From Streptomyces sp. 840.1 (GTDB lineage Bacteria; Actinomycetota; Actinomycetes; Streptomycetales; Streptomycetaceae), in the NCBI RefSeq assembly GCF_003751445.1, contig NZ_RJUU01000001.1, positions 5,322,001-5,386,000 on the forward strand: a DNA stretch of 64,000 nucleotides, read 5' to 3'. Position numbers and translations under genes: made by a program. Shown one piece after another: positions 1 through 64,000 of this stretch. A model generated the notes under the pieces. That model made no database searches, was not told the origin of the DNA, and saw nothing but the letters and a program-made list of their open reading frames with translations. Positions within the stretch are counted from its first letter, which is position 1, and every line of letters starts with the position of its first letter.

Positions 1-625
1 CCGGATCGCGGCGAAGATGGGCGGCCTCCCCGGCCACTGGACGTCCGCGATCCTCGTGCCGAACTCGCTGGCCAAGCGCACCGCCCAGAACTACGGCTTC
101 CCGGCCGGGAACATCGCCATCTGGGACGCGGATTCGCAGGAGGGCGTCGAGGAGGCGATCGGCACCGTGCGTGCCGCCGCCACGAGCTTCCTGCGCGGCC
201 GCGAGCAGGGTGTGCGCGGCACAAAGAACCTGTTCGCTGTCGGCCAGGGCATATCGGTTGACGAGGTGCGCGCGAATCTCGACCCGATACCGGCCGACAA
301 GTACCGCCTCCTGAAGGTCGACAAGGAGATCGAGATCCGGCCCTTCGTCGATTCGCATCCGGGTGTGACGTACGAACGCGGCTCTTGCTATTACCAATTG
401 GGCGCCCGCGCCCAGGTGCAGCCCAACAAGGAGGTAATCGTCGTCGAGAAGGACACCGATCGCGCCTATACGGGCGATGCCGCGCGCAATCTCCTTTTCG
501 GTACGGGAATCCAGGGGACGGTCTCGGTGAAGGCGGGAAACAATCCCGCGCTGGAGGTGTATGTGCAGAGCCGTTCGGTGAACAGGAAACTCAAACCGAA
601 GACGCGTCTGCTCATCATGCTCTGA
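1..625 (+). CDS. Unrecognised protein, C-terminal part (5' end outside window)
   Basis: The reading frame is open from the left edge, so the gene starts upstream; about 207 residues and the stop are visible. An internal ATG lies at 17 but in-frame codons precede it without a break. The visible part has a mixed alpha/beta segment followed by a basic, beta-rich tail ending in TRLLIML. There is no signal peptide, membrane segment or catalytic motif that I recognise. Third-position GC is clearly lower between about 240 and 600 than in neighbouring genes, which may mean a recently acquired or weakly expressed gene. The next gene lies 122 nt downstream behind CstR-type operators, so the two are probably not one operon. 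Function is unknown. Confidence 0.7.
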   Translation, partial: RIAAKMGGLPGHWTSAILVPNSLAKRTAQNYGFPAGNIAIWDADSQEGVEEAIGTVRAAATSFLRGREQGVRGTKNLFAVGQGISVDEVRANLDPIPADKYRLLKVDKEIEIRPFVDSHPGVTYERGSCYYQLGARAQVQPNKEVIVVEKDTDRAYTGDAARNLLFGTGIQGTVSVKAGNNPALEVYVQSRSVNRKLKPKTRLLIML

Positions 626-673
626 GCGGGGCGGCCCGAGCGGGTCCAGCGGCCCACTTCCAGGCCTTGGGAA

Positions 674-725
674 ATACCCCGGGGGGTATCACTGTTACAG
701 TGGACGAAGATACCCCCCGGGGTAA
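674..725. promoter_or_regulatory. Two CsoR/CstR-type operators upstream of the persulfide dioxygenase gene
   Basis: Two near-palindromes are present: ATACCCCGGGGGGTAT at 674-689 and ATACCCCCCGGGGTAA at 710-725. Both match the ATACCCC/GGGGTAT pattern bound by CsoR-family repressors, and a CsoR-family gene lies at 2143-2421. The second copy ends 22 nt before the GTG start at 748, so bound repressor should block the promoter or early transcription. Confidence 0.75.
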
Positions 726-747
726 ATCGCTATGGAGGGAGACGGCC

Positions 748-2133
748 GTGTTCTTCGTGGACACCCTGGAGACCGAAGGCCTGGGCAACCGCAGCTATCT
801 CGCGGGCGGGGCGTCGACGGCGGTGGTCGTCGACCCGCCGCGCGACGTGGAGCGAGTCCTGGCGGCGGCCGCCGGGAGAGGGGTGCGGATCGGGTACGTG
901 GTGGAGACGCACATACACAACGACTACGTCACCGGTGGACTGGAACTGGCCCGGCTGACCGGTGCGCGGTATCTGGTGCCCGCGTCGGCCCGGGTCTCCT
1001 TCGACCGGGTCCCGGTCGAGGACGGCGACAGCGTCAGCGTCGACACCGGGCTGAGCCTGCGGGCGCTGGCCACCCCCGGACACACCCCGCACCACACCGC
1101 GTACGTGCTGGTCGAGGACGGGCGGGAGGTGGCCGCGTTCACCGGCGGCTCGCTGCTGATCGGCGCGGTGGGCCGTCCCGACCTGGTCGAGCCCCGGCTG
1201 ACCGAGGAGCTGGCCCGCTCCCAGTACGCCTCCGTCCACCGGCTGGCAGGAGAGCTCCACGACGAAGTCCGGGTGCTGCCCACCCATGGCTTCGGAAGCT
1301 TCTGCTCCGCCTCCCGGGCCGGCGGCGATGCCACCACCATCGGCAAGGAGCGGGCCGGTAACGACGCGCTCACCCTGGACGTCGACACCTTCGTGGCGCA
1401 GACACTCGCCGGTCTTGAGGACGTGCCCGCCTACTACGCGCACATGGGCCCGATCAACGCGAACGGCCCCGCGCCGGCGGATCTGACCCCGCCCCGGACC
1501 GCCGACGCCGAGGAGATCGCCCAGCGCCTGGCCGCCGGGGAATGGGTGGTCGACCTGCGCAGCCGTACCGCGTTCTCGCGGGGCCATGTCGCCGGGACGT
1601 TCAACTTCGAGGCCGCGGGCAGCCTCGCCACCTATCTGGCCTGGCTGATCCCCTGGGGCAAACCCGTCACCCTCCTGGCCGCCTCCGCCGAACAGCTCGC
1701 CGGCGCCCAGCGGGAGCTGGTGCGGGTCGGCATCGAGCGGCCCGCTGCCGCCGCCACCGGTGAGCCGTCCTCCTGGCTGCGGCCGGGACAGGAGCTGCGC
1801 TCCTTCCCGCGCGCGGACTTCGCCGCCCTGGAGCAGGCGCTCGGGCGCGGCGATGACGTCGTGGTGCTGGACGTACGCCGCGACTCCGAACGCGCCGGCG
1901 AGTACGTGCGCGGATCGGTGCACATCCCCTTGCACGAACTGCGCGAGCGCGCCGCCGAGGTTCCGGCCGGAGTGGTGTGGGTGCACTGCGCGGGCGGGAT
2001 GCGCGCCGCTACAGCCGCGTCCCTGCTCGACGCCGAAGGCCGTGACGTGGTCGCCGTCGACGACGGTTTCGACGCCGCCCGGAGCGCCGGTCTGACCGTC
2101 ACCGCCGCAGCCGGGAGCGGTCCGGCGGCTTGA
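748..2133 (+). CDS. MBL-fold persulfide dioxygenase fused to two rhodanese domains (CstB-like)
   Basis: This 461-residue protein probably oxidises glutathione-type or other low-molecular-weight persulfides and transfers sulfane sulfur in the cytoplasm. Residues about 1-240 are a metallo-beta-lactamase fold with the metal motif THIHNDY and a later GHTPHHT. The final His of the usual HxHxDH is Tyr, which suits a single-iron persulfide dioxygenase because that His belongs to the second metal site in two-metal MBL enzymes. Residues about 250-345 form a rhodanese domain without an active-site Cys. Residues about 360-455 form a second rhodanese domain with the catalytic loop HCAGGMR. This architecture is that of Staphylococcus CstB. 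The GTG start at 748 follows GGAGGG at 734-739 and gives the usual family N-terminus. Two CstR-like operators upstream imply induction by persulfide. Confidence 0.85.
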   Translation: MFFVDTLETEGLGNRSYLAGGASTAVVVDPPRDVERVLAAAAGRGVRIGYVVETHIHNDYVTGGLELARLTGARYLVPASARVSFDRVPVEDGDSVSVDTGLSLRALATPGHTPHHTAYVLVEDGREVAAFTGGSLLIGAVGRPDLVEPRLTEELARSQYASVHRLAGELHDEVRVLPTHGFGSFCSASRAGGDATTIGKERAGNDALTLDVDTFVAQTLAGLEDVPAYYAHMGPINANGPAPADLTPPRTADAEEIAQRLAAGEWVVDLRSRTAFSRGHVAGTFNFEAAGSLATYLAWLIPWGKPVTLLAASAEQLAGAQRELVRVGIERPAAAATGEPSSWLRPGQELRSFPRADFAALEQALGRGDDVVVLDVRRDSERAGEYVRGSVHIPLHELRERAAEVPAGVVWVHCAGGMRAATAASLLDAEGRDVVAVDDGFDAARSAGLTVTAAAGSGPAA

Positions 2134-2142
2134 GCGCCACCG

Positions 2143-2463
<321 letters not shown>

Positions 2464-2516
2464 CTATCGTGTTCGGGACCCCCGGCCCCGGCCCGCACAG
2501 AAACGGAACACCGCAC

Positions 2517-3116
2517 ATGACCACCCCCACACCCGCCCCCGTCTCCGCGCCCGGCCCCGCCGCCGTACTCCCCGCGCAGGCGGCGGCCCGGCTCGGCCAC
2601 TACGCCGTCATCGACGTCCGCACCCCCGGCGAATACGCCTCCGGCCACGTTCCCGGCGCTCACAACGTCCCCCTGGACCGGATACGCGCGGCGCTTCCGG
2701 CGCTGAGGGCGGCCGCGGCCCGCGGCGACCTGCTGATCGTCTGCGCCGCCGGCAACCGCTCCGCCACCGCCCGCGCCGAACTGGCCGCAGCCGGTGTCGC
2801 GGCGGCCACCCTCACCGGCGGCACCACCGCGTGGGCGGAACAGGGCCACGCCCTCGACCGGCCCGAGGGCGCCTCCCGGGTCTGGGGCATGGAACGCCAG
2901 GTCCGCCTCGCCGCCGGCTCCCTCGTGGTCCTGGGTCTCGCCGTCGGCACCCGCTACCGAGGTGCCCGCGGGCTCTCCGCCGCGATCGGCGGCGGCCTCG
3001 TCTTCTCCGCGCTCACCAACACCTGCGGCATGGCCGCCGTCCTCGCCAGGCTGCCGCACAACCGCCCTCGCGCCGCCGACCTCGACGCCACCCTCGCCGC
3101 GCTCCGGCAGCGGTAG
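2517..3116 (+). CDS. Rhodanese fused to a DUF2892 membrane anchor (YgaP-like)
   Basis: This protein of 199 residues carries a rhodanese domain at about 20-120, with DVRTPGEYASGHVPGA and the active-site loop CAAGNRSA, where Cys accepts sulfane sulfur. The C-terminal part, after MERQVRLAAG, has two hydrophobic stretches and matches DUF2892/YgaP, so it is probably a membrane-anchored sulfurtransferase. The ATG at 2517 is chosen; an in-frame GTG at 2469 would add 16 residues of low complexity and lies close to the operator. Both this gene and the persulfide dioxygenase gene carry the same operator type, so they should form one regulon that oxidises persulfides and moves sulfane sulfur at the membrane. 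Confidence 0.82.
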   Translation: MTTPTPAPVSAPGPAAVLPAQAAARLGHYAVIDVRTPGEYASGHVPGAHNVPLDRIRAALPALRAAAARGDLLIVCAAGNRSATARAELAAAGVAAATLTGGTTAWAEQGHALDRPEGASRVWGMERQVRLAAGSLVVLGLAVGTRYRGARGLSAAIGGGLVFSALTNTCGMAAVLARLPHNRPRAADLDATLAALRQR

Positions 3117-3132
3117 CCCGCAAGCCGTCCCA

Positions 3133-3170
3133 CCCGGGCGGGCGGCCGTCGAACCGGCCTCCCGCCCGGG
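3133..3170. terminator. Hairpin between convergent genes, probable bidirectional terminator
   Basis: Perfect 10-bp arms, CCCGGGCGGG at 3133-3142 and CCCGCCCGGG at 3161-3170, with extra GGCC pairing inside. It sits between the rhodanese stop (3116) and the P450 stop (3226). There is no clear T run. Confidence 0.55.
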
Positions 3171-3225
3171 GCGCGCCGCCAGAGGGGCCGCAGCCCCGGC
3201 GCGGCCACGCTCCGGTGCGTCCCGG

Positions 3226-4458
3226 TCAGGCCCCGGCCGGGACGGGCCGGACCGGCAGGGTCTGGTGGCCGTTGCTGATGAGAGAGTGCAGCGGCTTCAA
3301 CTCGCTCGTCGGCACAGCGAGTTCGAGGTCGGGGAAGCGCTCGAACAGCAGCCGCAGCGCCGCGGCGATCTCCATCCGGGCGAGCGGGGCGCCGATACAG
3401 AAGTGCACGCCGTGCCCGAAGGCGAGGTGCTCCGAGGACGGCCGGGTCAGGTCGAAGCGGTCGGCGGACTCCCCGTGCCAGCCGGGGTGCCGGTTGGCCG
3501 CCGCGTAGGAGACGAGGATCGCCTCGCCGGCCCGGATCGTCTGTCCGTCGGGCAGGGGCAGGTCCTCCAGCGCGCAGCGCAGCGGGAGATGCTTGACGGC
3601 GGGCTCGAAGCGCAGGGTCTCCTCGACGACATCGCTCCAGTTGGCGCGGCCGGCGCGGACGTGGGCGAGCTGCTCGGGGTTGGTGAGCAGGGCCGTGATG
3701 CCGTGGTCGATCCCGTTGACCGTCGTCTCGTACCCGGCGCTGATCATCAGCAGCAGCGTGTCGCGCAGTTCGTCGTCGGTCATCGCGCCGCCGTCGCCCT
3801 CGGTGTCCCGGGCGGCGATGAGGAGCGAGGTCATGTCGTCGCCCGGCGCGGCGCGCTTGGCGGAGATCAGCTCGTCGAGCAGTTTGTACAGGGCGGCCGT
3901 GTTCGCCGCGGCCTCGTCGGCGGCGAGCGCGGTGGAGAAGACTCCGTCGACCACGCTTCGGAAGCCCTGGCGATGGTCGTCGGGGACGCCCATGAGCCGC
4001 CCGATCACCGCGATCGGCAGTGGATAGGCGAGCTCCTCGCGGAGGTCGACGACCTCCCCGGCCGGCCGGGACCCGATGGTGTCCAGGAGGGACGTGACGA
4101 TCGCCTCGATGGTGGATTCCATGGTCTGCACCCGGCGTGCGCTGAACGCGGGCGCGACCATGCGCCTGAGCCGCCGGTGGTCACCGCCGTACGCGGTGAA
4201 CATGTTGTTGACCGCGATCCACAGGGCCAGGGGCCAGGTCGTCACGGCGTCGGCGAAGCCCGGCCAGTGAGCGCGCGCGTCCTTGGAGACCCGGGAGTCC
4301 GTCAGGAGTTCCTTGAGCAGGACCGGGTCGGTCACGGACCACGCGGTGACGCCGAGAATGTCGACACGGGTGGCCGGCCCGCGGGAGCGAAGGGCCTTGT
4401 GTTCGGCGTGATGGTCCGCCGCGGAGGGGTCCAGAACGAGTATCGGCTGTTCGGTCAT
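3226..4458 (-). CDS. Cytochrome P450 with canonical motifs, CYP154-like, behind conservon 1
   Basis: A 410-residue soluble bacterial P450 with every expected motif: I-helix AGYETT for oxygen activation, K-helix EETLR (the ExxR motif), and heme loop FGHGVHFCIG with the proximal Cys near residue 354. It should be an active monooxygenase that needs separate ferredoxin and ferredoxin reductase, neither of which is nearby. The ATG at 4458 follows GAGGAG. It lies 8 nt behind the conservon P450 gene at 4467-5681 and is likely cotranscribed with it. A canonical P450 next to a conservon P450 without ExxR resembles the CYP154/CYP157 pairs described in Streptomyces, but the family number is an inference. 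The substrate is unknown. Confidence 0.88.
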   Translation of the reverse strand: MTEQPILVLDPSAADHHAEHKALRSRGPATRVDILGVTAWSVTDPVLLKELLTDSRVSKDARAHWPGFADAVTTWPLALWIAVNNMFTAYGGDHRRLRRMVAPAFSARRVQTMESTIEAIVTSLLDTIGSRPAGEVVDLREELAYPLPIAVIGRLMGVPDDHRQGFRSVVDGVFSTALAADEAAANTAALYKLLDELISAKRAAPGDDMTSLLIAARDTEGDGGAMTDDELRDTLLLMISAGYETTVNGIDHGITALLTNPEQLAHVRAGRANWSDVVEETLRFEPAVKHLPLRCALEDLPLPDGQTIRAGEAILVSYAAANRHPGWHGESADRFDLTRPSSEHLAFGHGVHFCIGAPLARMEIAAALRLLFERFPDLELAVPTSELKPLHSLISNGHQTLPVRPVPAGA

Positions 4459-4466
4459 GGTGCTCC

Positions 4467-5681
4467 TCAGCGAGTGGCGGGGAAGACGACGGGGAGGGAT
4501 TCCAGGGCACGGTGGAAAGGACCGGGCCGCCAGCGCACCTCGTCGGCGGGGACCGCCAGGTCCATCTCCGGGAAGGCGTCCGCGAGATAGGTGATGGCGG
4601 TCTCGGCGATGAGATAGGCGTGGGAGCGGGCCGGACAGGTATGCGGTCCGGTACTCCAGGACAGATGGGCGCGGTTGCCGACGAAGGCCTCCGGCGGGAG
4701 TCCCGCGGTGAGCGCCGGGTCGTTGTTGCAGGCGGCCATCGAGATGACGACCGGCTGGTGCGCCGGCAGCAGGGTGCCGTCCACGTCCGCGTCGTAACGC
4801 GGATAGCTGATGCAGTAGTTCGCCATCGGCGGGTCCGTGTACAGGACGGTGTCCAGGGCGTCGCGGATCGTGGACTCGGCGGAGTGCAGCGTGGCGGAGA
4901 ACTCCTCGTCGGTGAGGATCCTCCACCAGGTGTTGACGATGAGGTTGGTCAGCGGTTCGATGCCGGCGCCGTACAGCGTGACGATCTGGTGCCCCATCTC
5001 CTCATCGCTCAGCCCCGCCGGGTGGCCTATCAGCCGGGACGTCACATCGTCCGCCGGATGGTGCCTGCGCAGGCTCACCAGGTCGGCCACCGCCGTGCCG
5101 AGGATCTCGTTGCCCCGGACGGCGTCGGTGGTCTCGAAGATGCGCGACATGCCGTCGGCGATCCGGGCGCCGATCTCGTCGGGGCACCCCAGCATCGAGC
5201 TCAGCACCCGGAAGGCGATCGGGAAGGCGTACTGAGCGGCGAGGTCCGCGCGGCCGGTGGAGCCGAAGCCGGTCACGGCGTCGGCGGCGACCTTCTCCAC
5301 CAGGGTACGCAGCTCGTGCTGGTCGATCGCGTCGATGCTCGCGGTGTTGGCCGAGCGGTAACGGGAGTGCTCGGTGCCGCCGCTGCGCAGGGCGTTGGGC
5401 CGCCACTCCATCATCGGCCGCACCGGACACGACGCCGGCACCTGCTGCTCCCACACCCGGGGATCGGCGGGGAAGCGCAGCGGATCGTTGAGGATGCTGC
5501 GCGCCTGGAAGTAGCCGATCACCAGGGTGGCGGGGATACCGGGGGCCAGTTCGACGGGCGCGAACGCGCCGAAGGTGCGCCGCATCTGCTCGTACGCGGC
5601 GTGCGGGTCGGCGGCGAAATCGGGCCCGTACAGGGGATACCGGGCCGGCCCGGTCAGTGGCTCGGTGCTGATGGGGTTCAT
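4467..5681 (-). CDS. cvnE: Conservon P450 lacking ExxR (CvnE), CYP157-like
   Basis: This protein of 404 residues has the P450 fold and a heme-binding Cys near residue 349 in WSTGPHTCPA, but deviates elsewhere. The K-helix region reads DTVLYTDPP, so the ExxR motif is absent. The usual Phe of the heme loop is replaced, and the I-helix has AGIEPLTN. CYP157 proteins of Streptomyces are known to lack ExxR and lie in conservons. The C-terminal RWRPGPFHRAL is shared with the second conservon P450 at 47525-48799, so it is a family trait and not decay. The ATG at 5681 overlaps the GTPase stop by 4 nt. It may act as a regulatory or atypical P450 linked to GTPase signalling rather than in ordinary catabolism. 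Confidence 0.87.
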   Translation of the reverse strand: MNPISTEPLTGPARYPLYGPDFAADPHAAYEQMRRTFGAFAPVELAPGIPATLVIGYFQARSILNDPLRFPADPRVWEQQVPASCPVRPMMEWRPNALRSGGTEHSRYRSANTASIDAIDQHELRTLVEKVAADAVTGFGSTGRADLAAQYAFPIAFRVLSSMLGCPDEIGARIADGMSRIFETTDAVRGNEILGTAVADLVSLRRHHPADDVTSRLIGHPAGLSDEEMGHQIVTLYGAGIEPLTNLIVNTWWRILTDEEFSATLHSAESTIRDALDTVLYTDPPMANYCISYPRYDADVDGTLLPAHQPVVISMAACNNDPALTAGLPPEAFVGNRAHLSWSTGPHTCPARSHAYLIAETAITYLADAFPEMDLAVPADEVRWRPGPFHRALESLPVVFPATR

Positions 5682-6310
5682 CGCAGGGGCTCCAGGGGCT
5701 CCAGGGGTGCGGCTGGTCGGTGTTCCACGAGGTGGTCCATCAGGGCGACGAGAGCGTGGAGCGAGGAGGTGCGGTCGCGGGCGTCGCAGGTGATGAGCGG
5801 CGTGGCGGCGTCCAGGGCGAGGGCCTGGCGGAGTTCGCCCAGGTCGTAGCCGGGGGCGCCGGGGAAGGTGTTGATCGCGACGGCATACGGGATGCCCTGT
5901 GCCTCCAGCAGGCCCAGCGCGCCGTGACAGGCGTCGAGGTCGCGGGTGTCGGCCAGCACCAGGCACCCGAGTGCCCCCTCGGCCAGGTCCTCCCAGAGCA
6001 GCTGGAAACGCTCCTGCCCCGGCAGCCCGAACAGATAGAGCACCAGGCGGCCGTCGGCCAGATGGATGCGGCCGAAGTCCATGCCCACGGTCGTCGTGGT
6101 CTTCGCGGGCGTGCCGCTCAGGTCGTCCACATCCGCGCTGTCGACGGTGATGGGCTCCTCCATACGGAGCGGCGTCACCTCGGACACGCTGCCGATGAAG
6201 GTCGTCTTGCCCACGCCGAAGCCCCCGGCGACCACGATCTTCGCGGACTCGGTCACCGCGGCCGGTACAAAGGTGACGGTCGTCTGTTCAGACCAGGTCT
6301 CGGAGGCCAT
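5678..6310 (-). CDS. cvnD: Conservon small GTPase (CvnD)
   Basis: This 210-residue member of the Streptomyces conservon GTPase family has P-loop GGFGVGKTT at 29-37, an effector region TTTTVGMDFGR, and the switch II segment LPGQERFQLLWEDLAEGALG. The NKxD base-recognition motif is replaced by a degenerate AINTFPGAP, as in the sister protein in conservon 2. These GTPases are thought to act with the Roadblock, DUF742 and sensor ATPase proteins in a membrane-associated complex resembling eukaryotic G-protein signalling. The ATG start at 6310 overlaps the end of cvnC by 23 nt, and its stop overlaps cvnE by 4 nt, which indicates translational coupling. Confidence 0.92.
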   Translation of the reverse strand: MASETWSEQTTVTFVPAAVTESAKIVVAGGFGVGKTTFIGSVSEVTPLRMEEPITVDSADVDDLSGTPAKTTTTVGMDFGRIHLADGRLVLYLFGLPGQERFQLLWEDLAEGALGCLVLADTRDLDACHGALGLLEAQGIPYAVAINTFPGAPGYDLGELRQALALDAATPLITCDARDRTSSLHALVALMDHLVEHRPAAPLEPLEPLR

Positions 6311-6641
6311 CGCGCACCCTTCGCAGGAGGTCGGATTCGGGTCGGTCGCGGACAGCCGCGACCGGACTGGTCAGATGGCCGCTGTCCATCAGGGTGGAGA
6401 CGAGGATCCGTACCGTGGACGGGGGCATCTGCAGGGCCGCGGCGATGTCCGCGACGGCGAGACCGCCGTGACCGCCGGCGAACAGACCCATTAATCCCCG
6501 CGCGTCGGGTCCGAGCGCGTTCGTCGGGCCGTTCGCGGCGATGACCACGCTTTCCAGGCGCACGTCCTGTCGCGGACGGACCCGTCCCCCGGTGCGTACG
6601 TACGGCCTGACCAGATCCGCGTCACGCCGCGGCCCGCTCAT
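6288..6641 (-). CDS. cvnC: Conservon DUF742 protein (CvnC)
   Basis: A 117-residue DUF742 protein. The N-terminal VRPYVRTGGR is typical, followed by a winged-helix-like half containing LAVADIAAALQMPPSTVRILVSTLMDSGHL, split here by its DIAAAL and VRILVS helices. The family occurs almost only in conservons, between the Roadblock and GTPase genes, and is presumed to couple them. The ATG at 6641 overlaps the Roadblock stop by 4 nt. No catalytic residues are expected or seen. Confidence 0.9.
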   Translation of the reverse strand: MSGPRRDADLVRPYVRTGGRVRPRQDVRLESVVIAANGPTNALGPDARGLMGLFAGGHGGLAVADIAAALQMPPSTVRILVSTLMDSGHLTSPVAAVRDRPESDLLRRVRDGLRDLV

Positions 6642-7060
6642 GCCGCGGAGCCGCCGTCCGTCTGCGACGGAACGCGTTCCGCGGTGCTCAGCTGCCTGCC
6701 CACCTGCACCGCGAGCTGCGCCATCTCGCGGCTGATCAGACCCACGTCCGCGTGCGGACCGGTGGTGCAGACCGACAGCATCGTGTTGTCCCCGGCAGCC
6801 GTGGTCAGCCCGATGTTGTCGATGCACTCGATCATCTGCTGGCGGACCCCGCCACCACCGGTGAAGTCGTCCCACGCCTTTCCGGCGGCACGCATGGCGG
6901 CCGTCAGCGCGGCGAACTTCTCGCCTTCCTCCTGGCTCATCGTTCTGGTGCGCGCCTTCAGCAGGCCGTCGCTGCTCATCAGCACGGCGAAGCGGACGCC
7001 CTCGATCTCACCGAGCTGCTCGTCCAGCAGCCAGCCAAGGGAGTTGATGGTGGTCGACAT
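6638..7060 (-). CDS. cvnB: Conservon Roadblock/LC7 protein (CvnB)
   Basis: This 140-residue Roadblock/LC7-domain protein begins INSLGWLLDEQLGEIEGV and contains the central region SSDGLLKARTRT and DNTMLSV strands typical of the fold. Roadblock proteins act as GTPase-interacting partners, and this one should bind the CvnD GTPase or the sensor ATPase. The ATG at 7060 is chosen because it lies a normal distance behind AAGGAC. A TTG at 7066 would overlap the cvnA stop in the TTGA style and is the alternative. Its stop overlaps cvnC by 4 nt. Confidence 0.9.
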   Translation of the reverse strand: MSTTINSLGWLLDEQLGEIEGVRFAVLMSSDGLLKARTRTMSQEEGEKFAALTAAMRAAGKAWDDFTGGGGVRQQMIECIDNIGLTTAAGDNTMLSVCTTGPHADVGLISREMAQLAVQVGRQLSTAERVPSQTDGGSAA

Positions 7061-7062
7061 GG

Positions 7063-8475
7063 TCAACGTCCTTCGGTCTCAGGGGGAGTGCCCGGCGTGT
7101 CGCGGACGCTGCGGGCACCGTTCAGCCAGGCGGTCGCCACCTCGGGCCGGCCGGGCTCCACGGGCGCCGCGGCGGCCGCGTGGCGTCGGGAGGGCGGCGC
7201 GGACCGCCGGCGGACCGTCAGCCCGCTCACCGTGGTCGAGGACTCCGCCTGCGCCGGTTCGGGGGCCCGGACGGGCTCGGCGACCGGGGCCGGTTCGGCG
7301 GCGGGAGCGTGCTCGGCCACGGGAGCCGGCGCGGGGGCGGCCGGGGCCTGCCTGCGACGGGGCGCGGGCGGGGTGGCGGGGACGGCCGGCCGGGGGGCCG
7401 GCGGCGCGGTGAGCAGCTTCTGCGGCAGGACGATGAAGGCGCGTGTGCCGCCGTAGACGTTGGGGGCCGTCACCTCGACGCGGTATCCGTAGGACGCGGC
7501 GAGGACGCCGGCCACGCGCAGACCGGTCTGCGGGTAGGCGCCCAGCTTCGTGATGTCGTCGCGCTCCTCGCTGGACATCACCCGGCGGGCCCACTCCAGC
7601 CGCTCGTCCTCCATGCGCAGACCGGCGTCGTCCACGATCAGGAAGACCGCGTCGTTGCCGTGCTCCAGGGATACGTGCACACGGGTGTTGGGCGCCGAGT
7701 AGCGCAGGGCGTTGTCCAGCAGGATCGCGAGGGTGTGGATCACCGCTTCCACGGCCCGGCTCTCCACCGCGAAGGTGTTCATGTCCGCGTGCTGCACCCG
7801 CTGGAAGCCCTCGACCCGGCCCATCGCGGAGCGCACGATCTCGCCGAGCGCGGTCACCGGGTGGCGCCGCGAGAGCTTGTCGCCCGCGAGCACCGAGTAG
7901 CCGCTGGCCGTCAGCAGCATCTGCTGGGCCAGGTGGTCGATCTCGACCAGGGTCTCGTACGCGTCGTCCGAGACGTGCTGACGCACCCCGGCACTGACCT
8001 TGGTCCCCAGCTTCGACGCCCGGTGGACCGTTCCGGCGGCGAAGGACCTCACCGCCGCCCGTGCGACGTCGACGGCCTCCTTGCGTACGTGGGCGACCTG
8101 CTCGGCGGTCTCGCGGCGGGCCAGTTCCACCCGCTCCTCGGCCGTTCTCCCGGCCATGGTGACGGCGTGCGAGAGCTGTCCGGCCAGCGCTCCGACGGCC
8201 TCGGCGACGGGGTTGCCGACCAGCTGCGGCGGAACGGTCACCTCGATGCCGCGGGCCTCGCCCGTCCCGGACCCGTCGGCCGCGGCCGGGACGGCGGTGG
8301 TCGCCAGGTGTCTCACGAAGTACTCGGTCATCTGTATCTGCTGGGCGAGCCGCTCGGAGTGCTCGTGCAGCTGTCCGGCCCGTTGTTCCGCCCGGCGTGC
8401 CGCGCCGCGGAAACGGACCGCCAGCACCGAGCCGGCCACTGCCAGCACCGCGAGGACCACCGTCAGCGCAAGCAT
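7063..8475 (-). CDS. cvnA: Conservon sensor, histidine-kinase-like ATPase (CvnA)
   Basis: This 470-residue membrane sensor has a single N-terminal transmembrane helix at about residues 2-23, an alpha-helical coiled-coil region, and a HATPase_c domain at about 200-345 with the N-box region LAILLDNALRYS and DDAGLRMED. The tail is rich in Pro and Ala (about residues 350-470) and probably unstructured. The cytoplasmic part resembles a sensor kinase, but I see no clear H-box phosphoacceptor and no response regulator nearby, as is usual for conservons. It probably scaffolds the Roadblock-DUF742-GTPase module at the membrane. The gene order A-B-C-D-E then a second P450 matches the locus called rar/cvn9 in S. 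coelicolor by layout; identity is not proven. Confidence 0.88.
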   Translation of the reverse strand: MLALTVVLAVLAVAGSVLAVRFRGAARRAEQRAGQLHEHSERLAQQIQMTEYFVRHLATTAVPAAADGSGTGEARGIEVTVPPQLVGNPVAEAVGALAGQLSHAVTMAGRTAEERVELARRETAEQVAHVRKEAVDVARAAVRSFAAGTVHRASKLGTKVSAGVRQHVSDDAYETLVEIDHLAQQMLLTASGYSVLAGDKLSRRHPVTALGEIVRSAMGRVEGFQRVQHADMNTFAVESRAVEAVIHTLAILLDNALRYSAPNTRVHVSLEHGNDAVFLIVDDAGLRMEDERLEWARRVMSSEERDDITKLGAYPQTGLRVAGVLAASYGYRVEVTAPNVYGGTRAFIVLPQKLLTAPPAPRPAVPATPPAPRRRQAPAAPAPAPVAEHAPAAEPAPVAEPVRAPEPAQAESSTTVSGLTVRRRSAPPSRRHAAAAAPVEPGRPEVATAWLNGARSVRDTPGTPPETEGR

Positions 8476-8624
8476 CAGACCCCCGCGAACGTGAGGGAAG
8501 CGGCTGCCCGGCCGGGGCCCCGGAGGCGGAGCCGGCCGGCCAGGCCGTCGTCACGGACGTGCGATCCGGTCTGCGTGCCGCCGGTCGGCAAGTGCTGCTC
8601 GATACACGGGAGATGGCGTTTCAT
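8475..8624 (-). CDS. Possible 49-residue peptide gene overlapping the conservon start
   Basis: An ATG at 8624 opens a 49-codon frame starting MKRHLPCIEQHLPTGG. Its TGA stop at 8475-8477 overlaps the ATG of cvnA at 8473-8475 in the same ATGA arrangement used inside the conservon. A GGAG lies 10 nt before the start. Roughly 42 of 48 codons end in G or C, as in real genes here. The product is small and basic with one Cys and no signal peptide, and I know no family for it. It could be a leader that couples translation to cvnA, a peptide component of the system, or chance. Confidence is limited because GC-rich DNA makes such frames easily. Confidence 0.4.
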   Translation of the reverse strand: MKRHLPCIEQHLPTGGTQTGSHVRDDGLAGRLRLRGPGRAAASLTFAGV

Positions 8625-9245
8625 GATGTCCGTACTCCGTAGTGCCGGGATAACCGGTTCTGTGGGCCGGGGCCGCCGGGGCGGCCTGCGGATGGCATGG
8701 TGCGGGCGCGCGGCCCGGCGGTTCGCGGGGCCGGCGGCAGGGAACGGCGGGAGGCGCGGCACGACCGTGCGACGGGCGGGGGCATCACACGCTCCGCGGG
8801 GCGCGATCGGCCGACCGGAACGGGCCGACGGCTCTGCGCCGTAGGGCGTGTCCGCCGTCGGCGGCGGGCGCGCACGGGCAGCCGGTGCGCGACGGGCCAG
8901 CCGGCCTCCGGCGGGCGGCGGGGCGAGCTCTCAGAACCTCGCAGCGATGATTCGCTGCGTGGTTGCTCGTAGGGTGGCCCATCGCGGAAGTCCTTGTAGT
9001 GGAGACGATCGACGCCAGACCACTCGGAACGGGTTCGAAGTGGCCTGTGTTTCTACTGAGGTTTCTGCCGAGTTGGAGTATGGCCCTGGATCTTTCCCGG
9101 TGTAACGCTCACTGAGTAAGTGTCCGCATGAGCGTTGCGTGTGCGGGCGCGGCGGCAGCGCGATCCTGGTGCCGCACGGTAACTTCCTTGTGGCTGTTAC
9201 GCGTCGGCGGGGAGGCCGGGGCGGCATGTCCAAGGGGGTAGTGCC
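8625..9245. other. 621-nt intergenic region between divergent conservon 1 and XRE regulator
   Basis: No convincing gene was found. It must hold the leftward conservon promoter and the rightward promoter of the XRE gene. The part from about 9000 to 9120 is less GC-rich than the rest. An inverted repeat, AACGCTCA at 9104-9111 and TGAGCGTT at 9129-9136 (17-nt spacer), could be an operator for the adjacent helix-turn-helix protein. Confidence 0.5.
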
Positions 9246-10154
9246 ATGACCGAAGGGATGACGGTGCCGGCCGGGGCTGCGGATCCCGCCGCAGGAATGG
9301 GACCGGTCACACGACGGCGGCAGCTCGGAGTCCGGCTGCTCGCCCTGCGCGGCACCTGCGGACTGTCGGCCGAGGAGGCGGGCGAGCGCGCAGGGGTGTC
9401 GAAGGCGACGGTCAGCCGGTACGAGCGGGCCAAGGGGAATGTGCGGTGGAACCAGGTCGACCAGCTCTGCCGCGCGTACGGTGCCTCGGACGAGGAGCGT
9501 CAGCGCCTCGTCGAGCTGGCCAAGAACAGCAGGGACACCGAGGTCTGGGGGATCCCGTTCGCCGCGAAGCTCCCGGACCGGATGCGGATGCTGCTCGCGC
9601 TGGAGAACGAGGCGTCGTGCATCAGGCACCACACCGTGGGCGTGGTGCCCGGCCTGCTCCAGACGCCGAGATACGCCCAGGCGATCAAGGCCACCCCCGG
9701 GAACACCTTCCCGCCGCAGGACCTCCAGGAGTTCCTGCGGATCCGCATGCTGCGTCAGCGCATCCTGGACCGCGCGACGCCGCCGGCCTACCACGTCGTC
9801 CTGGACGAGGCGGTCCTCCGGCGCAGGGTCGGGAGCGGTGAGGTCATGGCGGCCCAGCTCGACCATCTGCTCGCCCGGGGACGGCAGCCGAACATCAGCG
9901 TCCAGGTGCTGCCGTTCTCCGCGGGTGCGTACAGCGCCGCCCTCAGCACGTTCACCGTCTTCGGCGGCCCCGACCCGTCCCTGGACGTCGTCTTCCTGGA
10001 GAACCAGACCGGTTCGCTGTTCCTGGAGGAGCCCCTGGCGTTGAAGCAGTACGCCGAGGCGACGGCCTTCCTGCGCCAGGAGGCGCTGGACACGACCGCC
10101 TCCGCCGAACTGATCGCCGAGGCGAGCGCGACACACCTGCGCAACCGGAAGTAG
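9246..10154 (+). CDS. XRE-family regulator with DUF5753 domain
   Basis: This protein of 302 residues has an N-terminal XRE helix-turn-helix at about 28-80, with LSAEEAGERAGVSKATVSRYE split around the recognition helix, and a C-terminal DUF5753 domain from about 110 onward containing FLENQTGSLFLEEP. This architecture is very common in Streptomyces, where such genes usually pair with a small DUF397 gene; BldB/WhiJ-type systems are examples. Here the place of the partner holds only a 25-codon frame (10169-10246) that I do not accept as a DUF397 gene. The ATG at 9246 is preceded by AAGGGGG. The inverted repeat at 9104-9136 could be its own operator. Confidence 0.88.
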   Translation: MTEGMTVPAGAADPAAGMGPVTRRRQLGVRLLALRGTCGLSAEEAGERAGVSKATVSRYERAKGNVRWNQVDQLCRAYGASDEERQRLVELAKNSRDTEVWGIPFAAKLPDRMRMLLALENEASCIRHHTVGVVPGLLQTPRYAQAIKATPGNTFPPQDLQEFLRIRMLRQRILDRATPPAYHVVLDEAVLRRRVGSGEVMAAQLDHLLARGRQPNISVQVLPFSAGAYSAALSTFTVFGGPDPSLDVVFLENQTGSLFLEEPLALKQYAEATAFLRQEALDTTASAELIAEASATHLRNRK

Positions 10155-10482
10155 CGAGGAAGGTGTGCATGGCCCGACAGCTTCACGCCCCGGCATGGGA
10201 AGAGTTCACCGCATCCCCGCGCGGCGACGGCCCTCAACCCCGCTGACCTGCAGCCCTGTTCGCCGGAGCCTGCCCCGCAGCAGTGGCGGAGGAGGTCAAC
10301 ACCCCTCCGTGACAGCCCCGATCACAGGGCCCCTGCCGGAATCGCCGCGCCCGGTCTCCTGGTTACAGTATTCAGTCCGAGCAGGACATGGCCGGGGCAG
10401 GATCAGCCGCATCGGCCGATGATGATGCAGACAGTCCGCAACCGTGGCAGCTGTCCGCATCACCGCGCCGATGGAAGAGGAA
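10155..10482. other. 328-nt gap between two helix-turn-helix genes
   Basis: It contains a 25-codon frame at 10169-10246 where a DUF397 partner would be expected, but the sequence lacks the DUF397 core. The remainder, including ACAGTATTCAGTC near 10365-10378, probably holds the promoter of the next gene. Nothing else was recognised. Confidence 0.45.
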
Positions 10483-11787
10483 ATGCCGCAGAAGCCGAAG
10501 CTCCTGGACGACACCGAGTCCGCACGCGCCTGGTGGGGCAAGGAACTCCGTAACTGGCGGAACGTCAGATCGCTCTCCTCGAAGGGGCTGGGGAAGAGAG
10601 TCCACCTCAGCGGCACGATGATCGAACGCATCGAGAAGAACGAGCGCCTGTGCGACGCCGGGCTGGCCCGCAGGCTCGACGACGCCCTGGAAGCCGGTGG
10701 AGCCCTGCGACGGCTGTGGCGCCTGGTCGAGGAGGAGGCCGCCGGGCGGTCCGACGATGCGGACAGCTCCGTTCCGGTGCACCGCCCGGCCGGAAGGGCC
10801 GGGCAGGCCGATTGGGTGTTAGACGGGTATCCGCCCGGCCTCATCGACCCGGGGCGTGGCGAATCCCCCTCGGTCGTCCGCCCCGAGGACATCGCCCAAG
10901 TGCTCGCCGCCGCCTCGGTCATCGCCGAGTGGGACAACCTCTACGGGGGCGGCGGCATCGTGCGCAGCTCCCTGTACGGCCAACTTCTCTGGGCGCGGGG
11001 CCTCCTCGCCGCCGATTACCCGTCCGCGCTGGAGGCGGACCTGTTCGCCGCGGTCGGCCGGCTGTCCGTGGTGCTGGGGGCGAGTGCCTTCGACGCGCAC
11101 GAGCACGAGGATGCGACCCGGCTCCTGCGGTTCGGCCGCTGGTGCGCCGAACGTGCCGATGACTGGCACCTGCGGGCGGCCGCCCTCAACTGGCTTGCCC
11201 GGCAGTCCATTTGGTGCGGCATGCCGGACGAGGGGCTCACCCACGCGGAGGACGGGCTGGTGCGCGCGGACCGCCTCACGCCCCGGGAACAGGCCATGCT
11301 GCACAACGCCCGTGCCCGAGCATGGGCGAAGATGCGGCGCCCCGGCCAGGCCCTGGCCGCCATCAGCCGCTCCGACGAGGTCTTCGGACCGGCCAGGGAG
11401 AACGAGGACGTCGTCTGGATGAGCTTCTACGACGACGCACAGCACCACGGCGACACCGGGCACGCCGCCTTCGATCTGGCCCTGCTCTCCGGGCAGTCGC
11501 CCGCGGAGGCGACGGCCAGGCTCACGAAGGCGATGGACGGGTACACCGACGCCTATGTGCGCTCACGCGCGCTCTGCGGCACCAAGCTCGCCACACTGAT
11601 CATGGCGACGGGCGACCCGGGGGAGGCCCTGACGGTGGCTCACCGGGCCCTGGACGAGCTGGGGCGCCTGCGCTCGAACCGTGCGGTCGAGGACGTGATG
11701 GACCTGTCCAAGGAGTGCCGGCGGCACGCCGACGACGCGGAAGTCGTCGCACTGCGTGAACGGATCGCGGCCGCCGTCCGCTCGTGA
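10483..11787 (+). CDS. Helix-turn-helix regulator with TPR-like C-terminal region
   Basis: This protein has about 434 residues. The N-terminus (about 15-75) reads as an XRE-type helix-turn-helix: WWGKELRNWRNVRSLS, then GKRVHLSGTMIERIEKNER. The remaining 300 residues are helical, with Ala/Leu-rich repeats containing AALNWLARQSIW and AMLHNARARAWAKM, resembling tetratricopeptide repeats. The layout is that of Streptomyces XRE-TPR regulators, which sense an unknown ligand. The start is uncertain: ATG codons at 10471 and 10483 both lie in purine-rich sequence; 10483 is chosen. No target operator was recognised. Confidence 0.78.
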   Translation: MPQKPKLLDDTESARAWWGKELRNWRNVRSLSSKGLGKRVHLSGTMIERIEKNERLCDAGLARRLDDALEAGGALRRLWRLVEEEAAGRSDDADSSVPVHRPAGRAGQADWVLDGYPPGLIDPGRGESPSVVRPEDIAQVLAAASVIAEWDNLYGGGGIVRSSLYGQLLWARGLLAADYPSALEADLFAAVGRLSVVLGASAFDAHEHEDATRLLRFGRWCAERADDWHLRAAALNWLARQSIWCGMPDEGLTHAEDGLVRADRLTPREQAMLHNARARAWAKMRRPGQALAAISRSDEVFGPARENEDVVWMSFYDDAQHHGDTGHAAFDLALLSGQSPAEATARLTKAMDGYTDAYVRSRALCGTKLATLIMATGDPGEALTVAHRALDELGRLRSNRAVEDVMDLSKECRRHADDAEVVALRERIAAAVRS

Positions 11788-11976
11788 CCGCCCCACGCGG
11801 CGGGCCGGTGTGCGCGCGGCTCACCGGCCGACGGCCGCTGGATAGGATTCCCTCCGTGCCCTGACCTACCGAAACAGCACAACGAGCCTCAGTGCTTGTG
11901 GATTTCCGACCGGTCGCGCCGACGTGGCAGAGCCCCCGAACGGCGGCCGGAACGCCAAGTGAGTGGAGTACCAGTC

Positions 11977-13230
11977 ATGCGTGGAGGCAGCATCGCCGTG
12001 GTCGGCGGCAGCATAGCGGGGTGTGCCGCGGCCCTGGCCGCGTCGCGCGGGGGAGCCGGCGAGGTCACCGTCTTCGAACGTGCGGACGCCGAACTCCGCG
12101 ACAGGGGCGTGGGCATCGCCCTTCACAGCGACCGCTACGACGAGCTGAGGGACGCCGGGTACGTGGCCCCCGAGATGCCCTGGGCGCCGCTGGACCGGCG
12201 GGTGTGGAGCGTACGGGAGGGCGACGCGGAGCACGGCCGGTCCGTCGGCGAGCAGCCGTTCCCCTTCCGGGCCTACAACTGGGGTTCGCTGTGGAGCGAG
12301 TTGCGCCGCCGGGTGCCCGAGGACGTCACCTACCGGTCCGGCTCCGTGGTCTCCGCCGTGCAGCCGGACCCGGACGGTGTGATGCTGCGTCTGGCCGACG
12401 GCCACGAGCAGCGCTTCGACGTCGTGATCGGTGCCGACGGCTACCGCTCCGTCGTCCGCGAGGCCATGTTTCCCGGCACCGGGGCGACGTACGCCGGATA
12501 CATCGGCTGGCGCGGCACCTCGCCGGACGTCGACGGGCTCCCCTCGGACGGCCTGTCCGCGCACAACGTCGTCTTCCCCGGCGGCCACTGCATGATCTAC
12601 CGCATCCCGGACGGCACCGGCGGGCACCGGCTCAACTGGGTGCTCTACACCGTGCCCCCGCAGACCGACGCCCTCCAGGCCGACCTGCGGACGCCCACCT
12701 CGCTGCCGCCGGGCCGCCTGAACGCCGAACTCACCGCACACCTGCGTGCCCTGGTCGCGGACAACTTCCCGCCGTACTGGGCGGCCAGGGTCCTGAGTAC
12801 ACCCGCCGAGACCACCTTCATCCAGCCGATCTACGACCTGGAGGTGCCGCACTACACCTCGGGCCGGATGCTGCTCGTCGGTGACGCGGCCAGCGTCGCC
12901 CGGCCGCACATCGGCGGCGGCAGCGTGAAGGCGCTCCAGGACGCCACCGCCCTGGAGGCCGCCTGGCTGGCCGGGGACAGCTGGAAAGAGGTTCTGGAAC
13001 GGTACGACTCCGGCCGTGGCGCCGTCGGGGCGGCCATGGTCGCGCTCGCCCGGAGGATGGGCAGCGCACAGGTCGAGAACACACCGGACTGGTCCGCCAT
13101 GGAACAGCCGCAGTTCGACGCCTGGTGGCAGGACCAGAACAGCGGCTCCGACCGGCGCAGCGGCTTCGGCGGCCACAGCATGAAGGCAGGACAGGCCGGA
13201 CAGGCAGGACAGGCAGGACAGGCCGGCTAG
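11977..13230 (+). CDS. FAD-dependent monooxygenase (UbiH/PHBH-like)
   Basis: A 417-residue flavoprotein with the N-terminal dinucleotide-binding motif GGSIAGC at about 9-15, an acidic residue ending the second strand (VFER), the middle motif VIGADGYRS, and the second FAD motif VGDAASVARPHIGGG. These mark group A flavin monooxygenases, which hydroxylate aromatic or related substrates with NAD(P)H and O2. The ATG at 11977 is preceded by GGAG at 11965-11968. The last 15 residues are a Gln-Ala-Gly repeat encoded by a 9-bp tandem repeat (13186-13227) and should be a disordered tail. It stands alone between a regulator and the convergent transporter operon. The substrate is unknown. Confidence 0.85.
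   Translation: MRGGSIAVVGGSIAGCAAALAASRGGAGEVTVFERADAELRDRGVGIALHSDRYDELRDAGYVAPEMPWAPLDRRVWSVREGDAEHGRSVGEQPFPFRAYNWGSLWSELRRRVPEDVTYRSGSVVSAVQPDPDGVMLRLADGHEQRFDVVIGADGYRSVVREAMFPGTGATYAGYIGWRGTSPDVDGLPSDGLSAHNVVFPGGHCMIYRIPDGTGGHRLNWVLYTVPPQTDALQADLRTPTSLPPGRLNAELTAHLRALVADNFPPYWAARVLSTPAETTFIQPIYDLEVPHYTSGRMLLVGDAASVARPHIGGGSVKALQDATALEAAWLAGDSWKEVLERYDSGRGAVGAAMVALARRMGSAQVENTPDWSAMEQPQFDAWWQDQNSGSDRRSGFGGHSMKAGQAGQAGQAGQAG
13186..13227 (+). repeat. Nine-bp tandem repeat encoding a (Gln-Ala-Gly) tail
   Basis: About four and a half copies of the unit CAGGCNGGA run to the stop codon of the FAD monooxygenase. The repeat keeps frame, so slippage would change only the length of the tail. Confidence 0.85.
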
Positions 13231-13252
13231 GACGGCTGGTCCTGAGCGTTAC

Positions 13253-13284
13253 GGGGGCGGTGACGGCACACGGTCACCGTCCCC
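13253..13284. terminator. Hairpin between convergent monooxygenase and livF-like genes
   Basis: Arms GGGGGCGGTGAC (13253-13264) and GTCACCGTCCCC (13273-13284) pair with one mismatch around an 8-nt loop, between two convergent stop codons. It is probably a bidirectional terminator; there is no T tract. Confidence 0.6.
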
Positions 13285-13304
13285 GGACGCGCCCGGGACC
13301 GTCC

Positions 13305-14044
13305 TCAGGGGGCCGTCGGCACCAGTTCGAGCGCGGCATGCAGGGCACCCGCATCGGCACGCGCGTCCGCGCCCTCAAGACGGAGCGTGGTCCTCCCCGA
13401 CGTGAGCACCGTGAGCGTGTCGGCGCACTCGGCGGCCTGCGCCGGGCTGGGGGACACCAGCAGTACGGCGATGCCCTCGCCGGCCAGCGTGGTGACCAGC
13501 TCGTGGACCTGACGGACGAGGGCGGGCGCGAGGCCCTCGGTCGGCTCGTCGAGCAGCAGCACGCTCGGTGAGCCGAGCAGCGCGCGGGCCAGGGCGAGCA
13601 TCTGCTGCTCGCCGCCGGACAGGTCCGCCCCCCGGTTGCCCCGGCGCTCGCCCAGCCGGGGAAGTAGCTCAAGCACCCGGGCGGGCGTCCACACGCTCGG
13701 GCGCGTGGTGTCGCCCCGGCGCGGCGGGCGGTAGGACAGCCGCAGGTGTTCGGCGACGGTGAGTCCGGCGAAGACCCTGCGGCCCTGGGGCACGAGGCCG
13801 ATCCCGGCACGGGCGATCCGGTGCGCGGGCCGGCCCGTCAGGTCCCGGCCGTCGAGCCGTACGGTGCCGGCCCCGGGCCGCATCAGACCGGCCACGGTGT
13901 GGACGAGGGTGGTCTTGCCCGCGCCGTTGTGGCCGACGACGGCGTGGACGCTGCCGGCGGGCACCGCCAGGTCGACCCCGTGCAGGACGGTGCCGCCGTG
14001 GTAGCCCGCGGTCAGTCCGGTGAGTTCGAGCATCGTGGGCCGGG

Positions 14045-14048
<4 letters not shown>
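13305..14048 (-). CDS. livF: ABC transporter ATPase, LivF type
   Basis: A 247-residue ATPase of the branched-chain-amino-acid/urea (HAAT) importer class. It has Walker A GHNGAGKTT, the signature LSGGEQQMLALARALLG, and Walker B LLLDEPTEGLAP. It powers uptake together with the LivG-type ATPase, the fused permease and the binding protein encoded just upstream. The ATG at 14048 overlaps the livG stop by 4 nt, so it is the last gene of the operon and translationally coupled. The substrate cannot be read from the ATPases. Confidence 0.9.
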
Positions 14049-14889
<841 letters not shown>

Positions 14890-14893
<4 letters not shown>

Positions 14894-16929
14894 GATGAGA
14901 CCTTCCCGGCGGCGGGCGGGGCGGATGCGGGCGTGGTGGTGGCCGGGTTCCGGCCGTCCGGCGCCGGCCCGCCCCGGCCGGGTCCGCCGAGCAGGCCGGC
15001 CAGGCCCCGGGGCAGCAGGTACACGGCGGCGATGAACAGCGCACCGAGCAGCAGCGGCCCGTGGCCGGGCCACGAACCGGCGACCCAGTCCCGGGTGAAG
15101 ACGATGAGTCCGGCTCCCAGCAGAGCGCCGATCACCGAGGTGGTGCCGCCGATGACGGTCGCCAGCAGTGCGAACGCGGCGATCTCGAATCCGACGTCGG
15201 CGGGGGAGAGGTACTGCTGGACGCTGACCATCAGCGAGCCGCCGACCCCGGCCAGTGCGCCGGCGCAGACGTGTGCCACCAGCAGGTAGCGCCCCACGGG
15301 GTGCCCCGAGGCGCGCATCCGCGCCTCGGCGCCCCGGGTGCCGGTCAGCAGCTTCCCGGCCGGCGAGCGCAGCACCAGCAGCGTGACGGCGACGGCGACG
15401 ACGGCGACGACGAGCGCGTAGTTGTACAGGTCGCTCTCGTCGGTCATCCCCTCACCGCCCCACAGCGCCAGGGTGGACGGGAATCCGACGAGACCGTCGG
15501 CGCCACCGGTGACGGACTTGACCTGGTTGATGACCGCGCCGGTCAGCTCACCGACGGCAAGCGTGATCATCAGCACGGTGGTGCCGCGGGCCCGGATCAC
15601 GGCGGGCCCCGTCACCGCCGAGAACACCGCTGCGGCGAGCGCCGAGAGGACGATCTGGACGGGGCCCACCGTCCACCCCGCGTCCGCGAGGTTCGCGGTG
15701 GCGTACGCGCCCACGGCGAACGGCGCGGTCTGCCCGAGCGTGGGCAGCCCGGCGTAGCCGGTGAGGATGGTGACGCTGACCGCGAGGAGCCCCAGCGCCA
15801 GCGCGGAGCCGGCCAGCGAGATGCTGTACGAGTCGAGGATCGATGGCAGGGCGATCAGCAGCGCGAGCAGCACGAGCAGGGGAGCGGCCTGCCGCCACGC
15901 GGCCCCGCGCACCGGCCGGGCAGGCGCGGTCACAGTGGCGGCCCCGGTCACAGTCGCGGCCTCGGTCGCCGTCGCGGTGGCGGTCCGGCGCGCTCTCAGC
16001 CGTGCGGCGAGGTGGCGGCGCAGCCGGGCGACCGGGTCCGGGTCGGGGTCCTGCGGGCCGTGCGCCGTCGCCGGCTCCGCGAAGCGGGAGCGGAACACCA
16101 GCACGGCCGCCATCGCGGCGAAGAGCAGGTACGGGGCCAGGTCCGGCAGCACCGAGACGCCGAGGGTCTGCACCTCGCCGACGACGATCGCCGCCGCGAC
16201 CGTCGCCCACAGCGAGCGCAGCCCGCCGAGGACGACGACCACGAGGGACAGCATGAGCACGTTCTCGGACGTCCCCGGCCCGGGGCCGATGATCGGTGCC
16301 CCGAGGACTCCCGCCGCCCCGGCCAGCGCCCCCGCCACCGCGAGGACGCCGGTGTGCACCGCCCGGGGGCTGCGGCCGGTCGCGGCGAGCATCTGCGGAT
16401 CGTCGGCACAGGCCCGTGCCGCAGCCCCCACCCGGGTCCGGGTCAGCACCCACGTACCGAGCCCCGCCAGCAGCAGGGCCATCACGATGAAGCAGAGCCG
16501 GTAGGCGGGGTAGCGGTGGCCCAGCAGCCGCACCGAGGTGTCGAGTGCCTCGGGGACGCGTACCGGGAGCTCGTCCGCCCCGAAGAGCTGGATGAGCAGA
16601 TCACCGCCGACGAGCGCGATCCCGAACGTCAGCAGTGCCTGAGCGAGATGCCCACGACGGGCGAGCGGGACCGTCGCGGCGGACAGCCCCGCCCCGGCGA
16701 GGCCCGCCGCCGCGGTTCCGGCGGCCAGCCCGAGGACGAGGCCGCCCCAGGTCCCGTCGCTCAGCTCGGCGCCCGTGTAGGCGCCGATCGCGTACAGCGT
16801 GCCGTGCGACAGGTTGAGCACGCCCGCGGTGCCGAACGCGAGACTCAGGCCGGCGGAGACCACGAACAGCAGCAGCCCGTAGGCCACGCCGTCCACCGCC
16901 GGCACGAGGTGGGCATCAAGAAGCTCCAT
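14890..16929 (-). CDS. Fused LivH-LivM ABC permease
   Basis: At 679 residues this is twice the normal permease size. Residues about 1-290 are a LivH/UrtB-type permease, with AFGTAGVLNLSHGTLYAIG (the conserved NLSHG loop) and several membrane helices. A Thr/Ala-rich linker at about 300-335 follows. Residues about 340-650 are a LivM/UrtC-type permease with GYAGLPTLGQTAPFAVGAY and GGTTSVIGALLGAG. Most bacteria encode the two subunits as separate genes; the fusion fixes their 1:1 assembly. The start overlaps nothing, but the binding-protein stop is 1 nt upstream, and the stop overlaps livG by 4 nt. The tail after about 645 is Gly/Pro-rich. Confidence 0.9.
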
Positions 16930-16930
16930 G

Positions 16931-18145
16931 TCAGCCGCCGAGCGTCGCCAGGTCCTGGACCATGACGTTGGCCAGCTGGTTGCCGTCCGGCCGCACCTGA
17001 CGCAGGTACCAGGTCTGCACCGGCGAGTGCGCCTTCTCGCTGAACTCCCAGGCGCCGCGCGGACTGTCGATCTGGCCCAGGCCGGAGATCGCCTTGTTGA
17101 TGGTCTGCGACGTCACGTCACCGTCCTTCGCCGCGTCGGCGATCGCCTTGTCCAGCACGGCGGCCGCGTCGTAGGACGACATCGCGTACGTGGTCGGCTG
17201 GGTGTCGTACTCGGCCGTCCAGTCGGCGGCGAACTTGCGGTTGGCCGCGTTGTCGAGGTCGGGGGCGTAGTTCAGGACCGAGTAGATGTCCTTCGCCGCC
17301 TTGCCCTGCGCCTGAAGGACACTGCCCTCGGTGACGAACGCCGTGTACAGCGGCAGGTCGGCGATGTCGGACTGCGCGTACTGCTTGGCGAAGTCGATCG
17401 CGGCCTTGCCCGCGTAGAAGCAGTACACCGCCTTGGCGTCGGTCTTGGCGATGTCGGCGAAGTACGGCATGAAGTTGGTCGTCTTCGGGAACGGCGTCCA
17501 GGTGGTCTTGCCGTCGGGGTTGGCGAGCTTGCCCTTGATCCGCTTGAACTCCTCGGTGAAGCCGCGCAGTTCGTCGTAACCGCCCTGGTAGTCCGGGCCG
17601 ATCGCGTAGACCGGTCCGTCCACCTTCTCCTTGACGTACGGGGCGATGGCCTTGCCCGGTTCGTCGGACATGAAGCTCGTCGTCCACACGTACTCGAGGT
17701 CCTTCACGGGCGGCCGGGCGTTCGACCCCAGGAACGGGATCTTGGCCTGGTCGACCAGCGGCAGCACCGCGTTGACCGAGCCACCGCTGACGAGGCCCGT
17801 CAGTACGTCGACCTTGTCCTTCTTGACCAGCTTGGTGGCGGCGGGAACGGCGGTCGGGGGACCGTCGCCCTCGTCCGCCACGACGAGCTCGACCTTGCGC
17901 CCGCCGAGCTTGTTGTCATGCGTCTTCAGATAGAGCTCGAAGCCGGCTCGCAGGTCCGTTCCGACCGGCTTGTAGGTACCGGACAGCGAGGCCACCAGGC
18001 CGACCTTCACCGTGTCGCCGCCGGAGCCGCTGTCGCTGCTGCACCCGCTGACGGCTGCCAGGCCGAGGGCGAGGGCGGCAGCGCACACCGGCCGGAGTCT
18101 GCGGTGACGTGGGCTGGATATACCGAAGAACATGAGGGCTCTCAT
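16931..18145 (-). CDS. ABC transporter substrate-binding lipoprotein, LivK type
   Basis: This 404-residue protein has a Sec lipoprotein signal: basic N-terminus, hydrophobic core and a lipobox ending AVSGC with Cys at about 35. The mature part is a type I periplasmic-binding fold, starting VKVGLVASLSGTYKPVG and containing VVADEGDGPP and DVLTGLVSGGS. It should sit lipid-anchored on the outer membrane face and feed the LivHM permease encoded next. Two ATG codons, at 18145 and 18133, are possible starts; neither has a strong ribosome-binding site. The gene lies 85 nt downstream of the Roadblock gene, so transporter and sensor genes are likely cotranscribed. Confidence 0.88.
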   Translation of the reverse strand: MRALMFFGISSPRHRRLRPVCAAALALGLAAVSGCSSDSGSGGDTVKVGLVASLSGTYKPVGTDLRAGFELYLKTHDNKLGGRKVELVVADEGDGPPTAVPAATKLVKKDKVDVLTGLVSGGSVNAVLPLVDQAKIPFLGSNARPPVKDLEYVWTTSFMSDEPGKAIAPYVKEKVDGPVYAIGPDYQGGYDELRGFTEEFKRIKGKLANPDGKTTWTPFPKTTNFMPYFADIAKTDAKAVYCFYAGKAAIDFAKQYAQSDIADLPLYTAFVTEGSVLQAQGKAAKDIYSVLNYAPDLDNAANRKFAADWTAEYDTQPTTYAMSSYDAAAVLDKAIADAAKDGDVTSQTINKAISGLGQIDSPRGAWEFSEKAHSPVQTWYLRQVRPDGNQLANVMVQDLATLGG

Positions 18146-18230
18146 CGCGAGGAGTGGGCAGAACGGGATGACTCGGCCGCCGAGCGGAGCGGACGGACGT
18201 GTCGGGGTGGCGGTGGGGGGCCGCCGGTAC

Positions 18231-18635
18231 TCAGTGCGTGGGCGAGATGCTCGGGGCGCGGACGTGGGGAGACAGCGCGTCACCGACCTGGTTGATCAGT
18301 TCGGACATCATGTAGCTGACCTCGCCGATGTCCGCGTCCCTGGTGGTGGTCACCAGGAGTGAGGCGCCGCTGGAGACGGCCATCGAGAACATGTAGCCGC
18401 CCTCCATCGCGGTGAGGCTGTGCTCGACGGGGTCCGTGTTCGTCAACTGGGCTGCGGCGGAGAGCAGGTTGACGACGCCGGAGGCGATGGCCGCCAGCCG
18501 GTCGGCGTCGTCACGCTCCACACCGGTGTAGGCCAGTGCGAGTCCGTCCACGGACACGGCTATCGCCTGGGTGACCTCCGGAATGCGTCCGGCGAAGTCG
18601 CTCAGGATCCAGCTCAGGTCGGTGGGTGAGGTCAT
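18231..18635 (-). CDS. Roadblock/LC7 domain protein paired with the NIT sensor
   Basis: A 134-residue Roadblock/LC7 protein beginning TDLSWILSDFAGRIPEVTQ, with core segments VSVDGLALAYTG and GYMFSMAVSSGASLLV. It is the CvnB equivalent for the sensor encoded upstream; the ATG at 18635 overlaps the sensor stop by 4 nt. No DUF742, GTPase or P450 gene follows; an ABC importer comes next instead. Roadblock proteins usually regulate small GTPases, so its partner may be a CvnD from another locus. Confidence 0.9.
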   Translation of the reverse strand: MTSPTDLSWILSDFAGRIPEVTQAIAVSVDGLALAYTGVERDDADRLAAIASGVVNLLSAAAQLTNTDPVEHSLTAMEGGYMFSMAVSSGASLLVTTTRDADIGEVSYMMSELINQVGDALSPHVRAPSISPTH

Positions 18636-21082
18636 TTCTTGGTCCGTTCGGTGTTGTCGTCGGTGGCGGGACGCCCGCGGGTGTTCGTACTCCGGTTGAT
18701 CCCCTGGGCGTAGGCCGCGAGGACGTCGGATACCTGCCGGGAGTCCCGGCGGCGGGGCGACGGCCGCGGTGCGGCGGCGCCGGACCGCTGATCGGTGCCG
18801 CCCCGTTTGCCCAGGCTGGGCCACTGCTGGGGCGTGTTGCGCTGCCTCAGGGGCAGGCCGGACGAGCTGACTCCCGCGACACGTGAGACCGGCTCGTCAT
18901 GCACGGGATGCGGAGCCGGCGTGGTGGCGCGCCCGCGCCCGCCGGTGGCGGAACCCGCGTCGTGGGCGCCGGCGGACGAGGCGTCCCCGTCGCCCGGATG
19001 GCCGGACCTCGCCGCGCCCGAGGGGGCACCGCCCGTCCGGGCGCCGGCACCCGCGCCGACGGGCCGGACCGGCCGGCCGGCCACGTCGCCCTGCTGCCTG
19101 CGGCCCGGCTGTCCGAGTGCGCCGACCGGACGCGGCGCCTCGTAGCGGACGTCGTCGCGACGTTCCCCGCCCGGCGAGCCCGGTGCCGTCTCCTGCGGGA
19201 TCTCGGTCAGCACGTTCGCCGGCAGGGTGACCTCGGCGATGGTGCCGGGGCCGGAGGAGTCGCGCAGTTCGACAACGATGCCGTGACGCGCCGAGAGCCG
19301 TGCCACCACGTGCAGACCCATGGACCGGACGTCCCCGATGCCTGCCTGCGGCTCGCGCAGCGCGGCGTTGTGGACGGCCCGGCGTTCGGGCGTGATCCCC
19401 ACTCCCTCGTCGACGATCTGCACGACGGCCCGGTCCCACAGCCGCCACACGGCGACCCCGACCTGCGCGTCGGGAGGCGAGAACCGGGTCGCGTTGTCGA
19501 GGAGTTCGGCCAGGATGTGCGCCACGTCGTGCACGGCACGGGCGGCGATGCCGATACCCGCTTCGATGACGCCGAGGGACACTCGGTCGAATCGCTCGAT
19601 CTGCTGGGCCGCCGCCACGATGACCGTGGAGCAGCCGATGTCGGCCGAACGCACCCGGGCGTTCCCGTAACCACCCAGGACCAGAAGGTTGTTGGTGTTG
19701 CGCTCCATGCGGATGGCGAGGTGGTCGAGGGCGAAGAGCGTCTGCATGCGGTCGGGGTCGGCCTCGTCGCGCTGCACCGTGTCGAGCTCGGACACCATGA
19801 CGCTGGTCAGCTGTGCGCCCCTTCGGGCCACGCGGACCAGGGTCTCCGCGAACTGCTCGTGCACCCGGGCCTGCTGGGCGGCGAGCCGGACGGCCTCGTG
19901 ATGGACGGCGTTGAACGCCTCGCCGACCTCACCGATCTCGTCCCCGCCCGTGGTCTTGACCGGGTTGCCCGACCGCTCGGCGACCTGTTCGGGCGTGGAG
20001 CCGCTCAGCGCGCCCGGCCGGGACAGCTCGCTCATCACGGCGGGGAGCGCGGTGTGGGCCACCTCGTGCGCGGCGTTGCGCAGATCGCGCAGCCGCCGGA
20101 TCATGACGCGCCCCAGACGGACGGCGACGACGACGACGCCCACGAGAGTCAGCAGCACCAGGGCGACCTCGGCACCGGCGGTCCACAGGAGCCTGGTGCG
20201 CTCCTTGGAGACCGTCACGATGACGGACGCGTCGATCCGCTTCTCCACCGAACGCAGCAGCGTCTGGCGGTCGTCGGAGGCCTTCTGCCACTCCTGGGGG
20301 GTGACGTCGATGTCCTTGCTGGTGCCCGTACGCCCGATCCGGTCCTCCAGCTCGCGGGCTGCCAGCGCCTTCGGGCCGGAGAGCGTGCGCTCCAGCCAGG
20401 TCCGCCACTCGGCGGGGCCGAGGCCGAACATGGCGCCGGTCGACTCCGTGTAGCCCAGCCGGCTGGCGTCGAAGGTGCGTTGCGAGGCGATGGTGAAGCC
20501 GCCTGCGGCCTGCGCCCTCATCACGGTGACCTGCTGCTGCGCCGTGTGCTCGGCCGCCTCGGACAGGGCTGCGGCGGCGCGGATGCGGTCCGCGATGTCG
20601 GCGTCGACCCCGTCGGCCTGCGCGATGCCGTCGCGGTAGCCGTTGAGGTCGGCGATGACGATCCGGTAGCCGAAGGCGAGCGCGGAGATGGTCGTGCTGC
20701 CCGAGCGCACCTGGGCACGCAGGGCGGGCATCTCTTCCACGAAGCGCTGGATCCGGGTCAGTGCGGTCCGGGCGCTGCCGGGCACCTCGGACAGCTGACC
20801 GGTCCTGCTGTTGAAGGCGGTGATGCTCTTGTCGGTGGCGTTGGAACTCTTCAGGAACGCGTCCGCTGATCCCTGTCCGGAGACCAGCGCGGTGGCGGTG
20901 GCCCGCTCCCGCTGTAACTGATGGGTCAGATCACCCGCGGCGGCGGCGACATCGACCATCTCCGTCAGCCGGTCGGCCTGGAGCGCCTGGGTGGTCGCCG
21001 GGGCGAGGGCGAGGACCGAGAAGGTGACCGCGACCGTGAGGGGCGCGGTGACGAGCAGGACAAGACGACGATTGATTTTCAC
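18632..21082 (-). CDS. Nitrate/nitrite-sensing (NIT) domain histidine-kinase-like sensor
   Basis: This 816-residue membrane sensor has a transmembrane helix at about 8-30, an extracellular helical NIT-type domain at about 35-300 that includes QLQRERATATALVSG, and a second transmembrane helix at about 305-330. A HAMP linker follows, then a cytoplasmic region with a HATPase_c domain (AELLDNATRFSPPDAQVG, DEGVGITPERR). About 230 C-terminal residues are Gly/Pro/Arg-rich and look disordered. The NIT family responds to nitrate or nitrite in the proteins where this is known; the ligand here is not shown. The GTG start at 21082 follows GGAG by 7 nt. No response regulator is adjacent. The setting, with Roadblock and then an importer, suggests it controls or responds to nitrogen-compound uptake. 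Confidence 0.87.
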   Translation of the reverse strand: MKINRRLVLLVTAPLTVAVTFSVLALAPATTQALQADRLTEMVDVAAAAGDLTHQLQRERATATALVSGQGSADAFLKSSNATDKSITAFNSRTGQLSEVPGSARTALTRIQRFVEEMPALRAQVRSGSTTISALAFGYRIVIADLNGYRDGIAQADGVDADIADRIRAAAALSEAAEHTAQQQVTVMRAQAAGGFTIASQRTFDASRLGYTESTGAMFGLGPAEWRTWLERTLSGPKALAARELEDRIGRTGTSKDIDVTPQEWQKASDDRQTLLRSVEKRIDASVIVTVSKERTRLLWTAGAEVALVLLTLVGVVVVAVRLGRVMIRRLRDLRNAAHEVAHTALPAVMSELSRPGALSGSTPEQVAERSGNPVKTTGGDEIGEVGEAFNAVHHEAVRLAAQQARVHEQFAETLVRVARRGAQLTSVMVSELDTVQRDEADPDRMQTLFALDHLAIRMERNTNNLLVLGGYGNARVRSADIGCSTVIVAAAQQIERFDRVSLGVIEAGIGIAARAVHDVAHILAELLDNATRFSPPDAQVGVAVWRLWDRAVVQIVDEGVGITPERRAVHNAALREPQAGIGDVRSMGLHVVARLSARHGIVVELRDSSGPGTIAEVTLPANVLTEIPQETAPGSPGGERRDDVRYEAPRPVGALGQPGRRQQGDVAGRPVRPVGAGAGARTGGAPSGAARSGHPGDGDASSAGAHDAGSATGGRGRATTPAPHPVHDEPVSRVAGVSSSGLPLRQRNTPQQWPSLGKRGGTDQRSGAAAPRPSPRRRDSRQVSDVLAAYAQGINRSTNTRGRPATDDNTERTKK

Positions 21083-21766
21083 TGCGCGGCTCCATCACCG
21101 GAACCGGTGCTGAGTATCGGTGACACACAGATACCTGTTAACGGGGTGTGGGGGTATTGGTAGGGACGTTGGTGCAGCGTGTGCACAGTTGCAGTTGGGA
21201 CAAGCGGGGCGGGCGGGACCCCGGTGGCGCGGCTTGATCCTATGCCGTGGCACGCAACTACCGACGCGTACATCGGCGAAAGTTTGCGCTCACGCAGCAA
21301 TACGGAAGCGGCCCAACTCGATCGTAATTGTTCAGAAGATGCACCCCGCGAGCACAAGCGGAATCTCATCAGAGCTTCGGCTGGAACGCCGTGACCGGCA
21401 TGGAACCCGCAACTGATGGTTGATCAGATATGTATGTGGAATGCGCTTCTGATCCAGCCGGCCGTGCGGCGGGCAGTCGGCAGTTGCCGGTGCGCCGTTG
21501 TGGAAAGGTTAGATCCGATTAACGATGGTGACCGTCCCGGACGGGCTGTTGTCCGCCACTGTGGGCCTCGGTCCGGCAGGTGGGGCCCGGGGGGAGACGG
21601 CCGTCACACGTACCTTTCGGCAAAGGGTTGATGCCGATGCACCAGGTTCTGGCACGAATCACGCGTGATGTCGTGCGGTGACTGAAGTGGCCCTCTTTCT
21701 CCGGCTCCGGAACGCGGCCGCCCCCGCGCGTGGCGGGGGCGGTGGCGATCGGTGGAGCGGTGGTCC
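21083..21766. other. 684-nt intergenic region with lower GC content
   Basis: No gene is convincing on either strand. The part from about 21240 to 21540 is noticeably less GC-rich than the rest of the window and has the AT-rich motifs TGATCAGATATGTATG near 21422 and TTAGATCCGATTAACG near 21509. It should contain the promoter of the NIT sensor operon. The right end holds the terminator of the methyltransferase gene. An unannotated small RNA or remote regulatory element is possible. Confidence 0.45.
21718..21742 (-). terminator. Terminator hairpin after the methyltransferase gene
   Basis: Perfect 10-bp GC-rich arms, CCGCCCCCGC (21718-21727) and GCGGGGGCGG (21733-21742), with a 5-nt loop, lie 25 nt beyond the stop of the leftward methyltransferase. 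Confidence 0.65.
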
Positions 21767-22582
21767 CTACGGCTTGCGGCCCACCGCCACGTATCCCGCA
21801 CTGATGATGTCGTCCTGGCCGGGGACCGGTTCGCCGAGCTCGGGGTGCCAGGCCTCGGCGGCCACGATGCCGGGCTCGACGATCTCCAGTCCGTCGAAGA
21901 AGGCGGCGAACTGCTGGCGGTTGCGCGGCGCCAGCGTGAGCGTGTTGGCCTTGTACATCTCGTCGACCTTCCGCGCCTCCTCCGGGTGGAAGTCGGCGGT
22001 GAGGTGCGAGATCACCATGTGGCTGCCCGGCGCCAGGACGTCGCAGAGCCTGCTCGTCAGCTCGTACGCGCCGTCCTCGTCGCTCACGAAGTGCAGCAGC
22101 GAGATCAGCGAGAGGGCGACCGGCTTGCTGAAGTCCAGGGTTTTGCCCGCGTGTTCGAGGATGGCCTCGACGTCGCGGGCGTCCGCCTGCACGTAGTCGA
22201 TCGCGCCCTGCGGGGTGCCGCTCAGCAGGGCCTCGGCGTGGGCCAGCACGATCGGGTCGTTGTCGCAGTAGACGACCCGGGTGGCCGGCTCCGAACTCTG
22301 CGCCACCTGATGCAGGTTGGGCTCGGTGGGTATGCCCGTACCGATGTCGAGGAACTGCCGGATGCCCTGGCTCGACAGCCAGCGGGTGGCGCGGTGCATG
22401 AAGGCCCGGTTCACCTTCGCCATCACCGGAATGCCCGGTTCGAGCGCGAGCATCTGGCGTCCCATCGCCTCGTCCACCGGGTAGTTGTCCTTGCCGCCGA
22501 GGAACCAGTCGTACATCCGCGCGGGGTGCGGTTTGCTGGTGTCGATATGCAGGGAGGTGGCGTCGTTCGCCGGTCGGGACAT
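21767..22582 (-). CDS. SAM-dependent methyltransferase (PF04672/DUF574 type)
   Basis: A 271-residue protein with the hallmarks of the large streptomycete S-adenosylmethionine methyltransferase family once called DUF574. These are RMYDWFLGGKDNYPVD near the N-terminus, the SAM-binding motif I FLDIGTGIPTEPNLHQ at about 98-113, VYCDNDPIVLAHA as motif II, and YVQADARD. Streptomyces genomes carry dozens of paralogues of unknown substrate. The ATG at 22582 follows GGAG-like sequence. It is divergent from the secreted lipase at 22838, with which it may share the promoter region, and is followed by a clear terminator, so it is monocistronic. Confidence 0.88.
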   Translation of the reverse strand: MSRPANDATSLHIDTSKPHPARMYDWFLGGKDNYPVDEAMGRQMLALEPGIPVMAKVNRAFMHRATRWLSSQGIRQFLDIGTGIPTEPNLHQVAQSSEPATRVVYCDNDPIVLAHAEALLSGTPQGAIDYVQADARDVEAILEHAGKTLDFSKPVALSLISLLHFVSDEDGAYELTSRLCDVLAPGSHMVISHLTADFHPEEARKVDEMYKANTLTLAPRNRQQFAAFFDGLEIVEPGIVAAEAWHPELGEPVPGQDDIISAGYVAVGRKP

Positions 22583-22742
22583 GGTGAACTCCAGGGTGCG
22601 TGAGGCATTGGGCGATCAGCTCGCCCCAAGAATAGGGAACTTGCGCGCTCCGGCACTCCGCTTCGGCCGCGCGTCCGGCGCCCTCCGTCGGGCGGGAGGG
22701 CGCCGCCCGGTCCCCGATCGCGGCGCACGCACGCGCCGTAAT

Positions 22743-22786
22743 GGTTACCGCAGCGTAACTTACTGGTGGGTTACCTTCGGTAAGTT
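22743..22786. promoter_or_regulatory. Repeat cluster upstream of the lipase gene
   Basis: Two GGTTACC copies (22743-22749 and 22769-22775) and an inverted repeat AACTTAC (22757-22763)/GTAAGTT (22780-22786) overlap one another 52-95 nt before the lipase start. The arrangement looks like a regulator binding region; the regulator is unknown. Confidence 0.45.
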
Positions 22787-22837
22787 CCGCTGCTAGCTTG
22801 CGCTCACCCGCATTCCGAGCAGAGCGAGGAGTGAGCT

Positions 22838-24244
22838 GTGAGCCGCAAGAGCACCCGTTCGCGTTCCACCTTCGAGGCCGCCGACTCGGCTGTTTCCGCA
22901 CGTCGTTCGCCCTGTGCCGGCGCCGCGCGCGTACTGGCCGTCGCCGTGACGGCGGCCGCCTGCGCGATCACGTACGCCGTACCCGCCACCGCCGCCGATG
23001 GATCCGAGCCCGTGGTGTCCCGGGGGGTGACGATCCCCGGCTTCTACAACCCGCCCGCCGAACTGCCGTCCGCAAACGGCGCTTTGATCCGCCAGGAGCC
23101 GCTACCGCTGGGGCTCGGCATCCCGGGCCTGGACGGCCGCCCGATGCCCGGCACGGCCACCCGGCTGATGTACAAATCGACCGACTCCAACGGGCAGCCG
23201 GTCGCGGTGACCGGCGCCTATATCGAGCCGTCGGCCGCCTGGAAGCGTGGTGGACCGAGGCCGTTGGTGGCGGTGGCCGCGGGCACCATGGGCCAGGGCG
23301 ACCAGTGCGCGCCCTCGATGGCACTCCAGTACCCGCTGACCCTGAACGGCGAGACGGTGTCGGTCGGTTACGAGGCCCTGGCCATCTACCGGCTGCTCGC
23401 CGCCGGTACCGCGGTCGTGGTCACCGACTACGTCGGACTCGGCGCGACCGACCGGCTGCACACCTACGTCAACCGGGTCGATGAGGGTCATGCCCTGCTG
23501 GACGCGGCCCGCGCCGCACACGCCGTGCCCGGCGCCTCCGTCACCCCCGAGTCGCGCACGGGTCTCTACGGATACAGCCAGGGCGGCGGGGCCAGCGCCG
23601 CGGCCGCCGAACTGCAGCCGTCCTACGCACCCGACGTCGAGCTGTCCGGCACCTACTCCGGGGCGCCGCCCGCCGATCTGACCGCTGTCATGAAGGGCAT
23701 CGACGGCAGCGCGCTCGCCGGGGCCCTGGCCTGGTCGATCAACGGCTTCGCCCAGGCCGACCCCGACGTCCGGGCCGTCGTCGATGCCAACATCAACGCC
23801 GCGGGCAAGGCCGCGCTGAAGGACGCCTCGACCATGTGTGTCGGCGACGCGATCCTCGGCTACGGCTTCGCCAGGAGCAGCAAGTGGACCAACAGCGGCA
23901 AGTCCATCGGTGACGTCATCGCCGCCGAGCCCCGCGCGCAGGCCGCTCTCGACCGGCAGCGCATCGGCACCCTCAAGCCGGCCGGTCCGGTGCGCCTGGC
24001 GACCGGCGTCCAAGACGACATCGTGCCCCACGGACAGGCCCGGCAGCTGGCCGTGGACTGGTGCCGCAAGGGCGCCGACGTCACCTATGACGCCATCGTC
24101 CTGCCCAACCTGGGTGACAAGATCCTCACCAACCACGTGGTCCCGCTCATCACCGACCAGGGCGATGCGATCTCATGGCTGACCGACCGCCTCGCGGGCC
24201 GGGCGGCCAAGTCCAACTGCTGGTCCATGCCGATCCAGCCCTGA
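22838..24244 (+). CDS. Secreted lipase-family alpha/beta hydrolase
   Basis: This 468-residue protein has a long Sec-type signal (charged N-terminus, hydrophobic region about 30-50, cleavage near AVPATAADG). The mature part has an alpha/beta-hydrolase fold with nucleophile elbow GYSQG (Ser about 247), DYVGLGATD, and a late VQDDIVPHGQARQLA that supplies the acid. This pattern matches the secretory lipase family (LIP, related to Candida lipase A and actinobacterial triacylglycerol lipases), so it probably hydrolyses extracellular acylglycerols or esters. The GTG at 22838 follows GAGGAG. It appears monocistronic, with a repeat cluster upstream and a strong terminator downstream. Confidence 0.87.
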   Translation: MSRKSTRSRSTFEAADSAVSARRSPCAGAARVLAVAVTAAACAITYAVPATAADGSEPVVSRGVTIPGFYNPPAELPSANGALIRQEPLPLGLGIPGLDGRPMPGTATRLMYKSTDSNGQPVAVTGAYIEPSAAWKRGGPRPLVAVAAGTMGQGDQCAPSMALQYPLTLNGETVSVGYEALAIYRLLAAGTAVVVTDYVGLGATDRLHTYVNRVDEGHALLDAARAAHAVPGASVTPESRTGLYGYSQGGGASAAAAELQPSYAPDVELSGTYSGAPPADLTAVMKGIDGSALAGALAWSINGFAQADPDVRAVVDANINAAGKAALKDASTMCVGDAILGYGFARSSKWTNSGKSIGDVIAAEPRAQAALDRQRIGTLKPAGPVRLATGVQDDIVPHGQARQLAVDWCRKGADVTYDAIVLPNLGDKILTNHVVPLITDQGDAISWLTDRLAGRAAKSNCWSMPIQP

Positions 24245-24300
24245 TCCGGTCCTGTGAACCGTTGACGCCGTGCTCCTGCGGTCTCCTTCAGCAGGCTCGC

Positions 24301-24333
24301 CGCTCCCACCGGGCTGTCGGCCCGGTGGGAGCG
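24301..24333. terminator. Strong terminator between convergent lipase and arsR-type genes
   Basis: Perfect 14-bp arms, CGCTCCCACCGGGC (24301-24314) and GCCCGGTGGGAGCG (24320-24333), around a 5-nt loop, between convergent stops at 24244 and 24355. It likely works in both directions. Confidence 0.85.
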
Positions 24334-24354
24334 GGGTGCGCGTGCCGCGAAGGG

Positions 24355-24744
24355 TCAGCGCGCATCCCGTTCCGCCGCCTCGGCGACGCGCTTGATGTGC
24401 GCCAGCCGCCGGTCCCAGTCGGCTGCCAGTCCCGCCATCCACCGGGCCGTCGCGTTCAGTGCGGCGGGCCGCACCGAGTACCGCACCTCGCGGCCGACCC
24501 GGCCTCCGGTGACCAGGCCGGCCGCGTCCAGCACGGTGAGGTGTTTGACCACCGCCTGGCGCGAGACGGGGAGCTGGCCGGCCAGCGAGGTCGCGGTGGC
24601 CTCGCCCCGGGCCGCGAGCAGGTCGAGCAGCGCGCGCCGCGTCGGGTCGGCCAGCGCGCCCAGGACGCTGTCGACGGCCTCGGCCGAGGAGGCCGCGTCG
24701 GTGGCGTCGAGGGCGCCGGGCACGGCGGGGGATTCCTCCGTCAC
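24355..24744 (-). CDS. ArsR-family winged-helix repressor
   Basis: A 129-residue ArsR-type regulator with the core ALADPTRRALLDLLA, recognition helix SRQAVVKHLTVLDAAGLV and wing GRVGREVRYSV. It lacks the Cys pairs of metal-sensing ArsR proteins. It belongs to the group that is cotranscribed with an SRPBCC/AHSA1 gene, as here. The GTG start at 24744 overlaps the SRPBCC stop by 4 nt. The two inverted repeats at 25257-25306, upstream of the pair, are its probable operators. Confidence 0.88.
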   Translation of the reverse strand: MTEESPAVPGALDATDAASSAEAVDSVLGALADPTRRALLDLLAARGEATATSLAGQLPVSRQAVVKHLTVLDAAGLVTGGRVGREVRYSVRPAALNATARWMAGLAADWDRRLAHIKRVAEAAERDAR

Positions 24745-25187
24745 GAGGAAGGCTGTTCGGCACGCTTCTTGAGCGCGCCGAGCTCCATCGGCCAGCCCGC
24801 GGTGTTGTCCTTGAAGCTACGCCCGCGCAGCTCCTCGGACCCGGGGAGCGTGGCGAATCCGCTCTCGACGACGCGCAGCCGGGTCGCGGCGCCCTCCGGC
24901 GTCAGGGTGAACTCCACCAGCGTGCTGTTGTCCTCGCGCAGCTCCTGCCCGGGGAACGCGCTGGCCCAGCGGTAGGCCAGGTACGTCGGCGGCTCGACCT
25001 TCTCCACCCGTACCGGGAATTCGCCGTACTCGGAGCTCTTGGCCAGCATCAACTCGCCCTCCCTGGCCACGGTGCCGGGCAGGCTCGCCTTGTCGGCCGC
25101 CCAGAACCCGGGCTGCGCCACCAGCGACCAGACCCGGTCGAGGGGTGCTTCGATCAGGGTTTCGCTTTCGATCCGGTCCTCGCTCAT
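24741..25187 (-). CDS. SRPBCC/AHSA1 domain protein
   Basis: This 148-residue START/SRPBCC-like protein has the usual opening IEAPLDRVWSLVAQPGFW and the mid-segment YLAYRWASAFPG. The AHSA1 branch folds as a helix-grip with a deep hydrophobic pocket. Members next to ArsR regulators often bind an unknown small ligand and may feed the sensor. The ATG at 25187 follows AAGGAG. It is the first gene of a two-gene operon with the ArsR regulator. No substrate can be proposed. Confidence 0.87.
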   Translation of the reverse strand: MSEDRIESETLIEAPLDRVWSLVAQPGFWAADKASLPGTVAREGELMLAKSSEYGEFPVRVEKVEPPTYLAYRWASAFPGQELREDNSTLVEFTLTPEGAATRLRVVESGFATLPGSEELRGRSFKDNTAGWPMELGALKKRAEQPSS

Positions 25188-25256
25188 GGGGAGACTCCTT
25201 GAGTGCCGTCGGTGAATGCCGCCGGCGGGCCCCTGTCGGTGGGCGCCGCCGATTGG

Positions 25257-25306
25257 TGCAACCCCAGAGTTGCACGTAACTGATCCGGGAGCAACCTGAA
25301 GGTTGC
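25257..25306. promoter_or_regulatory. Two inverted repeats, probable ArsR operators
   Basis: TGCAAC-N6-GTTGCA at 25257-25274 and GCAACCTGAAGGTTGC at 25291-25306 share the GCAAC/GTTGC half-site and lie 70-120 nt before the SRPBCC start. They are also upstream of the divergent acetyltransferase at 25392, so both directions might be controlled. Confidence 0.65.
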
Positions 25307-25391
25307 GCCTCGCTCGCGGATATCCGTTGCCGCAGCCGGGCGGCGACGCGATCATGGGCCGGTCCTGCCCCATCCCCGTAAGGAATCACCC

Positions 25392-26033
25392 ATGCCAGTG
25401 CCCGCCGACCCCACGGTGCTCCACCCGATGCCCGGCCAGCCGAGGGTGGTGCAGCTCAAGCCGCTGGTGAAGTCCCCGCTGATCGACGTGGGGGAGTACT
25501 CGTACTACGACGACCCGGACGACGCCACCGCGTTCGAGACGCGCAACGTGCTCTACCACTACGGCCCGGAGAGGCTGGTCATCGGCAGGTTCTGCGCGCT
25601 CGGGACCGGGGTGCGGTTCATCATGAACGGCGCCAACCACCGGATGGACGGCCCCTCCACGTTCCCGTTCCCGACGATGGGCGGATCGTGGGCCGACCAT
25701 TTCGACCTGCTGACCGGACTGCCCGGCCGGGGGGACACGGTCGTCGGCCACGACGTCTGGTTCGGCCACAGCGCCACCGTGCTGCCCGGGGTGCGGATCG
25801 GGAACGGCGCGATCATCGGCAGCGGCTCCGTGGTCACCAAGGACGTGCCGGACTACGGGATCGTCGGCGGAAACCCGGCGCGCCTCCTGCGCACCCGCTA
25901 CAGCGAGGAGGACGTCGCCCGGCTGCTCGCGCTGGCCTGGTGGGACTGGCCGGCCGAACACATCACCGAACATGTGCGGACCCTCATGTCGGGAAGCGTC
26001 GACGAACTTGAAGCCGCAGCTCCGCCCGTGTGA
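25392..26033 (+). CDS. Xenobiotic O-acetyltransferase, Vat/CatB family
   Basis: A 213-residue left-handed beta-helix (hexapeptide) acetyltransferase. It has the segment RFIMNGANHRMDG with the catalytic His that defines the Vat and CatB xenobiotic acetyltransferases, followed by a hexapeptide repeat GHDVWFGHSATVLPGVRIG and SGSVVTKDVPDYGIVGGNPA, and a C-terminal WWDWPAEHI. Vat enzymes inactivate group A streptogramins with acetyl-CoA. The sequence is close enough to propose that role, but the substrate is an inference. The ATG at 25392 follows AAGGA. A macrolide glycosyltransferase gene lies 236 nt downstream, which suggests a pair of intrinsic antibiotic-resistance genes. Confidence 0.85.
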   Translation: MPVPADPTVLHPMPGQPRVVQLKPLVKSPLIDVGEYSYYDDPDDATAFETRNVLYHYGPERLVIGRFCALGTGVRFIMNGANHRMDGPSTFPFPTMGGSWADHFDLLTGLPGRGDTVVGHDVWFGHSATVLPGVRIGNGAIIGSGSVVTKDVPDYGIVGGNPARLLRTRYSEEDVARLLALAWWDWPAEHITEHVRTLMSGSVDELEAAAPPV

Positions 26034-26098
26034 CACTCCGTGTGGAACCGGACACATGGCGTGCCGGAAATTCGCGTGCGGGTGTCCGGGACGCGGGT

Positions 26099-26104
26099 TA
26101 GGGT
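26099..26104 (+). promoter_or_regulatory. Putative -10 element TAGGGT for a leaderless transcript
   Basis: TAGGGT fits the Streptomyces -10 consensus TANNNT and ends 7 nt before the ATG at 26112. Transcription would therefore start at or next to that ATG and give a leaderless upstream ORF. No clear -35 is seen. Confidence 0.5.
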
Positions 26105-26111
26105 CTGCGGC

Positions 26112-26138
26112 ATGTATCTCTTCCAGCTCTACGGCTGA
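26112..26138 (+). CDS. Eight-residue leader peptide upstream of the macrolide glycosyltransferase
   Basis: The ATG at 26112 encodes MYLFQLYG followed by TGA. A -10-like TAGGGT ends 7 nt before the ATG, so the ORF should be leaderless. Its last codons and stop (26127-26139) are complementary to two segments (26225-26231 and 26243-26250) just before the ribosome-binding site of the glycosyltransferase gene. In erm-type attenuators a ribosome stalled by macrolide on such a short ORF opens the RNA structure and exposes or extends the downstream gene. The peptide does not show the known IFVI or RLR stall motifs. The role is inferred from position and pairing. Confidence 0.55.
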   Translation: MYLFQLYG

Positions 26139-26260
26139 CGCGGACGGGGCAGTGCCCCGCCCGTGTCCGGCAGGTCCGCGCGCGCCCACGACCCGGCATC
26201 TCCGCCGGGGTGGCCGACGCGCCGGTCAGCCATGTCCTTCCCCCGTAGAGCCGAAAAGAG
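26127..26260 (+). promoter_or_regulatory. Attenuator-like RNA leader of the macrolide glycosyltransferase gene
   Basis: CTCTACGGCTGAC at 26127-26139 can pair with GTCAGCC (26225-26231) and, after a bulge, CCGTAGAG (26243-26250). Between them are a hairpin CGGGGC-agt-GCCCCG (26145-26159) and a larger hairpin at 26186-26213 (CCAC and CCCGGC pairing with GCCGGG and GTGG). The distal arm ends 4 nt before the AAAGAG ribosome-binding site at 26255-26260. The arrangement fits ribosome-stalling attenuation. Confidence 0.55.
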
Positions 26261-26269
26261 TGATCCTCC

Positions 26270-27448
26270 ATGTCCGTCCGCCCTCGCGCACACATCGCCA
26301 TGATCGGTGTCTCCGCCGTCAGCCACGTGCTGCCGAGTCTTCCCGTCATCCGTGAACTGGTGGCCCGCGGCCACCGGGTGACCTACGCCAACGGCCCGAT
26401 GGTGGCCGACCGCATCGAAGCCACCGGCGCCGAACTGGTCCCGTGCGGGACCGTGCTGCCGGTCGCCGACAACAACTGGCCCGACGACCCCATCGCGGCG
26501 ATGACCCTCTTCTTCGAGGACGCCGTCCAGGCCCTTCCGCAACTGCGGGCCTTCTACGACGACGATCCCGCAGACCTCTACCTGTACGACATCGGCGCAT
26601 ACGCCGCGCGTGCGCTGGCCGAATCGCAGAAGCGCCCTCTCATGCAGCTGTCCCCGGCCATCGTCGGCTGGGAGAGCTACGGGCGGGACGTGGCTGCGCA
26701 GTTGTGGAAGCTCCCCGGCGCCGACGCGTACCGGGAGAATTTCGGCCGGTGGCTCGCCGAGTGCGGCGCCTCCACCACCGACATGGACGTCTTCTGCAGC
26801 CGCCCCGCGAACACCCTCGCCCTGATCCCCTGGGCGATGCAGCCGCACGGCGACGACGTCGACACGGACACGGTGACGTTCGTCGGCTCGTGCTCCGGCC
26901 CGCGTGACGGCGAACAGTCCTGGACCCGCCCCGCCGACGCGGAGCGCGTCCTGCTGGTCTCGCTGGGGTCGGCGTACACCGACCGGCCCGAGTTCTACCG
27001 CCGGTGCCTGGCCGCGTACGGCGACCTGCCCGGCTGGCACGTGGTGCTCCAGGTCGGCAGGCACACCGACCGGCGCGAGCTCGGTGACATTCCGTCGAAC
27101 GTCGAGGTGCACTCCTGGGTGCCCCAGCCGGCGATCCTGGAGCAGGCCGACGCCTTCGTGACCCATGCGGGCATGGGCGGCAGTGCCGAGGGACTCTTCG
27201 CCGGTGTCCCGATGATCGCCGTCCCGCAGGGCGCCGACCAGTTCATGAACGCCGACCGGCTCGTGGAGCTGGGCGTGGCCCGCCGTATCGACACCGAGGA
27301 CGCCACGGCGGACGCGCTGCGCTCCGCCCTCACCGAGCTCGTCGACGACCCGGAGGTCGCGCGTCGCTCGGCCGAACTGCGGGCCCAGGTACGCGCCGAG
27401 GGCGGCACCACGAGGGCCGCCGACCTCATCGAGGAGCTGCTCACCTGA
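26270..27448 (+). CDS. mgt: Macrolide glycosyltransferase (MGT/OleD-like)
   Basis: A 392-residue GT-B glycosyltransferase. The N-terminal half, HIAMIGVSAVSHVLPSLPVIRELVARGH around residues 8-35, has the acceptor domain start with His in the usual catalytic-base position of MGT enzymes. The C-terminal donor domain holds HSWVPQPAILEQADAFVTHAGMGGSAEGLFAGVP, and the final signature PQGADQFMNADRL, which binds UDP-glucose. The family inactivates macrolides by 2'-O-glucosylation (S. lividans MgtA, S. antibioticus OleD). ATG at 26270; AAAGAG lies 9 nt upstream. A leaderless upstream ORF and RNA hairpins precede it, suggesting antibiotic-inducible expression. No 23S methyltransferase gene is adjacent, unlike S. 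lividans lrm-mgt. Confidence 0.87.
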   Translation: MSVRPRAHIAMIGVSAVSHVLPSLPVIRELVARGHRVTYANGPMVADRIEATGAELVPCGTVLPVADNNWPDDPIAAMTLFFEDAVQALPQLRAFYDDDPADLYLYDIGAYAARALAESQKRPLMQLSPAIVGWESYGRDVAAQLWKLPGADAYRENFGRWLAECGASTTDMDVFCSRPANTLALIPWAMQPHGDDVDTDTVTFVGSCSGPRDGEQSWTRPADAERVLLVSLGSAYTDRPEFYRRCLAAYGDLPGWHVVLQVGRHTDRRELGDIPSNVEVHSWVPQPAILEQADAFVTHAGMGGSAEGLFAGVPMIAVPQGADQFMNADRLVELGVARRIDTEDATADALRSALTELVDDPEVARRSAELRAQVRAEGGTTRAADLIEELLT

Positions 27449-27550
27449 TCCCGGCGGACCGGCCGGCACCGCCTCCGGGCCGTTGACCGTGAGGGGGGGG
27501 TGACGGGGCGGGGGCGCGGGCAGGCAGGCTGAGGGGCGAGAACGCGGTGC

Positions 27551-27582
27551 GGGGCCGCGCGGTGTGTTCACCGTGCGGCCCC
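27551..27582. terminator. Hairpin between convergent glycosyltransferase and etfA genes
   Basis: GGGGCCGCGCGGT (27551-27563) and ACCGTGCGGCCCC (27570-27582) pair over 13 bp, with one G-U, around a 6-nt loop. It lies between stops at 27448 and 27620. Confidence 0.7.
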
Positions 27583-27619
27583 GGGCCGTTGGATCGACGT
27601 GCTGGTCGTGCGGGTGGGG

Positions 27620-28582
27620 TCAGCCCTTGCGGGTGTTGACCTCTTCGGTGAGCTGGGGCACCACGTCGAACAGGTCGCCCACGACGCCGTAGTCGACGAG
27701 GTCGAAGATCGGGGCCTCGGCGTCCTTGTTGACCGCGACGATCGTCTTGGACGTCTGCATCCCCGCCCGGTGCTGGATCGCACCCGAGATACCCGACGCG
27801 ATGTACAACTGCGGCGAGACCGACTTGCCCGTCTGACCGACCTGGTTGGTGTGCGGGTACCAGCCCGCGTCCACCGCCGCCCGCGAGGCACCGACCGCCG
27901 CACCCAGCGAGTCCGCGAGCGCCTCGATCACCGCGAAGTTCTCCGCACCGTTGACACCCCGGCCGCCCGAGACCACGATCGCCGCTTCCGTCAGCTCCGG
28001 ACGGCCCGTCGACTCACGCGCCGTCCGCGACACCACCTTCGTACCCGTCGCCTGCGCGGAGAACTCCACCACCAGCTCCTCCACCGCACCCGCACCCGCC
28101 ACCGGCTCCACCGGCGCCGAGTTCGGCTTCACCGTGATCACCGCGACACCCCGCGACACCCGCGACTTCGTCGTGAACGACGCCGCGAACGCCGACTGCG
28201 TCGCCACCGGACCCTCCGAACCCGCTTCCAGATCCACCGCGTCGGTAATGATCCCCGAACCGATCCGCACCGCGAGGCGCGCCGCGATCTCCTTGCTCTC
28301 CGCCGACGACGGCAACAGCACCGCCACCGACGACACCACACCCACCGCAGCCTGCAACGCGTCCACCTTCGGCACCACCAGATACTCCGCGAACTGCGAC
28401 GCCTCCGACGTCAGCACCCGCACCGCACCGTGCTCACCCAGTACCTGCGCCGTGGCGCCGGCGCCGGCACCCACCGCCACCGCCACCGGATCACCCAGCC
28501 GCCGCGCCAGCGTCAGCAACTCCAGCGTCGGCTTACGGACCGCACCATCCACATGATCGACAAAAACCAGAACATCAGCCAT
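27620..28582 (-). CDS. etfA: Electron transfer flavoprotein alpha subunit
   Basis: This 320-residue EtfA/FixB subunit carries the FAD-binding C-terminal domain with the diagnostic segments [40 protein letters not shown] (read as two parts around GQTGK), GAIQHRAGM and [12 protein letters not shown]. With EtfB it forms a soluble heterodimer that takes electrons from acyl-CoA and related dehydrogenases and passes them to ETF-quinone oxidoreductase. The ATG at 28582 lies 52 nt behind the etfB stop, so the two form an operon. A TetR-family gene with a candidate operator lies divergently upstream of etfB, which suggests control by an acyl-CoA or fatty-acid signal. Confidence 0.95.
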
Positions 28583-28634
28583 GGAACTTCAATCTCCTGC
28601 ACATCGAGACGGAAACAACGAGGAACGAACGGGA

Positions 28635-29420
28635 TCAGATGAACTTCTGGCCGGCCAGGAACTCCGCCAGCGCCTTGCCGCCCTCGCCCTCGTCCTTCAC
28701 GATCGTGCCCGCCGTGCGGGCCGGACGCGCGGCCGCGGAGTCGACCGCGGTCCACGCACCACCCAGACCCACCTCGTCGGCCTCGATCCCCAGATCATCC
28801 AGATCCAGCGACTGAACCGGCTTCTTCTTCGCCGCCATGATCCCCTTGAACGACGGGTAACGCGCCTCGCCCGACTGGTCGGTCACCGACACCACCGCCG
28901 GCAGCGACGCCTCCAACCGCTCCGAGGCCGTGTCACCGTCCCGACGGCCCCGCACGACCCCGCCCTCGACCGACACCTCCGACAGCAGCGTCACCTGCGG
29001 CACCCCCAGCCGCTCCGCGAGCAGCGCCGGAACCACACCCATCGTCCCGTCCGTCGACGCCATCCCCGAGATCACCAGGTCGTAACCCGTCTTCTCGATG
29101 GCCTTCGCCAGCACCAACGACGTCCCGATCACATCCGTGCCGTGCAGATCGTCGTCCTCGACGTGAACAGCCTTGTCCGCACCCATCGACAGCGCCTTGC
29201 GCAACGCGTCCTTGGCGTCCTCCGGACCCACCGTCAACACGGTGACCTCCGCGTCATCGGCCCCGTCCGCGATCTGCAACGCCTGCTCGACCGCGTACTC
29301 ATCCAGCTCCGACAACAGCCCGTCGACATCCTCACGGTCCAACGTCAGGTCATCGGCGAAATGCCGGTCACCGGTCGCGTCGGGCACGTACTTCACACAG
29401 ACAACGATCCTCAAGCTCAC
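28635..29420 (-). CDS. etfB: Electron transfer flavoprotein beta subunit
   Basis: A 261-residue EtfB/FixA subunit beginning SLRIVVCVKYVPD and containing LDEYAVEQALQI, ALSMGADKAVHVEDD, and DLVISGMASTDG. It carries the AMP site and partners EtfA. The GTG at 29420 is chosen because GGAG sits 8 nt upstream and the product then starts at the usual SLRI. An upstream in-frame codon at 29435 would add five residues. The start lies about 40 nt from the operator-like repeat at 29462-29496 shared with the divergent TetR gene. Confidence 0.94.
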   Translation of the reverse strand: MSLRIVVCVKYVPDATGDRHFADDLTLDREDVDGLLSELDEYAVEQALQIADGADDAEVTVLTVGPEDAKDALRKALSMGADKAVHVEDDDLHGTDVIGTSLVLAKAIEKTGYDLVISGMASTDGTMGVVPALLAERLGVPQVTLLSEVSVEGGVVRGRRDGDTASERLEASLPAVVSVTDQSGEARYPSFKGIMAAKKKPVQSLDLDDLGIEADEVGLGGAWTAVDSAAARPARTAGTIVKDEGEGGKALAEFLAGQKFI

Positions 29421-29461
29421 GCCGGCTCTCCTCACTGATGCGGTTCGTATGTCGACCCTAT

Positions 29462-29496
29462 GGCACTCAGTACCCTGCGTAAAGGTACCAAGTGCC
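29462..29496. promoter_or_regulatory. Operator between etfB and the divergent TetR gene
   Basis: GGCACTCAGTACC (29462-29474) and GGTACCAAGTGCC (29484-29496) are inverted arms matching at 11 of 13 positions with a 9-nt spacer. The left arm recurs exactly at 30336-30348 beyond the TetR gene. Confidence 0.7.
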
Positions 29497-29527
29497 GGAT
29501 GTCCATTTCGGGTGCTACGTTTCCGCC

Positions 29528-30247
29528 ATGACTGAGGACCGCGGACCTGCCAAGAAGCCGCCCATGCGTGACGTGCTTGCCGAGGCGGCCTTCGGCCTCT
29601 TCATGGAGCGCGGGTTCGAGCGGACCACGGTGGACGACATCGTCGCCAGGGCGGGGGTGGGGCGGCGTTCGTTCTTCCGCTACTTCCCTTCGAAGGAGGA
29701 CGCGGTCTTTCCCGATCACGAACGCTGTCTCGCGGACATGACCGCGTTCCTGGAGGCCGCCGACGGCGGCGGCGACCCGGTGGACACGGTGTGCGACGCG
29801 GCCCGGCTCGTGCTGCGGATGTACGCCGTGAACCCGGAGTTCTCCGTGCAGCGCTACCGGCTCACCCGGGAGGTGCCCGGTCTGCGCACCTACGAACTCT
29901 CCGTGGTGCGCCGCTACGAGCGGACCCTCGCCGGGTACCTGGAGCGGCGCGGCGCCGGTACCCGGGACGCCGCGCTCCGGGCGGAGGTGATCGCCGCCTC
30001 GGTGGTCGCGGCGCACAACAACGGCCTCCGGTCCTGGCTGCGTTCGGGCGGTGAGGGCGATGCCGGGGCCGAGGTGGACCGGGCGCTGGAGCTCGTCCGC
30101 ACGGTGTGGGGCAGGGCGGCCGAGCCTTCCGCGGCGCCGCCCGCCGCGGCCTCCGGCGAGGACGAGGTGATCGTGGTGGTCGCGACGAAGAACGCCCCCA
30201 TGTGGCGCGTGGTGCAGCGCATCGAATCGGCCCTCGGCAAGGACTGA
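29528..30247 (+). CDS. TetR-family regulator, probably controls etfBA and the DUF35 gene
   Basis: This protein of 239 residues has an N-terminal TetR helix-turn-helix, TVDDIVARAGVGRRSFFRYFPSKED, at about 30-55, and a helical ligand-binding region without a family name I can give. A 13-bp motif GGCACTCAGTACC lies both in the etfB/tetR divergent promoter and between this gene and the DUF35 gene, so one regulator could control all three units. TetR proteins beside ETF and CoA-ester enzymes usually bind acyl-CoA. The ATG at 29528 starts the protein at MTEDRG. An in-frame ATG at 29492 lies inside the operator and is unlikely. Confidence 0.87.
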   Translation: MTEDRGPAKKPPMRDVLAEAAFGLFMERGFERTTVDDIVARAGVGRRSFFRYFPSKEDAVFPDHERCLADMTAFLEAADGGGDPVDTVCDAARLVLRMYAVNPEFSVQRYRLTREVPGLRTYELSVVRRYERTLAGYLERRGAGTRDAALRAEVIAASVVAAHNNGLRSWLRSGGEGDAGAEVDRALELVRTVWGRAAEPSAAPPAAASGEDEVIVVVATKNAPMWRVVQRIESALGKD

Positions 30248-30335
30248 GCCGGCGGGTCGGGGGCGTTCCCGGGGCCCGCGAGGCACTCCGGAAGGCGTTC
30301 CGAAGGCCATTCCCGAAGGCTGTTGGGCAAGAATC

Positions 30336-30371
30336 GGCACTCAGTACCTTTACGTGCTGGCACTAGGTGCC
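30336..30371. promoter_or_regulatory. Second copy of the TetR operator, before the DUF35 gene
   Basis: GGCACTCAGTACC at 30336-30348 is identical to the left arm at 29462-29474. A degenerate inverted arm, GGCACTAGGTGCC, follows at 30359-30371. The element lies 65-100 nt before the DUF35 gene start. Confidence 0.65.
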
Positions 30372-30435
30372 ATACGGTGCCGGTGTGCCGTCGCCGGAGG
30401 TGCGGCGCACCGAGTCGAGCGCGGGAGGCCGAGAC

Positions 30436-30846
30436 GTGTTCAGTACCGGAACCGATGTGGGGCGGACGGGGCGGACGGCCTGCGACACGGCGGAGCCGCA
30501 CACCGTGGAAGGGCTGGTCTACCAGCTGTGCCGATGGTGCGGCACCGCGTCCTTCCGTAAACTCCTTTGCCCTGTCTGCGCGTCGAGCGATCTCGAACCG
30601 GAACGCAGCGACGGTCACGGCGTCGTCGTACGGTCCAGCGTCGTGAACCGCTATTCGCGGGTGATGCGGAACGAGTCGCTCGTGCGCTTTCCCGAGGGCT
30701 TCGTGTACCGGTGCCGGATCGTGGGCGCGGCTCCCCATCTCGTGAGCGTCGGTGACCGGGTCCGGCCCGTCGACGGTACGACCTCCGAGGCGGGTGAGGT
30801 GGTCCTCGAACTGTGCGACCCGCCCCTCACTGCAGGCTGGTACTGA
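30436..30846 (+). CDS. DUF35 OB-fold protein with zinc ribbon (acyl-CoA-associated)
   Basis: A 136-residue protein with a four-Cys rubredoxin-like zinc ribbon, CRWC at about 32-35 and CPVC at about 45-48, followed by an OB-fold ending VLELCDPP. DUF35/ChsH2-type proteins form complexes with thiolases or enoyl-CoA hydratases in steroid, acyl-CoA and secondary metabolism. No thiolase is adjacent, so its partner is elsewhere. The GTG at 30436 follows GGGAGG; longer in-frame extensions upstream overlap the operator. The shared operator with etfBA suggests the same acyl-CoA-linked regulon. Confidence 0.75.
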   Translation: MFSTGTDVGRTGRTACDTAEPHTVEGLVYQLCRWCGTASFRKLLCPVCASSDLEPERSDGHGVVVRSSVVNRYSRVMRNESLVRFPEGFVYRCRIVGAAPHLVSVGDRVRPVDGTTSEAGEVVLELCDPPLTAGWY

Positions 30847-30984
30847 GACGGCCCGGGGCCGGGCCGGGGGGCGGGAACACCGAATCCGCCCGCCGGCGCC
30901 GCGAACCCTGAGCCGGTGGCGCCGGCTCGAGCGCCGACCGCGTCATGGCGGCGTGCCGTGCCCGGGACGACGGCCGCGGTCAGC

Positions 30985-32334
30985 TCAACGGCGCGGGTAC
31001 ACCGCCACGCTGTACCTGTCGTCGTCCTCGCTCAGATAGACCGCCTCGTTCTTGAGGACCATCGTGGGGATCTCCGTACCGGACGGCTGCGCGCTGATCT
31101 TGCCGGTGCCGATGGCGACATCGACCGGCGCCGAGACGTCATCCCCGTCCGCAGTCACGGTGTGCCCGTAGGCGGTCCCGTCATCGCCGACGGAGGTGAG
31201 TACGACCCCCTTGTCGGTGCCCGTTGCGCCCAGGCAGATCCCCTCGGCCGTGGTGAGATCGAAGGCCAGTACTCCGTGAACGAGATAGCGATGGTCCGCC
31301 GAGAGGGCGGGGTCCACGTCCGTCGGACTGGATCCGCCCGCGCTGTCGCCGGCGGCGCAGGTCGCCGATGCCTTCACTTCCCCGGTGGACTTGTCGTGCA
31401 CTGCCCACATGCGGGTGTCGCCGTCACTGCTGTGCGTCCCCTTCGCGGGCCAGCCGGCGATGATCCAGTCGTCGATCACTGTGAGGCTCTCCGACATCTC
31501 TCCGTACCCGCCCGGACCCTGGGCGCCCGGGGGGACATGGGAGGGGCTGTACCACGCTCCGGGGACCCAGAAATCGTTTCCGCCGCCCTGGATCAGCGGA
31601 CCGCGCGAGGTGACGCCCGCGCTGGAGTTTCCGGGACCGCACAGCCTGCACGCCTTGGAGGAAGGGGACTTGCCCACATCGTCGGTGGAGTACGACGTGG
31701 TCTTCCCGTTCGTCACGTCTATGGCGGTCACCTCCTGGTGGTCGCCGAAATAGGCCAGCAGGGAGCCCTGGGCGGTCGGCAGATCGCTGCTTTCCCGGGC
31801 CGGGATGTCGACGGTGCGCGCCGGGGCCACGGCGCTGCCCGTGGCGTCTGCCGGATAGACCGCGGTGCGGACGGTCGGAGTTCCGTCGGACAGTGTGTCC
31901 TCGCCGGGATCTCCGCTGATGGAAAGGGCGACGTAATCCTTCCCGCCGGCCGTGACGATCTCCGGTCCGGGAAGCTCGCCGCGGACGGAATCGAACGGCC
32001 ACCAGGGCGCTGTCGACCAGCGGACCCGGCCGGTGCCCAGGTCTTTGGCCGTCAGTACGTAGCCGTCCGATGCCTTGGTCACGGTCACCACCAGGCCGGC
32101 GTTGGGAGCGACGGCGACAGGGGACCGGGAACCGGCCGGTTGCGTCCACCCCTTGGTTCCGTCGAACGCCGATGGAACCGGCAGCCGGAGCCGGGTCGCT
32201 GCCGCGTCCGGTTTCCGGGACGGGGACGAGGACTGGGCGCCCGGAGGCTTGTCGGTCCCCGAGTCCCCGCCCCCGCAGGCGCCGAGCGCGCTCACTAACA
32301 GGATCAGGGACGCTGCTTTGACTGCCTCGCGCAT
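30985..32334 (-). CDS. Secreted lipoprotein with predicted beta-propeller (PQQ-like) repeats
   Basis: This 449-residue protein has a lipoprotein signal, MREAVKAASLILLVSALGAC, with the lipidated Cys at 20. A Ser/Pro-rich linker follows at about 21-50. The rest consists of beta-rich repeats of the type VTKASDGYVLTAKDLGTG, MWAVHDKSTGEV and HGVLAFDLTTAEG, spaced as in PQQ-like beta-propellers. A Cys pair at CRLCGPG may form a disulfide. It is an exported, membrane-anchored protein of unknown function, perhaps binding a ligand or partner protein. The ATG at 32334 is preceded by GAAGG. It is transcribed alone. Confidence 0.78.
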   Translation of the reverse strand: MREAVKAASLILLVSALGACGGGDSGTDKPPGAQSSSPSRKPDAAATRLRLPVPSAFDGTKGWTQPAGSRSPVAVAPNAGLVVTVTKASDGYVLTAKDLGTGRVRWSTAPWWPFDSVRGELPGPEIVTAGGKDYVALSISGDPGEDTLSDGTPTVRTAVYPADATGSAVAPARTVDIPARESSDLPTAQGSLLAYFGDHQEVTAIDVTNGKTTSYSTDDVGKSPSSKACRLCGPGNSSAGVTSRGPLIQGGGNDFWVPGAWYSPSHVPPGAQGPGGYGEMSESLTVIDDWIIAGWPAKGTHSSDGDTRMWAVHDKSTGEVKASATCAAGDSAGGSSPTDVDPALSADHRYLVHGVLAFDLTTAEGICLGATGTDKGVVLTSVGDDGTAYGHTVTADGDDVSAPVDVAIGTGKISAQPSGTEIPTMVLKNEAVYLSEDDDRYSVAVYPRR

Positions 32335-32441
32335 CGTGATGCCCTTCGTCACGCAGTGGGAGGTTCAGCGTAGAGGTCGGACCCGGACAGGAAAGTGTGA
32401 AGCGCGGAGCCGACGGCCCGGGGCCCGGATTCCGGCCGGTC

Positions 32442-33452
32442 CTACCCCCTGGGGTGTGTGGCCGCGGCCGATCCGGCCGGACCACCGCCGGCCGGTCCCG
32501 CGATCCGTATGACGTGCTTTCCGCGTACGCCGCCGTCATCGAGGGCCCGGTGGGCGGCCGCCACCTCCGCCAGGGGGTGGACCGTGTCCACGACGGGGCG
32601 GATCCCGCCCTCCTCCGCGTACCGCGCCACCCGGGTGAGCAGCTCGGTGTGCGGGTTGCCGCTGAAGAAGCGCACCCGCCGGGAGCCGTGGACGGCCGAG
32701 GCCAGCAGGTAGGAGACGGAGGGGACGAGGCGGTCGATGTCGAAGGCCACGGCCACCATGCGTCCGCCCGGGGCCAGGAGGCGCCGGTAGGCGCGGTGCT
32801 GGGTACCGACGGTGTCCAGGACGACGTCGAAGGTGCCCAGTTCGGCAGGGCCGGTCGTCCGGTAGTCGAAGGCCTCGTCCGCGCCCAGCCCCCGCACGAA
32901 GTCGAGGTTCTTCGCGCCCGCGAGCGCGGTGACGTGGGCGCCGAGCACCTTGCCGAGCTGCACCGCGACGCTGCCGACCCCGCCGCTCCCGCCGCGCACC
33001 AGAAGCCGCTCGCCGCGCCCGAGGCCGGACTTGGCGGTCAGCGCGGTCAGGCTCGTGGTGCCTCCGGCCAGCAGGGAGACGCTTTCCTCGGGCGTCAGGT
33101 TCGCCGGGGCGGGCGAGATGTTCCGGGGCGGGACGGCGACGTACTCGGCCGCGCTGCCGAGGCGTCGCGGCAGCACACCCCACACCCGCTCACCCACCCG
33201 CACCCCGGACACCGACGGGCCCACCTCGGCGATCTCGCCCGCGAAGTCGATCCCGGTGCGCTGGGGGAACCGGCGCCCCGTCACGAGACGCACCTTCCCG
33301 GCCCGGCCGAACAGCTCACCGCCGTTGACCCCGACCGCGTGGACGCGGACCAGCACGTCGTCGGGCCGCACGTCCGGCACGGGAACCGTGCCCACGTACA
33401 GCACCTCCGGGGGGCCGAACCGGTCGTAGAGGGCCGCGCGCATCTCGTCCAC
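32442..33452 (-). CDS. NADPH:quinone-oxidoreductase-like medium-chain dehydrogenase
   Basis: A 336-residue zinc-independent medium-chain dehydrogenase/reductase. It has the GroES-like N-terminal domain, GIDFAGEIAEVGPSVSGVRVGERVWG, and a Rossmann domain with GGSGGVGSVAVQLGKVLGAHVTALAG. The Cys zinc ligands of alcohol dehydrogenases are absent. Such enzymes reduce quinones or enones with NADPH. The start is GTG at 33452 (AGGA 8 nt upstream) or ATG at 33443. It is divergent from a TetR regulator with two perfect inverted repeats in the gap, so it is probably repressed by that protein and induced by an electrophile or quinone. Confidence 0.88.
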   Translation of the reverse strand: MDEMRAALYDRFGPPEVLYVGTVPVPDVRPDDVLVRVHAVGVNGGELFGRAGKVRLVTGRRFPQRTGIDFAGEIAEVGPSVSGVRVGERVWGVLPRRLGSAAEYVAVPPRNISPAPANLTPEESVSLLAGGTTSLTALTAKSGLGRGERLLVRGGSGGVGSVAVQLGKVLGAHVTALAGAKNLDFVRGLGADEAFDYRTTGPAELGTFDVVLDTVGTQHRAYRRLLAPGGRMVAVAFDIDRLVPSVSYLLASAVHGSRRVRFFSGNPHTELLTRVARYAEEGGIRPVVDTVHPLAEVAAAHRALDDGGVRGKHVIRIAGPAGGGPAGSAAATHPRG

Positions 33453-33483
33453 GTATCTCGTCCTGCTCTGTCTCGGGAACCGT

Positions 33484-33551
33484 AAGCGGAATGGTGTTTC
33501 CGCTTCCTCCTACTCAAGCTAACAGCCTAAGTGGATGGCACCTTCCACTTA
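33484..33551. promoter_or_regulatory. Two TetR-type operators in a divergent promoter
   Basis: Site 1: AAGCGGAA (33484-33491)-N6-TTCCGCTT (33498-33505). Site 2: TAAGTGGA (33528-33535)-N8-TCCACTTA (33544-33551). Both have perfect arms and a related AAG(C/T)GGA half-site. Site 1 lies just upstream of the oxidoreductase start, and site 2 lies 17 nt before the TetR start. Confidence 0.78.
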
Positions 33552-33567
33552 CCGTAAAGTGAGAGAC

Positions 33568-34257
33568 ATGCCTGCTCAGCCCTCTCGGAAGCGCCCCGCC
33601 ACAGCCGCTGAACCCCCCGCGTCCGCCGCCCCGGCCGGGCTGCGCGCCGACGCCCGGCACAACCGTGACCGCATTCTCGAAGCCGCCCGTGAGGCCTACG
33701 CGGCCCACGGCATCGACGTGCCCGTCACCACGATCGCCCGCCGGGCCGGCGTCGGCGTCGCCACCCTCTACCGGCGCTTCCCCACCCGCGCCGACCTCGT
33801 CGCGGAGGCCTTCTCCGAGCAGCTCGCCGTGTGCGTCGCGGCTCTCGACGACGCGCTGGGCGACCCCGACCCCTGGCACGGCTTCTGCACCCTCGTCGAG
33901 AAGGTGTGCGCGATGCAGGCCGAAGACCGGGGCTGCACCGCCGCGTTCCTCTCCCGGTTCTTTGACGCCGTCGACTTCGAGGGCCAACGCGCCCGCGCCG
34001 AGGAGGGCATCGCCCGGCTGGTACGGCGCGCCCAGGACTCGGGGCAGCTCCGCGCCGACTTCGACCCCAGCGACGTCACGCTCCTGCTGCTGGCGAACAA
34101 CGGTGTCACCGGGGGCTCCCCGGCCGTGTCGGCGGCCGCGTCCCGGCGGCTCACCGGCTACCTGCTCCAGTCCTTCCGGGCCGAGCGCTCCGCGCCCCTC
34201 CCGCCGCCGGCCCCGCTGGAGTTGCGCCGCCTCCACCAGCTCCCGCCCGGATCGTGA
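33568..34257 (+). CDS. TetR-family regulator of the adjacent oxidoreductase
   Basis: This 229-residue TetR protein has its helix-turn-helix at about 50-85 (VTTIARRAGVGVATLYRRFPTRADLVAEAF, given as consecutive helices around GVGVATLYRRF). The C-terminal part contains CTAAFLSRFF and a final Pro-rich tail. The ATG at 33568 is chosen over an in-frame ATG at 33535, which lies inside an operator. Position, divergence and two matching operators make it the likely autoregulated repressor of the quinone-oxidoreductase-like gene. Confidence 0.88.
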   Translation: MPAQPSRKRPATAAEPPASAAPAGLRADARHNRDRILEAAREAYAAHGIDVPVTTIARRAGVGVATLYRRFPTRADLVAEAFSEQLAVCVAALDDALGDPDPWHGFCTLVEKVCAMQAEDRGCTAAFLSRFFDAVDFEGQRARAEEGIARLVRRAQDSGQLRADFDPSDVTLLLLANNGVTGGSPAVSAAASRRLTGYLLQSFRAERSAPLPPPAPLELRRLHQLPPGS

Positions 34258-34414
34258 GGCCTCCTCGTTCAGTGGGAGGTGCGGCCACTGCCCGGCGGCG
34301 GTGTCGGTGTGGCCCCGGCCCAACGCCTCCGTGAGCGCCCTGCGCGGGCCACGAGGGGGCGGGTGAACACGGGCTTACTGGCCCCGTACAGGTTCGTCGG
34401 CCATACTGCCCGCC

Positions 34415-34981
34415 GTGGAGCAGCGCATAGATCCGAACACTCAGCCCGCGTACGCCGCAGGGACAGACCCGGCGTACATCCCTGGTCTCACGGCCCCCCG
34501 AGCCACCGGAAAGGCGGACGACGAGGAGCCGGAGCGGACCGGGGAGCCCGCACCCGAGGACGCAGTGCCCCAGGGTGCCGCGCCCGACGATGCCGTAGCG
34601 GAGGCCGTGTCCGAGGACGCGGAACCCGACGGCGAGGCCGTCGCGGAGGCGGCGGACGACGAGGAGGACGAGGACGACGAGAAGGCGGACAAGGGCGAGG
34701 ACAGCCCCTCGTTCGAGGTGAGCGACCGCCGCGGGTCGATCACCGCGGACCGTGAGGGCATCCGGTTCACGCTGGACGACCAGGAGGCCGACTTCCGCTG
34801 GGACGAGATCGGCGCGGTGGAGCTCAAGCCGGCGCGGTTCGGCCGCCGGTTCACGATCACCGTCCACATGTCGAGCATGCGGTGGTTCAACGCCGAGGTC
34901 GAGGCGGCGGCCAGGAGCAGCCTCAAGGAGTGGACGGAAGGCTTCGACGCGGTCCTGGACGCCTACTTCGAGGAGTCCTGA
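34415..34981 (+). CDS. Hypothetical protein with acidic N-terminus and PH-like C-terminus
   Basis: This protein of 188 residues begins with about 95 very acidic, Ala/Glu/Asp-rich residues (probably unstructured), including EEDEDDEKADKGED. A compact C-terminal half at about 98-188 follows: DRRGSITADREGIRFTL, DFRWDEIGAVELKP, FTITVHMSS, KEWTEGFDAVLDAYFEES. The alternating strands ending in a helix suggest a PH-like fold. GTG start at 34415. The gene end overlaps the convergent hydrolase gene by 19 nt. No function can be assigned, but the third-position bias supports a real gene. Confidence 0.75.
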   Translation: MEQRIDPNTQPAYAAGTDPAYIPGLTAPRATGKADDEEPERTGEPAPEDAVPQGAAPDDAVAEAVSEDAEPDGEAVAEAADDEEDEDDEKADKGEDSPSFEVSDRRGSITADREGIRFTLDDQEADFRWDEIGAVELKPARFGRRFTITVHMSSMRWFNAEVEAAARSSLKEWTEGFDAVLDAYFEES

Positions 34982-35922
34982 CCCGCGGTTGACGCGGCCG
35001 TGCCGGCGCCGCTGTCCCCGTCTCTGCCGTTGCCTCTGTCCGGGGGCGGGCCGAGGAGCGCGCGGCGGATGTGCGGCCAGGCGGCCGCCCCCAGCGCCGC
35101 GTCGGCCGTCGGCGAGCCCCCGTACCGGAAGGCGGCCGACGCGGGCGCGGCGCTCTCGCCGGGCAGCCGGGGCCGGTGTCCCGCGTCGGCGCGGGTGACC
35201 AGCCGGACGGGGAGGCCGGCCGCCCGGCGCCGGGCGGCCAGCTCCTCGGCGTAGCGGAGCGAGGGCCACATCAGGTCGTCGCCGCCCGCGACCAGTACGA
35301 GTTCGGCGCCGGACCGCTCCACCGGGACGGCCGCGTCGGGGACCCGGTCCGGGCAGGCCCGCAGGCTCTGTTCGTACCAGCCGAGGACCGAGACCGGGGC
35401 GCCGGCCGGCTCGGAAGCGGTCCAGCCGGGGGCGTAGGGGACGAACGGCAGCGGCTGTCCCCGCCAGGTCCAGGAGGACCGGTGGGGCTCCGTCGAGCCG
35501 TCCCGGCCGGGGCCGATGTTCGCCCAGGTCAGTGAGGTGGGGGAGAGCGCCACCACCGCGTCGACGCGGGGTTCGGCGACCGACAGGTGCAGTGCGGCCT
35601 CGGCGCCCTTGGAGACCCCCAGTACACCGATGCGCCGGGCGCCCCCGGCGCGGAGCCGGTCGAGCGCGGACACGAAGGTCTCCAGGGGGACTTCACAGAT
35701 TCCCGGTGGCTGACCGGGGCCGCCGAACCAGCGGATCGAGAGGGCGGCCATGCCCTCCCGCGCCAGCAGCCGGCACCGCTCCTCCTCGATCCGCCCGCTG
35801 GACCCGGAGAGCACGAGCACCCCGGCCTCGCTGCCTCGGGCGGGCACGGCACGGAAACCTGTCCAGGGATCCGCGCCGTGCCCGCCCGGGGCACGCACAC
35901 TGCTCTCGACGATGTCCGCCAC
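34963..35922 (-). CDS. Alpha/beta hydrolase with BAAT/acyl-CoA-thioester-hydrolase-like C-terminal domain
   Basis: A 319-residue alpha/beta hydrolase. The nucleophile elbow reads GVSKGAEAAL (Ser in GxSxG) at about 102-111, and the DDLMWPS motif supplies the acid, with GHRP as a candidate catalytic His. The domain resembles BAAT/acyl-CoA thioesterase C-terminal domains (PF08840). The GTG start at 35922 lies 4 nt behind the SIS protein stop, so the two are cotranscribed. The C-terminal 25 residues are Gly/Asp-rich. The substrate is unknown; in this operon a sugar or acyl ester could be hydrolysed. Confidence 0.82.
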   Translation of the reverse strand: MADIVESSVRAPGGHGADPWTGFRAVPARGSEAGVLVLSGSSGRIEEERCRLLAREGMAALSIRWFGGPGQPPGICEVPLETFVSALDRLRAGGARRIGVLGVSKGAEAALHLSVAEPRVDAVVALSPTSLTWANIGPGRDGSTEPHRSSWTWRGQPLPFVPYAPGWTASEPAGAPVSVLGWYEQSLRACPDRVPDAAVPVERSGAELVLVAGGDDLMWPSLRYAEELAARRRAAGLPVRLVTRADAGHRPRLPGESAAPASAAFRYGGSPTADAALGAAAWPHIRRALLGPPPDRGNGRDGDSGAGTAASTAGQDSSK

Positions 35923-35926
35923 GGGC

Positions 35927-36811
35927 TCAGGCGTCGGCCAGCACCACGGAACGGGTCAGGTGGCGCGGGCTGTCCGGGTCGAGACCGCGGGCGGCGGCGC
36001 GGGCGATGGCCAGGCGCTGGACGCGGACGAGCTCGGCGAGCGGGTCCAGCCCGCTCTCCACCCAGCGGGCGCCGGTTCCCTCGACCTGCTCGCGCAGGCC
36101 GTCGGGGGCGGTGCCGAACATCCAGGTCGCGGTGCCGGTGGTGGCGATGCTGATGGGACCGTGGCGGTACTCCATCGCGGCGTACGCCTCCGTCCAGGAC
36201 AGCGAGGCCTCCTTCATCTTCAGTGCGGCCTCGTTGGCGAGACCGGCCGTCCAGCCCCGGCCGAGGAAGGTGAACTGGGTGCAGTCCAGGAGTCCTTCGG
36301 GCAGCGGCTCGGCCAGCGCGGTCTCCGCGTCGCGGACCACGGCGTCGGTGTGCAGACCGAGGTGGGCGCGGAGCAGGGTCAGCAGCGTGGTCGCGAAGCG
36401 GGTCTGCACGACGGACTGCTCGTCCGCGAAGTCGAGCACGACGACCGCGTCCGCCGACGTCATCACCGGGGTCTGCGGGTCGGCGGTGATGGCCACCGTC
36501 GGGGTGACGCCGCGCAGCCGGTCGAGGAGTTCGAGCACCTCGGTCGTGGTGCCGGAGCGGGTGAGCGCCACGACCCGGTCGTAGCGGCGGCCGAACGGGA
36601 ACTCCGAGGCGGCGAAGGCATCGGACTCGCCCTGGCCGGACTCCTCACGGAGCGAGGCGTATGCCTGAGCCATGTAGAACGAGGTGCCGCAGCCGACCAC
36701 GGCGATGCGCTCACCCGTCGCGGGCAGTGCGGCCGCCTGGCTCTGCGCCAGATCTGCGGCGCGACGCCAGCAGTCCGGTTGACTGGCTGTCTCGATCTCG
36801 ACAAATGACAC
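35927..36811 (-). CDS. SIS-domain phosphosugar isomerase/deaminase-like protein
   Basis: A 294-residue protein with two SIS domains, as in GlmS isomerase halves and AgaS/FrlB-type sugar-phosphate deaminases. Key segments are VVGCGTSFYMAQA at about 43-55, LTRSGTTTEVLELL at about 86-99, GRGWTAGLANEAALKMKE and MEYRHGPIS. It should isomerise or deaminate a ketose or aldose phosphate in the cytoplasm. The GTG at 36811 follows GGAG by 8 nt. It is divergent from a DeoR repressor and lies next to a sugar ABC importer, so it probably processes the imported sugar; the identity of that sugar is unknown. Confidence 0.85.
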   Translation of the reverse strand: MSFVEIETASQPDCWRRAADLAQSQAAALPATGERIAVVGCGTSFYMAQAYASLREESGQGESDAFAASEFPFGRRYDRVVALTRSGTTTEVLELLDRLRGVTPTVAITADPQTPVMTSADAVVVLDFADEQSVVQTRFATTLLTLLRAHLGLHTDAVVRDAETALAEPLPEGLLDCTQFTFLGRGWTAGLANEAALKMKEASLSWTEAYAAMEYRHGPISIATTGTATWMFGTAPDGLREQVEGTGARWVESGLDPLAELVRVQRLAIARAAARGLDPDSPRHLTRSVVLADA

Positions 36812-36865
36812 TTTTGCACTCCGTACTGGTGATGGGATGCTCGTTAACGCACGATATACGGGACG

Positions 36866-36938
36866 TGCAAGCATTATCAAGCATTTTCCTTGCAGGCGAC
36901 TTGACTCGCGAGGCCCTTGTGCGACGCTTGCGCGAGTC
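36866..36938. promoter_or_regulatory. Inverted repeats between the SIS and DeoR genes
   Basis: Two repeats: TGCAAG (36866-36871) and CTTGCA (36889-36894), 17 nt apart; and GACTCGCG (36903-36910) and CGCGAGTC (36931-36938), 20 nt apart. They lie centrally in the 184-nt divergent gap and may be DeoR operators. Confidence 0.55.
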
Positions 36939-36995
36939 CGGTGATCGCGCCCAAGGGGATGGGTGTTCACGGCCGGACCTGTGAGGAGAGTGCAC

Positions 36996-37796
36996 GTGTC
37001 CAGGGATTCCCGGTGGAACTCACTGCTGGAGCTCGTCGGTAAGCATGGCCGGGTGGACGTCGAGGACGCCGCGAAGGTGCTGGATGTCTCGGCCGCGACC
37101 ATCCGCCGAGATCTGGACCAGCTCGCTGAGCAGCAACTGCTCACCCGTACGCGGGGCGGCGCGGTCGCCCACGGTGTCAGTTACGAGCTGGCGCTGCGCT
37201 ACAAGACGGGGCGCAACGCCCCGGAGAAGCAGGCCATCGGCCGCGCCGTGGCCGAACTGGTCGCGGTCGGCGAAGTGGTGGGGCTGACCGGCGGCACCAC
37301 CATCACCGAGGTGGCCCGCGCGCTCGCCGTGCGCTCCGACCTGGTGGGGGACGCCGCCGCGGGCGCGGCCGGCCAGCCGACCCTCACCGTGGTCACCAAC
37401 GCACTCAACATCGCCAACGAGCTGGTGATCCGGCCGCAGATAAAGATCGTGGTGACCGGCGGGGTGGCCCGGCCGCAGTCGTACGAGCTGACGGGCCCGC
37501 TGGCCAGTGGCGTGCTGGGCGAGATCACGCTGGATGTCGCGGTGCTGGGTGTCAACGCCATCGACACCGAACGCGGCGCCTACGTCCACCACGAGGGCGA
37601 GGCCAGCATCAACCGGCTGCTCGCGCAGCAGGCCCAGCGGGTGGTGGTGGCGGCCGACTCCTCGAAGATCGGCAAGCGGGCCTTCGCCCGGGTCTTCGAC
37701 CTCGGGATGATCGACTTCCTGGTCACCGACAAGGGGATCACGGCTGAGGTGACGGCCCGTTTCACCGAGGCCGGTGTCACGGTCATCGCTGTCTGA
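36996..37796 (+). CDS. DeoR-family transcriptional repressor of sugar metabolism
   Basis: This 266-residue DeoR regulator has an N-terminal winged helix-turn-helix (RVDVEDAAKVLDVSAATIRRDLDQL at about 18-42, in two parts around SAATIRRDL) and a C-terminal DeoRC sugar-phosphate sensor domain with TGGTTITEVARAL, NALNIANEL, GGVARPQSYELTGP, and VAADSSKIGKRAF. It should repress the divergent SIS/hydrolase genes and perhaps the ABC operon, and release DNA when it binds a phosphorylated sugar. The GTG at 36996 is chosen: GAGGAG lies 7 nt upstream, whereas a GTG at 36990 is too close. Confidence 0.92.
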   Translation: MSRDSRWNSLLELVGKHGRVDVEDAAKVLDVSAATIRRDLDQLAEQQLLTRTRGGAVAHGVSYELALRYKTGRNAPEKQAIGRAVAELVAVGEVVGLTGGTTITEVARALAVRSDLVGDAAAGAAGQPTLTVVTNALNIANELVIRPQIKIVVTGGVARPQSYELTGPLASGVLGEITLDVAVLGVNAIDTERGAYVHHEGEASINRLLAQQAQRVVVAADSSKIGKRAFARVFDLGMIDFLVTDKGITAEVTARFTEAGVTVIAV

Positions 37797-38302
37797 GGCG
37801 GTCCGTCCCGATCCGTCTGCTTCATCTGATGCGGTCGAACCTCCCCGTATCGTCCAAACCATCCGAACCTGCCTGAACCTGCCCGAACGGCGGGCCGTTC
37901 CACCCGAAGGGTGCGGCGGTCCGCCGTTCGGCGTGCTCTCGGCCCTGTCCCGGCGGTGTGCTGGAACATGCGCTTGATCGTGCATGATCGATCACAACAG
38001 TGCATCCAGTAACCGGTTCTGACGGTTCGGTAGCGATGCGGGCGGGCGCTTCGAGGTCACCTTGTGGCTCTTCTGTGCATATTTCGATCCCTGCGGTGTG
38101 CTGACGTGCTGCGTGTTGTGGTTTTTGGATGTCAATAGATGTTCGTTACCTCTGTGAAATGAACAACTCTTGCCATTCGGGTGCGCTGTCGTGAACTATG
38201 TGCCTGTCGCCGTGAAGGAGCTGCGGCCGCACCCCTCCCGGGACGCGGCCTGCCTCCACGTATGCGGGACGTTTTCTCGCTCCATCAGCCCTGGAGGTGC
38301 CT
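37797..38302. other. 506-nt intergenic region before the sugar ABC operon
   Basis: It contains a small hairpin GAACGG/CCGTTC (37885-37900) and a repeat TGATCG (37975-37980)/CGATCA (37989-37994) with an 8-nt spacer, which could be a regulator site for the ABC operon. The stretch from about 38060 to 38170 is AT-richer than its surroundings and is the probable promoter region. No gene was found. Confidence 0.5.
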
Positions 38303-39319
38303 GTGACGATGGCAGATGTGCCGGTCACAGCAGCGCGGCAGTCCGTGCCGCAGCCCCGCGACCCGGACGGCGCCGACCTGCCCGCCGGGAAGAAGCGCAG
38401 GAAGAACCGAATACGCCAGCCGCTCCGGCACCGCCTGAAACGGGACAGGGCGCTCCTGCTCCTCTGCCTGCCGGGTGTGCTGTTCTTCGCGCTGTTCTTC
38501 TACCTGCCGCTCGCGGGCAACGTCATCGCCTTCCAGGACTACCAGCCGTTCCTGGGGTTCAAGGAGAGTCCGTTCGTCGGCCTCGCGAACTTCACCGCGC
38601 TGGTCGCCGAACCCGACTTCTGGAGCGCGGTCTCCAACACGCTCCAGATCACCGCGATCCAGCTGGTCCTGTACTTCCCCGCGCCGATCGCCCTGGCGCT
38701 GCTGCTCAACTCGCTCATCAGCGAGAAGATCAAGCGGTTCATCCAGACCGTGGTGTACCTCCCGCACTTCCTGTCCTGGGTCGTCGTGGTGGCCATGTTC
38801 AAGCAGGTGCTGGGCGGCGCGGGTTCGGTCACCACGCTGCTGATGGAGCACGGCGTCAACATCGGCAACGTGATGACGGACCCCGGCACCTTCAAGCTGC
38901 TCATCACCGCCCAGGCCATCTGGAAGGACACCGGCTGGGGCACGATCATCTTCCTGGCGTCCATCGCCTCGATCGACATGGCCCAGTACGAGTCCGCCGC
39001 GATGGACGGCGCCGGCTGGCTCCGCCGGATCTGGCACATCACCCTGCCGGGCATCCGGCCGGTGATCCTGATGCTGCTGATCCTGCGGCTCGGCGACATC
39101 CTCTCGGTCGGCTTCGAGCAGATCATCCTGCAGCGTGACGCCGTCGGCCCGGACGCCTCCGAGGTCATGGACACCTACGTCTACTTCCACGGAGTCGTGG
39201 ACGGCGACTGGGGCATGAGCACCGCCGCCGGTCTGATGAAGGGCGTCATCGGATTCGCCCTCATCCTCGCCGCCAACAAGCTGGCCCACCGCTTCGGCGA
39301 GCAGGGAGTCTACCGATGA
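38303..39319 (+). CDS. Sugar ABC transporter permease (LplB-like, CUT1)
   Basis: This 338-residue integral membrane protein carries a basic N-terminus then about six membrane helices. It includes the CUT1 permease EAA loop YESAAMDGAGWLRRIWHITLPGIRP, with the conserved AAxDGA and P residues; it is quoted in two parts here: YESAAMDGAGW and ITLPGIRP. The sequence is closest in style to LplB/YteP permeases that take up oligo- or polysaccharide fragments. The start is GTG at 38303, with GGAGG at 38293-38297; an ATG at 38309 is an alternative. Its stop overlaps the next permease by 4 nt. Confidence 0.92.
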   Translation: MTMADVPVTAARQSVPQPRDPDGADLPAGKKRRKNRIRQPLRHRLKRDRALLLLCLPGVLFFALFFYLPLAGNVIAFQDYQPFLGFKESPFVGLANFTALVAEPDFWSAVSNTLQITAIQLVLYFPAPIALALLLNSLISEKIKRFIQTVVYLPHFLSWVVVVAMFKQVLGGAGSVTTLLMEHGVNIGNVMTDPGTFKLLITAQAIWKDTGWGTIIFLASIASIDMAQYESAAMDGAGWLRRIWHITLPGIRPVILMLLILRLGDILSVGFEQIILQRDAVGPDASEVMDTYVYFHGVVDGDWGMSTAAGLMKGVIGFALILAANKLAHRFGEQGVYR

Positions 39320-40275
39320 GTCAGCAGTCCGTCGCGACCCGGCTGCGCACCGCCAGGTTCGGCCCGAAGACCGGTGGGGGCCTGCGCGCCTCCAACGGCA
39401 GGCCGCCGTGGATGGAGCGCCCCCACTGGTACGGACAGGGTGCCAAGGGCCTGGCCCTGGCCGCCCTCACCGTGATCGTGCTCTACCCGTTCGTCCTCGC
39501 CATCGGCACCAGCCTGGCGGGCCGCGAGGAGCTGAACGCCAACGGCGGCTACGTACTTCTGCCGCACCACCCGACCCTGGAGGCCTACCGGGTCATCCTC
39601 TCCGGCGGGGTCGTCACGCAGGCCGCGCTGGTCTCCATCGGGATCACGCTGGTCGGCACCGCGCTCAGCCTGGCCTGCACGGTCATGATCGCGTACGGCA
39701 CCTCGCGGCCGGGCACGGTCCTCGCCAAGCCGATCCTGCTGCTGGTGCTCGGGACCTTCCTCTTCGCCCCCGGCATCATCCCGACGTACCTGGCCGTCCA
39801 GCAGTTCAAGATGCTGGACACCTACGCCGCGCTGATCCTTCCGGTCCTGCTCAACGCGTTCAACATCGTGGTCGTCCGCTCCTTCTTCCAGAGCATCCCC
39901 GAGGAGCTGTACGACGCGGCGCGGATCGACGGCGCCGGTGAGATCACGGTCCTCTTCCGGATCGTCCTCCCGCTGTCCAAGGCGGTCCTCGCCGTGGTCG
40001 GACTCTTCTACGCGGTCGGGTACTGGAACAGCTTCTTCAACGCGGTGCTGTACCTCAACGACTCCAGCAAGTTCCCCATCCAGGTGATCCTGCGCAGTTA
40101 CGTGCTCAACGGGCAGAGCATCAACGCGTCGGCCATGGGCGTCCACGCGGTGCCGCCGGCGACCTCCTTGCAGATGGCCGTGCTGATCATCGCCATCGTG
40201 CCCATCTTCTGTGTCTACCCCTTCCTGCAGAAGTTCTTCGTCAAGGGCGTCCTCACCGGGGCGATCAAGGGCTGA
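39316..40275 (+). CDS. Sugar ABC transporter permease (LplC/YtcP-like, CUT1)
   Basis: A 319-residue permease, the second membrane subunit of the importer. It has membrane helices beginning ALAALTVIVLYPFVLAIG, and the EAA loop IPEELYDAARIDGAGEITV followed by RIVLPLSKAVLAV. The ATG at 39316 overlaps the previous stop by 4 nt. The two permeases should form a heterodimer that lacks its own ATPase gene nearby. In Streptomyces such importers use the shared ATPase MsiK encoded elsewhere, which is the likely case here. Confidence 0.92.
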   Translation: MSQQSVATRLRTARFGPKTGGGLRASNGRPPWMERPHWYGQGAKGLALAALTVIVLYPFVLAIGTSLAGREELNANGGYVLLPHHPTLEAYRVILSGGVVTQAALVSIGITLVGTALSLACTVMIAYGTSRPGTVLAKPILLLVLGTFLFAPGIIPTYLAVQQFKMLDTYAALILPVLLNAFNIVVVRSFFQSIPEELYDAARIDGAGEITVLFRIVLPLSKAVLAVVGLFYAVGYWNSFFNAVLYLNDSSKFPIQVILRSYVLNGQSINASAMGVHAVPPATSLQMAVLIIAIVPIFCVYPFLQKFFVKGVLTGAIKG

Positions 40276-40328
40276 TCCGCCCGTCCCCTGCATCGCCGCC
40301 ACGCACTTCACACCCTCCAAGGAGCCCC

Positions 40329-41969
40329 ATGTCCACCAACTTGTCCCGGCGCGGTTTCATGGGCGCCGCGGGAATCGCCGGCCTCACCGTGGCCGGGCTG
40401 TCGACCCTGAGCGCCTGCGGCAGCGGTGCCTCGGTCAGCAAGGGCGGTTCCAAGGCGTCGGCCAAGCTCAAGCTGCCGTCGTACGTGCCCGCGAAGACCG
40501 CCCCCGCCGACCTGGCGGGCAACGCGGCCGGGCTCGACGCCGCGTATCTGCGCTACCCCAAGGCCCTCACCAAGTCGGTGGCCAAGGCGCCCGGCGACGG
40601 CAGCCGCATCACGGCCCTCACCGAGACGTTCACCACCCCCGCACCGCCGCAGGGCAAGAACGCCTACTGGCAGGAGCTGAACAAGCGCCTCGGGGCCCGG
40701 TTCGACATGACGATCGTGGTGGACCAGGGCGTCGACGCCTACCTGCAGAAGTTCAACGCCATGATGGCCGGCGGCGACATACCCGACCTGGTGTGGTTCC
40801 CGCCGAACCAGGGCATCCAGCGCGTGCCCGAGCTGCTCGACGCCAAGTTCCACGACCTCACCCCGCACCTCTCGGGCGACGCGGTGAAGGACTACCCGAA
40901 CCTGGCGAACCTGCCGACCACCTCCTGGAAGACCGCCGTGGTCAACGGCAAGATCCGCGGCGTCACCGTCGCCTACGGCTCCATGGGCCAGGTCTACGTC
41001 GTCAACCAGGACTTCTGGAAGCCGGTCGGCGGCGCCGAGTTCACCAGCGCCGAGGACTTCCTCGCCAAGGGCAAGGAGCTCGCGGACCCCAAGCGCAACA
41101 AGTACGTCCTGGAGCCGGCGTACGTGAACCACATCGGCCAGTTCGCCCAGTGGTTCGGCGCGCCCAGCGGCTGGCGGCTGGAGGGTGGAAAGCTGACCCA
41201 CATGTACGAGACGGAGGAGTACCAGGAGGCCGTGGCGTTCGCCGTCAAGGTGGCCAAGGCCGGTCTCTTCTGGCCGGACCCCAACCTCTCCACCACGATG
41301 GAGAAGATGGCGCAGGGCTCGCTCGGCGCCTACGTGCAGTCCTTCCCCAGCTTCCTGGTGGACGCCAAGACGTACGACTTCCCGTTCGGCGTCATCGTGC
41401 CCTTCGCCGCCAAGTCCGGTGCGAAGCCGAGGTACAGCATGGGCTACGGCTCGGTCGGCTACACCGCCATCAGCAAGAAGGCCGATGACAAGCGCGTGAA
41501 GATGCTGCTGGGCGTCATGGACTACCTGGCCGCCCCGTTCGGTACCGAGGAGCGCCTCTTCCTCGACAACGGCATCGAGGGCAAGCACTTCACCCGTACG
41601 GCCAAGGGCGACATCAAGCTCACGCCCAAGGGGAGCTCGGAGGCCGTGACCACGGCCATGCCGCTGGCCTTCCTCGCCGCCGGACCCGAGTACATCTACC
41701 TGCCGGGCCAGCCCGAACTGGCCGGCCACATCCACGGCTGGCAGCAGGACCTCCTCAAGATCAGCCAGTCCAACCCGACGAGCGGACACTTCTCCGACAC
41801 CTCCACCAGCAAGAGCCCCTCGCTCACCACCGCGATGAGCGACTGCCAGCTGGACATCGTCGCGGGCCGCAAGCCGGTCTCCGCGTTCAAGGAGCAGCTG
41901 GCGAAGTGGCGCTCCGGCGGCGGTGACAAGATGCGCGCCGAGTTCGAGGCCTCGCTCGCCGGCAAGTAG
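40329..41969 (+). CDS. Sugar ABC transporter substrate-binding lipoprotein (LplA-like)
   Basis: This 546-residue protein has a Tat lipoprotein signal: SRRGFMG twin-arginine at about 6-12, a hydrophobic core and lipobox LSAC with Cys 30. The mature protein is a large type 2 binding domain (SBP family 1) of the LplA/YtcQ group, longer than typical sugar-binding proteins. Segments include KKNAYWQELNKRL-like EGKNAYWQELNKRLGARF (residues about 110-125), MMAGGDIPDLVWFPPN and GYGSVGYTAISKK. It delivers an oligosaccharide to the permease pair. The ATG at 40329 follows AAGGAG. Confidence 0.9.
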   Translation: MSTNLSRRGFMGAAGIAGLTVAGLSTLSACGSGASVSKGGSKASAKLKLPSYVPAKTAPADLAGNAAGLDAAYLRYPKALTKSVAKAPGDGSRITALTETFTTPAPPQGKNAYWQELNKRLGARFDMTIVVDQGVDAYLQKFNAMMAGGDIPDLVWFPPNQGIQRVPELLDAKFHDLTPHLSGDAVKDYPNLANLPTTSWKTAVVNGKIRGVTVAYGSMGQVYVVNQDFWKPVGGAEFTSAEDFLAKGKELADPKRNKYVLEPAYVNHIGQFAQWFGAPSGWRLEGGKLTHMYETEEYQEAVAFAVKVAKAGLFWPDPNLSTTMEKMAQGSLGAYVQSFPSFLVDAKTYDFPFGVIVPFAAKSGAKPRYSMGYGSVGYTAISKKADDKRVKMLLGVMDYLAAPFGTEERLFLDNGIEGKHFTRTAKGDIKLTPKGSSEAVTTAMPLAFLAAGPEYIYLPGQPELAGHIHGWQQDLLKISQSNPTSGHFSDTSTSKSPSLTTAMSDCQLDIVAGRKPVSAFKEQLAKWRSGGGDKMRAEFEASLAGK

Positions 41970-42038
41970 CCGAGGGCCGGGACGCCGGCCCTCATCCGCA
42001 CCACCCGCATCACCCGTACAGACAGAGAAGGGACCCCC

Positions 42039-43214
42039 GTGTCAGACCTGCGACTCGGCGTCATCGGACTCGGCCTGCGCCGTTCCATCGCGATGTCCGC
42101 CCACCACCCCGGACAGGGTTCGGCGATCACCGCCGTCTGCGACCTCGACCCCGAGGTGCGCAGCCGCGAGGCCGAGCGCTTCGGTACGGACGTCGCGGTC
42201 GAGGACTACAAGCTGCTCCTCGGCCGGGACGACATCGACGCGGTCATCGTCGCGACGCCCGACGACACCCACGAGGCCATCGCGATCGACGCGCTGCGGG
42301 CCGGTAAGGCCGTCTTCGTCGAGAAGCCGCTCGGGATCACCGTCGAGAGCTGCGACAACGTCCTGCGCGCCGCGTACGAGACCGGGACCCGGCTCTACGT
42401 CGGCCACAACATGCGGCACATGGGCGTCGTGCGGCTGATGCGCGACATCATCGCCCGGGGCGACATCGGCGAGCCCAAGGCCGTCTGGGTGCGGCACTTC
42501 GTCGGCTACGGCGGCGACTACTACTTCAAGGACTGGCACGCCGACCGGACCCGGACCACGGGTCTGCTGCTCCAGAAGGCCGCGCACGACATCGACGTAC
42601 TGCACTGGCTGGCCGGCGGCTACACCCGGCGCGTCAACGCGCTCGGCGACCTGCTGGTCTACGGCGACCTGCCGCGGCGCGAGCCGGACACCCCGCGTCC
42701 CGACAACTGGCTGCGCGAGTTCGACTGGCCGCCGACCGCCCGCAAGGACCTGCACCACATCGTGGACGTCGAGGACGTCTCCGTGATGAACATGCAGCTC
42801 GACAACGGCGTCGTCGCCGCCTACCAGCAGTGCCACTTCACCCCGGACTACTGGCGCAACTACACCGTCATCGGCACCGAGGGGCGGCTGGAGAACTTCG
42901 GTGACAGTCCCGGCGACGAGGTCAAGGTCTGGAACACCGGCCCCAGCGGCTACCGCGCCGACGCCGACATCACCTACCGGGTCCCGGAGGCGGGCGGCTC
43001 GCACGGCGGCGGGGACACCCGGATCATGGCGGAGTTCTGCCGGTTCGTGCGCGACGGAGGCGTCACCGACACCTCGCCGGTCGCCGCCCGGATGAGCGTC
43101 GCGGCCGGTGTGCTCGCGACGCGGTCGCTGCGTGAGGGCGGTGCGCCGTACGACGTGCCGGCGCTCGACCCCGGGCTGGTCGCGTACTTCGAACGCGGTC
43201 AGGTCCGCGCCTGA
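42039..43214 (+). CDS. Gfo/Idh/MocA-family sugar dehydrogenase
   Basis: A 391-residue NAD(P)-dependent oxidoreductase. The N-terminal Rossmann fold starts LRLGVIGLGLRRSIAM, where the usual GxGxxG is modified to GLGLRRS. The family signature VEKPLGIT (Lys-Pro pair) is at about 94-101, and AAHDIDVLHWLAGG supplies conserved Asp and His. It likely oxidises an imported sugar, inositol or glycoside. The GTG at 42039 follows GAAGGGACC. It closes the ABC operon and is followed by a strong terminator. Confidence 0.9.
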   Translation: MSDLRLGVIGLGLRRSIAMSAHHPGQGSAITAVCDLDPEVRSREAERFGTDVAVEDYKLLLGRDDIDAVIVATPDDTHEAIAIDALRAGKAVFVEKPLGITVESCDNVLRAAYETGTRLYVGHNMRHMGVVRLMRDIIARGDIGEPKAVWVRHFVGYGGDYYFKDWHADRTRTTGLLLQKAAHDIDVLHWLAGGYTRRVNALGDLLVYGDLPRREPDTPRPDNWLREFDWPPTARKDLHHIVDVEDVSVMNMQLDNGVVAAYQQCHFTPDYWRNYTVIGTEGRLENFGDSPGDEVKVWNTGPSGYRADADITYRVPEAGGSHGGGDTRIMAEFCRFVRDGGVTDTSPVAARMSVAAGVLATRSLREGGAPYDVPALDPGLVAYFERGQVRA

Positions 43215-43617
43215 GGTCCTGACCGGCGGGTTTCCCCGGTCAGGAGGTGTGCGGGGGGCGCGCGGGAGGCGCACCGGGCCGGCACACGTGACGGCAATGG
43301 TCCCCGGGCCCCCGGCAGGCCGCTTCGAGCGGTCCTGCCGGGGGCTTTGTGGCGTCTGTTTTGAGTCATGCTCGGTGGGTAATCGGCCTCTTCCGGTTTG
43401 ACGGGCGCTCACTGCGCAACGGCGAAGAGGCGAGGATCGCGCGGGGGATATTGACGAGAACATCCGGATAATCCCGTAAGGCGGGCGGCTCCGCTGCTCT
43501 CTTACGGTCACCGCCCGACTGTTCCGGACGAGGTGAAACAGCGATTTCAAGCCAGTTGAAGGTCGCGGTGTCCGATTTCGAACGCGCGACCGGAAACCGG
43601 TCGGCATAATCGCGTCC
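43215..43617. other. 403-nt intergenic region with operon terminator and MBL promoter
   Basis: The left half holds the terminator at 43308-43349. The right half, 43350-43617, has no coding signal and must carry the promoter for the MBL-fold gene. No specific operator was identified. Confidence 0.5.
43308..43349 (+). terminator. Strong intrinsic terminator of the sugar ABC operon
   Basis: GCCCCCGGCAGG (43308-43319) and CCTGCCGGGGGC (43334-43345) pair perfectly over 12 bp. An inner CCGCT/AGCGG stem (43320-43332) extends it, and TTTG follows. Confidence 0.9.
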
Positions 43618-44616
43618 ATGTCGATCACGGGTGGAGACGTCGTTGACCTGGGGCGGGGCCTGCACGCATGGCTCCCGCCGAAGCGGGGCTGGGGGCTGGC
43701 CAACTGCGGCCTTCTCGTCTCGCCCCGCGGCGCGCTCTGGATCGACACCCCGTACGACCCGGTACTCGCGGGGCAGTTCCTGGCCGAGAGCACGAAGCTG
43801 CTGCCCGCCGGTGTCTCCATCGACCGGGTGATCGTCACGCACGCCAACGGCGACCACTTCTGGGGCGCGGGCGTGCTCCCGGACGCGGAGATCATCGCGA
43901 CCCGCGAGGCCCGGGAGCACATCCACTACGAGCCCACCCCCAAGCAGCAGCACGCGCTGGTCAACGGAGGCGACCCGGCCGGACCGCTCGGCGACTACCT
44001 CGGTCGCCACTTCGGCCTGTTCGACTGGTCGCAGACCGAACCGGTCAAGCCGACCACCTACTTCACCGGGGAGCTCGAACTGACCCTGGGGGAGTACCCC
44101 GTCCGGATCACCGCCCTGCCGCCCGCCCACACCGCCGGTGACCTGATGGTCCACCTGCCCGCCCAGAGCGCCGTGTTCAGCGGCGACATCATCTTCTCCT
44201 CGACACCCGGGCAGCCCGGCGACCACCCGATCCACTGGGCGGGCCCGCTGAGCAACGTGATCGCGGCCTGCGAACAGGTGCTGGCCACCGGTGCCGAGAC
44301 CGTCGTGCCGGGCCACGGACCCGTCCTCGACCGGGCCGGGGTACGCGAACACATCGCCTATCTGGAGTACGTACGGGAACGGGCCCATACCCTCCACGCC
44401 GCCGGGGTGCCCGCGCCGGAAGCGGCCCGCCGGGTGATCGCCGAAGGCCGCTACCCCGGGCTCGGGCTCCCCGAGCGGCTGGTGGTGACGATCGGCAGCG
44501 AGTACCGGCAGCTGGACGGCTCCGAGATGCCGGGGGTCCTCCAGGTGATGACCGAGGTGGCCGTGCTGGCACGCGAAGTGGAACACGCCCGTGAACCCGC
44601 GGGCGCGGTGGAGTGA
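43618..44616 (+). CDS. MBL-fold metallo-hydrolase
   Basis: This 332-residue metallo-beta-lactamase-fold protein begins with a beta-strand pair and has the metal-binding motif THANGDH at 74-80, so the second His of HxHxDH is Asn here. Further motifs are PPAHTAGDLMVHLP, FSGDIIFSS and VPGHGPVLD. The altered first motif recurs in a subgroup of MBL enzymes that hydrolyse or deglycosylate unknown substrates. The ATG at 43618 opens the frame; the ribosome-binding site is weak. It precedes conservon 2 by 145 nt, but there is no sign that it belongs to it. Confidence 0.83.
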   Translation: MSITGGDVVDLGRGLHAWLPPKRGWGLANCGLLVSPRGALWIDTPYDPVLAGQFLAESTKLLPAGVSIDRVIVTHANGDHFWGAGVLPDAEIIATREAREHIHYEPTPKQQHALVNGGDPAGPLGDYLGRHFGLFDWSQTEPVKPTTYFTGELELTLGEYPVRITALPPAHTAGDLMVHLPAQSAVFSGDIIFSSTPGQPGDHPIHWAGPLSNVIAACEQVLATGAETVVPGHGPVLDRAGVREHIAYLEYVRERAHTLHAAGVPAPEAARRVIAEGRYPGLGLPERLVVTIGSEYRQLDGSEMPGVLQVMTEVAVLAREVEHAREPAGAVE

Positions 44617-44760
44617 GCACCCGGCCCGCCGCACCGGCAGGGCCACCGCCCGCCGCAGTGGCCGGGCCGACCGTCCGGCACACAGGCCGGGCCGACCGTC
44701 CGGTTCCTCGCCGCCGCCCCGGCCGGAGAACCGGCCCGACGACAGAAACGCGGTAACGGC

Positions 44761-46164
44761 ATGGGATGGATCGTGGCGGTGATCGCCGTCGTGGCCGCCG
44801 TGGCGGCGACGACGCGCTCGTACGGGTCCGCCCGCTCGGAACAGCTCGCCGTGGCCCACGCCGAGCTGACCGAACGGCAGCTCAAGGCCGCCGAGGCCCG
44901 TACCGCCGTGCTCGTCGACGAGATCAGGCAGCTCGCCCAGAAGCGGATACCGGCCGCCGCCGTCGCCCTCTCGCACCCCACCGCCCAGGTCCCCGGACTG
45001 CGCGAGGCCGCCGAGGTCGACGGCGAGGCCGCCCGGCTGCTCACCGAAGCCGTGCAGGCCGCCAGGACCGCCGTCATCGAGGAACGGCAGCGCGTCGACG
45101 CCGCAGCCCGCGCGGCGATGCGCGGCACCTCGGCCAAGATCCAGTCGCTGCTCAACCAGTCCCAGCAGCTGCTGCACGAACTCCAGCACGAGTACGACGA
45201 CCCGCGCATCCTGCAACTGGACTTCCGCAACGAACTGGCCCTGCGCCGAACCCAGTCCACCGCCGTTCTCTGCGACGCCTGGCCCGGCCTCGCCCGGCAG
45301 AACTCCCCGCTCGTCGAGATCGTGCTCGGGGCCCAGTCCCGCGTCGCGGGCTACGAGCGGATCAAGGTGGCCAACCACCTGCGCGAGGAGCGGCTCGCGC
45401 TCGCGGCCAGGGCCGCCGAACCCCTCGCGATCGCCCTCGCCGAACTGCTCGCCAACGCCACCGCCTACTCGCACCCCGACACCGATGTGACGGTGACGCT
45501 CCAGCAGAGCGGCGGCCGGGGCGCGTTCCTGGTCGTCGACGACGCGGGCATCGGCATGGACGAGGACGCGCTCGACCGGGCACGCGCACTGCTGGCGGGC
45601 CGCACCGAGGTGCTGCTGACCGAGCTGGGCGACCCGCCCCAGACCGGCTTCGCGGTCGTCGGCCGGCTCGTGACGCAGTACGGCTTCCACTGCCACATCG
45701 AGGCCTCGCCGTTCGGCGGCATGCGGACCATCCTGCGCGTCCCCGCACATCTGCTGACCGTGCTGAAGGAGGACCGGACGCTCTCCGCCCTGGCCCCGAC
45801 GCCCGTGTCCGGGCACGCCGCCCCGGCCGAGGAGCCCGCCCCGGCCACCTCCGCCGCGCCCGCCGCCCCCGCCGCCCCCGCCGCCCCCGTGCAGGAACCC
45901 CCGCAGACCGCCCCCGCCGAGGCCCCGGCCGGCCTGCCCAGCAGGCGCCGGCGCTCACCCCGGGCGGTCGCGGCCCAAGCCCAGGTCCCCGCCCCGGCCG
46001 CCGGACAGGTGCCCCGTACACCGGAGCAGGCGGAGTCTTCCTGGGCGGCCCTCCAGCAGGGCACCCTCAACGGCAGGAGCGTCGCCGGGCGGGCCCCCGC
46101 ACCGGATTCGGACGGCCACGACCACCTGGGCGACCAGGACGACCAAGGAGACGACGAGACGTGA
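44761..46164 (+). CDS. cvnA: Conservon 2 sensor, histidine-kinase-like ATPase (CvnA)
   Basis: A 467-residue conservon sensor. It has one N-terminal transmembrane helix (about 2-18), a long coiled coil rich in Ala/Glu (about 20-150), and a HATPase_c domain with LAELLANATAYSHPDTDVTV and DDAGIGMDEDAL at about 220-340. The tail, about 350-467, is Pro/Ala-rich. It resembles the sensor of conservon 1 in size and architecture but is divergent in sequence. The ATG at 44761 opens the operon; the TGA overlaps the GTG of cvnB by 4 nt. Confidence 0.9.
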   Translation: MGWIVAVIAVVAAVAATTRSYGSARSEQLAVAHAELTERQLKAAEARTAVLVDEIRQLAQKRIPAAAVALSHPTAQVPGLREAAEVDGEAARLLTEAVQAARTAVIEERQRVDAAARAAMRGTSAKIQSLLNQSQQLLHELQHEYDDPRILQLDFRNELALRRTQSTAVLCDAWPGLARQNSPLVEIVLGAQSRVAGYERIKVANHLREERLALAARAAEPLAIALAELLANATAYSHPDTDVTVTLQQSGGRGAFLVVDDAGIGMDEDALDRARALLAGRTEVLLTELGDPPQTGFAVVGRLVTQYGFHCHIEASPFGGMRTILRVPAHLLTVLKEDRTLSALAPTPVSGHAAPAEEPAPATSAAPAAPAAPAAPVQEPPQTAPAEAPAGLPSRRRRSPRAVAAQAQVPAPAAGQVPRTPEQAESSWAALQQGTLNGRSVAGRAPAPDSDGHDHLGDQDDQGDDET

Positions 46165-46586
46165 GCGCCCCCAGCCCCACCACCGGTGACCTCGCATGGG
46201 TGCTGACCCCGCTGCTGGAGCTGCCCGGAGTCCAGCATGCCGTGGTCGCCACCGGTGACGGCCTCATCGAGGGCGCCTCACCCGGTCTCGACCGGGCGTC
46301 CGGCGAACGGGTCGCCGCGATGACGGCCACGCTGCACGCCGCCGCGCGCGCCTTCACCACGGCGTTCACCGACGCGGAGGGCCCGAAACTGGCCCAGACG
46401 GTCGTCGAATCCGATCTGGGCTTCGCCGTCGTCGTACCGGCGGGGAACAACACCACGCTCGCCCTGTTCGCCGAACCCGGCGCCAAACTCGGTGACATCG
46501 CCTACCAGATGCAGGTCCAGGTGACCGCGCTGACCCGGGCGATGCACGCACCGGCCCGCCAACCGGACACCGCCACCCGGCCATGA
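46161..46586 (+). CDS. cvnB: Conservon 2 Roadblock/LC7 protein (CvnB)
   Basis: A 141-residue Roadblock/LC7 protein with TTGDLAWVLTPLLELPGVQHAVV and AVVVPAGNNTTLALFAEPG; the longer pieces are read as DLAWVLTPLLEL and VVPAGNNTTLALF. The GTG at 46161 overlaps the sensor stop (GTGA) and the stop overlaps cvnC (ATGA). It is expected to bind the CvnD GTPase encoded two genes on. Confidence 0.92.
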   Translation: MSAPSPTTGDLAWVLTPLLELPGVQHAVVATGDGLIEGASPGLDRASGERVAAMTATLHAAARAFTTAFTDAEGPKLAQTVVESDLGFAVVVPAGNNTTLALFAEPGAKLGDIAYQMQVQVTALTRAMHAPARQPDTATRP

Positions 46587-46936
46587 GCTCCGGACCGGGA
46601 CGCCGTCTGATCCCCGCCTACCTGGTCACCGGCGGCCGGTCCCGGCCCGCCGGCCCGGCGCTCGACCGGCTCGCCGTGCTCGTACGCACCGACACGGCCC
46701 CGCCCCCCGGGACCGGCTCGGAACAGCGCAGCCTGTGCGAACTGCTGGAACCCGGCGCCCTCACCGTCGTCGAGTGCGCGGCCCACCTGGACCTGCCGGT
46801 CAGCGCCACCGTATTCCTGGCCACGGACCTCGCGGCCGCCGGACTTCTGCTCACCCGACCGCCGATACCCAGTGCCGGGGAGATCGACCGGTCGCTCGTC
46901 GAGAGGCTGCTCGTTGGACTCCGCTCCCTCCACTGA
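46583..46936 (+). CDS. cvnC: Conservon 2 DUF742 protein (CvnC)
   Basis: A 117-residue DUF742 protein with the usual N-terminal LIPAYLVTGGR and a helical C-terminal half TVVECAAHLDLPVSATVFLATDL. The length equals that of the conservon 1 paralogue. The ATG overlaps the cvnB stop by 4 nt, and the cvnD coding region begins 22 nt before its own stop, so the two overlap. Confidence 0.9.
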   Translation: MSSGPGRRLIPAYLVTGGRSRPAGPALDRLAVLVRTDTAPPPGTGSEQRSLCELLEPGALTVVECAAHLDLPVSATVFLATDLAAAGLLLTRPPIPSAGEIDRSLVERLLVGLRSLH

Positions 46937-47528
46937 CCGGAGCGGCGTCGGCTATTTGCCGGCCGCCGCCCGGACCCTGATGAAGCTCGTCGTCACGGGT
47001 CCCTTCGGCGTGGGCAAGACAACCCTGATCCGTACGCTCTCGGAAATAGCCACCCTCCATACGGAGGAGGCGATGACCCAGTCCAGCACCCTGCTCGACG
47101 ACACCGCCGGGCTCCCCGACAAGACCACCACCACGGTCGCCATCGACTTCGGACGGCTCACCGTCCTGGACGACCTGGTGCTCTACATGTTCGGCACACC
47201 CGGCCAGGAGCGGTTCCTGCCGCTGTGGGAGGACATCGCGCGCGGCGCGCTGGGCGCACTCGTCCTGGTGGACACCCGGCGGCTCGGTGACTCCTTCGCC
47301 GTCATGGACATGGTGGAGGAACAGGGTCTTCCGTACGCCGTCGCCGTCAACCGCTTCCCCGACGCGCCCGCCCACAGCGACGACGTCCTGCGCAAGCACC
47401 TCGACCTCGCCCCCGGGACCCCGCTCATCCAGTGCGACGCGCGGGAGCGCCGCGGCAGCATCGACGCCCTGATCGCGCTGGCCGAACACGTGCTGACCCG
47501 CCTGCCGCGACCCGAGGACCCGTCATGA
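46914..47528 (+). CDS. cvnD: Conservon 2 small GTPase (CvnD), TTG start
   Basis: This 204-residue conservon GTPase has P-loop GPFGVGKTT at 29-37, switch region TTTTVAIDFGRL, and GTPGQERFLPLWEDIARGALG in two parts around GQERF. The base motif is degenerate, VNRFPDAP. The TTG at 46914 is chosen as start because GAGAGG lies 7 nt upstream and the P-loop then falls at the same residue numbers as in conservon 1. An ATG at 46980 would remove the N-terminal strand. The stop overlaps cvnE by 4 nt. Confidence 0.88.
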   Translation: MDSAPSTDRSGVGYLPAAARTLMKLVVTGPFGVGKTTLIRTLSEIATLHTEEAMTQSSTLLDDTAGLPDKTTTTVAIDFGRLTVLDDLVLYMFGTPGQERFLPLWEDIARGALGALVLVDTRRLGDSFAVMDMVEEQGLPYAVAVNRFPDAPAHSDDVLRKHLDLAPGTPLIQCDARERRGSIDALIALAEHVLTRLPRPEDPS

Positions 47529-48799
47529 CCCCGTACGCACCGCCGCCCCAGCCCCTCGCGCTGTACGGTCCCGACTTCGCGGCCGACCCGCACGGCCACT
47601 ACCGCAGGCTGCGCGAACACGGCCCGCTGACACCGGTCCGCATCGCCCCCGGCGTCGAGGCGATGCTGGTCACGGACTACCAGGCGGCCGTCGACCTGCT
47701 GCGCGACACCCACACCTTCAGCAAGGACCCCCGCGACTGGCAGGCGACGATTCCGCCGGACTCGCCGGTGCTGCCCGTGCTCGGCCACCGTCCCACCGCC
47801 CTGTTCAGCGACGGCGACGCGCACGCCCGCTACCGCGACGCCATCAACGACAGCCTCGCGCTGATCGAACCGCACATCCTGCGGGCGGAGGTGGCCAGGG
47901 CCGCCCAGCAGCTCATCGGGGAGTTCGCCGCCACCGGCACCGGCGACCTCATCGCCCAGTACGCCAGGCGGCTCCCGCTGCACGTCTTCGTCACCTGGTT
48001 CGGCGTCGACCCCGAGGACGGCGAACGGATCGTCGACGGCATCGGCGGCATGATGAACTCGGCGCAGGGCGCCGCCGCCGCGTACGCCGACTTCGTCGAT
48101 GTCGTCACCCGGCTCGTCGCCGACCGGCGCGCCCGCCCGCGCCGCGATCTGACGTCGTACCTGCTCACGCATCCGGCCCGCCTCGACGACGACGAGACGG
48201 TACGTCAGATCACCCTGGTGATGAGCGCGGGCCACGACCCCACGACCAACCTGATCGGCAACTCCATCCTGCACATGCTCACCGACGAGCGGTACGCGGG
48301 CTCGCTGCACGGAGGAGCGATGACCGCGCACGAGGCGATCAACGAGGTCCTGTGGCAGGAACCGCCGCTGGCCAACCTGGCCGCGCACTACCCGCGCCGG
48401 GACACCGAGTTCCACGGGGTACGGCTGCGCGCCGGACAGCTGGTCCTGGTCTCGTTCGGCGCCGCCAACACCCAGTCCGCGACGCTCACGCCGCAGGAAG
48501 GCGGCCGTTCCGGGGCCAGCGCCCACCTCGCCTGGTCGGCGGGCCCGCACCGGTGCCCCGCGAAGCAGCCCGCGCTGCTCATCGCGATGACCGCGATCGA
48601 GCAGTTCACCAGCCAGCTGTGCGACGCCGAACTCGCCGTTCCGGTGAACGAACTGCTCTGGCGGCCCGGCCCGTTCCACCGGGCCCTGGCCCACCTCCCG
48701 GTGCGTTTCACACCGCTCGACACGACGCCCGCCACCGGCCCGGACGAGGGCTCCGCTGCCTTCACCGGCGGCACTCCGAAGGTGTCGATCGGGTCCTGA
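47525..48799 (+). CDS. cvnE: Conservon 2 P450 lacking the ExxR motif (CvnE)
   Basis: A 424-residue P450 with the heme Cys near residue 344 in WSAGPHRCPA. The K-helix segment is NEVLWQEPP, so Arg of ExxR is replaced, and the I-helix reads SAGHDPTTN. The family signature ELLWRPGPFHRAL near the C-terminus matches conservon 1. The C-terminal 25 residues past that are extra. Both conservon P450s therefore keep the cysteine but not the residues thought essential for folding or proton delivery in ordinary P450s. The ATG at 47525 overlaps the cvnD stop by 4 nt. No canonical partner P450 follows here, unlike conservon 1. Confidence 0.88.
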   Translation: MTPYAPPPQPLALYGPDFAADPHGHYRRLREHGPLTPVRIAPGVEAMLVTDYQAAVDLLRDTHTFSKDPRDWQATIPPDSPVLPVLGHRPTALFSDGDAHARYRDAINDSLALIEPHILRAEVARAAQQLIGEFAATGTGDLIAQYARRLPLHVFVTWFGVDPEDGERIVDGIGGMMNSAQGAAAAYADFVDVVTRLVADRRARPRRDLTSYLLTHPARLDDDETVRQITLVMSAGHDPTTNLIGNSILHMLTDERYAGSLHGGAMTAHEAINEVLWQEPPLANLAAHYPRRDTEFHGVRLRAGQLVLVSFGAANTQSATLTPQEGGRSGASAHLAWSAGPHRCPAKQPALLIAMTAIEQFTSQLCDAELAVPVNELLWRPGPFHRALAHLPVRFTPLDTTPATGPDEGSAAFTGGTPKVSIGS

Positions 48800-48903
48800 G
48801 CCGTGTCGCTGGTAGGCCGAACGGGTGAGGGGCGAGAGAATTGCCCGATGAACAGTGAGCGCAGCCGGCGCAACGCCGACCGATGTACAGACGGAGTGGT
48901 CCG

Positions 48904-49302
48904 GTGAGCAGGTACGACAGGTATGACGTCACCGACGAGCAGTGGGAGGGACTGGCCCAGGTCGTACCCCTGCGCAGCCGCAACGAGTGGCCCTCCAGGG
49001 TGGACCACCGGACGGTCCAGGAGGAGCGGGAGAGCGCCGAGCAGCGGCGCATGGTGGTGTTGCGGGTCCAGGTCTTCGCGGACGCGCGCGAGGTGGCTGA
49101 GTACCTGGTCGGGCAGGTTCCGGTGCTGCTCGACCTGACCGGCGCCGAGCCCGATGTGGCCAAGCGGATCCTCGACTTCACCAGCGGTGTCGTCTTCGGT
49201 CTCGGCAGCGGTATGCACCGGGTGGACCGGAACGTCTTCCTGCTGTCACCGATCGGCATGGAGGTCGAGGGTGTGACGGCGGCGGGCGTGCCGGGCGCCT
49301 GA
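48904..49302 (+). CDS. SepF-like protein
   Basis: A 132-residue SepF/DUF552-family protein with the core VVLRVQVFADAREVAEYLVG (written in part: VVLRVQVFADAREV), LLDLTGAEPDVAKRILDFTSG and a final VFLLSP strand pair. Canonical SepF anchors FtsZ to the membrane through an N-terminal amphipathic helix; here the N-terminus is short and charged (SRYDRYDVTD), so this is one of the accessory SepF-like paralogues of Streptomyces. The GTG at 48904 follows GGAG. It stands alone after conservon 2. Confidence 0.8.
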   Translation: MSRYDRYDVTDEQWEGLAQVVPLRSRNEWPSRVDHRTVQEERESAEQRRMVVLRVQVFADAREVAEYLVGQVPVLLDLTGAEPDVAKRILDFTSGVVFGLGSGMHRVDRNVFLLSPIGMEVEGVTAAGVPGA

Positions 49303-49409
49303 AGTGTGTTGCGGGTTACCCCGGTGTGCGGCACGGCATGCGGGCGGGGGAGGCCGTTACTTCGATTGAAGGATGACCGGTCCGGCGGAACGGTTCGCCG
49401 GGGAGCCGG

Positions 49410-50738
49410 GTGCATACGGTCCTTGGCATGACCGCACCCGGCCTCCGCGCCGATCCAGCCTGCACCGATCCGCCCCGCGTCGGCCCTCCCCGCACCGATC
49501 TTCCCCGCACCGGTCCATTGGAGCCGTCCGGCTCCGATTCCGGCCGGTGGTCGAAGCGTTGTGCCGGTCCGGTCGTGACCGAGCTGCGGCTCTCCGCGTT
49601 CGCGGCACACCGGGGCACGGTCGTACCGCTGGCCCCGCTCACCCTTCTCACCGGCCCCTCGGGCAGTGGTGCGTCGAGTGTGCTGCGGGCTTACGAGGCG
49701 CTGTCCCGGCTGGCGGCGGGGGCGTCGCTCGACGAGGTCTTCCCCGATCCGGCGGGGTGCGTCCCCGAGGGGGCCGCGGCCGACGGGCAGCGGCGGCGCG
49801 GGTTCCGGATCGGGTGCACGGCGGACGGTCCGGCCGGCCCGGTCAGGCTCGAACTCGCCGTCCAGGCAGAGCCCACCTTGCGGATCGTCGGCGAGCGGCT
49901 TACCCGGGCCGGGGAGACCCTGTTCAGCACCGCGCTGCGCGATCCGGGCCGGCCGACGCTCCAGGCGGCCTGGCAGACCGCGGACGAGCTCCCGGTGACG
50001 CGCGAACGGCTGCCGGACGACCGGCTGGGCACGGCGCTGCTGCCGCTTCGGGTCGCGGGCCGGACCCCGGGCCAGCTGCAGGTGCTGGCCGCCGCCGAAC
50101 AACTGGTGGTGGCGCTGCGCCCGGCGTTCGGCTGCGAGCCGCTGCCGCATCGGATGCGGACCCCGGTGCCACCGAGCGGGAGCCGGCTGCGCCGCGACTG
50201 CGGGAACCTCGCGGCAGTGCTGCACGCCGCGCACAACGGGCACGGGGGCGGGGGTGCGAGCGGGCAGGGACCCGGGGGCGGTTACGCGGGCGGGTACGTG
50301 TCCGGGCGGCGGCATGCCCGGCTGGTCGCGCTGGCGGACGCCGGATGCGCGCGCCCCGTGACCGGGGTCGGTGTCGAGCGGCTCGCGGACGGGCTGGTCC
50401 GCGCGCTCGTGGCCCGGGGCGACGGGCCCGGCACCCCGCTGGAGCGGCTCGGTGACGGCGAACTGCGGTACCTGGCACTGGCCGTCGCCCTGCTGATGGG
50501 CCCGGGGGCGGATCCGGCGGACGCCGTGTCCGAGGTGCCCTCGGCCCTGCAGACCCGCACTCTGCTGGCCGACGGGTTCGACCGGGACCTGGACGGGCGC
50601 CAGACGCGGGAGCTGCTGGCCGAGGCCGCGTCGACGGTGGCCGCGGGCCGGGTCCGGCTGCTGGGCACGGTGACGGAGGCGGGTGCCGCACGGGCCCGCG
50701 TGACGGCCGGAGCGGCAGTGGTAGACCTGGGACCGTGA
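49410..50738 (+). CDS. AAA-type ATPase-like protein with altered Walker A
   Basis: This protein of up to 442 residues starts with about 55 residues of Pro/Asp/Arg-rich repeats (a GTG at 49575 may be the true start, giving TELRLSAF). A RecF/SMC-like ATPase domain follows, with LTLLTGPSGSGASSVLRAYEAL (in parts: TLLTGPSGSGASS). The invariant Lys of GxxGxGK[ST] is Ala. Near the C-terminus LADGFDRDLDG resembles Walker B of this group. The missing Lys means ATP hydrolysis is doubtful. GGGGAG lies before the GTG at 49410. The MazG-like gene follows with a 4-nt overlap. Confidence 0.7.
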   Translation: MHTVLGMTAPGLRADPACTDPPRVGPPRTDLPRTGPLEPSGSDSGRWSKRCAGPVVTELRLSAFAAHRGTVVPLAPLTLLTGPSGSGASSVLRAYEALSRLAAGASLDEVFPDPAGCVPEGAAADGQRRRGFRIGCTADGPAGPVRLELAVQAEPTLRIVGERLTRAGETLFSTALRDPGRPTLQAAWQTADELPVTRERLPDDRLGTALLPLRVAGRTPGQLQVLAAAEQLVVALRPAFGCEPLPHRMRTPVPPSGSRLRRDCGNLAAVLHAAHNGHGGGGASGQGPGGGYAGGYVSGRRHARLVALADAGCARPVTGVGVERLADGLVRALVARGDGPGTPLERLGDGELRYLALAVALLMGPGADPADAVSEVPSALQTRTLLADGFDRDLDGRQTRELLAEAASTVAAGRVRLLGTVTEAGAARARVTAGAAVVDLGP

Positions 50739-51094
50739 CAGAACTCGACGTACCCGACCTGCAACGACGGCTCGCCGCATTCGCGGCCGCACGCGACTGG
50801 GAGCAGTACCACACCCCGAAGAACCTGGCGTCGGCGCTGAGCGTCGAGGCGTCCGAACTCATGGAGATCTTCCAGTGGCTGACGCCGGAGCAGTCGGCCC
50901 GTGTGATGGACGAACCCGGTTCCGCGCACCGGGTGTCGGACGAGGTCGCCGACGTCCTCGCGTATCTGCTGCAGTTCTGCGCGGTGCTGGACATCGACCC
51001 GCTCGCGGCGCTGGCGGCCAAGATTGAGCGGAATGAGGCGCGCTTCCCGGCCACGAAGGGTGCTGATACAGCCGATCGTCACTCTTCGGAGTGA
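50735..51094 (+). CDS. MazG-like nucleotide pyrophosphohydrolase
   Basis: A 119-residue all-alpha NTP pyrophosphohydrolase of the MazG/RS21-C6 group. It has the metal-binding helix ASELMEIFQWL (ExxE) at about 37-47 and DEVADVLAYLLQF (ExxD) at about 69-81. These proteins hydrolyse non-canonical or excess (d)NTPs to monophosphates. The GTG at 50735 overlaps the ATPase stop by 4 nt, so both may act in nucleotide housekeeping. The C-terminus is a short polar tail. Confidence 0.85.
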   Translation: MTELDVPDLQRRLAAFAAARDWEQYHTPKNLASALSVEASELMEIFQWLTPEQSARVMDEPGSAHRVSDEVADVLAYLLQFCAVLDIDPLAALAAKIERNEARFPATKGADTADRHSSE

Positions 51095-51219
51095 TCGACT
51101 TATTCACAGTCGACCAGGTGTCCACAGATTTCCGAAATCCTCTGGCCTTTCGGTACCACCACCCTCACTGTGGGTAATGGAAGAGGTGAGCGGGTTTCCG
51201 TACCGAACGGGGGCAACAC

Positions 51220-51756
51220 ATGGAAGCGGAGCGGTTGGTAGCGGTCATCAGGCAGGCTCTGGCCCGGAGCAGGGGCACGCCGGACATCATCGCCGAGGCC
51301 TGGCAGGCCCAGGCCCTGGCGCAGGCGGTCGGGAGCCGGCTGGCGGCGAGCGGCCCCAAGGAGTTACGGGGCGAGGCGGGAGGCCTCAGCGAGATCGGCG
51401 GAAGAAGCAACGGGACACTTGACCATCCGGCGGCGCGGGCGGGGGTGGCGAGGGCGGCGCAGCTCTCCGAAGTGGCCGACCCCCGCGCCGCGCTGACGGG
51501 ACTGGGCACGCTGCTGGGGGAAGTGGGGATAGCGCTGGTCGGGGTGGCGTGCGAGACCGATGAGCAGAGCCTGTACTGGCAGTGCATGGAGGCGATCGAC
51601 GCCGCCGACGAGTCGACGGACCGGGTCCACGGAATGCTCCGGCTCCTCGACGAACGGGACCGGGAGCGCAGGCAGGATCTGGAGCGCAGCAGGGAGCGGG
51701 ACGGCCCCCACGGCGTGCTCCACGGACCGGCGGGACCGGCCGCCGGCCGGCCCTGA
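51220..51756 (+). CDS. Hypothetical helical protein (possibly DUF6099 family)
   Basis: A 178-residue helical protein starting MEAERLVAVIRQALARSRG and containing EVGIALVGVACETDEQSLYWQCMEAIDAADE, quoted as ALVGVACETDEQSLYW and CMEAIDAADE. It has one Cys and no signal or membrane segment. The style fits a streptomycete family I recall as DUF6099, but this is not certain. The ATG at 51220 lies behind GGGGG. Function is unknown. Confidence 0.7.
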   Translation: MEAERLVAVIRQALARSRGTPDIIAEAWQAQALAQAVGSRLAASGPKELRGEAGGLSEIGGRSNGTLDHPAARAGVARAAQLSEVADPRAALTGLGTLLGEVGIALVGVACETDEQSLYWQCMEAIDAADESTDRVHGMLRLLDERDRERRQDLERSRERDGPHGVLHGPAGPAAGRP

Positions 51757-51861
51757 GGGCTCGGGCCCGTCCGGCGGACCACGCCCGGGATGCCACGGAC
51801 ACCGCAGCGGCGAAAAGGGCGGGAGAGGGACGGGCGGTGTCCGGGGGTGCAGGATGGATGC

Positions 51862-52785
51862 ATGGATCTTCGAATCTTCACCGAGCCCCAGCAAGGGGCG
51901 AGCTACGACACCCTGCTCACCGTCGCCAAGGCGACCGAGGACCTCGGCTTCGACGCCTTCTACCGCTCCGACCACTATCTGCGCATGGGAGGGGGCGACG
52001 GGCTCCCCGGCCCGACGGACGCCTGGATCACGCTGGCCGGGCTGGCGCGCGAGACCAAGCGGATCCGCCTCGGCACGCTGATGACGGCAGGCACGTTCCG
52101 GCTTCCCGGCGTGCTCGCCATCCAGGTGGCACAGGTCGACCAGATGTCCGGCGGCCGCGTCGAACTGGGCCTGGGCGCGGGCTGGTTCGAGGACGAGCAC
52201 AAGGCGTACGGCATCCCGTTCCCGCAGGAGAAGTTCGGCCGGCTGGAGGAGCAGCTGGCGATCATCACCGGGCTGTGGTCGACCGAGGTCGGCAAGACGT
52301 TCAGCTACGACGGCACCCACTACCAGCTCACCGACTCACCTGCCCTGCCCAAGCCGGCGCAGGCCAAGGTGCCGGTCCTGATCGGCGGGCACGGGGCCAA
52401 GCGCACACCGAGGCTGGCCGCCAAGTACGCGGATGAGTTCAACATCCCGTTCGCCTCCCTGGAGGACAGCGAGAAGCAGTTCGGCCGGGTCAGGGAAGCG
52501 GCCGAGGCGGCGGGCCGGGGGCCGGACGACCTGGTGTACTCCAACGCGCTGGTGGTCTGTGTCGGCAAGGACGACGCCGAGGTGGCCCGCCGCGCCGCCG
52601 TCATCGGGCGGGACGTGGCGGAGCTCAAGGCGAACGGGCTGGCGGGCTCGCCCGCCGAAGTGGTCGACAAGATCGGCCGATTCGGGGCCATCGGGGCTTC
52701 CCGGATCTACCTCCAGGTGCTGGATCTCGACGACCTGGCGCACCTGGAACTGATTTCGTCGCAGGTTCAGTCCCAGCTCAGCTGA
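51862..52785 (+). CDS. LLM-class F420-dependent oxidoreductase
   Basis: A 307-residue luciferase-like TIM-barrel oxidoreductase of the F420-dependent group. Its hallmarks are LGFDAFYRSDHY at about 28-39, the family segment RVELGLGAGWFEDEHKAYGIPFP (read in parts: RVELGLGAGWF and YGIPFP), and GGHGAKRTPRLAAKYADEFN near the middle. It transfers hydride from F420H2 to an unknown substrate. The ATG at 51862 is favoured over upstream in-frame codons because the protein then begins DLRIFTEPQ, as is typical. The next gene starts 19 nt downstream and is probably cotranscribed. Confidence 0.88.
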   Translation: MDLRIFTEPQQGASYDTLLTVAKATEDLGFDAFYRSDHYLRMGGGDGLPGPTDAWITLAGLARETKRIRLGTLMTAGTFRLPGVLAIQVAQVDQMSGGRVELGLGAGWFEDEHKAYGIPFPQEKFGRLEEQLAIITGLWSTEVGKTFSYDGTHYQLTDSPALPKPAQAKVPVLIGGHGAKRTPRLAAKYADEFNIPFASLEDSEKQFGRVREAAEAAGRGPDDLVYSNALVVCVGKDDAEVARRAAVIGRDVAELKANGLAGSPAEVVDKIGRFGAIGASRIYLQVLDLDDLAHLELISSQVQSQLS

Positions 52786-52804
52786 GACCGGGAGAGGAGT
52801 ATCC

Positions 52805-53833
52805 GTGCGTCCCGCCCGTGACCCCGGCCGGAGCGCCCGCACCCCGGGCAGTGTCAGCCGGCCCTCCGGCCGGCCGTTCGCCGCAGCGCCGTCCCGGCCC
52901 CTCGCGGCCGCCCTCGCGACGGGTCCGGTCCTGCTGGACGGCGGCCTCTCCAGCCAACTGGAGGCGCAGGGCTGCGATCTGTCCGACGCGCTGTGGTCCG
53001 CCCGGCTGCTCGCCGACGGGCCGGAGCAGATCGAGCGGGCTCACTCGGCCTATGTGCGGGCGGGTGCGCAGGTGCTCATCACCGCCAGTTATCAGGCGAG
53101 CTTCGAAGGGTTCGGGCGGCGCGGGGCAGGGCGGGCGGAGGCGGCCGCGCTGTTCGCCCGCAGTGTGGAGCTGGCCCGCCGGTCGGCCGGTTCGGTGGAA
53201 CGGGACGTGTGGGTCGCCGCCTCCGTCGGCCCGTACGGGGCGGTGACGGCGGACGGCGCCGAGTACCGGGGCCGGTACGGGCTCTCGGTCCGGGAGCTGG
53301 AGCGCTTCCACCGCCCCCGGATCGAGGCGCTGGCCGCCGCGGAGCCCGACGCCCTGGCGCTGGAGACGGTGCCGGACACCGTCGAGGCGGAGGCGCTGCT
53401 GCGGGTCGCGGAGGAGTCCGGGCTGCCGGTCTGGCTCTCCTACACCGTGGCGCGGGGCGAGACCAGGGCGGGACAGCCGCTGGAGGAGGCGTTCGGCCTC
53501 GCCGCGGGGTTCGAACGGGTGGTGGCGGTCGGGGTGAACTGCTGCGACCCGGCCGACGCGGACACGGCGGTGCGGACGGCCGCCGAGGTGACCGGGAAGC
53601 CGGTCGTCGTCTACCCGAACAGCGGGGAACGCTGGGACGCGGGGAGACGGGCATGGGCCGGCGGCGCCACGTTCGATCCCGTCCGGGTCCTGGCCTGGCG
53701 GGAGTCGGGGGCCCGGCTGGTCGGAGGCTGCTGCCGGGTCGGCCCGGCGACCATCGCGGAGCTGGCGGCGCTGCTGGGGACACCGGCGGGCAACCACGTG
53801 GAAGGAGGGACGGAGGATCCGGAGGCGGACTGA
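52805..53833 (+). CDS. mmuM: Homocysteine S-methyltransferase
   Basis: A 342-residue homocysteine methyltransferase of the Pfam S-methyl_trans family. It makes methionine by transferring a methyl group from S-methylmethionine or SAM to homocysteine. The zinc-binding cysteines are in GVNCCDP at about 241-247 and GGCCRVGP at about 309-316. The first ~35 residues are a Pro/Arg-rich extension; the domain starts LDGGLSSQLEAQG. The GTG at 52805 follows GAGAGGAG. The Hen1 gene starts 45 nt after the stop, possibly in the same transcript. Confidence 0.88.
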   Translation: MRPARDPGRSARTPGSVSRPSGRPFAAAPSRPLAAALATGPVLLDGGLSSQLEAQGCDLSDALWSARLLADGPEQIERAHSAYVRAGAQVLITASYQASFEGFGRRGAGRAEAAALFARSVELARRSAGSVERDVWVAASVGPYGAVTADGAEYRGRYGLSVRELERFHRPRIEALAAAEPDALALETVPDTVEAEALLRVAEESGLPVWLSYTVARGETRAGQPLEEAFGLAAGFERVVAVGVNCCDPADADTAVRTAAEVTGKPVVVYPNSGERWDAGRRAWAGGATFDPVRVLAWRESGARLVGGCCRVGPATIAELAALLGTPAGNHVEGGTEDPEAD

Positions 53834-53877
53834 AAATGCCTGGTGAGAGGGGAAGGAACGAGTCCATACTCGGATGT

Positions 53878-55347
53878 GTGTTCCTGACGATCAGTACCAC
53901 CGGCACCCCGGAGCGTCCCGCCACCGATCTCGGATTCCTGCTGCACAAGCATCCCGAGAAGGCGCAGACGTATTCCACCTCCCACGGCACCGCGCACGTC
54001 TTCTACCCCGAGGCGTCGGCGGAGCGTTGCACTGCGGCGCTGCTGCTGGAGGTGGATCCCGTGGCGCTGGTGCGGCGGGGCAAGGGCCGGGGCGGCGCCC
54101 CCGACGCGGCACTCGCCCAGTACGTCAACGACCGCCCGTACGCGGCCTCCTCGCTGCTGTCCGTCGCGATGAGCACCGTCTTCAAGTCCGCGCTGAGCGG
54201 CGCCTGCCGGGCGATGCCCGAGCGGGCCGAGGAGACGCTGCCGCTGCGGATCGAAGTGCCCGCCCTGCCGGCCCGTGGTGGTGCCGAGCTGGTGCGCAAG
54301 CTCTTCGGTCCGCTCGGCTGGTCGCGGGTGGACGCGGTAGCCGTACCGCTGGACGAGCAGTTCCCCGAGTGGGGGGACTCCCGGTACGTACGGCTCGTGC
54401 TGGAGGGCGAGTTGCGGCTGGCCGACGCGTTGCGTCAGCTGTACGTCCTGCTGCCGGTGCTCGACGACGCGAAGCACTACTGGGTGTCGCCGGACGAGGT
54501 GGACAAGCTGCTGCGCGCCGGTGAGGGCTGGCTGGCCGGTCACCCCGAGCAGAAGCTGATCACCAGCCGCTACCTGGCCCGCCGCTGGGGGCTGACCAGG
54601 CAGGCGATGGAGCGGCTGGAGCTGGTCCGGCTCGCGGAGTCGGACGACCTGGACGTCGAGAGCATCGACAACGCGGTCGACGAGACGGCCGACACCGAGG
54701 AGCGGCCGGTGCCGCTCGCGGAGCAGCGGCGAGCGGCGATCCTGGCCGCGCTGACCGGCGCCGGAGCGAGCCGGGTGCTCGACCTGGGCTGCGGGCAGGG
54801 CCAGTTGGTGCAGGCGCTGCTGAAGGACGTGCGGTTCACGGAGATCGTCGGGGTCGACGTCTCGATGCGCGCCCTCACCGTCGCCTCGCGCCGGCTGAAG
54901 CTGGACCGGATGGGGGAGCGGCAGGCCGCCCGCGTGACGCTCCAGCAGGGCTCGCTCACGTACACCGACAAGCGGCTCAAGGGGTACGACGCGGCGGTGC
55001 TCAGCGAAGTCATCGAGCACCTCGACCTGCCGAGGCTGCCCGCGCTGGAGTACGCGGTGTTCGGTTCGGCCCGGCCCCGCACCGTCCTGGTGACCACGCC
55101 GAACGTCGAGTACAACGTCCGCTGGGAGACGCTCCCGGCCGGGCATGTCCGGCACGGTGACCACCGCTTCGAATGGACCCGGGCCGAGTTCCGGGACTGG
55201 GCGGGCGAGGTGGCCCGTCGGCACGGGTACGGGGTGGAGTTCGTGCCCGTCGGACCCGAGGACCCGGAGGTGGGTCCGCCCACCCAGATGGCCGTGTTCA
55301 CCATGACCGCGGCCGACGAGACCGAGAAGGAGGCGAAGGCAGCATGA
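53878..55347 (+). CDS. hen1: Hen1, 3'-terminal RNA ribose 2'-O-methyltransferase
   Basis: A 489-residue bacterial Hen1. It methylates the 2'-OH at the 3' end of a cleaved RNA before ligation, so that the repaired site resists repeat cleavage. Residues about 1-250 form the bacterial N-terminal domain that stimulates its partner ligase, beginning FLTISTTGTPERPATDLGF and LLHKHPEKAQ. The methyltransferase domain at about 285-470 has SAM-binding DLGCGQGQ (302-309) and metal-binding EVIEH (377-381) with DHRFEWTR (428-435), whose Glu and His bind Mn. The GTG at 53878 gives this family N-terminus; ATG at 53836 has a better ribosome-binding site (GGAGG at 53821) but adds 14 residues not typical of the family. 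The stop overlaps Pnkp by 4 nt. Confidence 0.92.
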   Translation: MFLTISTTGTPERPATDLGFLLHKHPEKAQTYSTSHGTAHVFYPEASAERCTAALLLEVDPVALVRRGKGRGGAPDAALAQYVNDRPYAASSLLSVAMSTVFKSALSGACRAMPERAEETLPLRIEVPALPARGGAELVRKLFGPLGWSRVDAVAVPLDEQFPEWGDSRYVRLVLEGELRLADALRQLYVLLPVLDDAKHYWVSPDEVDKLLRAGEGWLAGHPEQKLITSRYLARRWGLTRQAMERLELVRLAESDDLDVESIDNAVDETADTEERPVPLAEQRRAAILAALTGAGASRVLDLGCGQGQLVQALLKDVRFTEIVGVDVSMRALTVASRRLKLDRMGERQAARVTLQQGSLTYTDKRLKGYDAAVLSEVIEHLDLPRLPALEYAVFGSARPRTVLVTTPNVEYNVRWETLPAGHVRHGDHRFEWTRAEFRDWAGEVARRHGYGVEFVPVGPEDPEVGPPTQMAVFTMTAADETEKEAKAA

Positions 55348-57986
55348 GCGGGACGGACGACAGCAGCAGAAGCAGTTCCGGCGACAACGCCGGCACCGGT
55401 TCCAGTTCTGGCACCGCGTGCGGCACCGGCGACGGGGCCGCACGCGTCCTGCCGGTGACCGACCTCTCCCTCGTGGTCCTCATCGGGGCGAGCGGCTCGG
55501 GCAAGTCCACCTTCGCCCAACGGCACTTCAGACCGACCGAGATCATCTCCTCGGACTTCTGCCGGGGCCTCGTCGCCGACGACGAGAACGACCAGAGCGC
55601 GAGCCGGGACGCCTTCGACGTCCTGCACTACATCGCGGGCAAGCGGCTGGCCGCCGGGCGGCTGACCGTCGTCGACGCCACCAACGTCCAGCCCGAGAGC
55701 CGCCGCCAGCTGGTGAAGCTGGCCCGGGAACACGACGTGCTGCCCATCGCGATCGTGCTGGACCTGCCCGAGGAGGTCTGCCAGGCGCGCAACGCCGCCC
55801 GCCCCGACCGGGCCGGCATGGGCCGCCACGTCGTCCAGCGCCACCTCCGCGAGCTGCGCCGCTCGCTGCGCGGCCTTGAGCGCGAGGGCTTCCGCAAGGT
55901 CCACATCCTGCGCACCGAGGAGGAGGCCGGGCACGCCGAAGTGGTGCGGGAGCGCCGCTACAACGACCTCCGTCATCTCACCGGCCCCTTCGACATCATC
56001 GGCGACATCCACGGCTGCAGCTCCGAGCTGGAGACCCTGCTCGGCAAGCTCGGCTACGCGGACGGGGCGCACCCCGGGGGGCGTACCGCGGTCTTCGTCG
56101 GCGACCTCGTCGACCGGGGCCCCGACAGCCCCGGCGTGCTGCGCCGCGTGATGTCGATGGTGTCCGACGGCAACGCGCTCTGCGTGCCCGGCAACCACGA
56201 GAACAAGCTCGGCCGCTACCTCAAGGGCCGCAAGGTCCAGCAGACCCACGGGCTCGCGGAGACCATCGAGCAGTTGGAGCGGGAGGACGCCGGGGACCCG
56301 CAGTTCCGCGAGCGGGTCCGGGAGTTCATCGACGGGCTCGTCAGCCACTACGTACTGGACGGAGGCAACCTCGTCGTCTGCCACGCCGGGCTGCCCGAGA
56401 AGTACCACGGCCGCACCTCCGGACGGGTCCGCTCGCACGCGCTGTACGGCGAGACCACCGGCGAGACCGACGAGTTCGGCCTGCCGGTGCGCTACCCGTG
56501 GGCCGAGGACTACCGGGGCCGGGCCGCGGTCGTCTACGGCCACACGCCCGTGCCCACCACCTCCTGGATCAACAACACCATCTGCCTGGACACCGGCGCT
56601 GTCTTCGGCGGGAAGATGACCGCGCTGCGCTGGCCGGAGCGCGAGCTCGTCGACGTACCGGCCGAGCAGGTCTGGTACGAGCCGGTGAAGCCGCTGGCCA
56701 CCGAGGCGCCGGGCGGCCGGGAGGGCCGGCCGCTGGACCTCGACGACGTGCGGGGCCGGCGGATCGTGGAGACCCGGCACCTGGGCCGCGTCTCGGTCCG
56801 CGAGGAGAACGCGGCGGCCGCGCTCGAGGTCATGAGCCGGTTCGCCGTCGACCCCCGGCTGCTGGCCTACCTGCCGCCGACCATGGCGCCGACGGCGACC
56901 TCGAAGGAGGAGGGGTATCTGGAACACCCGGCCGAGGCGTTCGCGCAGTACCGGGCGGACGGCGTGGCGAAGGTCGTGTGCGAGGAGAAGCACATGGGCT
57001 CCCGGGCCGTGGCCCTCGTCTGCCGTGACGCGGACGTGGCACGCGAGCGCTTCGGGACCGGCGTCGCGGGCGAGGGCGGCCCGACGGGCGCCCTGCACAC
57101 CCGCACCGGACGCCCGTTCCTCGACGACGCGGGCCTGACCGAGGTGGTCCTGGGCCGGCTGCGCGCCGCCGTCACCGCCGCCGGGCTGTGGGAGGAGTGG
57201 GACACCGACTGGGTGCTGCTCGACGCCGAACTGATGCCCTGGTCCCTCAAGGCGGCCGGACTGCTCCGCTCGCAGTACGCGGCGGTCGGCGCCGCCTCGG
57301 GCGCCGTCTTCCCCGCGGCCGAGGCCGCCCTCGCGGCGGCGGCGGAGCGCGGCATCGACGTCGGCACGCTCGCCGGCCGGCAGCACGGCCGGGCACGGGA
57401 CGCCGCGGCGTTCACCGAGGCCTACCGCCGTTACTGCTGGAGCACCGAGGGGCTGGAGGGGGTGCGGCTTGCACCGTTCCAGATCCTCGCGGTGCAGGGC
57501 CGCTCGCTCACCACCGTCCCCCACGACGAGCAGCTGGCCTGGCTGGACCGGCTGGTGGAGCACGACCCCAGCGGGCTGCTCCAGGTCACCCGGCGGCTCG
57601 TCGTCGACACCGCCGACGAGGCCTCGGTCCGCTCCGGCATCGACTGGTGGCTGGAGATGACCGGGCGCGGCGGCGAGGGCATGGTGGTCAAGCCGCTCGG
57701 CGCGTTCGCCAGGGACGCCAAGGGGCGCCTGGTCCAGCCGGGCATCAAGGTGCGCGGCCGGGAGTACCTGCGGATCATCTACGGACCCGAGTACACCCGC
57801 CCGGAGAACCTGGAGCGGCTGCGCGGCCGGTTCCTCGGCCACAAGCGCTCGCTCGCCCTGCGCGAGTACGCCCTGGGCCTCGAAGCCCTGGACCGGCTGG
57901 CCGGCGGTGAGCCGCTGTGGCGGGTGCACGAGGCGGTGTTCGCGGTGCTGGCGCTGGAGTCGGAGCCGGTGGACCCCCGGCTGTAG
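55344..57986 (+). CDS. pnkp: Pnkp, polynucleotide kinase-phosphatase-ligase
   Basis: This 880-residue trifunctional RNA repair enzyme has three parts. The 5' kinase (about 40-215) has P-loop GASGSGKST at 48-56. The 2',3'-phosphatase (about 216-430) is a binuclear metallophosphoesterase with GDIHG (221-225), GDLVDRG (254-260) and GNHE (284-287). The ligase/adenylyltransferase (about 480-870) has nucleophile Lys in EEKHMGS (550), later EGMVVKP and GIKVRGREYLRIIYGP as ligase motifs IV/V. With Hen1 it heals, methylates and seals tRNA-like breaks. The first 38 residues are a Ser/Gly-rich linker and may include upstream start choice; ATG at 55344 overlaps the hen1 stop by 4 nt. All key residues are present, so it should be active. 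Confidence 0.95.
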   Translation: MSGTDDSSRSSSGDNAGTGSSSGTACGTGDGAARVLPVTDLSLVVLIGASGSGKSTFAQRHFRPTEIISSDFCRGLVADDENDQSASRDAFDVLHYIAGKRLAAGRLTVVDATNVQPESRRQLVKLAREHDVLPIAIVLDLPEEVCQARNAARPDRAGMGRHVVQRHLRELRRSLRGLEREGFRKVHILRTEEEAGHAEVVRERRYNDLRHLTGPFDIIGDIHGCSSELETLLGKLGYADGAHPGGRTAVFVGDLVDRGPDSPGVLRRVMSMVSDGNALCVPGNHENKLGRYLKGRKVQQTHGLAETIEQLEREDAGDPQFRERVREFIDGLVSHYVLDGGNLVVCHAGLPEKYHGRTSGRVRSHALYGETTGETDEFGLPVRYPWAEDYRGRAAVVYGHTPVPTTSWINNTICLDTGAVFGGKMTALRWPERELVDVPAEQVWYEPVKPLATEAPGGREGRPLDLDDVRGRRIVETRHLGRVSVREENAAAALEVMSRFAVDPRLLAYLPPTMAPTATSKEEGYLEHPAEAFAQYRADGVAKVVCEEKHMGSRAVALVCRDADVARERFGTGVAGEGGPTGALHTRTGRPFLDDAGLTEVVLGRLRAAVTAAGLWEEWDTDWVLLDAELMPWSLKAAGLLRSQYAAVGAASGAVFPAAEAALAAAAERGIDVGTLAGRQHGRARDAAAFTEAYRRYCWSTEGLEGVRLAPFQILAVQGRSLTTVPHDEQLAWLDRLVEHDPSGLLQVTRRLVVDTADEASVRSGIDWWLEMTGRGGEGMVVKPLGAFARDAKGRLVQPGIKVRGREYLRIIYGPEYTRPENLERLRGRFLGHKRSLALREYALGLEALDRLAGGEPLWRVHEAVFAVLALESEPVDPRL

Positions 57987-58055
57987 TACGGGTCACGCAA
58001 GAACCGGCAGGCGATTCGCCGGGTGAACGGCGCTCCGCGCGGTGAGGATGAGGGC

Positions 58056-59288
58056 ATGGGATTCCATGTCGACTCCGAGGCCGGGCGGCTGCGCCGCGTC
58101 ATTCTGCACCGCCCCGATCTGGAACTGAAACGGCTCACCCCGAGCAACAAGGACGCACTGCTGTTCGACGACGTGCTCTGGGTGCGCCGGGCCCGCCAGG
58201 AGCACGACGGGTTCGCGGACGTGCTGCGTGACCGGGGCGTTGAGGTGCACCTCTTCGGTGATCTGCTCCGCGAGTCGTTGGAGATCCCGGCGGCCCGGCG
58301 GCTGGTGCTGGACCGGGTCTTCGAGGAGAAGGAGTACGGCCCGCTGGCCACCGAACACCTGCGGGCCGCCTTCGAGGAGCTGTCCGCCACCGAACTCTGC
58401 GAGGCGCTGGTCGGCGGGATGACCAAACGGGAGTTCCTGGAGCGGTACCGCGAACCGACCTCGGTCCGCTTCCACGTGATGGATCTGGACGACTTCCTGC
58501 TCGGACCGCTGCCGAACCACCTCTTCACCCGCGACACCTCGGCGTGGATCTACGACGGGGTCTCCATCAACGCCATGCGCTGGCCGGCCCGGCAGCGCGA
58601 GACCGTCCACTTCGAGGCGATCTACGGGCACCACCCGCTCTTCACCGGCCCCGACGCGGGGGCCTTCCACCACTGGTCGCAGGGGCAGGACGACTACCCC
58701 TCCACCATCGAGGGCGGCGACGTCCTGGTCATCGGGCGGGGCGCCGTCCTCATCGGGATGAGCGAGCGCACCACCCCGCAGGCCGTGGAGATGCTGGCCC
58801 GCGGACTCTTCGACGCCGGGTCCGCCCGGACGATCGTGGCGCTGGACATGCCCAAGAGCCGGGCCTTCATGCACCTGGACACGGTGATGACGATGGTCGA
58901 CGGGGACACCTTCTCCAAGTACGCGGGCCTGGGCATGCTCCGCTCGTACACCATCGAGCCGGGGGACGGCCCGCGTGACCTCAAGGTCACCGACCATCCG
59001 CCCGAGCACATGCACCGTGCCATCGCGGCGGCGCTGGGGCTGGACTCGATCCGGGTCCTCACCGCCACCCAGGACGTGCACGCCGCCGAGCGCGAACAGT
59101 GGGACGACGGCTGCAACGTGCTGGCCGTCGAACCGGGCGTCGTCGTCGCCTATGAGCGCAACGCCACCACCAACACCCATCTGCGCAAGGAGGGGATCGA
59201 GGTCATCGAGATCCGCGGCAGCGAACTGGGCCGGGGCCGGGGCGGGCCCCGCTGCATGAGCTGCCCGGTGGTCCGCGATCCGGTGTAG
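58056..59288 (+). CDS. arcA: Arginine deiminase
   Basis: A 410-residue arginine deiminase that converts arginine to citrulline and ammonia. Catalytic motifs are [28 protein letters not shown] (His of the triad) and the C-terminal [11 protein letters not shown], whose first Cys (about 400) is the nucleophile. The ATG at 58056 follows GAGG. It begins 69 nt after the Pnkp gene and lies before ornithine carbamoyltransferase, with an ARG-box-like repeat between the two. No carbamate kinase (arcC) is present, so ATP recovery by a full arginine deiminase pathway cannot be assumed. Confidence 0.93.
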
Positions 59289-59329
59289 CCGGGCGCCCGG
59301 TGCGGGCGGAAGGGGGCCCGGACGCCCTG

Positions 59330-59353
59330 TATAGCGATGCATTGCATCGTATA
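59330..59353. promoter_or_regulatory. ARG-box-like inverted repeat upstream of arcB
   Basis: CGATGCA (59335-59341)-T-TGCATCG (59343-59349) forms a 15-bp inverted repeat with TATA on both sides. Streptomyces ArgR/AhrC sites contain TGCAT-type half-sites, so control by arginine is suggested. It ends 53 nt before arcB. Confidence 0.55.
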
Positions 59354-59405
59354 GACTTCCAGGGTTACCGTATGCGTCCCCCCGCCCGACCCAGGAGCAG
59401 TCACC

Positions 59406-60410
59406 ATGGCCATAGACCTCGCAGGCCGCCACTTCATCAAGGAGCTGGACTTCACGGCCGAGGAGTTCCGCGGCCTGATCGACCTGGCCGCGGAGCTGAA
59501 GGCCGCGAAGAAGGCGGGGGCCGAGGTGCAGCGGCTGCGCGGCCGGAACATCGCGCTGATCTTCGAGAAGACCTCGACCCGGACCCGGTGCGCGTTCGAG
59601 GTGGCGGCCGCCGACCAGGGCGCGTCCACCACGTACCTCGATCCATCCGGCTCCCAGATGGGGCACAAGGAGTCGGTGAAGGACACCGCGCGCGTCCTGG
59701 GCCGGATGTTCGACGGGATCGAGTACCGGGGCGACAGCCAGGCGGCCATCGAGGAGCTGGCCGCGTACGGCGGGGTGCCGGTCTTCAACGGGCTCTCCGA
59801 CGACTGGCACCCCACCCAGATGCTCGCCGACTACCTCACCATGACCGAGCACAGCACGAAGCCGCTGGAGCGGATCGCCTTCGCCTACCTCGGTGACGCC
59901 CGGTTCAACATGGGCAACTCCTACCTGGTGACCGGCGCCCTGCTGGGCATGGACGTGCGGATCGTCGCGCCGAAGGCCTACTGGCCCGCCGACGGGATCG
60001 TCGCGGAGGCCCGCAGGCTCGCCGAGGGCAGCGGGGCGACCGTCACGCTCACCGAGGACATCGCCGAGGGCGTGCGCGGCGCCGACTTCGTCGCCACCGA
60101 CGTCTGGGTCTCGATGGGGGAGCCCAAGGAGGTCTGGGACGAGCGCATCGCCGCCCTCGCGCCGTACGCCGTCACCATGGACGTCCTGCGGGCCAGTGGC
60201 AACGCCGACGTGAAGTTCCTGCACTGCCTCCCGGCCTACCACGACCTCGGCACCAAGGTGGGGCGCGAGATCCACGCCCGGCACGGTCTGACCGAGCTGG
60301 AGGTCAGCGACGAGGTCTTCGAGTCCGCCCACTCGGTCGTCTTCGACGAGGCGGAGAACCGGATGCACACGATCAAGGCGGTGCTGGTCGCGACGCTGGC
60401 CGCGCACTGA
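59406..60410 (+). CDS. arcB: Ornithine carbamoyltransferase
   Basis: A 334-residue ornithine carbamoyltransferase. Carbamoyl-phosphate-binding STRTR is at 57-61, with [12 protein letters not shown] near 136-147, [14 protein letters not shown] near 160-173, and the ornithine loop HCLPAYHD near 272-279. In the catabolic direction it splits citrulline into ornithine and carbamoyl phosphate; the anabolic role cannot be excluded. Its place behind arcA favours the catabolic one. ATG at 59406, separate promoter region with ARG-box-like repeat. Confidence 0.92.
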
Positions 60411-60422
60411 CAAGGACATACC

Positions 60423-60454
60423 GCATGTTCATGCGCTCAATTGGGTGAACATGC
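60423..60454. promoter_or_regulatory. Perfect inverted repeat downstream of arcB, overlapping a promoter
   Basis: GCATGTTCA (60423-60431) and TGAACATGC (60446-60454), 14 nt apart, are 9-bp perfect arms. They overlap the -35 position for a -10-like TATCAT at 60466-60471, so a bound protein would block or activate that promoter. Confidence 0.65.
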
Positions 60455-60465
60455 GCATGGGTACC

Positions 60466-60471
60466 TATCAT
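60466..60471 (+). promoter_or_regulatory. -10 element TATCAT
   Basis: TATCAT is a good Streptomyces -10 sequence; TTGGGT at 60441-60446 is a possible -35 with 19-nt spacing. Transcription would begin near 60478, just upstream of the hairpin. Confidence 0.55.
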
Positions 60472-60483
60472 GGTCCCCATTGG

Positions 60484-60517
60484 TGGGGTTCGAGCTCGCA
60501 CGCTCGAACCCCATTTT
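60484..60517 (+). terminator. Intrinsic terminator or attenuator before the permease gene
   Basis: TGGGGTTCGAGC (60484-60495) and GCTCGAACCCCA (60502-60513) form a perfect 12-bp stem with a 6-nt loop followed by TTTT (60514-60517). It may end arcB or attenuate the new transcript. A small competing stem CCCCA (60475-60479)/TGGGG (60484-60488) overlaps its left arm. Confidence 0.85.
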
Positions 60518-60592
60518 CGTGCGCCCCACCGGCCCCCACGCCCCCGGACGTACCGCCCCCCCACACGCGCCACCAGAGATGAGACCAGCCCC

Positions 60593-62032
60593 GTGAGCCC
60601 CCTGCGCCTGCCCGGCCCGCCGTACCGCGTCAAGGACCCCCACCAGCTCATCGCGGAGTCGGGAGCCGACCTGGAAGGGCACGGCCTCAAGCGCACCATG
60701 GGCCTCTTCCAGCTCGTCTGCTTCGGAGTCGGCGCCGTCGTCGGCACCGGCATCTTCGTCGGCCTGTCCGACAGCGTGGCCGAGGCCGGCCCGGCCGTCG
60801 TGCTGTCCTTCGTGCTCGCCGCGATCACCTGCATCTTCACCGCGCTGTCCTTCGCCGAGCTGGGCAGCGCGATCCCGGTGTCCGGCAGCTCGTACTCCTT
60901 CGCCTACGCCACCCTCGGCGAACGCGTCGCGTTCCTCGTCGGCTGGTGCCTGCTCCTGGAGTACGGCGTGTCCGTCTCCGCCGTGGCGGTGGGCTGGAGC
61001 CAGTACGTGAACGAGCTGCTCGACAGCCTCTTCGGGTGGCAGCTGCCCGCCGCGCTCTCCTCGGGACCCGGCGACGGCGGAGTGATCAACCTGCCCGCGG
61101 TCGTCGTGGTCATGATGGCCGCCACCCTGCTGGTGCGGGGCATCCGGGAGAGCGCCGGGGCCACGGCCGCGATGGCGGTCCTCAAGATCACCGTCCTGGT
61201 GATGTTCTGCGCCATCGCCTTCACCGCCTTCGAGCACGGCAACCTCACCCCGTTCGCGGCCCACGGCGCGGGCGGCGTCACCGCAGGGGCGTCGCTGGCG
61301 TTCTTCTCGTACATCGGGTTCGACGCCATCACCACCGCGGGCGAGGAGGTCAAGAACCCCCGGCGCAACATCCCGGTCGCCATCATGATCTGCATCGGCC
61401 TGGTCACGCTGCTCTACTGCGCGGTCGCCCTCGCCGCCATCGGGGCCCTCGGCCCGGACGCCGTATCCGACAAGCCGGCCGCGCTCTCGCTGATCGTCGA
61501 CCAGGTCACCGGCTCGACGCTCGGCGGCGGGATCATCGCCTTCGGGGCGATCGTCGCCATCGCCTCGGTCGTCCTCGCGGTGATGTACGGGCAGACCCGC
61601 ATCCTCATGTCGATGTCGCGCGACGGTCTGGTCCCCCGGGTCTTCGAACGGGTCTCGCCGCGCACCTCGACGCCGGTCGCCAACACCTGGATCGTGGCCA
61701 CCGTCTTCGCCGTCCCGGCCGCCTTCTCGTCACTCGACGTGGTGGTGAACCTGACGACCATCGGCACGCTGGCCACCATGGTCGCGGTCAACCTCGCGGT
61801 GATCGTGCTGCGCCGCCGCAACCCCGAGGTGCGCGGCGCCTTCCGGATCCCGCTCCACCCCGTCGGCCCGCTGCTCGGCGTCGGCTTCTGCGTCTACCTC
61901 ATGTACGGGACCGGCTGGACGACCTGGGTCCAGTTCGCGGTGTTCCTCGCGGCCGGCGCGGTGCTGTACGCCTGCTACGGCCGGAGCCGTTCCCGGCTGG
62001 CCGGCCGGACCGCGCTCCCTGATCGGGCCTGA
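60593..62032 (+). CDS. APC-family amino acid permease
   Basis: This 479-residue membrane protein has 12-14 hydrophobic helices. The first membrane segment has the APC signature GLFQLVCFGVGAVVGTGIFVG (in two parts around GAVVGTGIF), and the loop DAITTAGEEVKNPRRNIP is typical of cationic amino acid transporters. By position next to arcAB it may import arginine or export ornithine, but no substrate is proven. The GTG at 60593 is chosen; GAGA is upstream. The long 5' leader has a terminator-like hairpin at 60484-60517. Confidence 0.88.
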   Translation: MSPLRLPGPPYRVKDPHQLIAESGADLEGHGLKRTMGLFQLVCFGVGAVVGTGIFVGLSDSVAEAGPAVVLSFVLAAITCIFTALSFAELGSAIPVSGSSYSFAYATLGERVAFLVGWCLLLEYGVSVSAVAVGWSQYVNELLDSLFGWQLPAALSSGPGDGGVINLPAVVVVMMAATLLVRGIRESAGATAAMAVLKITVLVMFCAIAFTAFEHGNLTPFAAHGAGGVTAGASLAFFSYIGFDAITTAGEEVKNPRRNIPVAIMICIGLVTLLYCAVALAAIGALGPDAVSDKPAALSLIVDQVTGSTLGGGIIAFGAIVAIASVVLAVMYGQTRILMSMSRDGLVPRVFERVSPRTSTPVANTWIVATVFAVPAAFSSLDVVVNLTTIGTLATMVAVNLAVIVLRRRNPEVRGAFRIPLHPVGPLLGVGFCVYLMYGTGWTTWVQFAVFLAAGAVLYACYGRSRSRLAGRTALPDRA

Positions 62033-62100
62033 TCCGGACGGAAGGCCCTAGAGCATGCGTGCCAGACGCCGCCGGGCAGACGGGACTTTCAAAGCACGCC

Positions 62101-62550
62101 CTAGTCCACCGGTCCGGCCTGCGACGGCAGGGTGAACCACACCGCCTTGCCCTGTTCCGTGGCGCGGTGACCGCAGGACGAGCTCAGGGTGCGGATCAGC
62201 AGCAGGCCCCGGCCGTGCTCCTGCCAGGGGTCCGGCTCGCTGCCCGGCCCGGGGCGGGAGAGATCGCCCGGGGGTGCGGGGTCGCGGTCGTGCACCTCCA
62301 CCTGGCAGCCGGTCGGCAGCAGCTCCACCACCAGCTCGACGGGCTCCACCCCAAGGGTGTGCTCCACCGCGTTGGCGACCAGCTCCGCGGTGAGCAGTTC
62401 GGCGGTGTCGGTGTCCGCCGGGGCCTCCAGGTCCGCCAGCGCCGTGCGGATCAGGGCGCGCGCGATCGGCACGGCCGCAGCCGTGTGCGGCAGCGCGATC
62501 CGCCAGGAGGCGGGGGCGGGGACATCGGGCGGCACGGCGGGGGGTTCCAT
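62101..62550 (-). CDS. Anti-sigma-factor-type HATPase (RsbW-like)
   Basis: A 149-residue protein of the streptomycete HATPase_c_2 family: ELVANAVEHT (N-box) at about 56-65, HDRDPAPPGDL, GRGLLLIRTLSSSCG near 112-126 and a closing KAVWFTLP. These proteins act as anti-sigma-factor kinases or as unassigned ATP-binding proteins. No anti-anti-sigma factor or sigma gene is adjacent. The ATG at 62550 is used; the next gene is divergent 241 nt away. Confidence 0.85.
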   Translation of the reverse strand: MEPPAVPPDVPAPASWRIALPHTAAAVPIARALIRTALADLEAPADTDTAELLTAELVANAVEHTLGVEPVELVVELLPTGCQVEVHDRDPAPPGDLSRPGPGSEPDPWQEHGRGLLLIRTLSSSCGHRATEQGKAVWFTLPSQAGPVD

Positions 62551-62718
62551 TCGGAGTCGAGACGTTCCTGGAACGCATTGCTTCTTGGTTCAACCGTACG
62601 AAGCATCGCGGCTCGGACAAGGGGCTGTCGACCGGTACGAAGGGGGACTTTCGTCACTACGGTCCCCGTGCTCCGTGTACCGACGGTCTCACGCTCCGCA
62701 CACCATCTATCGCGTACT

Positions 62719-62749
62719 CGTGACGGGAGTCACGCACGAGTGATAAATT
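62719..62749. promoter_or_regulatory. Inverted repeat and -10-like element before the enoyl-CoA hydratase
   Basis: CGTGAC-N4-GTCACG at 62719-62734 is a perfect repeat. It is followed by TAAATT (62744-62749), a plausible -10, 43 nt before the ATG. Confidence 0.45.
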
Positions 62750-62791
62750 CGGTGCAAGCAGCAGCCCGACGGCTGAAGGGGACCACCCTCC

Positions 62792-63619
62792 ATGAGCCCG
62801 TTTCCCAGCTCCGCGGCACCCACGGAGAACTGGCGCCATCTCCGGGTCACGACGCGCGACGGGGTCGCCACCGTCACCCTCGCCCGCCCCGAGAAGCTCA
62901 ACGCGCTGACGTTCGGCGCCTACGCGGATCTGCGCGACCTGCTGGCCGAGCTGTCCAGGGAGCGTTCCGTACGGGCCCTGGTGCTGGCCGGTGAGGGGCG
63001 CGGCTTCTGCTCCGGCGGCGATGTGGACGAGATCATCGGCGCCACCCTCGCGATGGACACCGCCCGGATCCTGGAGTTCAACCGGATGACCGGCCAGGTG
63101 GTGCGGGCCCTGCGCGAATGCCCGTTCCCCGTGATCGCGGCCGTGCACGGCGTCGCCGCGGGCGCGGGCGCCGTCCTCGCGCTGGCCGCCGACTTCCGGA
63201 TCGCCGACCCGTCGGCCCGGTTCGCCTTCCTGTTCACCCGGGTCGGGCTCTCCGGAGGCGACATGGGCGCCGCCTACCTGCTGCCCCGGGTGGTCGGCCT
63301 GGGCCACGCCACCAGGCTGCTGATGCTCGGCGAACCCGTGCGCGCCCCCGAGGCGGAACGCATCGGACTGATCAGCGAACTGACCGAGGAGGGCCGCGCC
63401 GACGAACGGGCCGCAGAGCTGGCACGCCGCCTCGCGGACGGCCCCGCGCTCGCCCTCGCCCAGACGAAGGCACTGCTCACCGCCGAACTCGACATGCCGC
63501 TGGCCGCCGCCGTCGAGATGGACGCCGCCACCCAGGCACTCCTGATGCACGGCGAGGACTACGCCGAGTTCCACGCCGCCTTCACCGAGAAGCGGCCGCC
63601 GAAGTGGCAGGGCCGGTGA
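62792..63619 (+). CDS. Enoyl-CoA hydratase/isomerase family protein
   Basis: A 275-residue crotonase-family protein. It has the oxyanion-hole segments LARPEKLNALTF and GRGFCSGGDVDEI (about 69-81), and VAAVHGVAAGAGAVLALAADFRI in two parts around GVAAGAGA. The usual catalytic Glu positions are replaced by Gly/Ser (VGLSGGDMG), so the specific reaction may be something other than simple hydration. The GTG of the next gene overlaps the stop by 4 nt. The pair suggests degradation of aryl-CoA compounds. Confidence 0.85.
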   Translation: MSPFPSSAAPTENWRHLRVTTRDGVATVTLARPEKLNALTFGAYADLRDLLAELSRERSVRALVLAGEGRGFCSGGDVDEIIGATLAMDTARILEFNRMTGQVVRALRECPFPVIAAVHGVAAGAGAVLALAADFRIADPSARFAFLFTRVGLSGGDMGAAYLLPRVVGLGHATRLLMLGEPVRAPEAERIGLISELTEEGRADERAAELARRLADGPALALAQTKALLTAELDMPLAAAVEMDAATQALLMHGEDYAEFHAAFTEKRPPKWQGR

Positions 63620-64000
63620 CAGCCGCCGCCAACGCAGACCACGCGGGCCCGCACCGCATCGCCGTCATCGGCGGCGGCCCCGGCGGGCTCTACGCCGCGG
63701 CGCTGCTCAAGCGCCTGGACCCGGAGCGCGAGATCACCCTCTGGGAGCGCAACGCCCCCGAGGACACCTTCGGCTTCGGCGTCGTCCTCTCCGACGAGAC
63801 GCTGGGCGGCATCGAGCACGCCGACCCCACCGTCCACCGCGCGCTGCAGAAGGAGTTCGTCCGGTGGGACGACATCGACATCGTCCACCGGGGCCACACC
63901 CAGACCTCCGGCGGTCACGGCTTCGCCGCGCTCGGCCGCCGCCGCCTCCTGGAGATCCTGCACGAACGCTGCGCCTCCCTCGGGGTGCGCCTCCGCTTCC
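63616..64000 (+). CDS. Salicylyl-CoA 5-hydroxylase-like FAD monooxygenase, N-terminal part
   Basis: The frame opens at the GTG at 63616 (overlapping the previous stop by 4 nt) and runs off the right edge after 128 codons. The N-terminus has the FAD fingerprint IAVIGGGPGGLYAAALLKRL, with an acidic residue (WERN) ending the second strand. DTFGFGVVLSDETLGGIE and WDDIDIVHRG follow. These segments are typical of salicylyl-CoA 5-hydroxylase and 2-aminobenzoyl-CoA monooxygenase/reductase. It should hydroxylate an aromatic acyl-CoA. The enoyl-CoA hydratase just upstream fits the same pathway. The rest of the gene lies outside the window. Confidence 0.82.
   Translation, partial: MTAAANADHAGPHRIAVIGGGPGGLYAAALLKRLDPEREITLWERNAPEDTFGFGVVLSDETLGGIEHADPTVHRALQKEFVRWDDIDIVHRGHTQTSGGHGFAALGRRRLLEILHERCASLGVRLRF

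Follow-up and report, generated by a model that had tools for sequence, protein, structure and literature searches.

The window, i.e. the whole stretch of 64,000 nucleotides of Streptomyces sp. 840.1 that was analyzed, harbors a gene for a macrolide-family glycosyltransferase (MGT), mgt (26270..27448, 392 aa). This gene and the features of the window described below are on the forward strand. Its product scores 370.9 bits against the TIGR01426 profile, above the curated cut-off of 260, and its best PDB matches are chains of the oleandomycin glycosyltransferase. Against NF033129, the macrolide-inactivating subfamily Mgt with a cut-off of 700, the score is 503.8. We infer that this MGT enzyme inactivates macrolides. 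Upstream there is a gene resembling the Vat family of streptogramin A acetyltransferases (25392..26033; NF000311, 244.2 bits, under the cut-off of 300), and 78 nt separate its end from the start of a small upstream open reading frame (uORF, 26112..26138). The uORF has eight codons, MYLFQLYG-stop, beginning with ATG as had been read from the sequence before, and it is predicted to be leaderless. The SD region of mgt, AAGAGTGATCC, is located at 26256..26266, and GAGTGATC or a near form is common to the SD regions of many MGT orthologues. An Rfam scan of 22000-31000 found no relevant family, with one sub-threshold antisense-RNA match elsewhere. A Vat-like acetyltransferase gene is a recurrent upstream neighbor of mgt, being present in the window and at loci L002-L004 and L007.

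According to excerpts of PMC7157823, promoters activated by WblC have the consensus GAAAWY, 3 bp, a -35 element TKGMNN, a spacer of 16-19 and a -10 element TANNNT, and transcription starts 7-8 bp after the -10. In the window, the box GAAATT (26067..26072), which matches GAAAWY, lies 3 bp upstream of a -35-like GTGCGG (26076..26081) that is 17 bp from a -10 element TAGGGT (26099..26104). The -10 is 7 nt before the ATG at 26112, and both the letters and the distance are as first reported. Box, spacer and -10 are thus the same as in promoters of the WblC/WhiB7 regulon, the -35 agreeing at three of its four specified positions, and the promoter scores 9/10 against the consensus. The mean over 100 MGT leaders is 7.6/10, compared with 4.5 in shuffled sequence, and scores of at least 8 are reached by 61% of these leaders and by 0.5% of the shuffled ones. 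The -10 sits 6-7 nt before the start codon in 100/100 leaders, where the detector allowed 6-8. We infer a promoter of the WblC/WhiB7-activated type, with binding of WblC predicted only; a WhiB protein carrying RGRP, an AT-hook-like motif, is among the products of this genome. The transcript is predicted to start at the A of the uORF ATG, 8 bp after the -10, and a start 7-8 bp past the -10, as in the WblC regulon, would render the uORF leaderless. A sigma-70-like scan found no promoter (0), using the TTGACA/TATAAT consensus, which does not cover WblC promoters. The leader of wblC itself in this genome has no Q-I-Y-x-stop uORF behind TANNNT in 900 nt, and leader peptides of this kind are not described in the excerpts of the WblC regulon study (PMC7157823). 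Two Rhodococcus MGT genes (L101 and L111), inspected by eye, have no uORF and seem to follow a WblC-like promoter directly, as leaderless genes.

The uORF was searched for with a pattern composed of the -10, a spacing range, ATG and [I/L]-Y-G-stop as codons [AC]TC TAC GGC TGA. It matched 57 times, in 57 of the 392 genus genomes searched, and in every case (57/57) the aligned stretch of an MGT orthologue follows 97-246 nt after the end of the match; the reversed pattern gave 0 matches in the genomes listed. Among the 77 MGT orthologues above 540 bits, 57 have the uORF. The other 20 comprise three with diverged forms (MLLLQFYG, a GTG-started VNFLQIYG and MAYREIY), one that is unreadable and 16 without any, seven of which have a vat gene end directly upstream. 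In a set of named MGT orthologues picked by protein only (best 80 of 169 matches, 79 distinct), the uORF is present in 40/79, from several families, while most of the remaining 39 evidently manage without it. The simple statistics given in this analysis are inflated by relatedness. Beyond Streptomyces, the genera with the uORF include Nocardia, Rhodococcus, Micromonospora, Sphaerimonospora, Protofrankia, Actinopolymorpha and Marinitenerispora. In a different family of the class, the MGT orthologues carry MHLQIYG, whose stop is TAG, as well as MYFQQLIYG and MYFRQIYE. In the MGT tree, uORF-bearing genes lie to either side of the midpoint root, and at least 10 changes are needed. Conservation of the leader ORF in close relatives, whose absence the first-pass annotation had set beforehand as refuting, is therefore observed, the uORF being kept across genera.

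The 191-nt leader (26112-26302) has a predicted fold of -87.2 kcal/mol (z = -3.24), and 0/200 shuffles were as stable. Its long helix joins 26126..26134 (codons 5-8, GCTCTACGG) as 5' strand to 26243-26251, and 26118..26122 (codons 3-4, CTCTT) to AAGAG at 26256-26260, so that the predicted pairing of the uORF codons extends into the SD region. The 3' strand at 26243..26251, CCGTAGAGC, lies immediately 5' of the SD and is complementary to the end of the uORF, and it is identified by the fold and by pairing tests as an anti-uORF element, of which GCCGTAGACCTGAA is the typical form at the same position in orthologues. Two internal hairpins had been described earlier and are found in the fold, one at 26137-26167, overlapping the end of the uORF stop, and a branched one at 26169-26231. 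The letters of the three proposed arms, CTCTACGGCTGAC (26127-26139), GTCAGCC (26225-26231) and CCGTAGAG (26243-26250), were confirmed. In the predicted fold, pairing of the first arm holds with 26243-26250, but not with GTCAGCC, which lies inside the second hairpin. A full-length alignment of 78 leaders, whose middle is too variable, yielded only a 3-bp artefact in RNAalifold, and pairing was therefore examined leader by leader and in blocks. The helix between the uORF tail and the downstream region exceeds the 95th percentile of shuffled leaders in 74/100 orthologous leaders and the 99th in 40/100; the score of the window's own helix, 25, falls between its 95th and 99th shuffle percentiles. 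In the folded ensemble, 98/100 leaders have at least 5 expected pairs between the tail and the RBS region. The SD-uORF pairing probability has a mean of 0.43 and is above 0.3 in 73/100 MGT leaders, with the 5' half of the uORF pairing with the SD in many. Native uORF-RBS pairs average -26.17, compared with -24.85 (sd 0.24) for relabelled ones, which is 1.3 kcal/mol better and beyond all 20,000 relabellings. The N-terminal half of the uORF alone has a native advantage of 0.6 kcal/mol, about 3 sd and inside the range of relabellings. For a given uORF, its native RBS has a median rank of only 36 of 87, and the helix shows little two-sided covariation.

With a ribosome modelled at the uORF end, the mean opening energy of the RBS falls from 17.2 to 11.7 kcal/mol (a drop of 5.5), compared with 16.5 kcal/mol for a random footprint (a drop of about 0.8), and the effect of the end footprint is the larger in 89/99 leaders. 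A modelled ribosome at the start codon gives 10.9 kcal/mol, a drop of 6.3. Folding therefore does not single out an arrest at the C-terminus, and masking any large part of the uORF would open the RBS in this model.

The consensus over 100 MGT leaders is Q-[I/L]-Y-G-stop. In these 100 distinct leaders, Gln is found in 97, Ile in 78, Leu in 21 and Phe in one, Tyr in 99, Gly in 98 and Ser in two, and TGA in 100. The pattern, which fixed the end codons, supplied 46 of them and the other 54 were found through MGT alone; the latter have CAG in 51, TAC in 53, GGC in 52 and TGA in 54. All 52 Gly codons of the MGT-only leaders are GGC, compared with 802/1234 in MGT genes, which points to a constraint at the nucleotide level. 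The TGA stop says little, because TGA also ends 37/40 MGT genes. Among the 49 MGT-only leaders with the element, in counts uncorrected for relatedness, 36 have a C opposite the first letter of the Ile/Leu codon; G (Val) would pair there, yet is seen 0 times. The Tyr codon TAC is kept in 7/7 leaders whose partner would pair with TGC (Cys). With the pattern-chosen leaders included, these values are 0/84 for G and 15/15 for Tyr. As Ile/Leu and Tyr are kept against better pairing and GGC is fixed, selection appears to act on the uORF at both the peptide and the nucleotide level. A C follows the uORF stop in 48/54 leaders (26139 in the window), compared with 16/40 MGT stops (p 1e-6, without phylogenetic correction), and DUF6243 leaders, treated below, have G, not C, at this position. 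A UGAC stop context may slow termination. The earlier remark that the peptide lacks known macrolide stall motifs extends to the orthologues: RLR, +X+, IFVI and IAVV were searched for and are contained in 0/100 leaders, the scoring covering these four and leaving outside other ERY contexts such as XP and XDK. IAVV is reportedly a macrolide arrest motif, and RLR and +X+ are given as such in the parts of PMC13410324 consulted. We propose that the conserved end Q-[I/L]-Y-[G/E/S]-stop acts as an arrest motif.

Similar leaders precede a second family of genes. A model built from 36 leaders by sequence only was searched in 394 class genomes, 212 of which had a match at E <=0.05, most of these being weak or confined to the promoter part. 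The model found MGT leaders and a second set, MSSFFQIYE and relatives, before DUF6243 (30 fetched loci and four more). DUF6243 (PF19756) is a basic protein of 55-84 residues unrelated to MGT. By protein alone it was detected in 143/246 genus genomes, and among the 30 best-scoring DUF6243-A loci, which were fetched, all 30 have a predicted leaderless uORF, ending in IYE in 29 and in IDE in one. FFQIYE accounts for 27-28/30 of these endings (FFQMYE not counted), with one PIYE and one FFQIDE, and the mean WblC score of the 30 leaders is 8.2/10. The lower-scoring paralogue, DUF6243-B, has MFFQTPI[YH]E-stop in 14/16 fetched loci, and 13 of these 14 uORFs have TANNNT 6-8 nt before the ATG. In the genome of the window, a combined model recovered three strong leaders, those of MGT, DUF6243-A and DUF6243-B, the next match having an E of 7e-4. 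The two DUF6243 paralogues of this genome, at G000:C1:3948362 (L245, L249) and G000:C3:46888 (L279, L325), are preceded by MASFFQIYE-stop and MFFQTPIYE-stop, respectively, both behind WblC-type promoter-like elements. The combined model returned 30 loci from 120 relatives and 15 were inspected: 12 lead into DUF6243, one such uORF is at a contig end and two were unreadable in the stretch used. Several other strong leader matches coincide with MGT by coordinates. The final residue of the leaders varies (G, E, S), and Gln/Pro, Ile (Leu), Tyr and a stop one codon later are mostly kept. In DUF6243-A (23/30 loci analyzed) the SD-uORF pairing probability is 0.74 and the modelled effect of a ribosome 3.0 kcal/mol; in DUF6243-B (14 loci), where the SD is hardly paired (0.04), a ribosome has a small modelled effect of 1.3 kcal/mol. 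Because the layout of the DUF6243 leaders is similar, these leaders seem to make up a small family with WblC-type promoters, and not an oddity of one gene. A literature search, supplements being outside its scope, gave no mention of DUF6243. One class of weak matches (R2, 61 nt, model positions 10-73) was rejected as chance; a fetched case, L327, lies inside an ORF that we take to be uvrA-like.

The reading that we consider probable, with reservations, is that mgt is under ribosome-operated translational attenuation, through an arrest on the Q-I-Y-x-stop leader behind a WblC-type promoter; the arrest and the inducing drug are proposals. From a WblC/WhiB7-type promoter, the mgt message would start with the ATG of the uORF, leaving the latter leaderless. 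The same uORF would supply the 5' strand of a helix, with the anti-uORF element and the SD region on the 3' side, and without a ribosome the leader would hide the mgt RBS. A ribosome arrested at the uORF end, on Q-[I/L]-Y-x with the stop next, would mask this strand and free the RBS, and the macrolide-inactivating enzyme would be made. The arrest may occur at or just before the stop codon, a placement that we favor because the fixed distance from the stop to Ile-Tyr resembles that of the MsrDL leader peptide and the known motifs are absent. The inducer may be a macrolide, or else some other inhibitor that binds in the tunnel or at the peptidyl transferase centre; MGT suggests macrolides and DUF6243 something broader. 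With this, the first-pass reading is supported in part, as comparison and folding favor the leaderless ORF, the pairing with the RBS region and a conserved peptide lacking the stall motifs searched for, and it is extended by the WblC-type box, the pairing of codons 3-4 with the SD and the like leader before a second gene family.

Other explanations have to be weighed. Transcription could be attenuated instead, if a paused uORF ribosome prevents the hairpin at 26137-26167, or Rho, from ending transcription before mgt. Excerpts of the sources describe the actinobacterial cases LmrC, are5sc (PMC12421871, PMC8546547) and wblC itself (PMC7157823) as transcriptional attenuation, with tiaA induced only in translational reporters (PMC12421871, PMC8546547), and the strong GC hairpin after the uORF would be opened by an arrested ribosome. 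Yet no terminator-like site was found in 25900-26500 by a scan that needs a T-tract and is blind to a T-less terminator or Rho, and the pairing of uORF codons with the SD would be left unexplained, which makes such a mechanism unlikely here. It is also rather unlikely that the uORF works without sequence-specific arrest, as a general gauge of ribosome traffic or of start-codon block with codons conserved mainly for pairing with the RBS. The conserved predicted helix, the modelled ribosome at the start codon, which is no less effective in opening the RBS than one at the end, and the nucleotide-level constraints GGC (52/52) and TGA (54/54) of the MGT-only leaders all agree with a gauge of this kind, as does the stalling of ARE5 uORFs (peptides MLV, MRS and MVGDDDISG) at the start codon by LSAP drugs, reported in parts of PMC12421871 and PMC8546547. 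It does not account for Ile/Leu and Tyr being kept where another residue would pair better, nor for IY-x-stop being kept in DUF6243 leaders despite a different RBS sequence.

The leader could also sense amino acids or tRNA, stalling when charged tRNA for Gln, Ile, Tyr or Gly is scarce, and short leaders with regulatory codons are a classical design of attenuators. There is no codon run in the uORF, however, MGT and DUF6243 do not look biosynthetic and Gly is replaceable by Ser or Glu, and we regard a sensor of this type as very improbable. Short ORFs are common, and many MGT orthologues are without uORF, as would be expected if an unremarkable ORF and complementarity had arisen by chance in GC-rich DNA; against the location of every pattern match at one gene, the empty control, the cross-genus conservation and the second gene family, chance is hardly credible. 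Within the preferred reading of translational attenuation through an arrested uORF ribosome, a wider proposal is tentative and in our view rather doubtful: Q-I-Y-x-stop could be a new class of arrest peptide that halts ribosomes on leaderless messages, at termination or just before it, a shared actinobacterial sensor of inhibitors of the peptidyl transferase centre or tunnel that co-controls macrolide inactivation and DUF6243. If this is true, the WblC response would include DUF6243 as a so far overlooked factor that protects ribosomes or acts in stress.

Attenuation through ribosomes is a familiar mechanism; the leader before mgt stands out by the lack of the macrolide motifs searched for, the apparent start at the first nucleotide and a uORF that seemingly is its own anti-RBS strand. 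Translational attenuators of the cat type have a leader ORF, a hidden RBS and its exposure by ribosome arrest. ErmCL and cat leaders have other arrest motifs and their own SD, whereas here the codons of the uORF are themselves predicted to be the strand opposite the RBS region, on a leaderless message. Shared with ErmCL/ermC, in the passages of PMC10219788 consulted, are a leader ORF and an RBS in an RNA structure exposed by ribosome arrest. MsrDL, as described in part of PMC10314930, is a leader MYLIFM before the macrolide-resistance gene msrD at whose stop erythromycin blocks release, and the likeness consists of a very short leader peptide before a macrolide-resistance gene. MsrDL has its own RBS and a UAA stop and frees an intrinsic terminator, and its peptide is unrelated. 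In contrast, the leader of the window is predicted to be leaderless, has UGA (UAG in some relatives), Q-I-Y-x-stop and pairing with the RBS; its peptide, MYLFQLYG, is not MYLIFM-like, and the scanned region holds no terminator-like site in place of the intrinsic one. ARE5 and LmrC are likewise resistance genes of Streptomyces, theirs being under antibiotic-stalled uORFs in the excerpts of PMC12421871 and PMC8546547. Our literature search, covering titles, abstract starts and passages and not supplements, found no description of the leader studied here. Its recurrence before two unrelated genes provides a handle on a long-standing question, that of the nascent peptides and drugs by which ribosomes are stalled and of the step concerned, and nominates DUF6243 as part of a translation-stress response.

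The anti-uORF element is recognisable in 82/100 loci with the uORF (18 are without it) and in 10/57 loci lacking the uORF, a table that left out 13 weaker loci and one unreadable locus; with the 13 included, the latter value is 18/70. The element is also missing in 17/23 uORF-less loci with a nearby vat end. In a tree-aware test the association of uORF and element is not significant, there being only 5 independent contrasts (median p 0.25). Streptomyces griseocarneus (L123) has the element without the uORF, and its neighbor on the tree is a relative with the uORF, a position in keeping with a recent loss. A sister MGT clade (60-63% identity) has at least 10/14 letters of the element in 8 of the 13 weaker loci, with no such uORF. 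There, GCCGTAGACC stands in a conserved block before the start codon at L173, L174, L176-L182 and L184, exact in 6/10 and in near forms in the rest. Because this clade keeps the element without the uORF, which speaks against the preferred reading, the element may have another role. Distant MGT paralogues (L016-L020, L023, L028, L030 and also L172 and L175) carry a palindrome like ACGAGACGTCTCGT just upstream, which suggests a TetR-type repressor in place of the leader.
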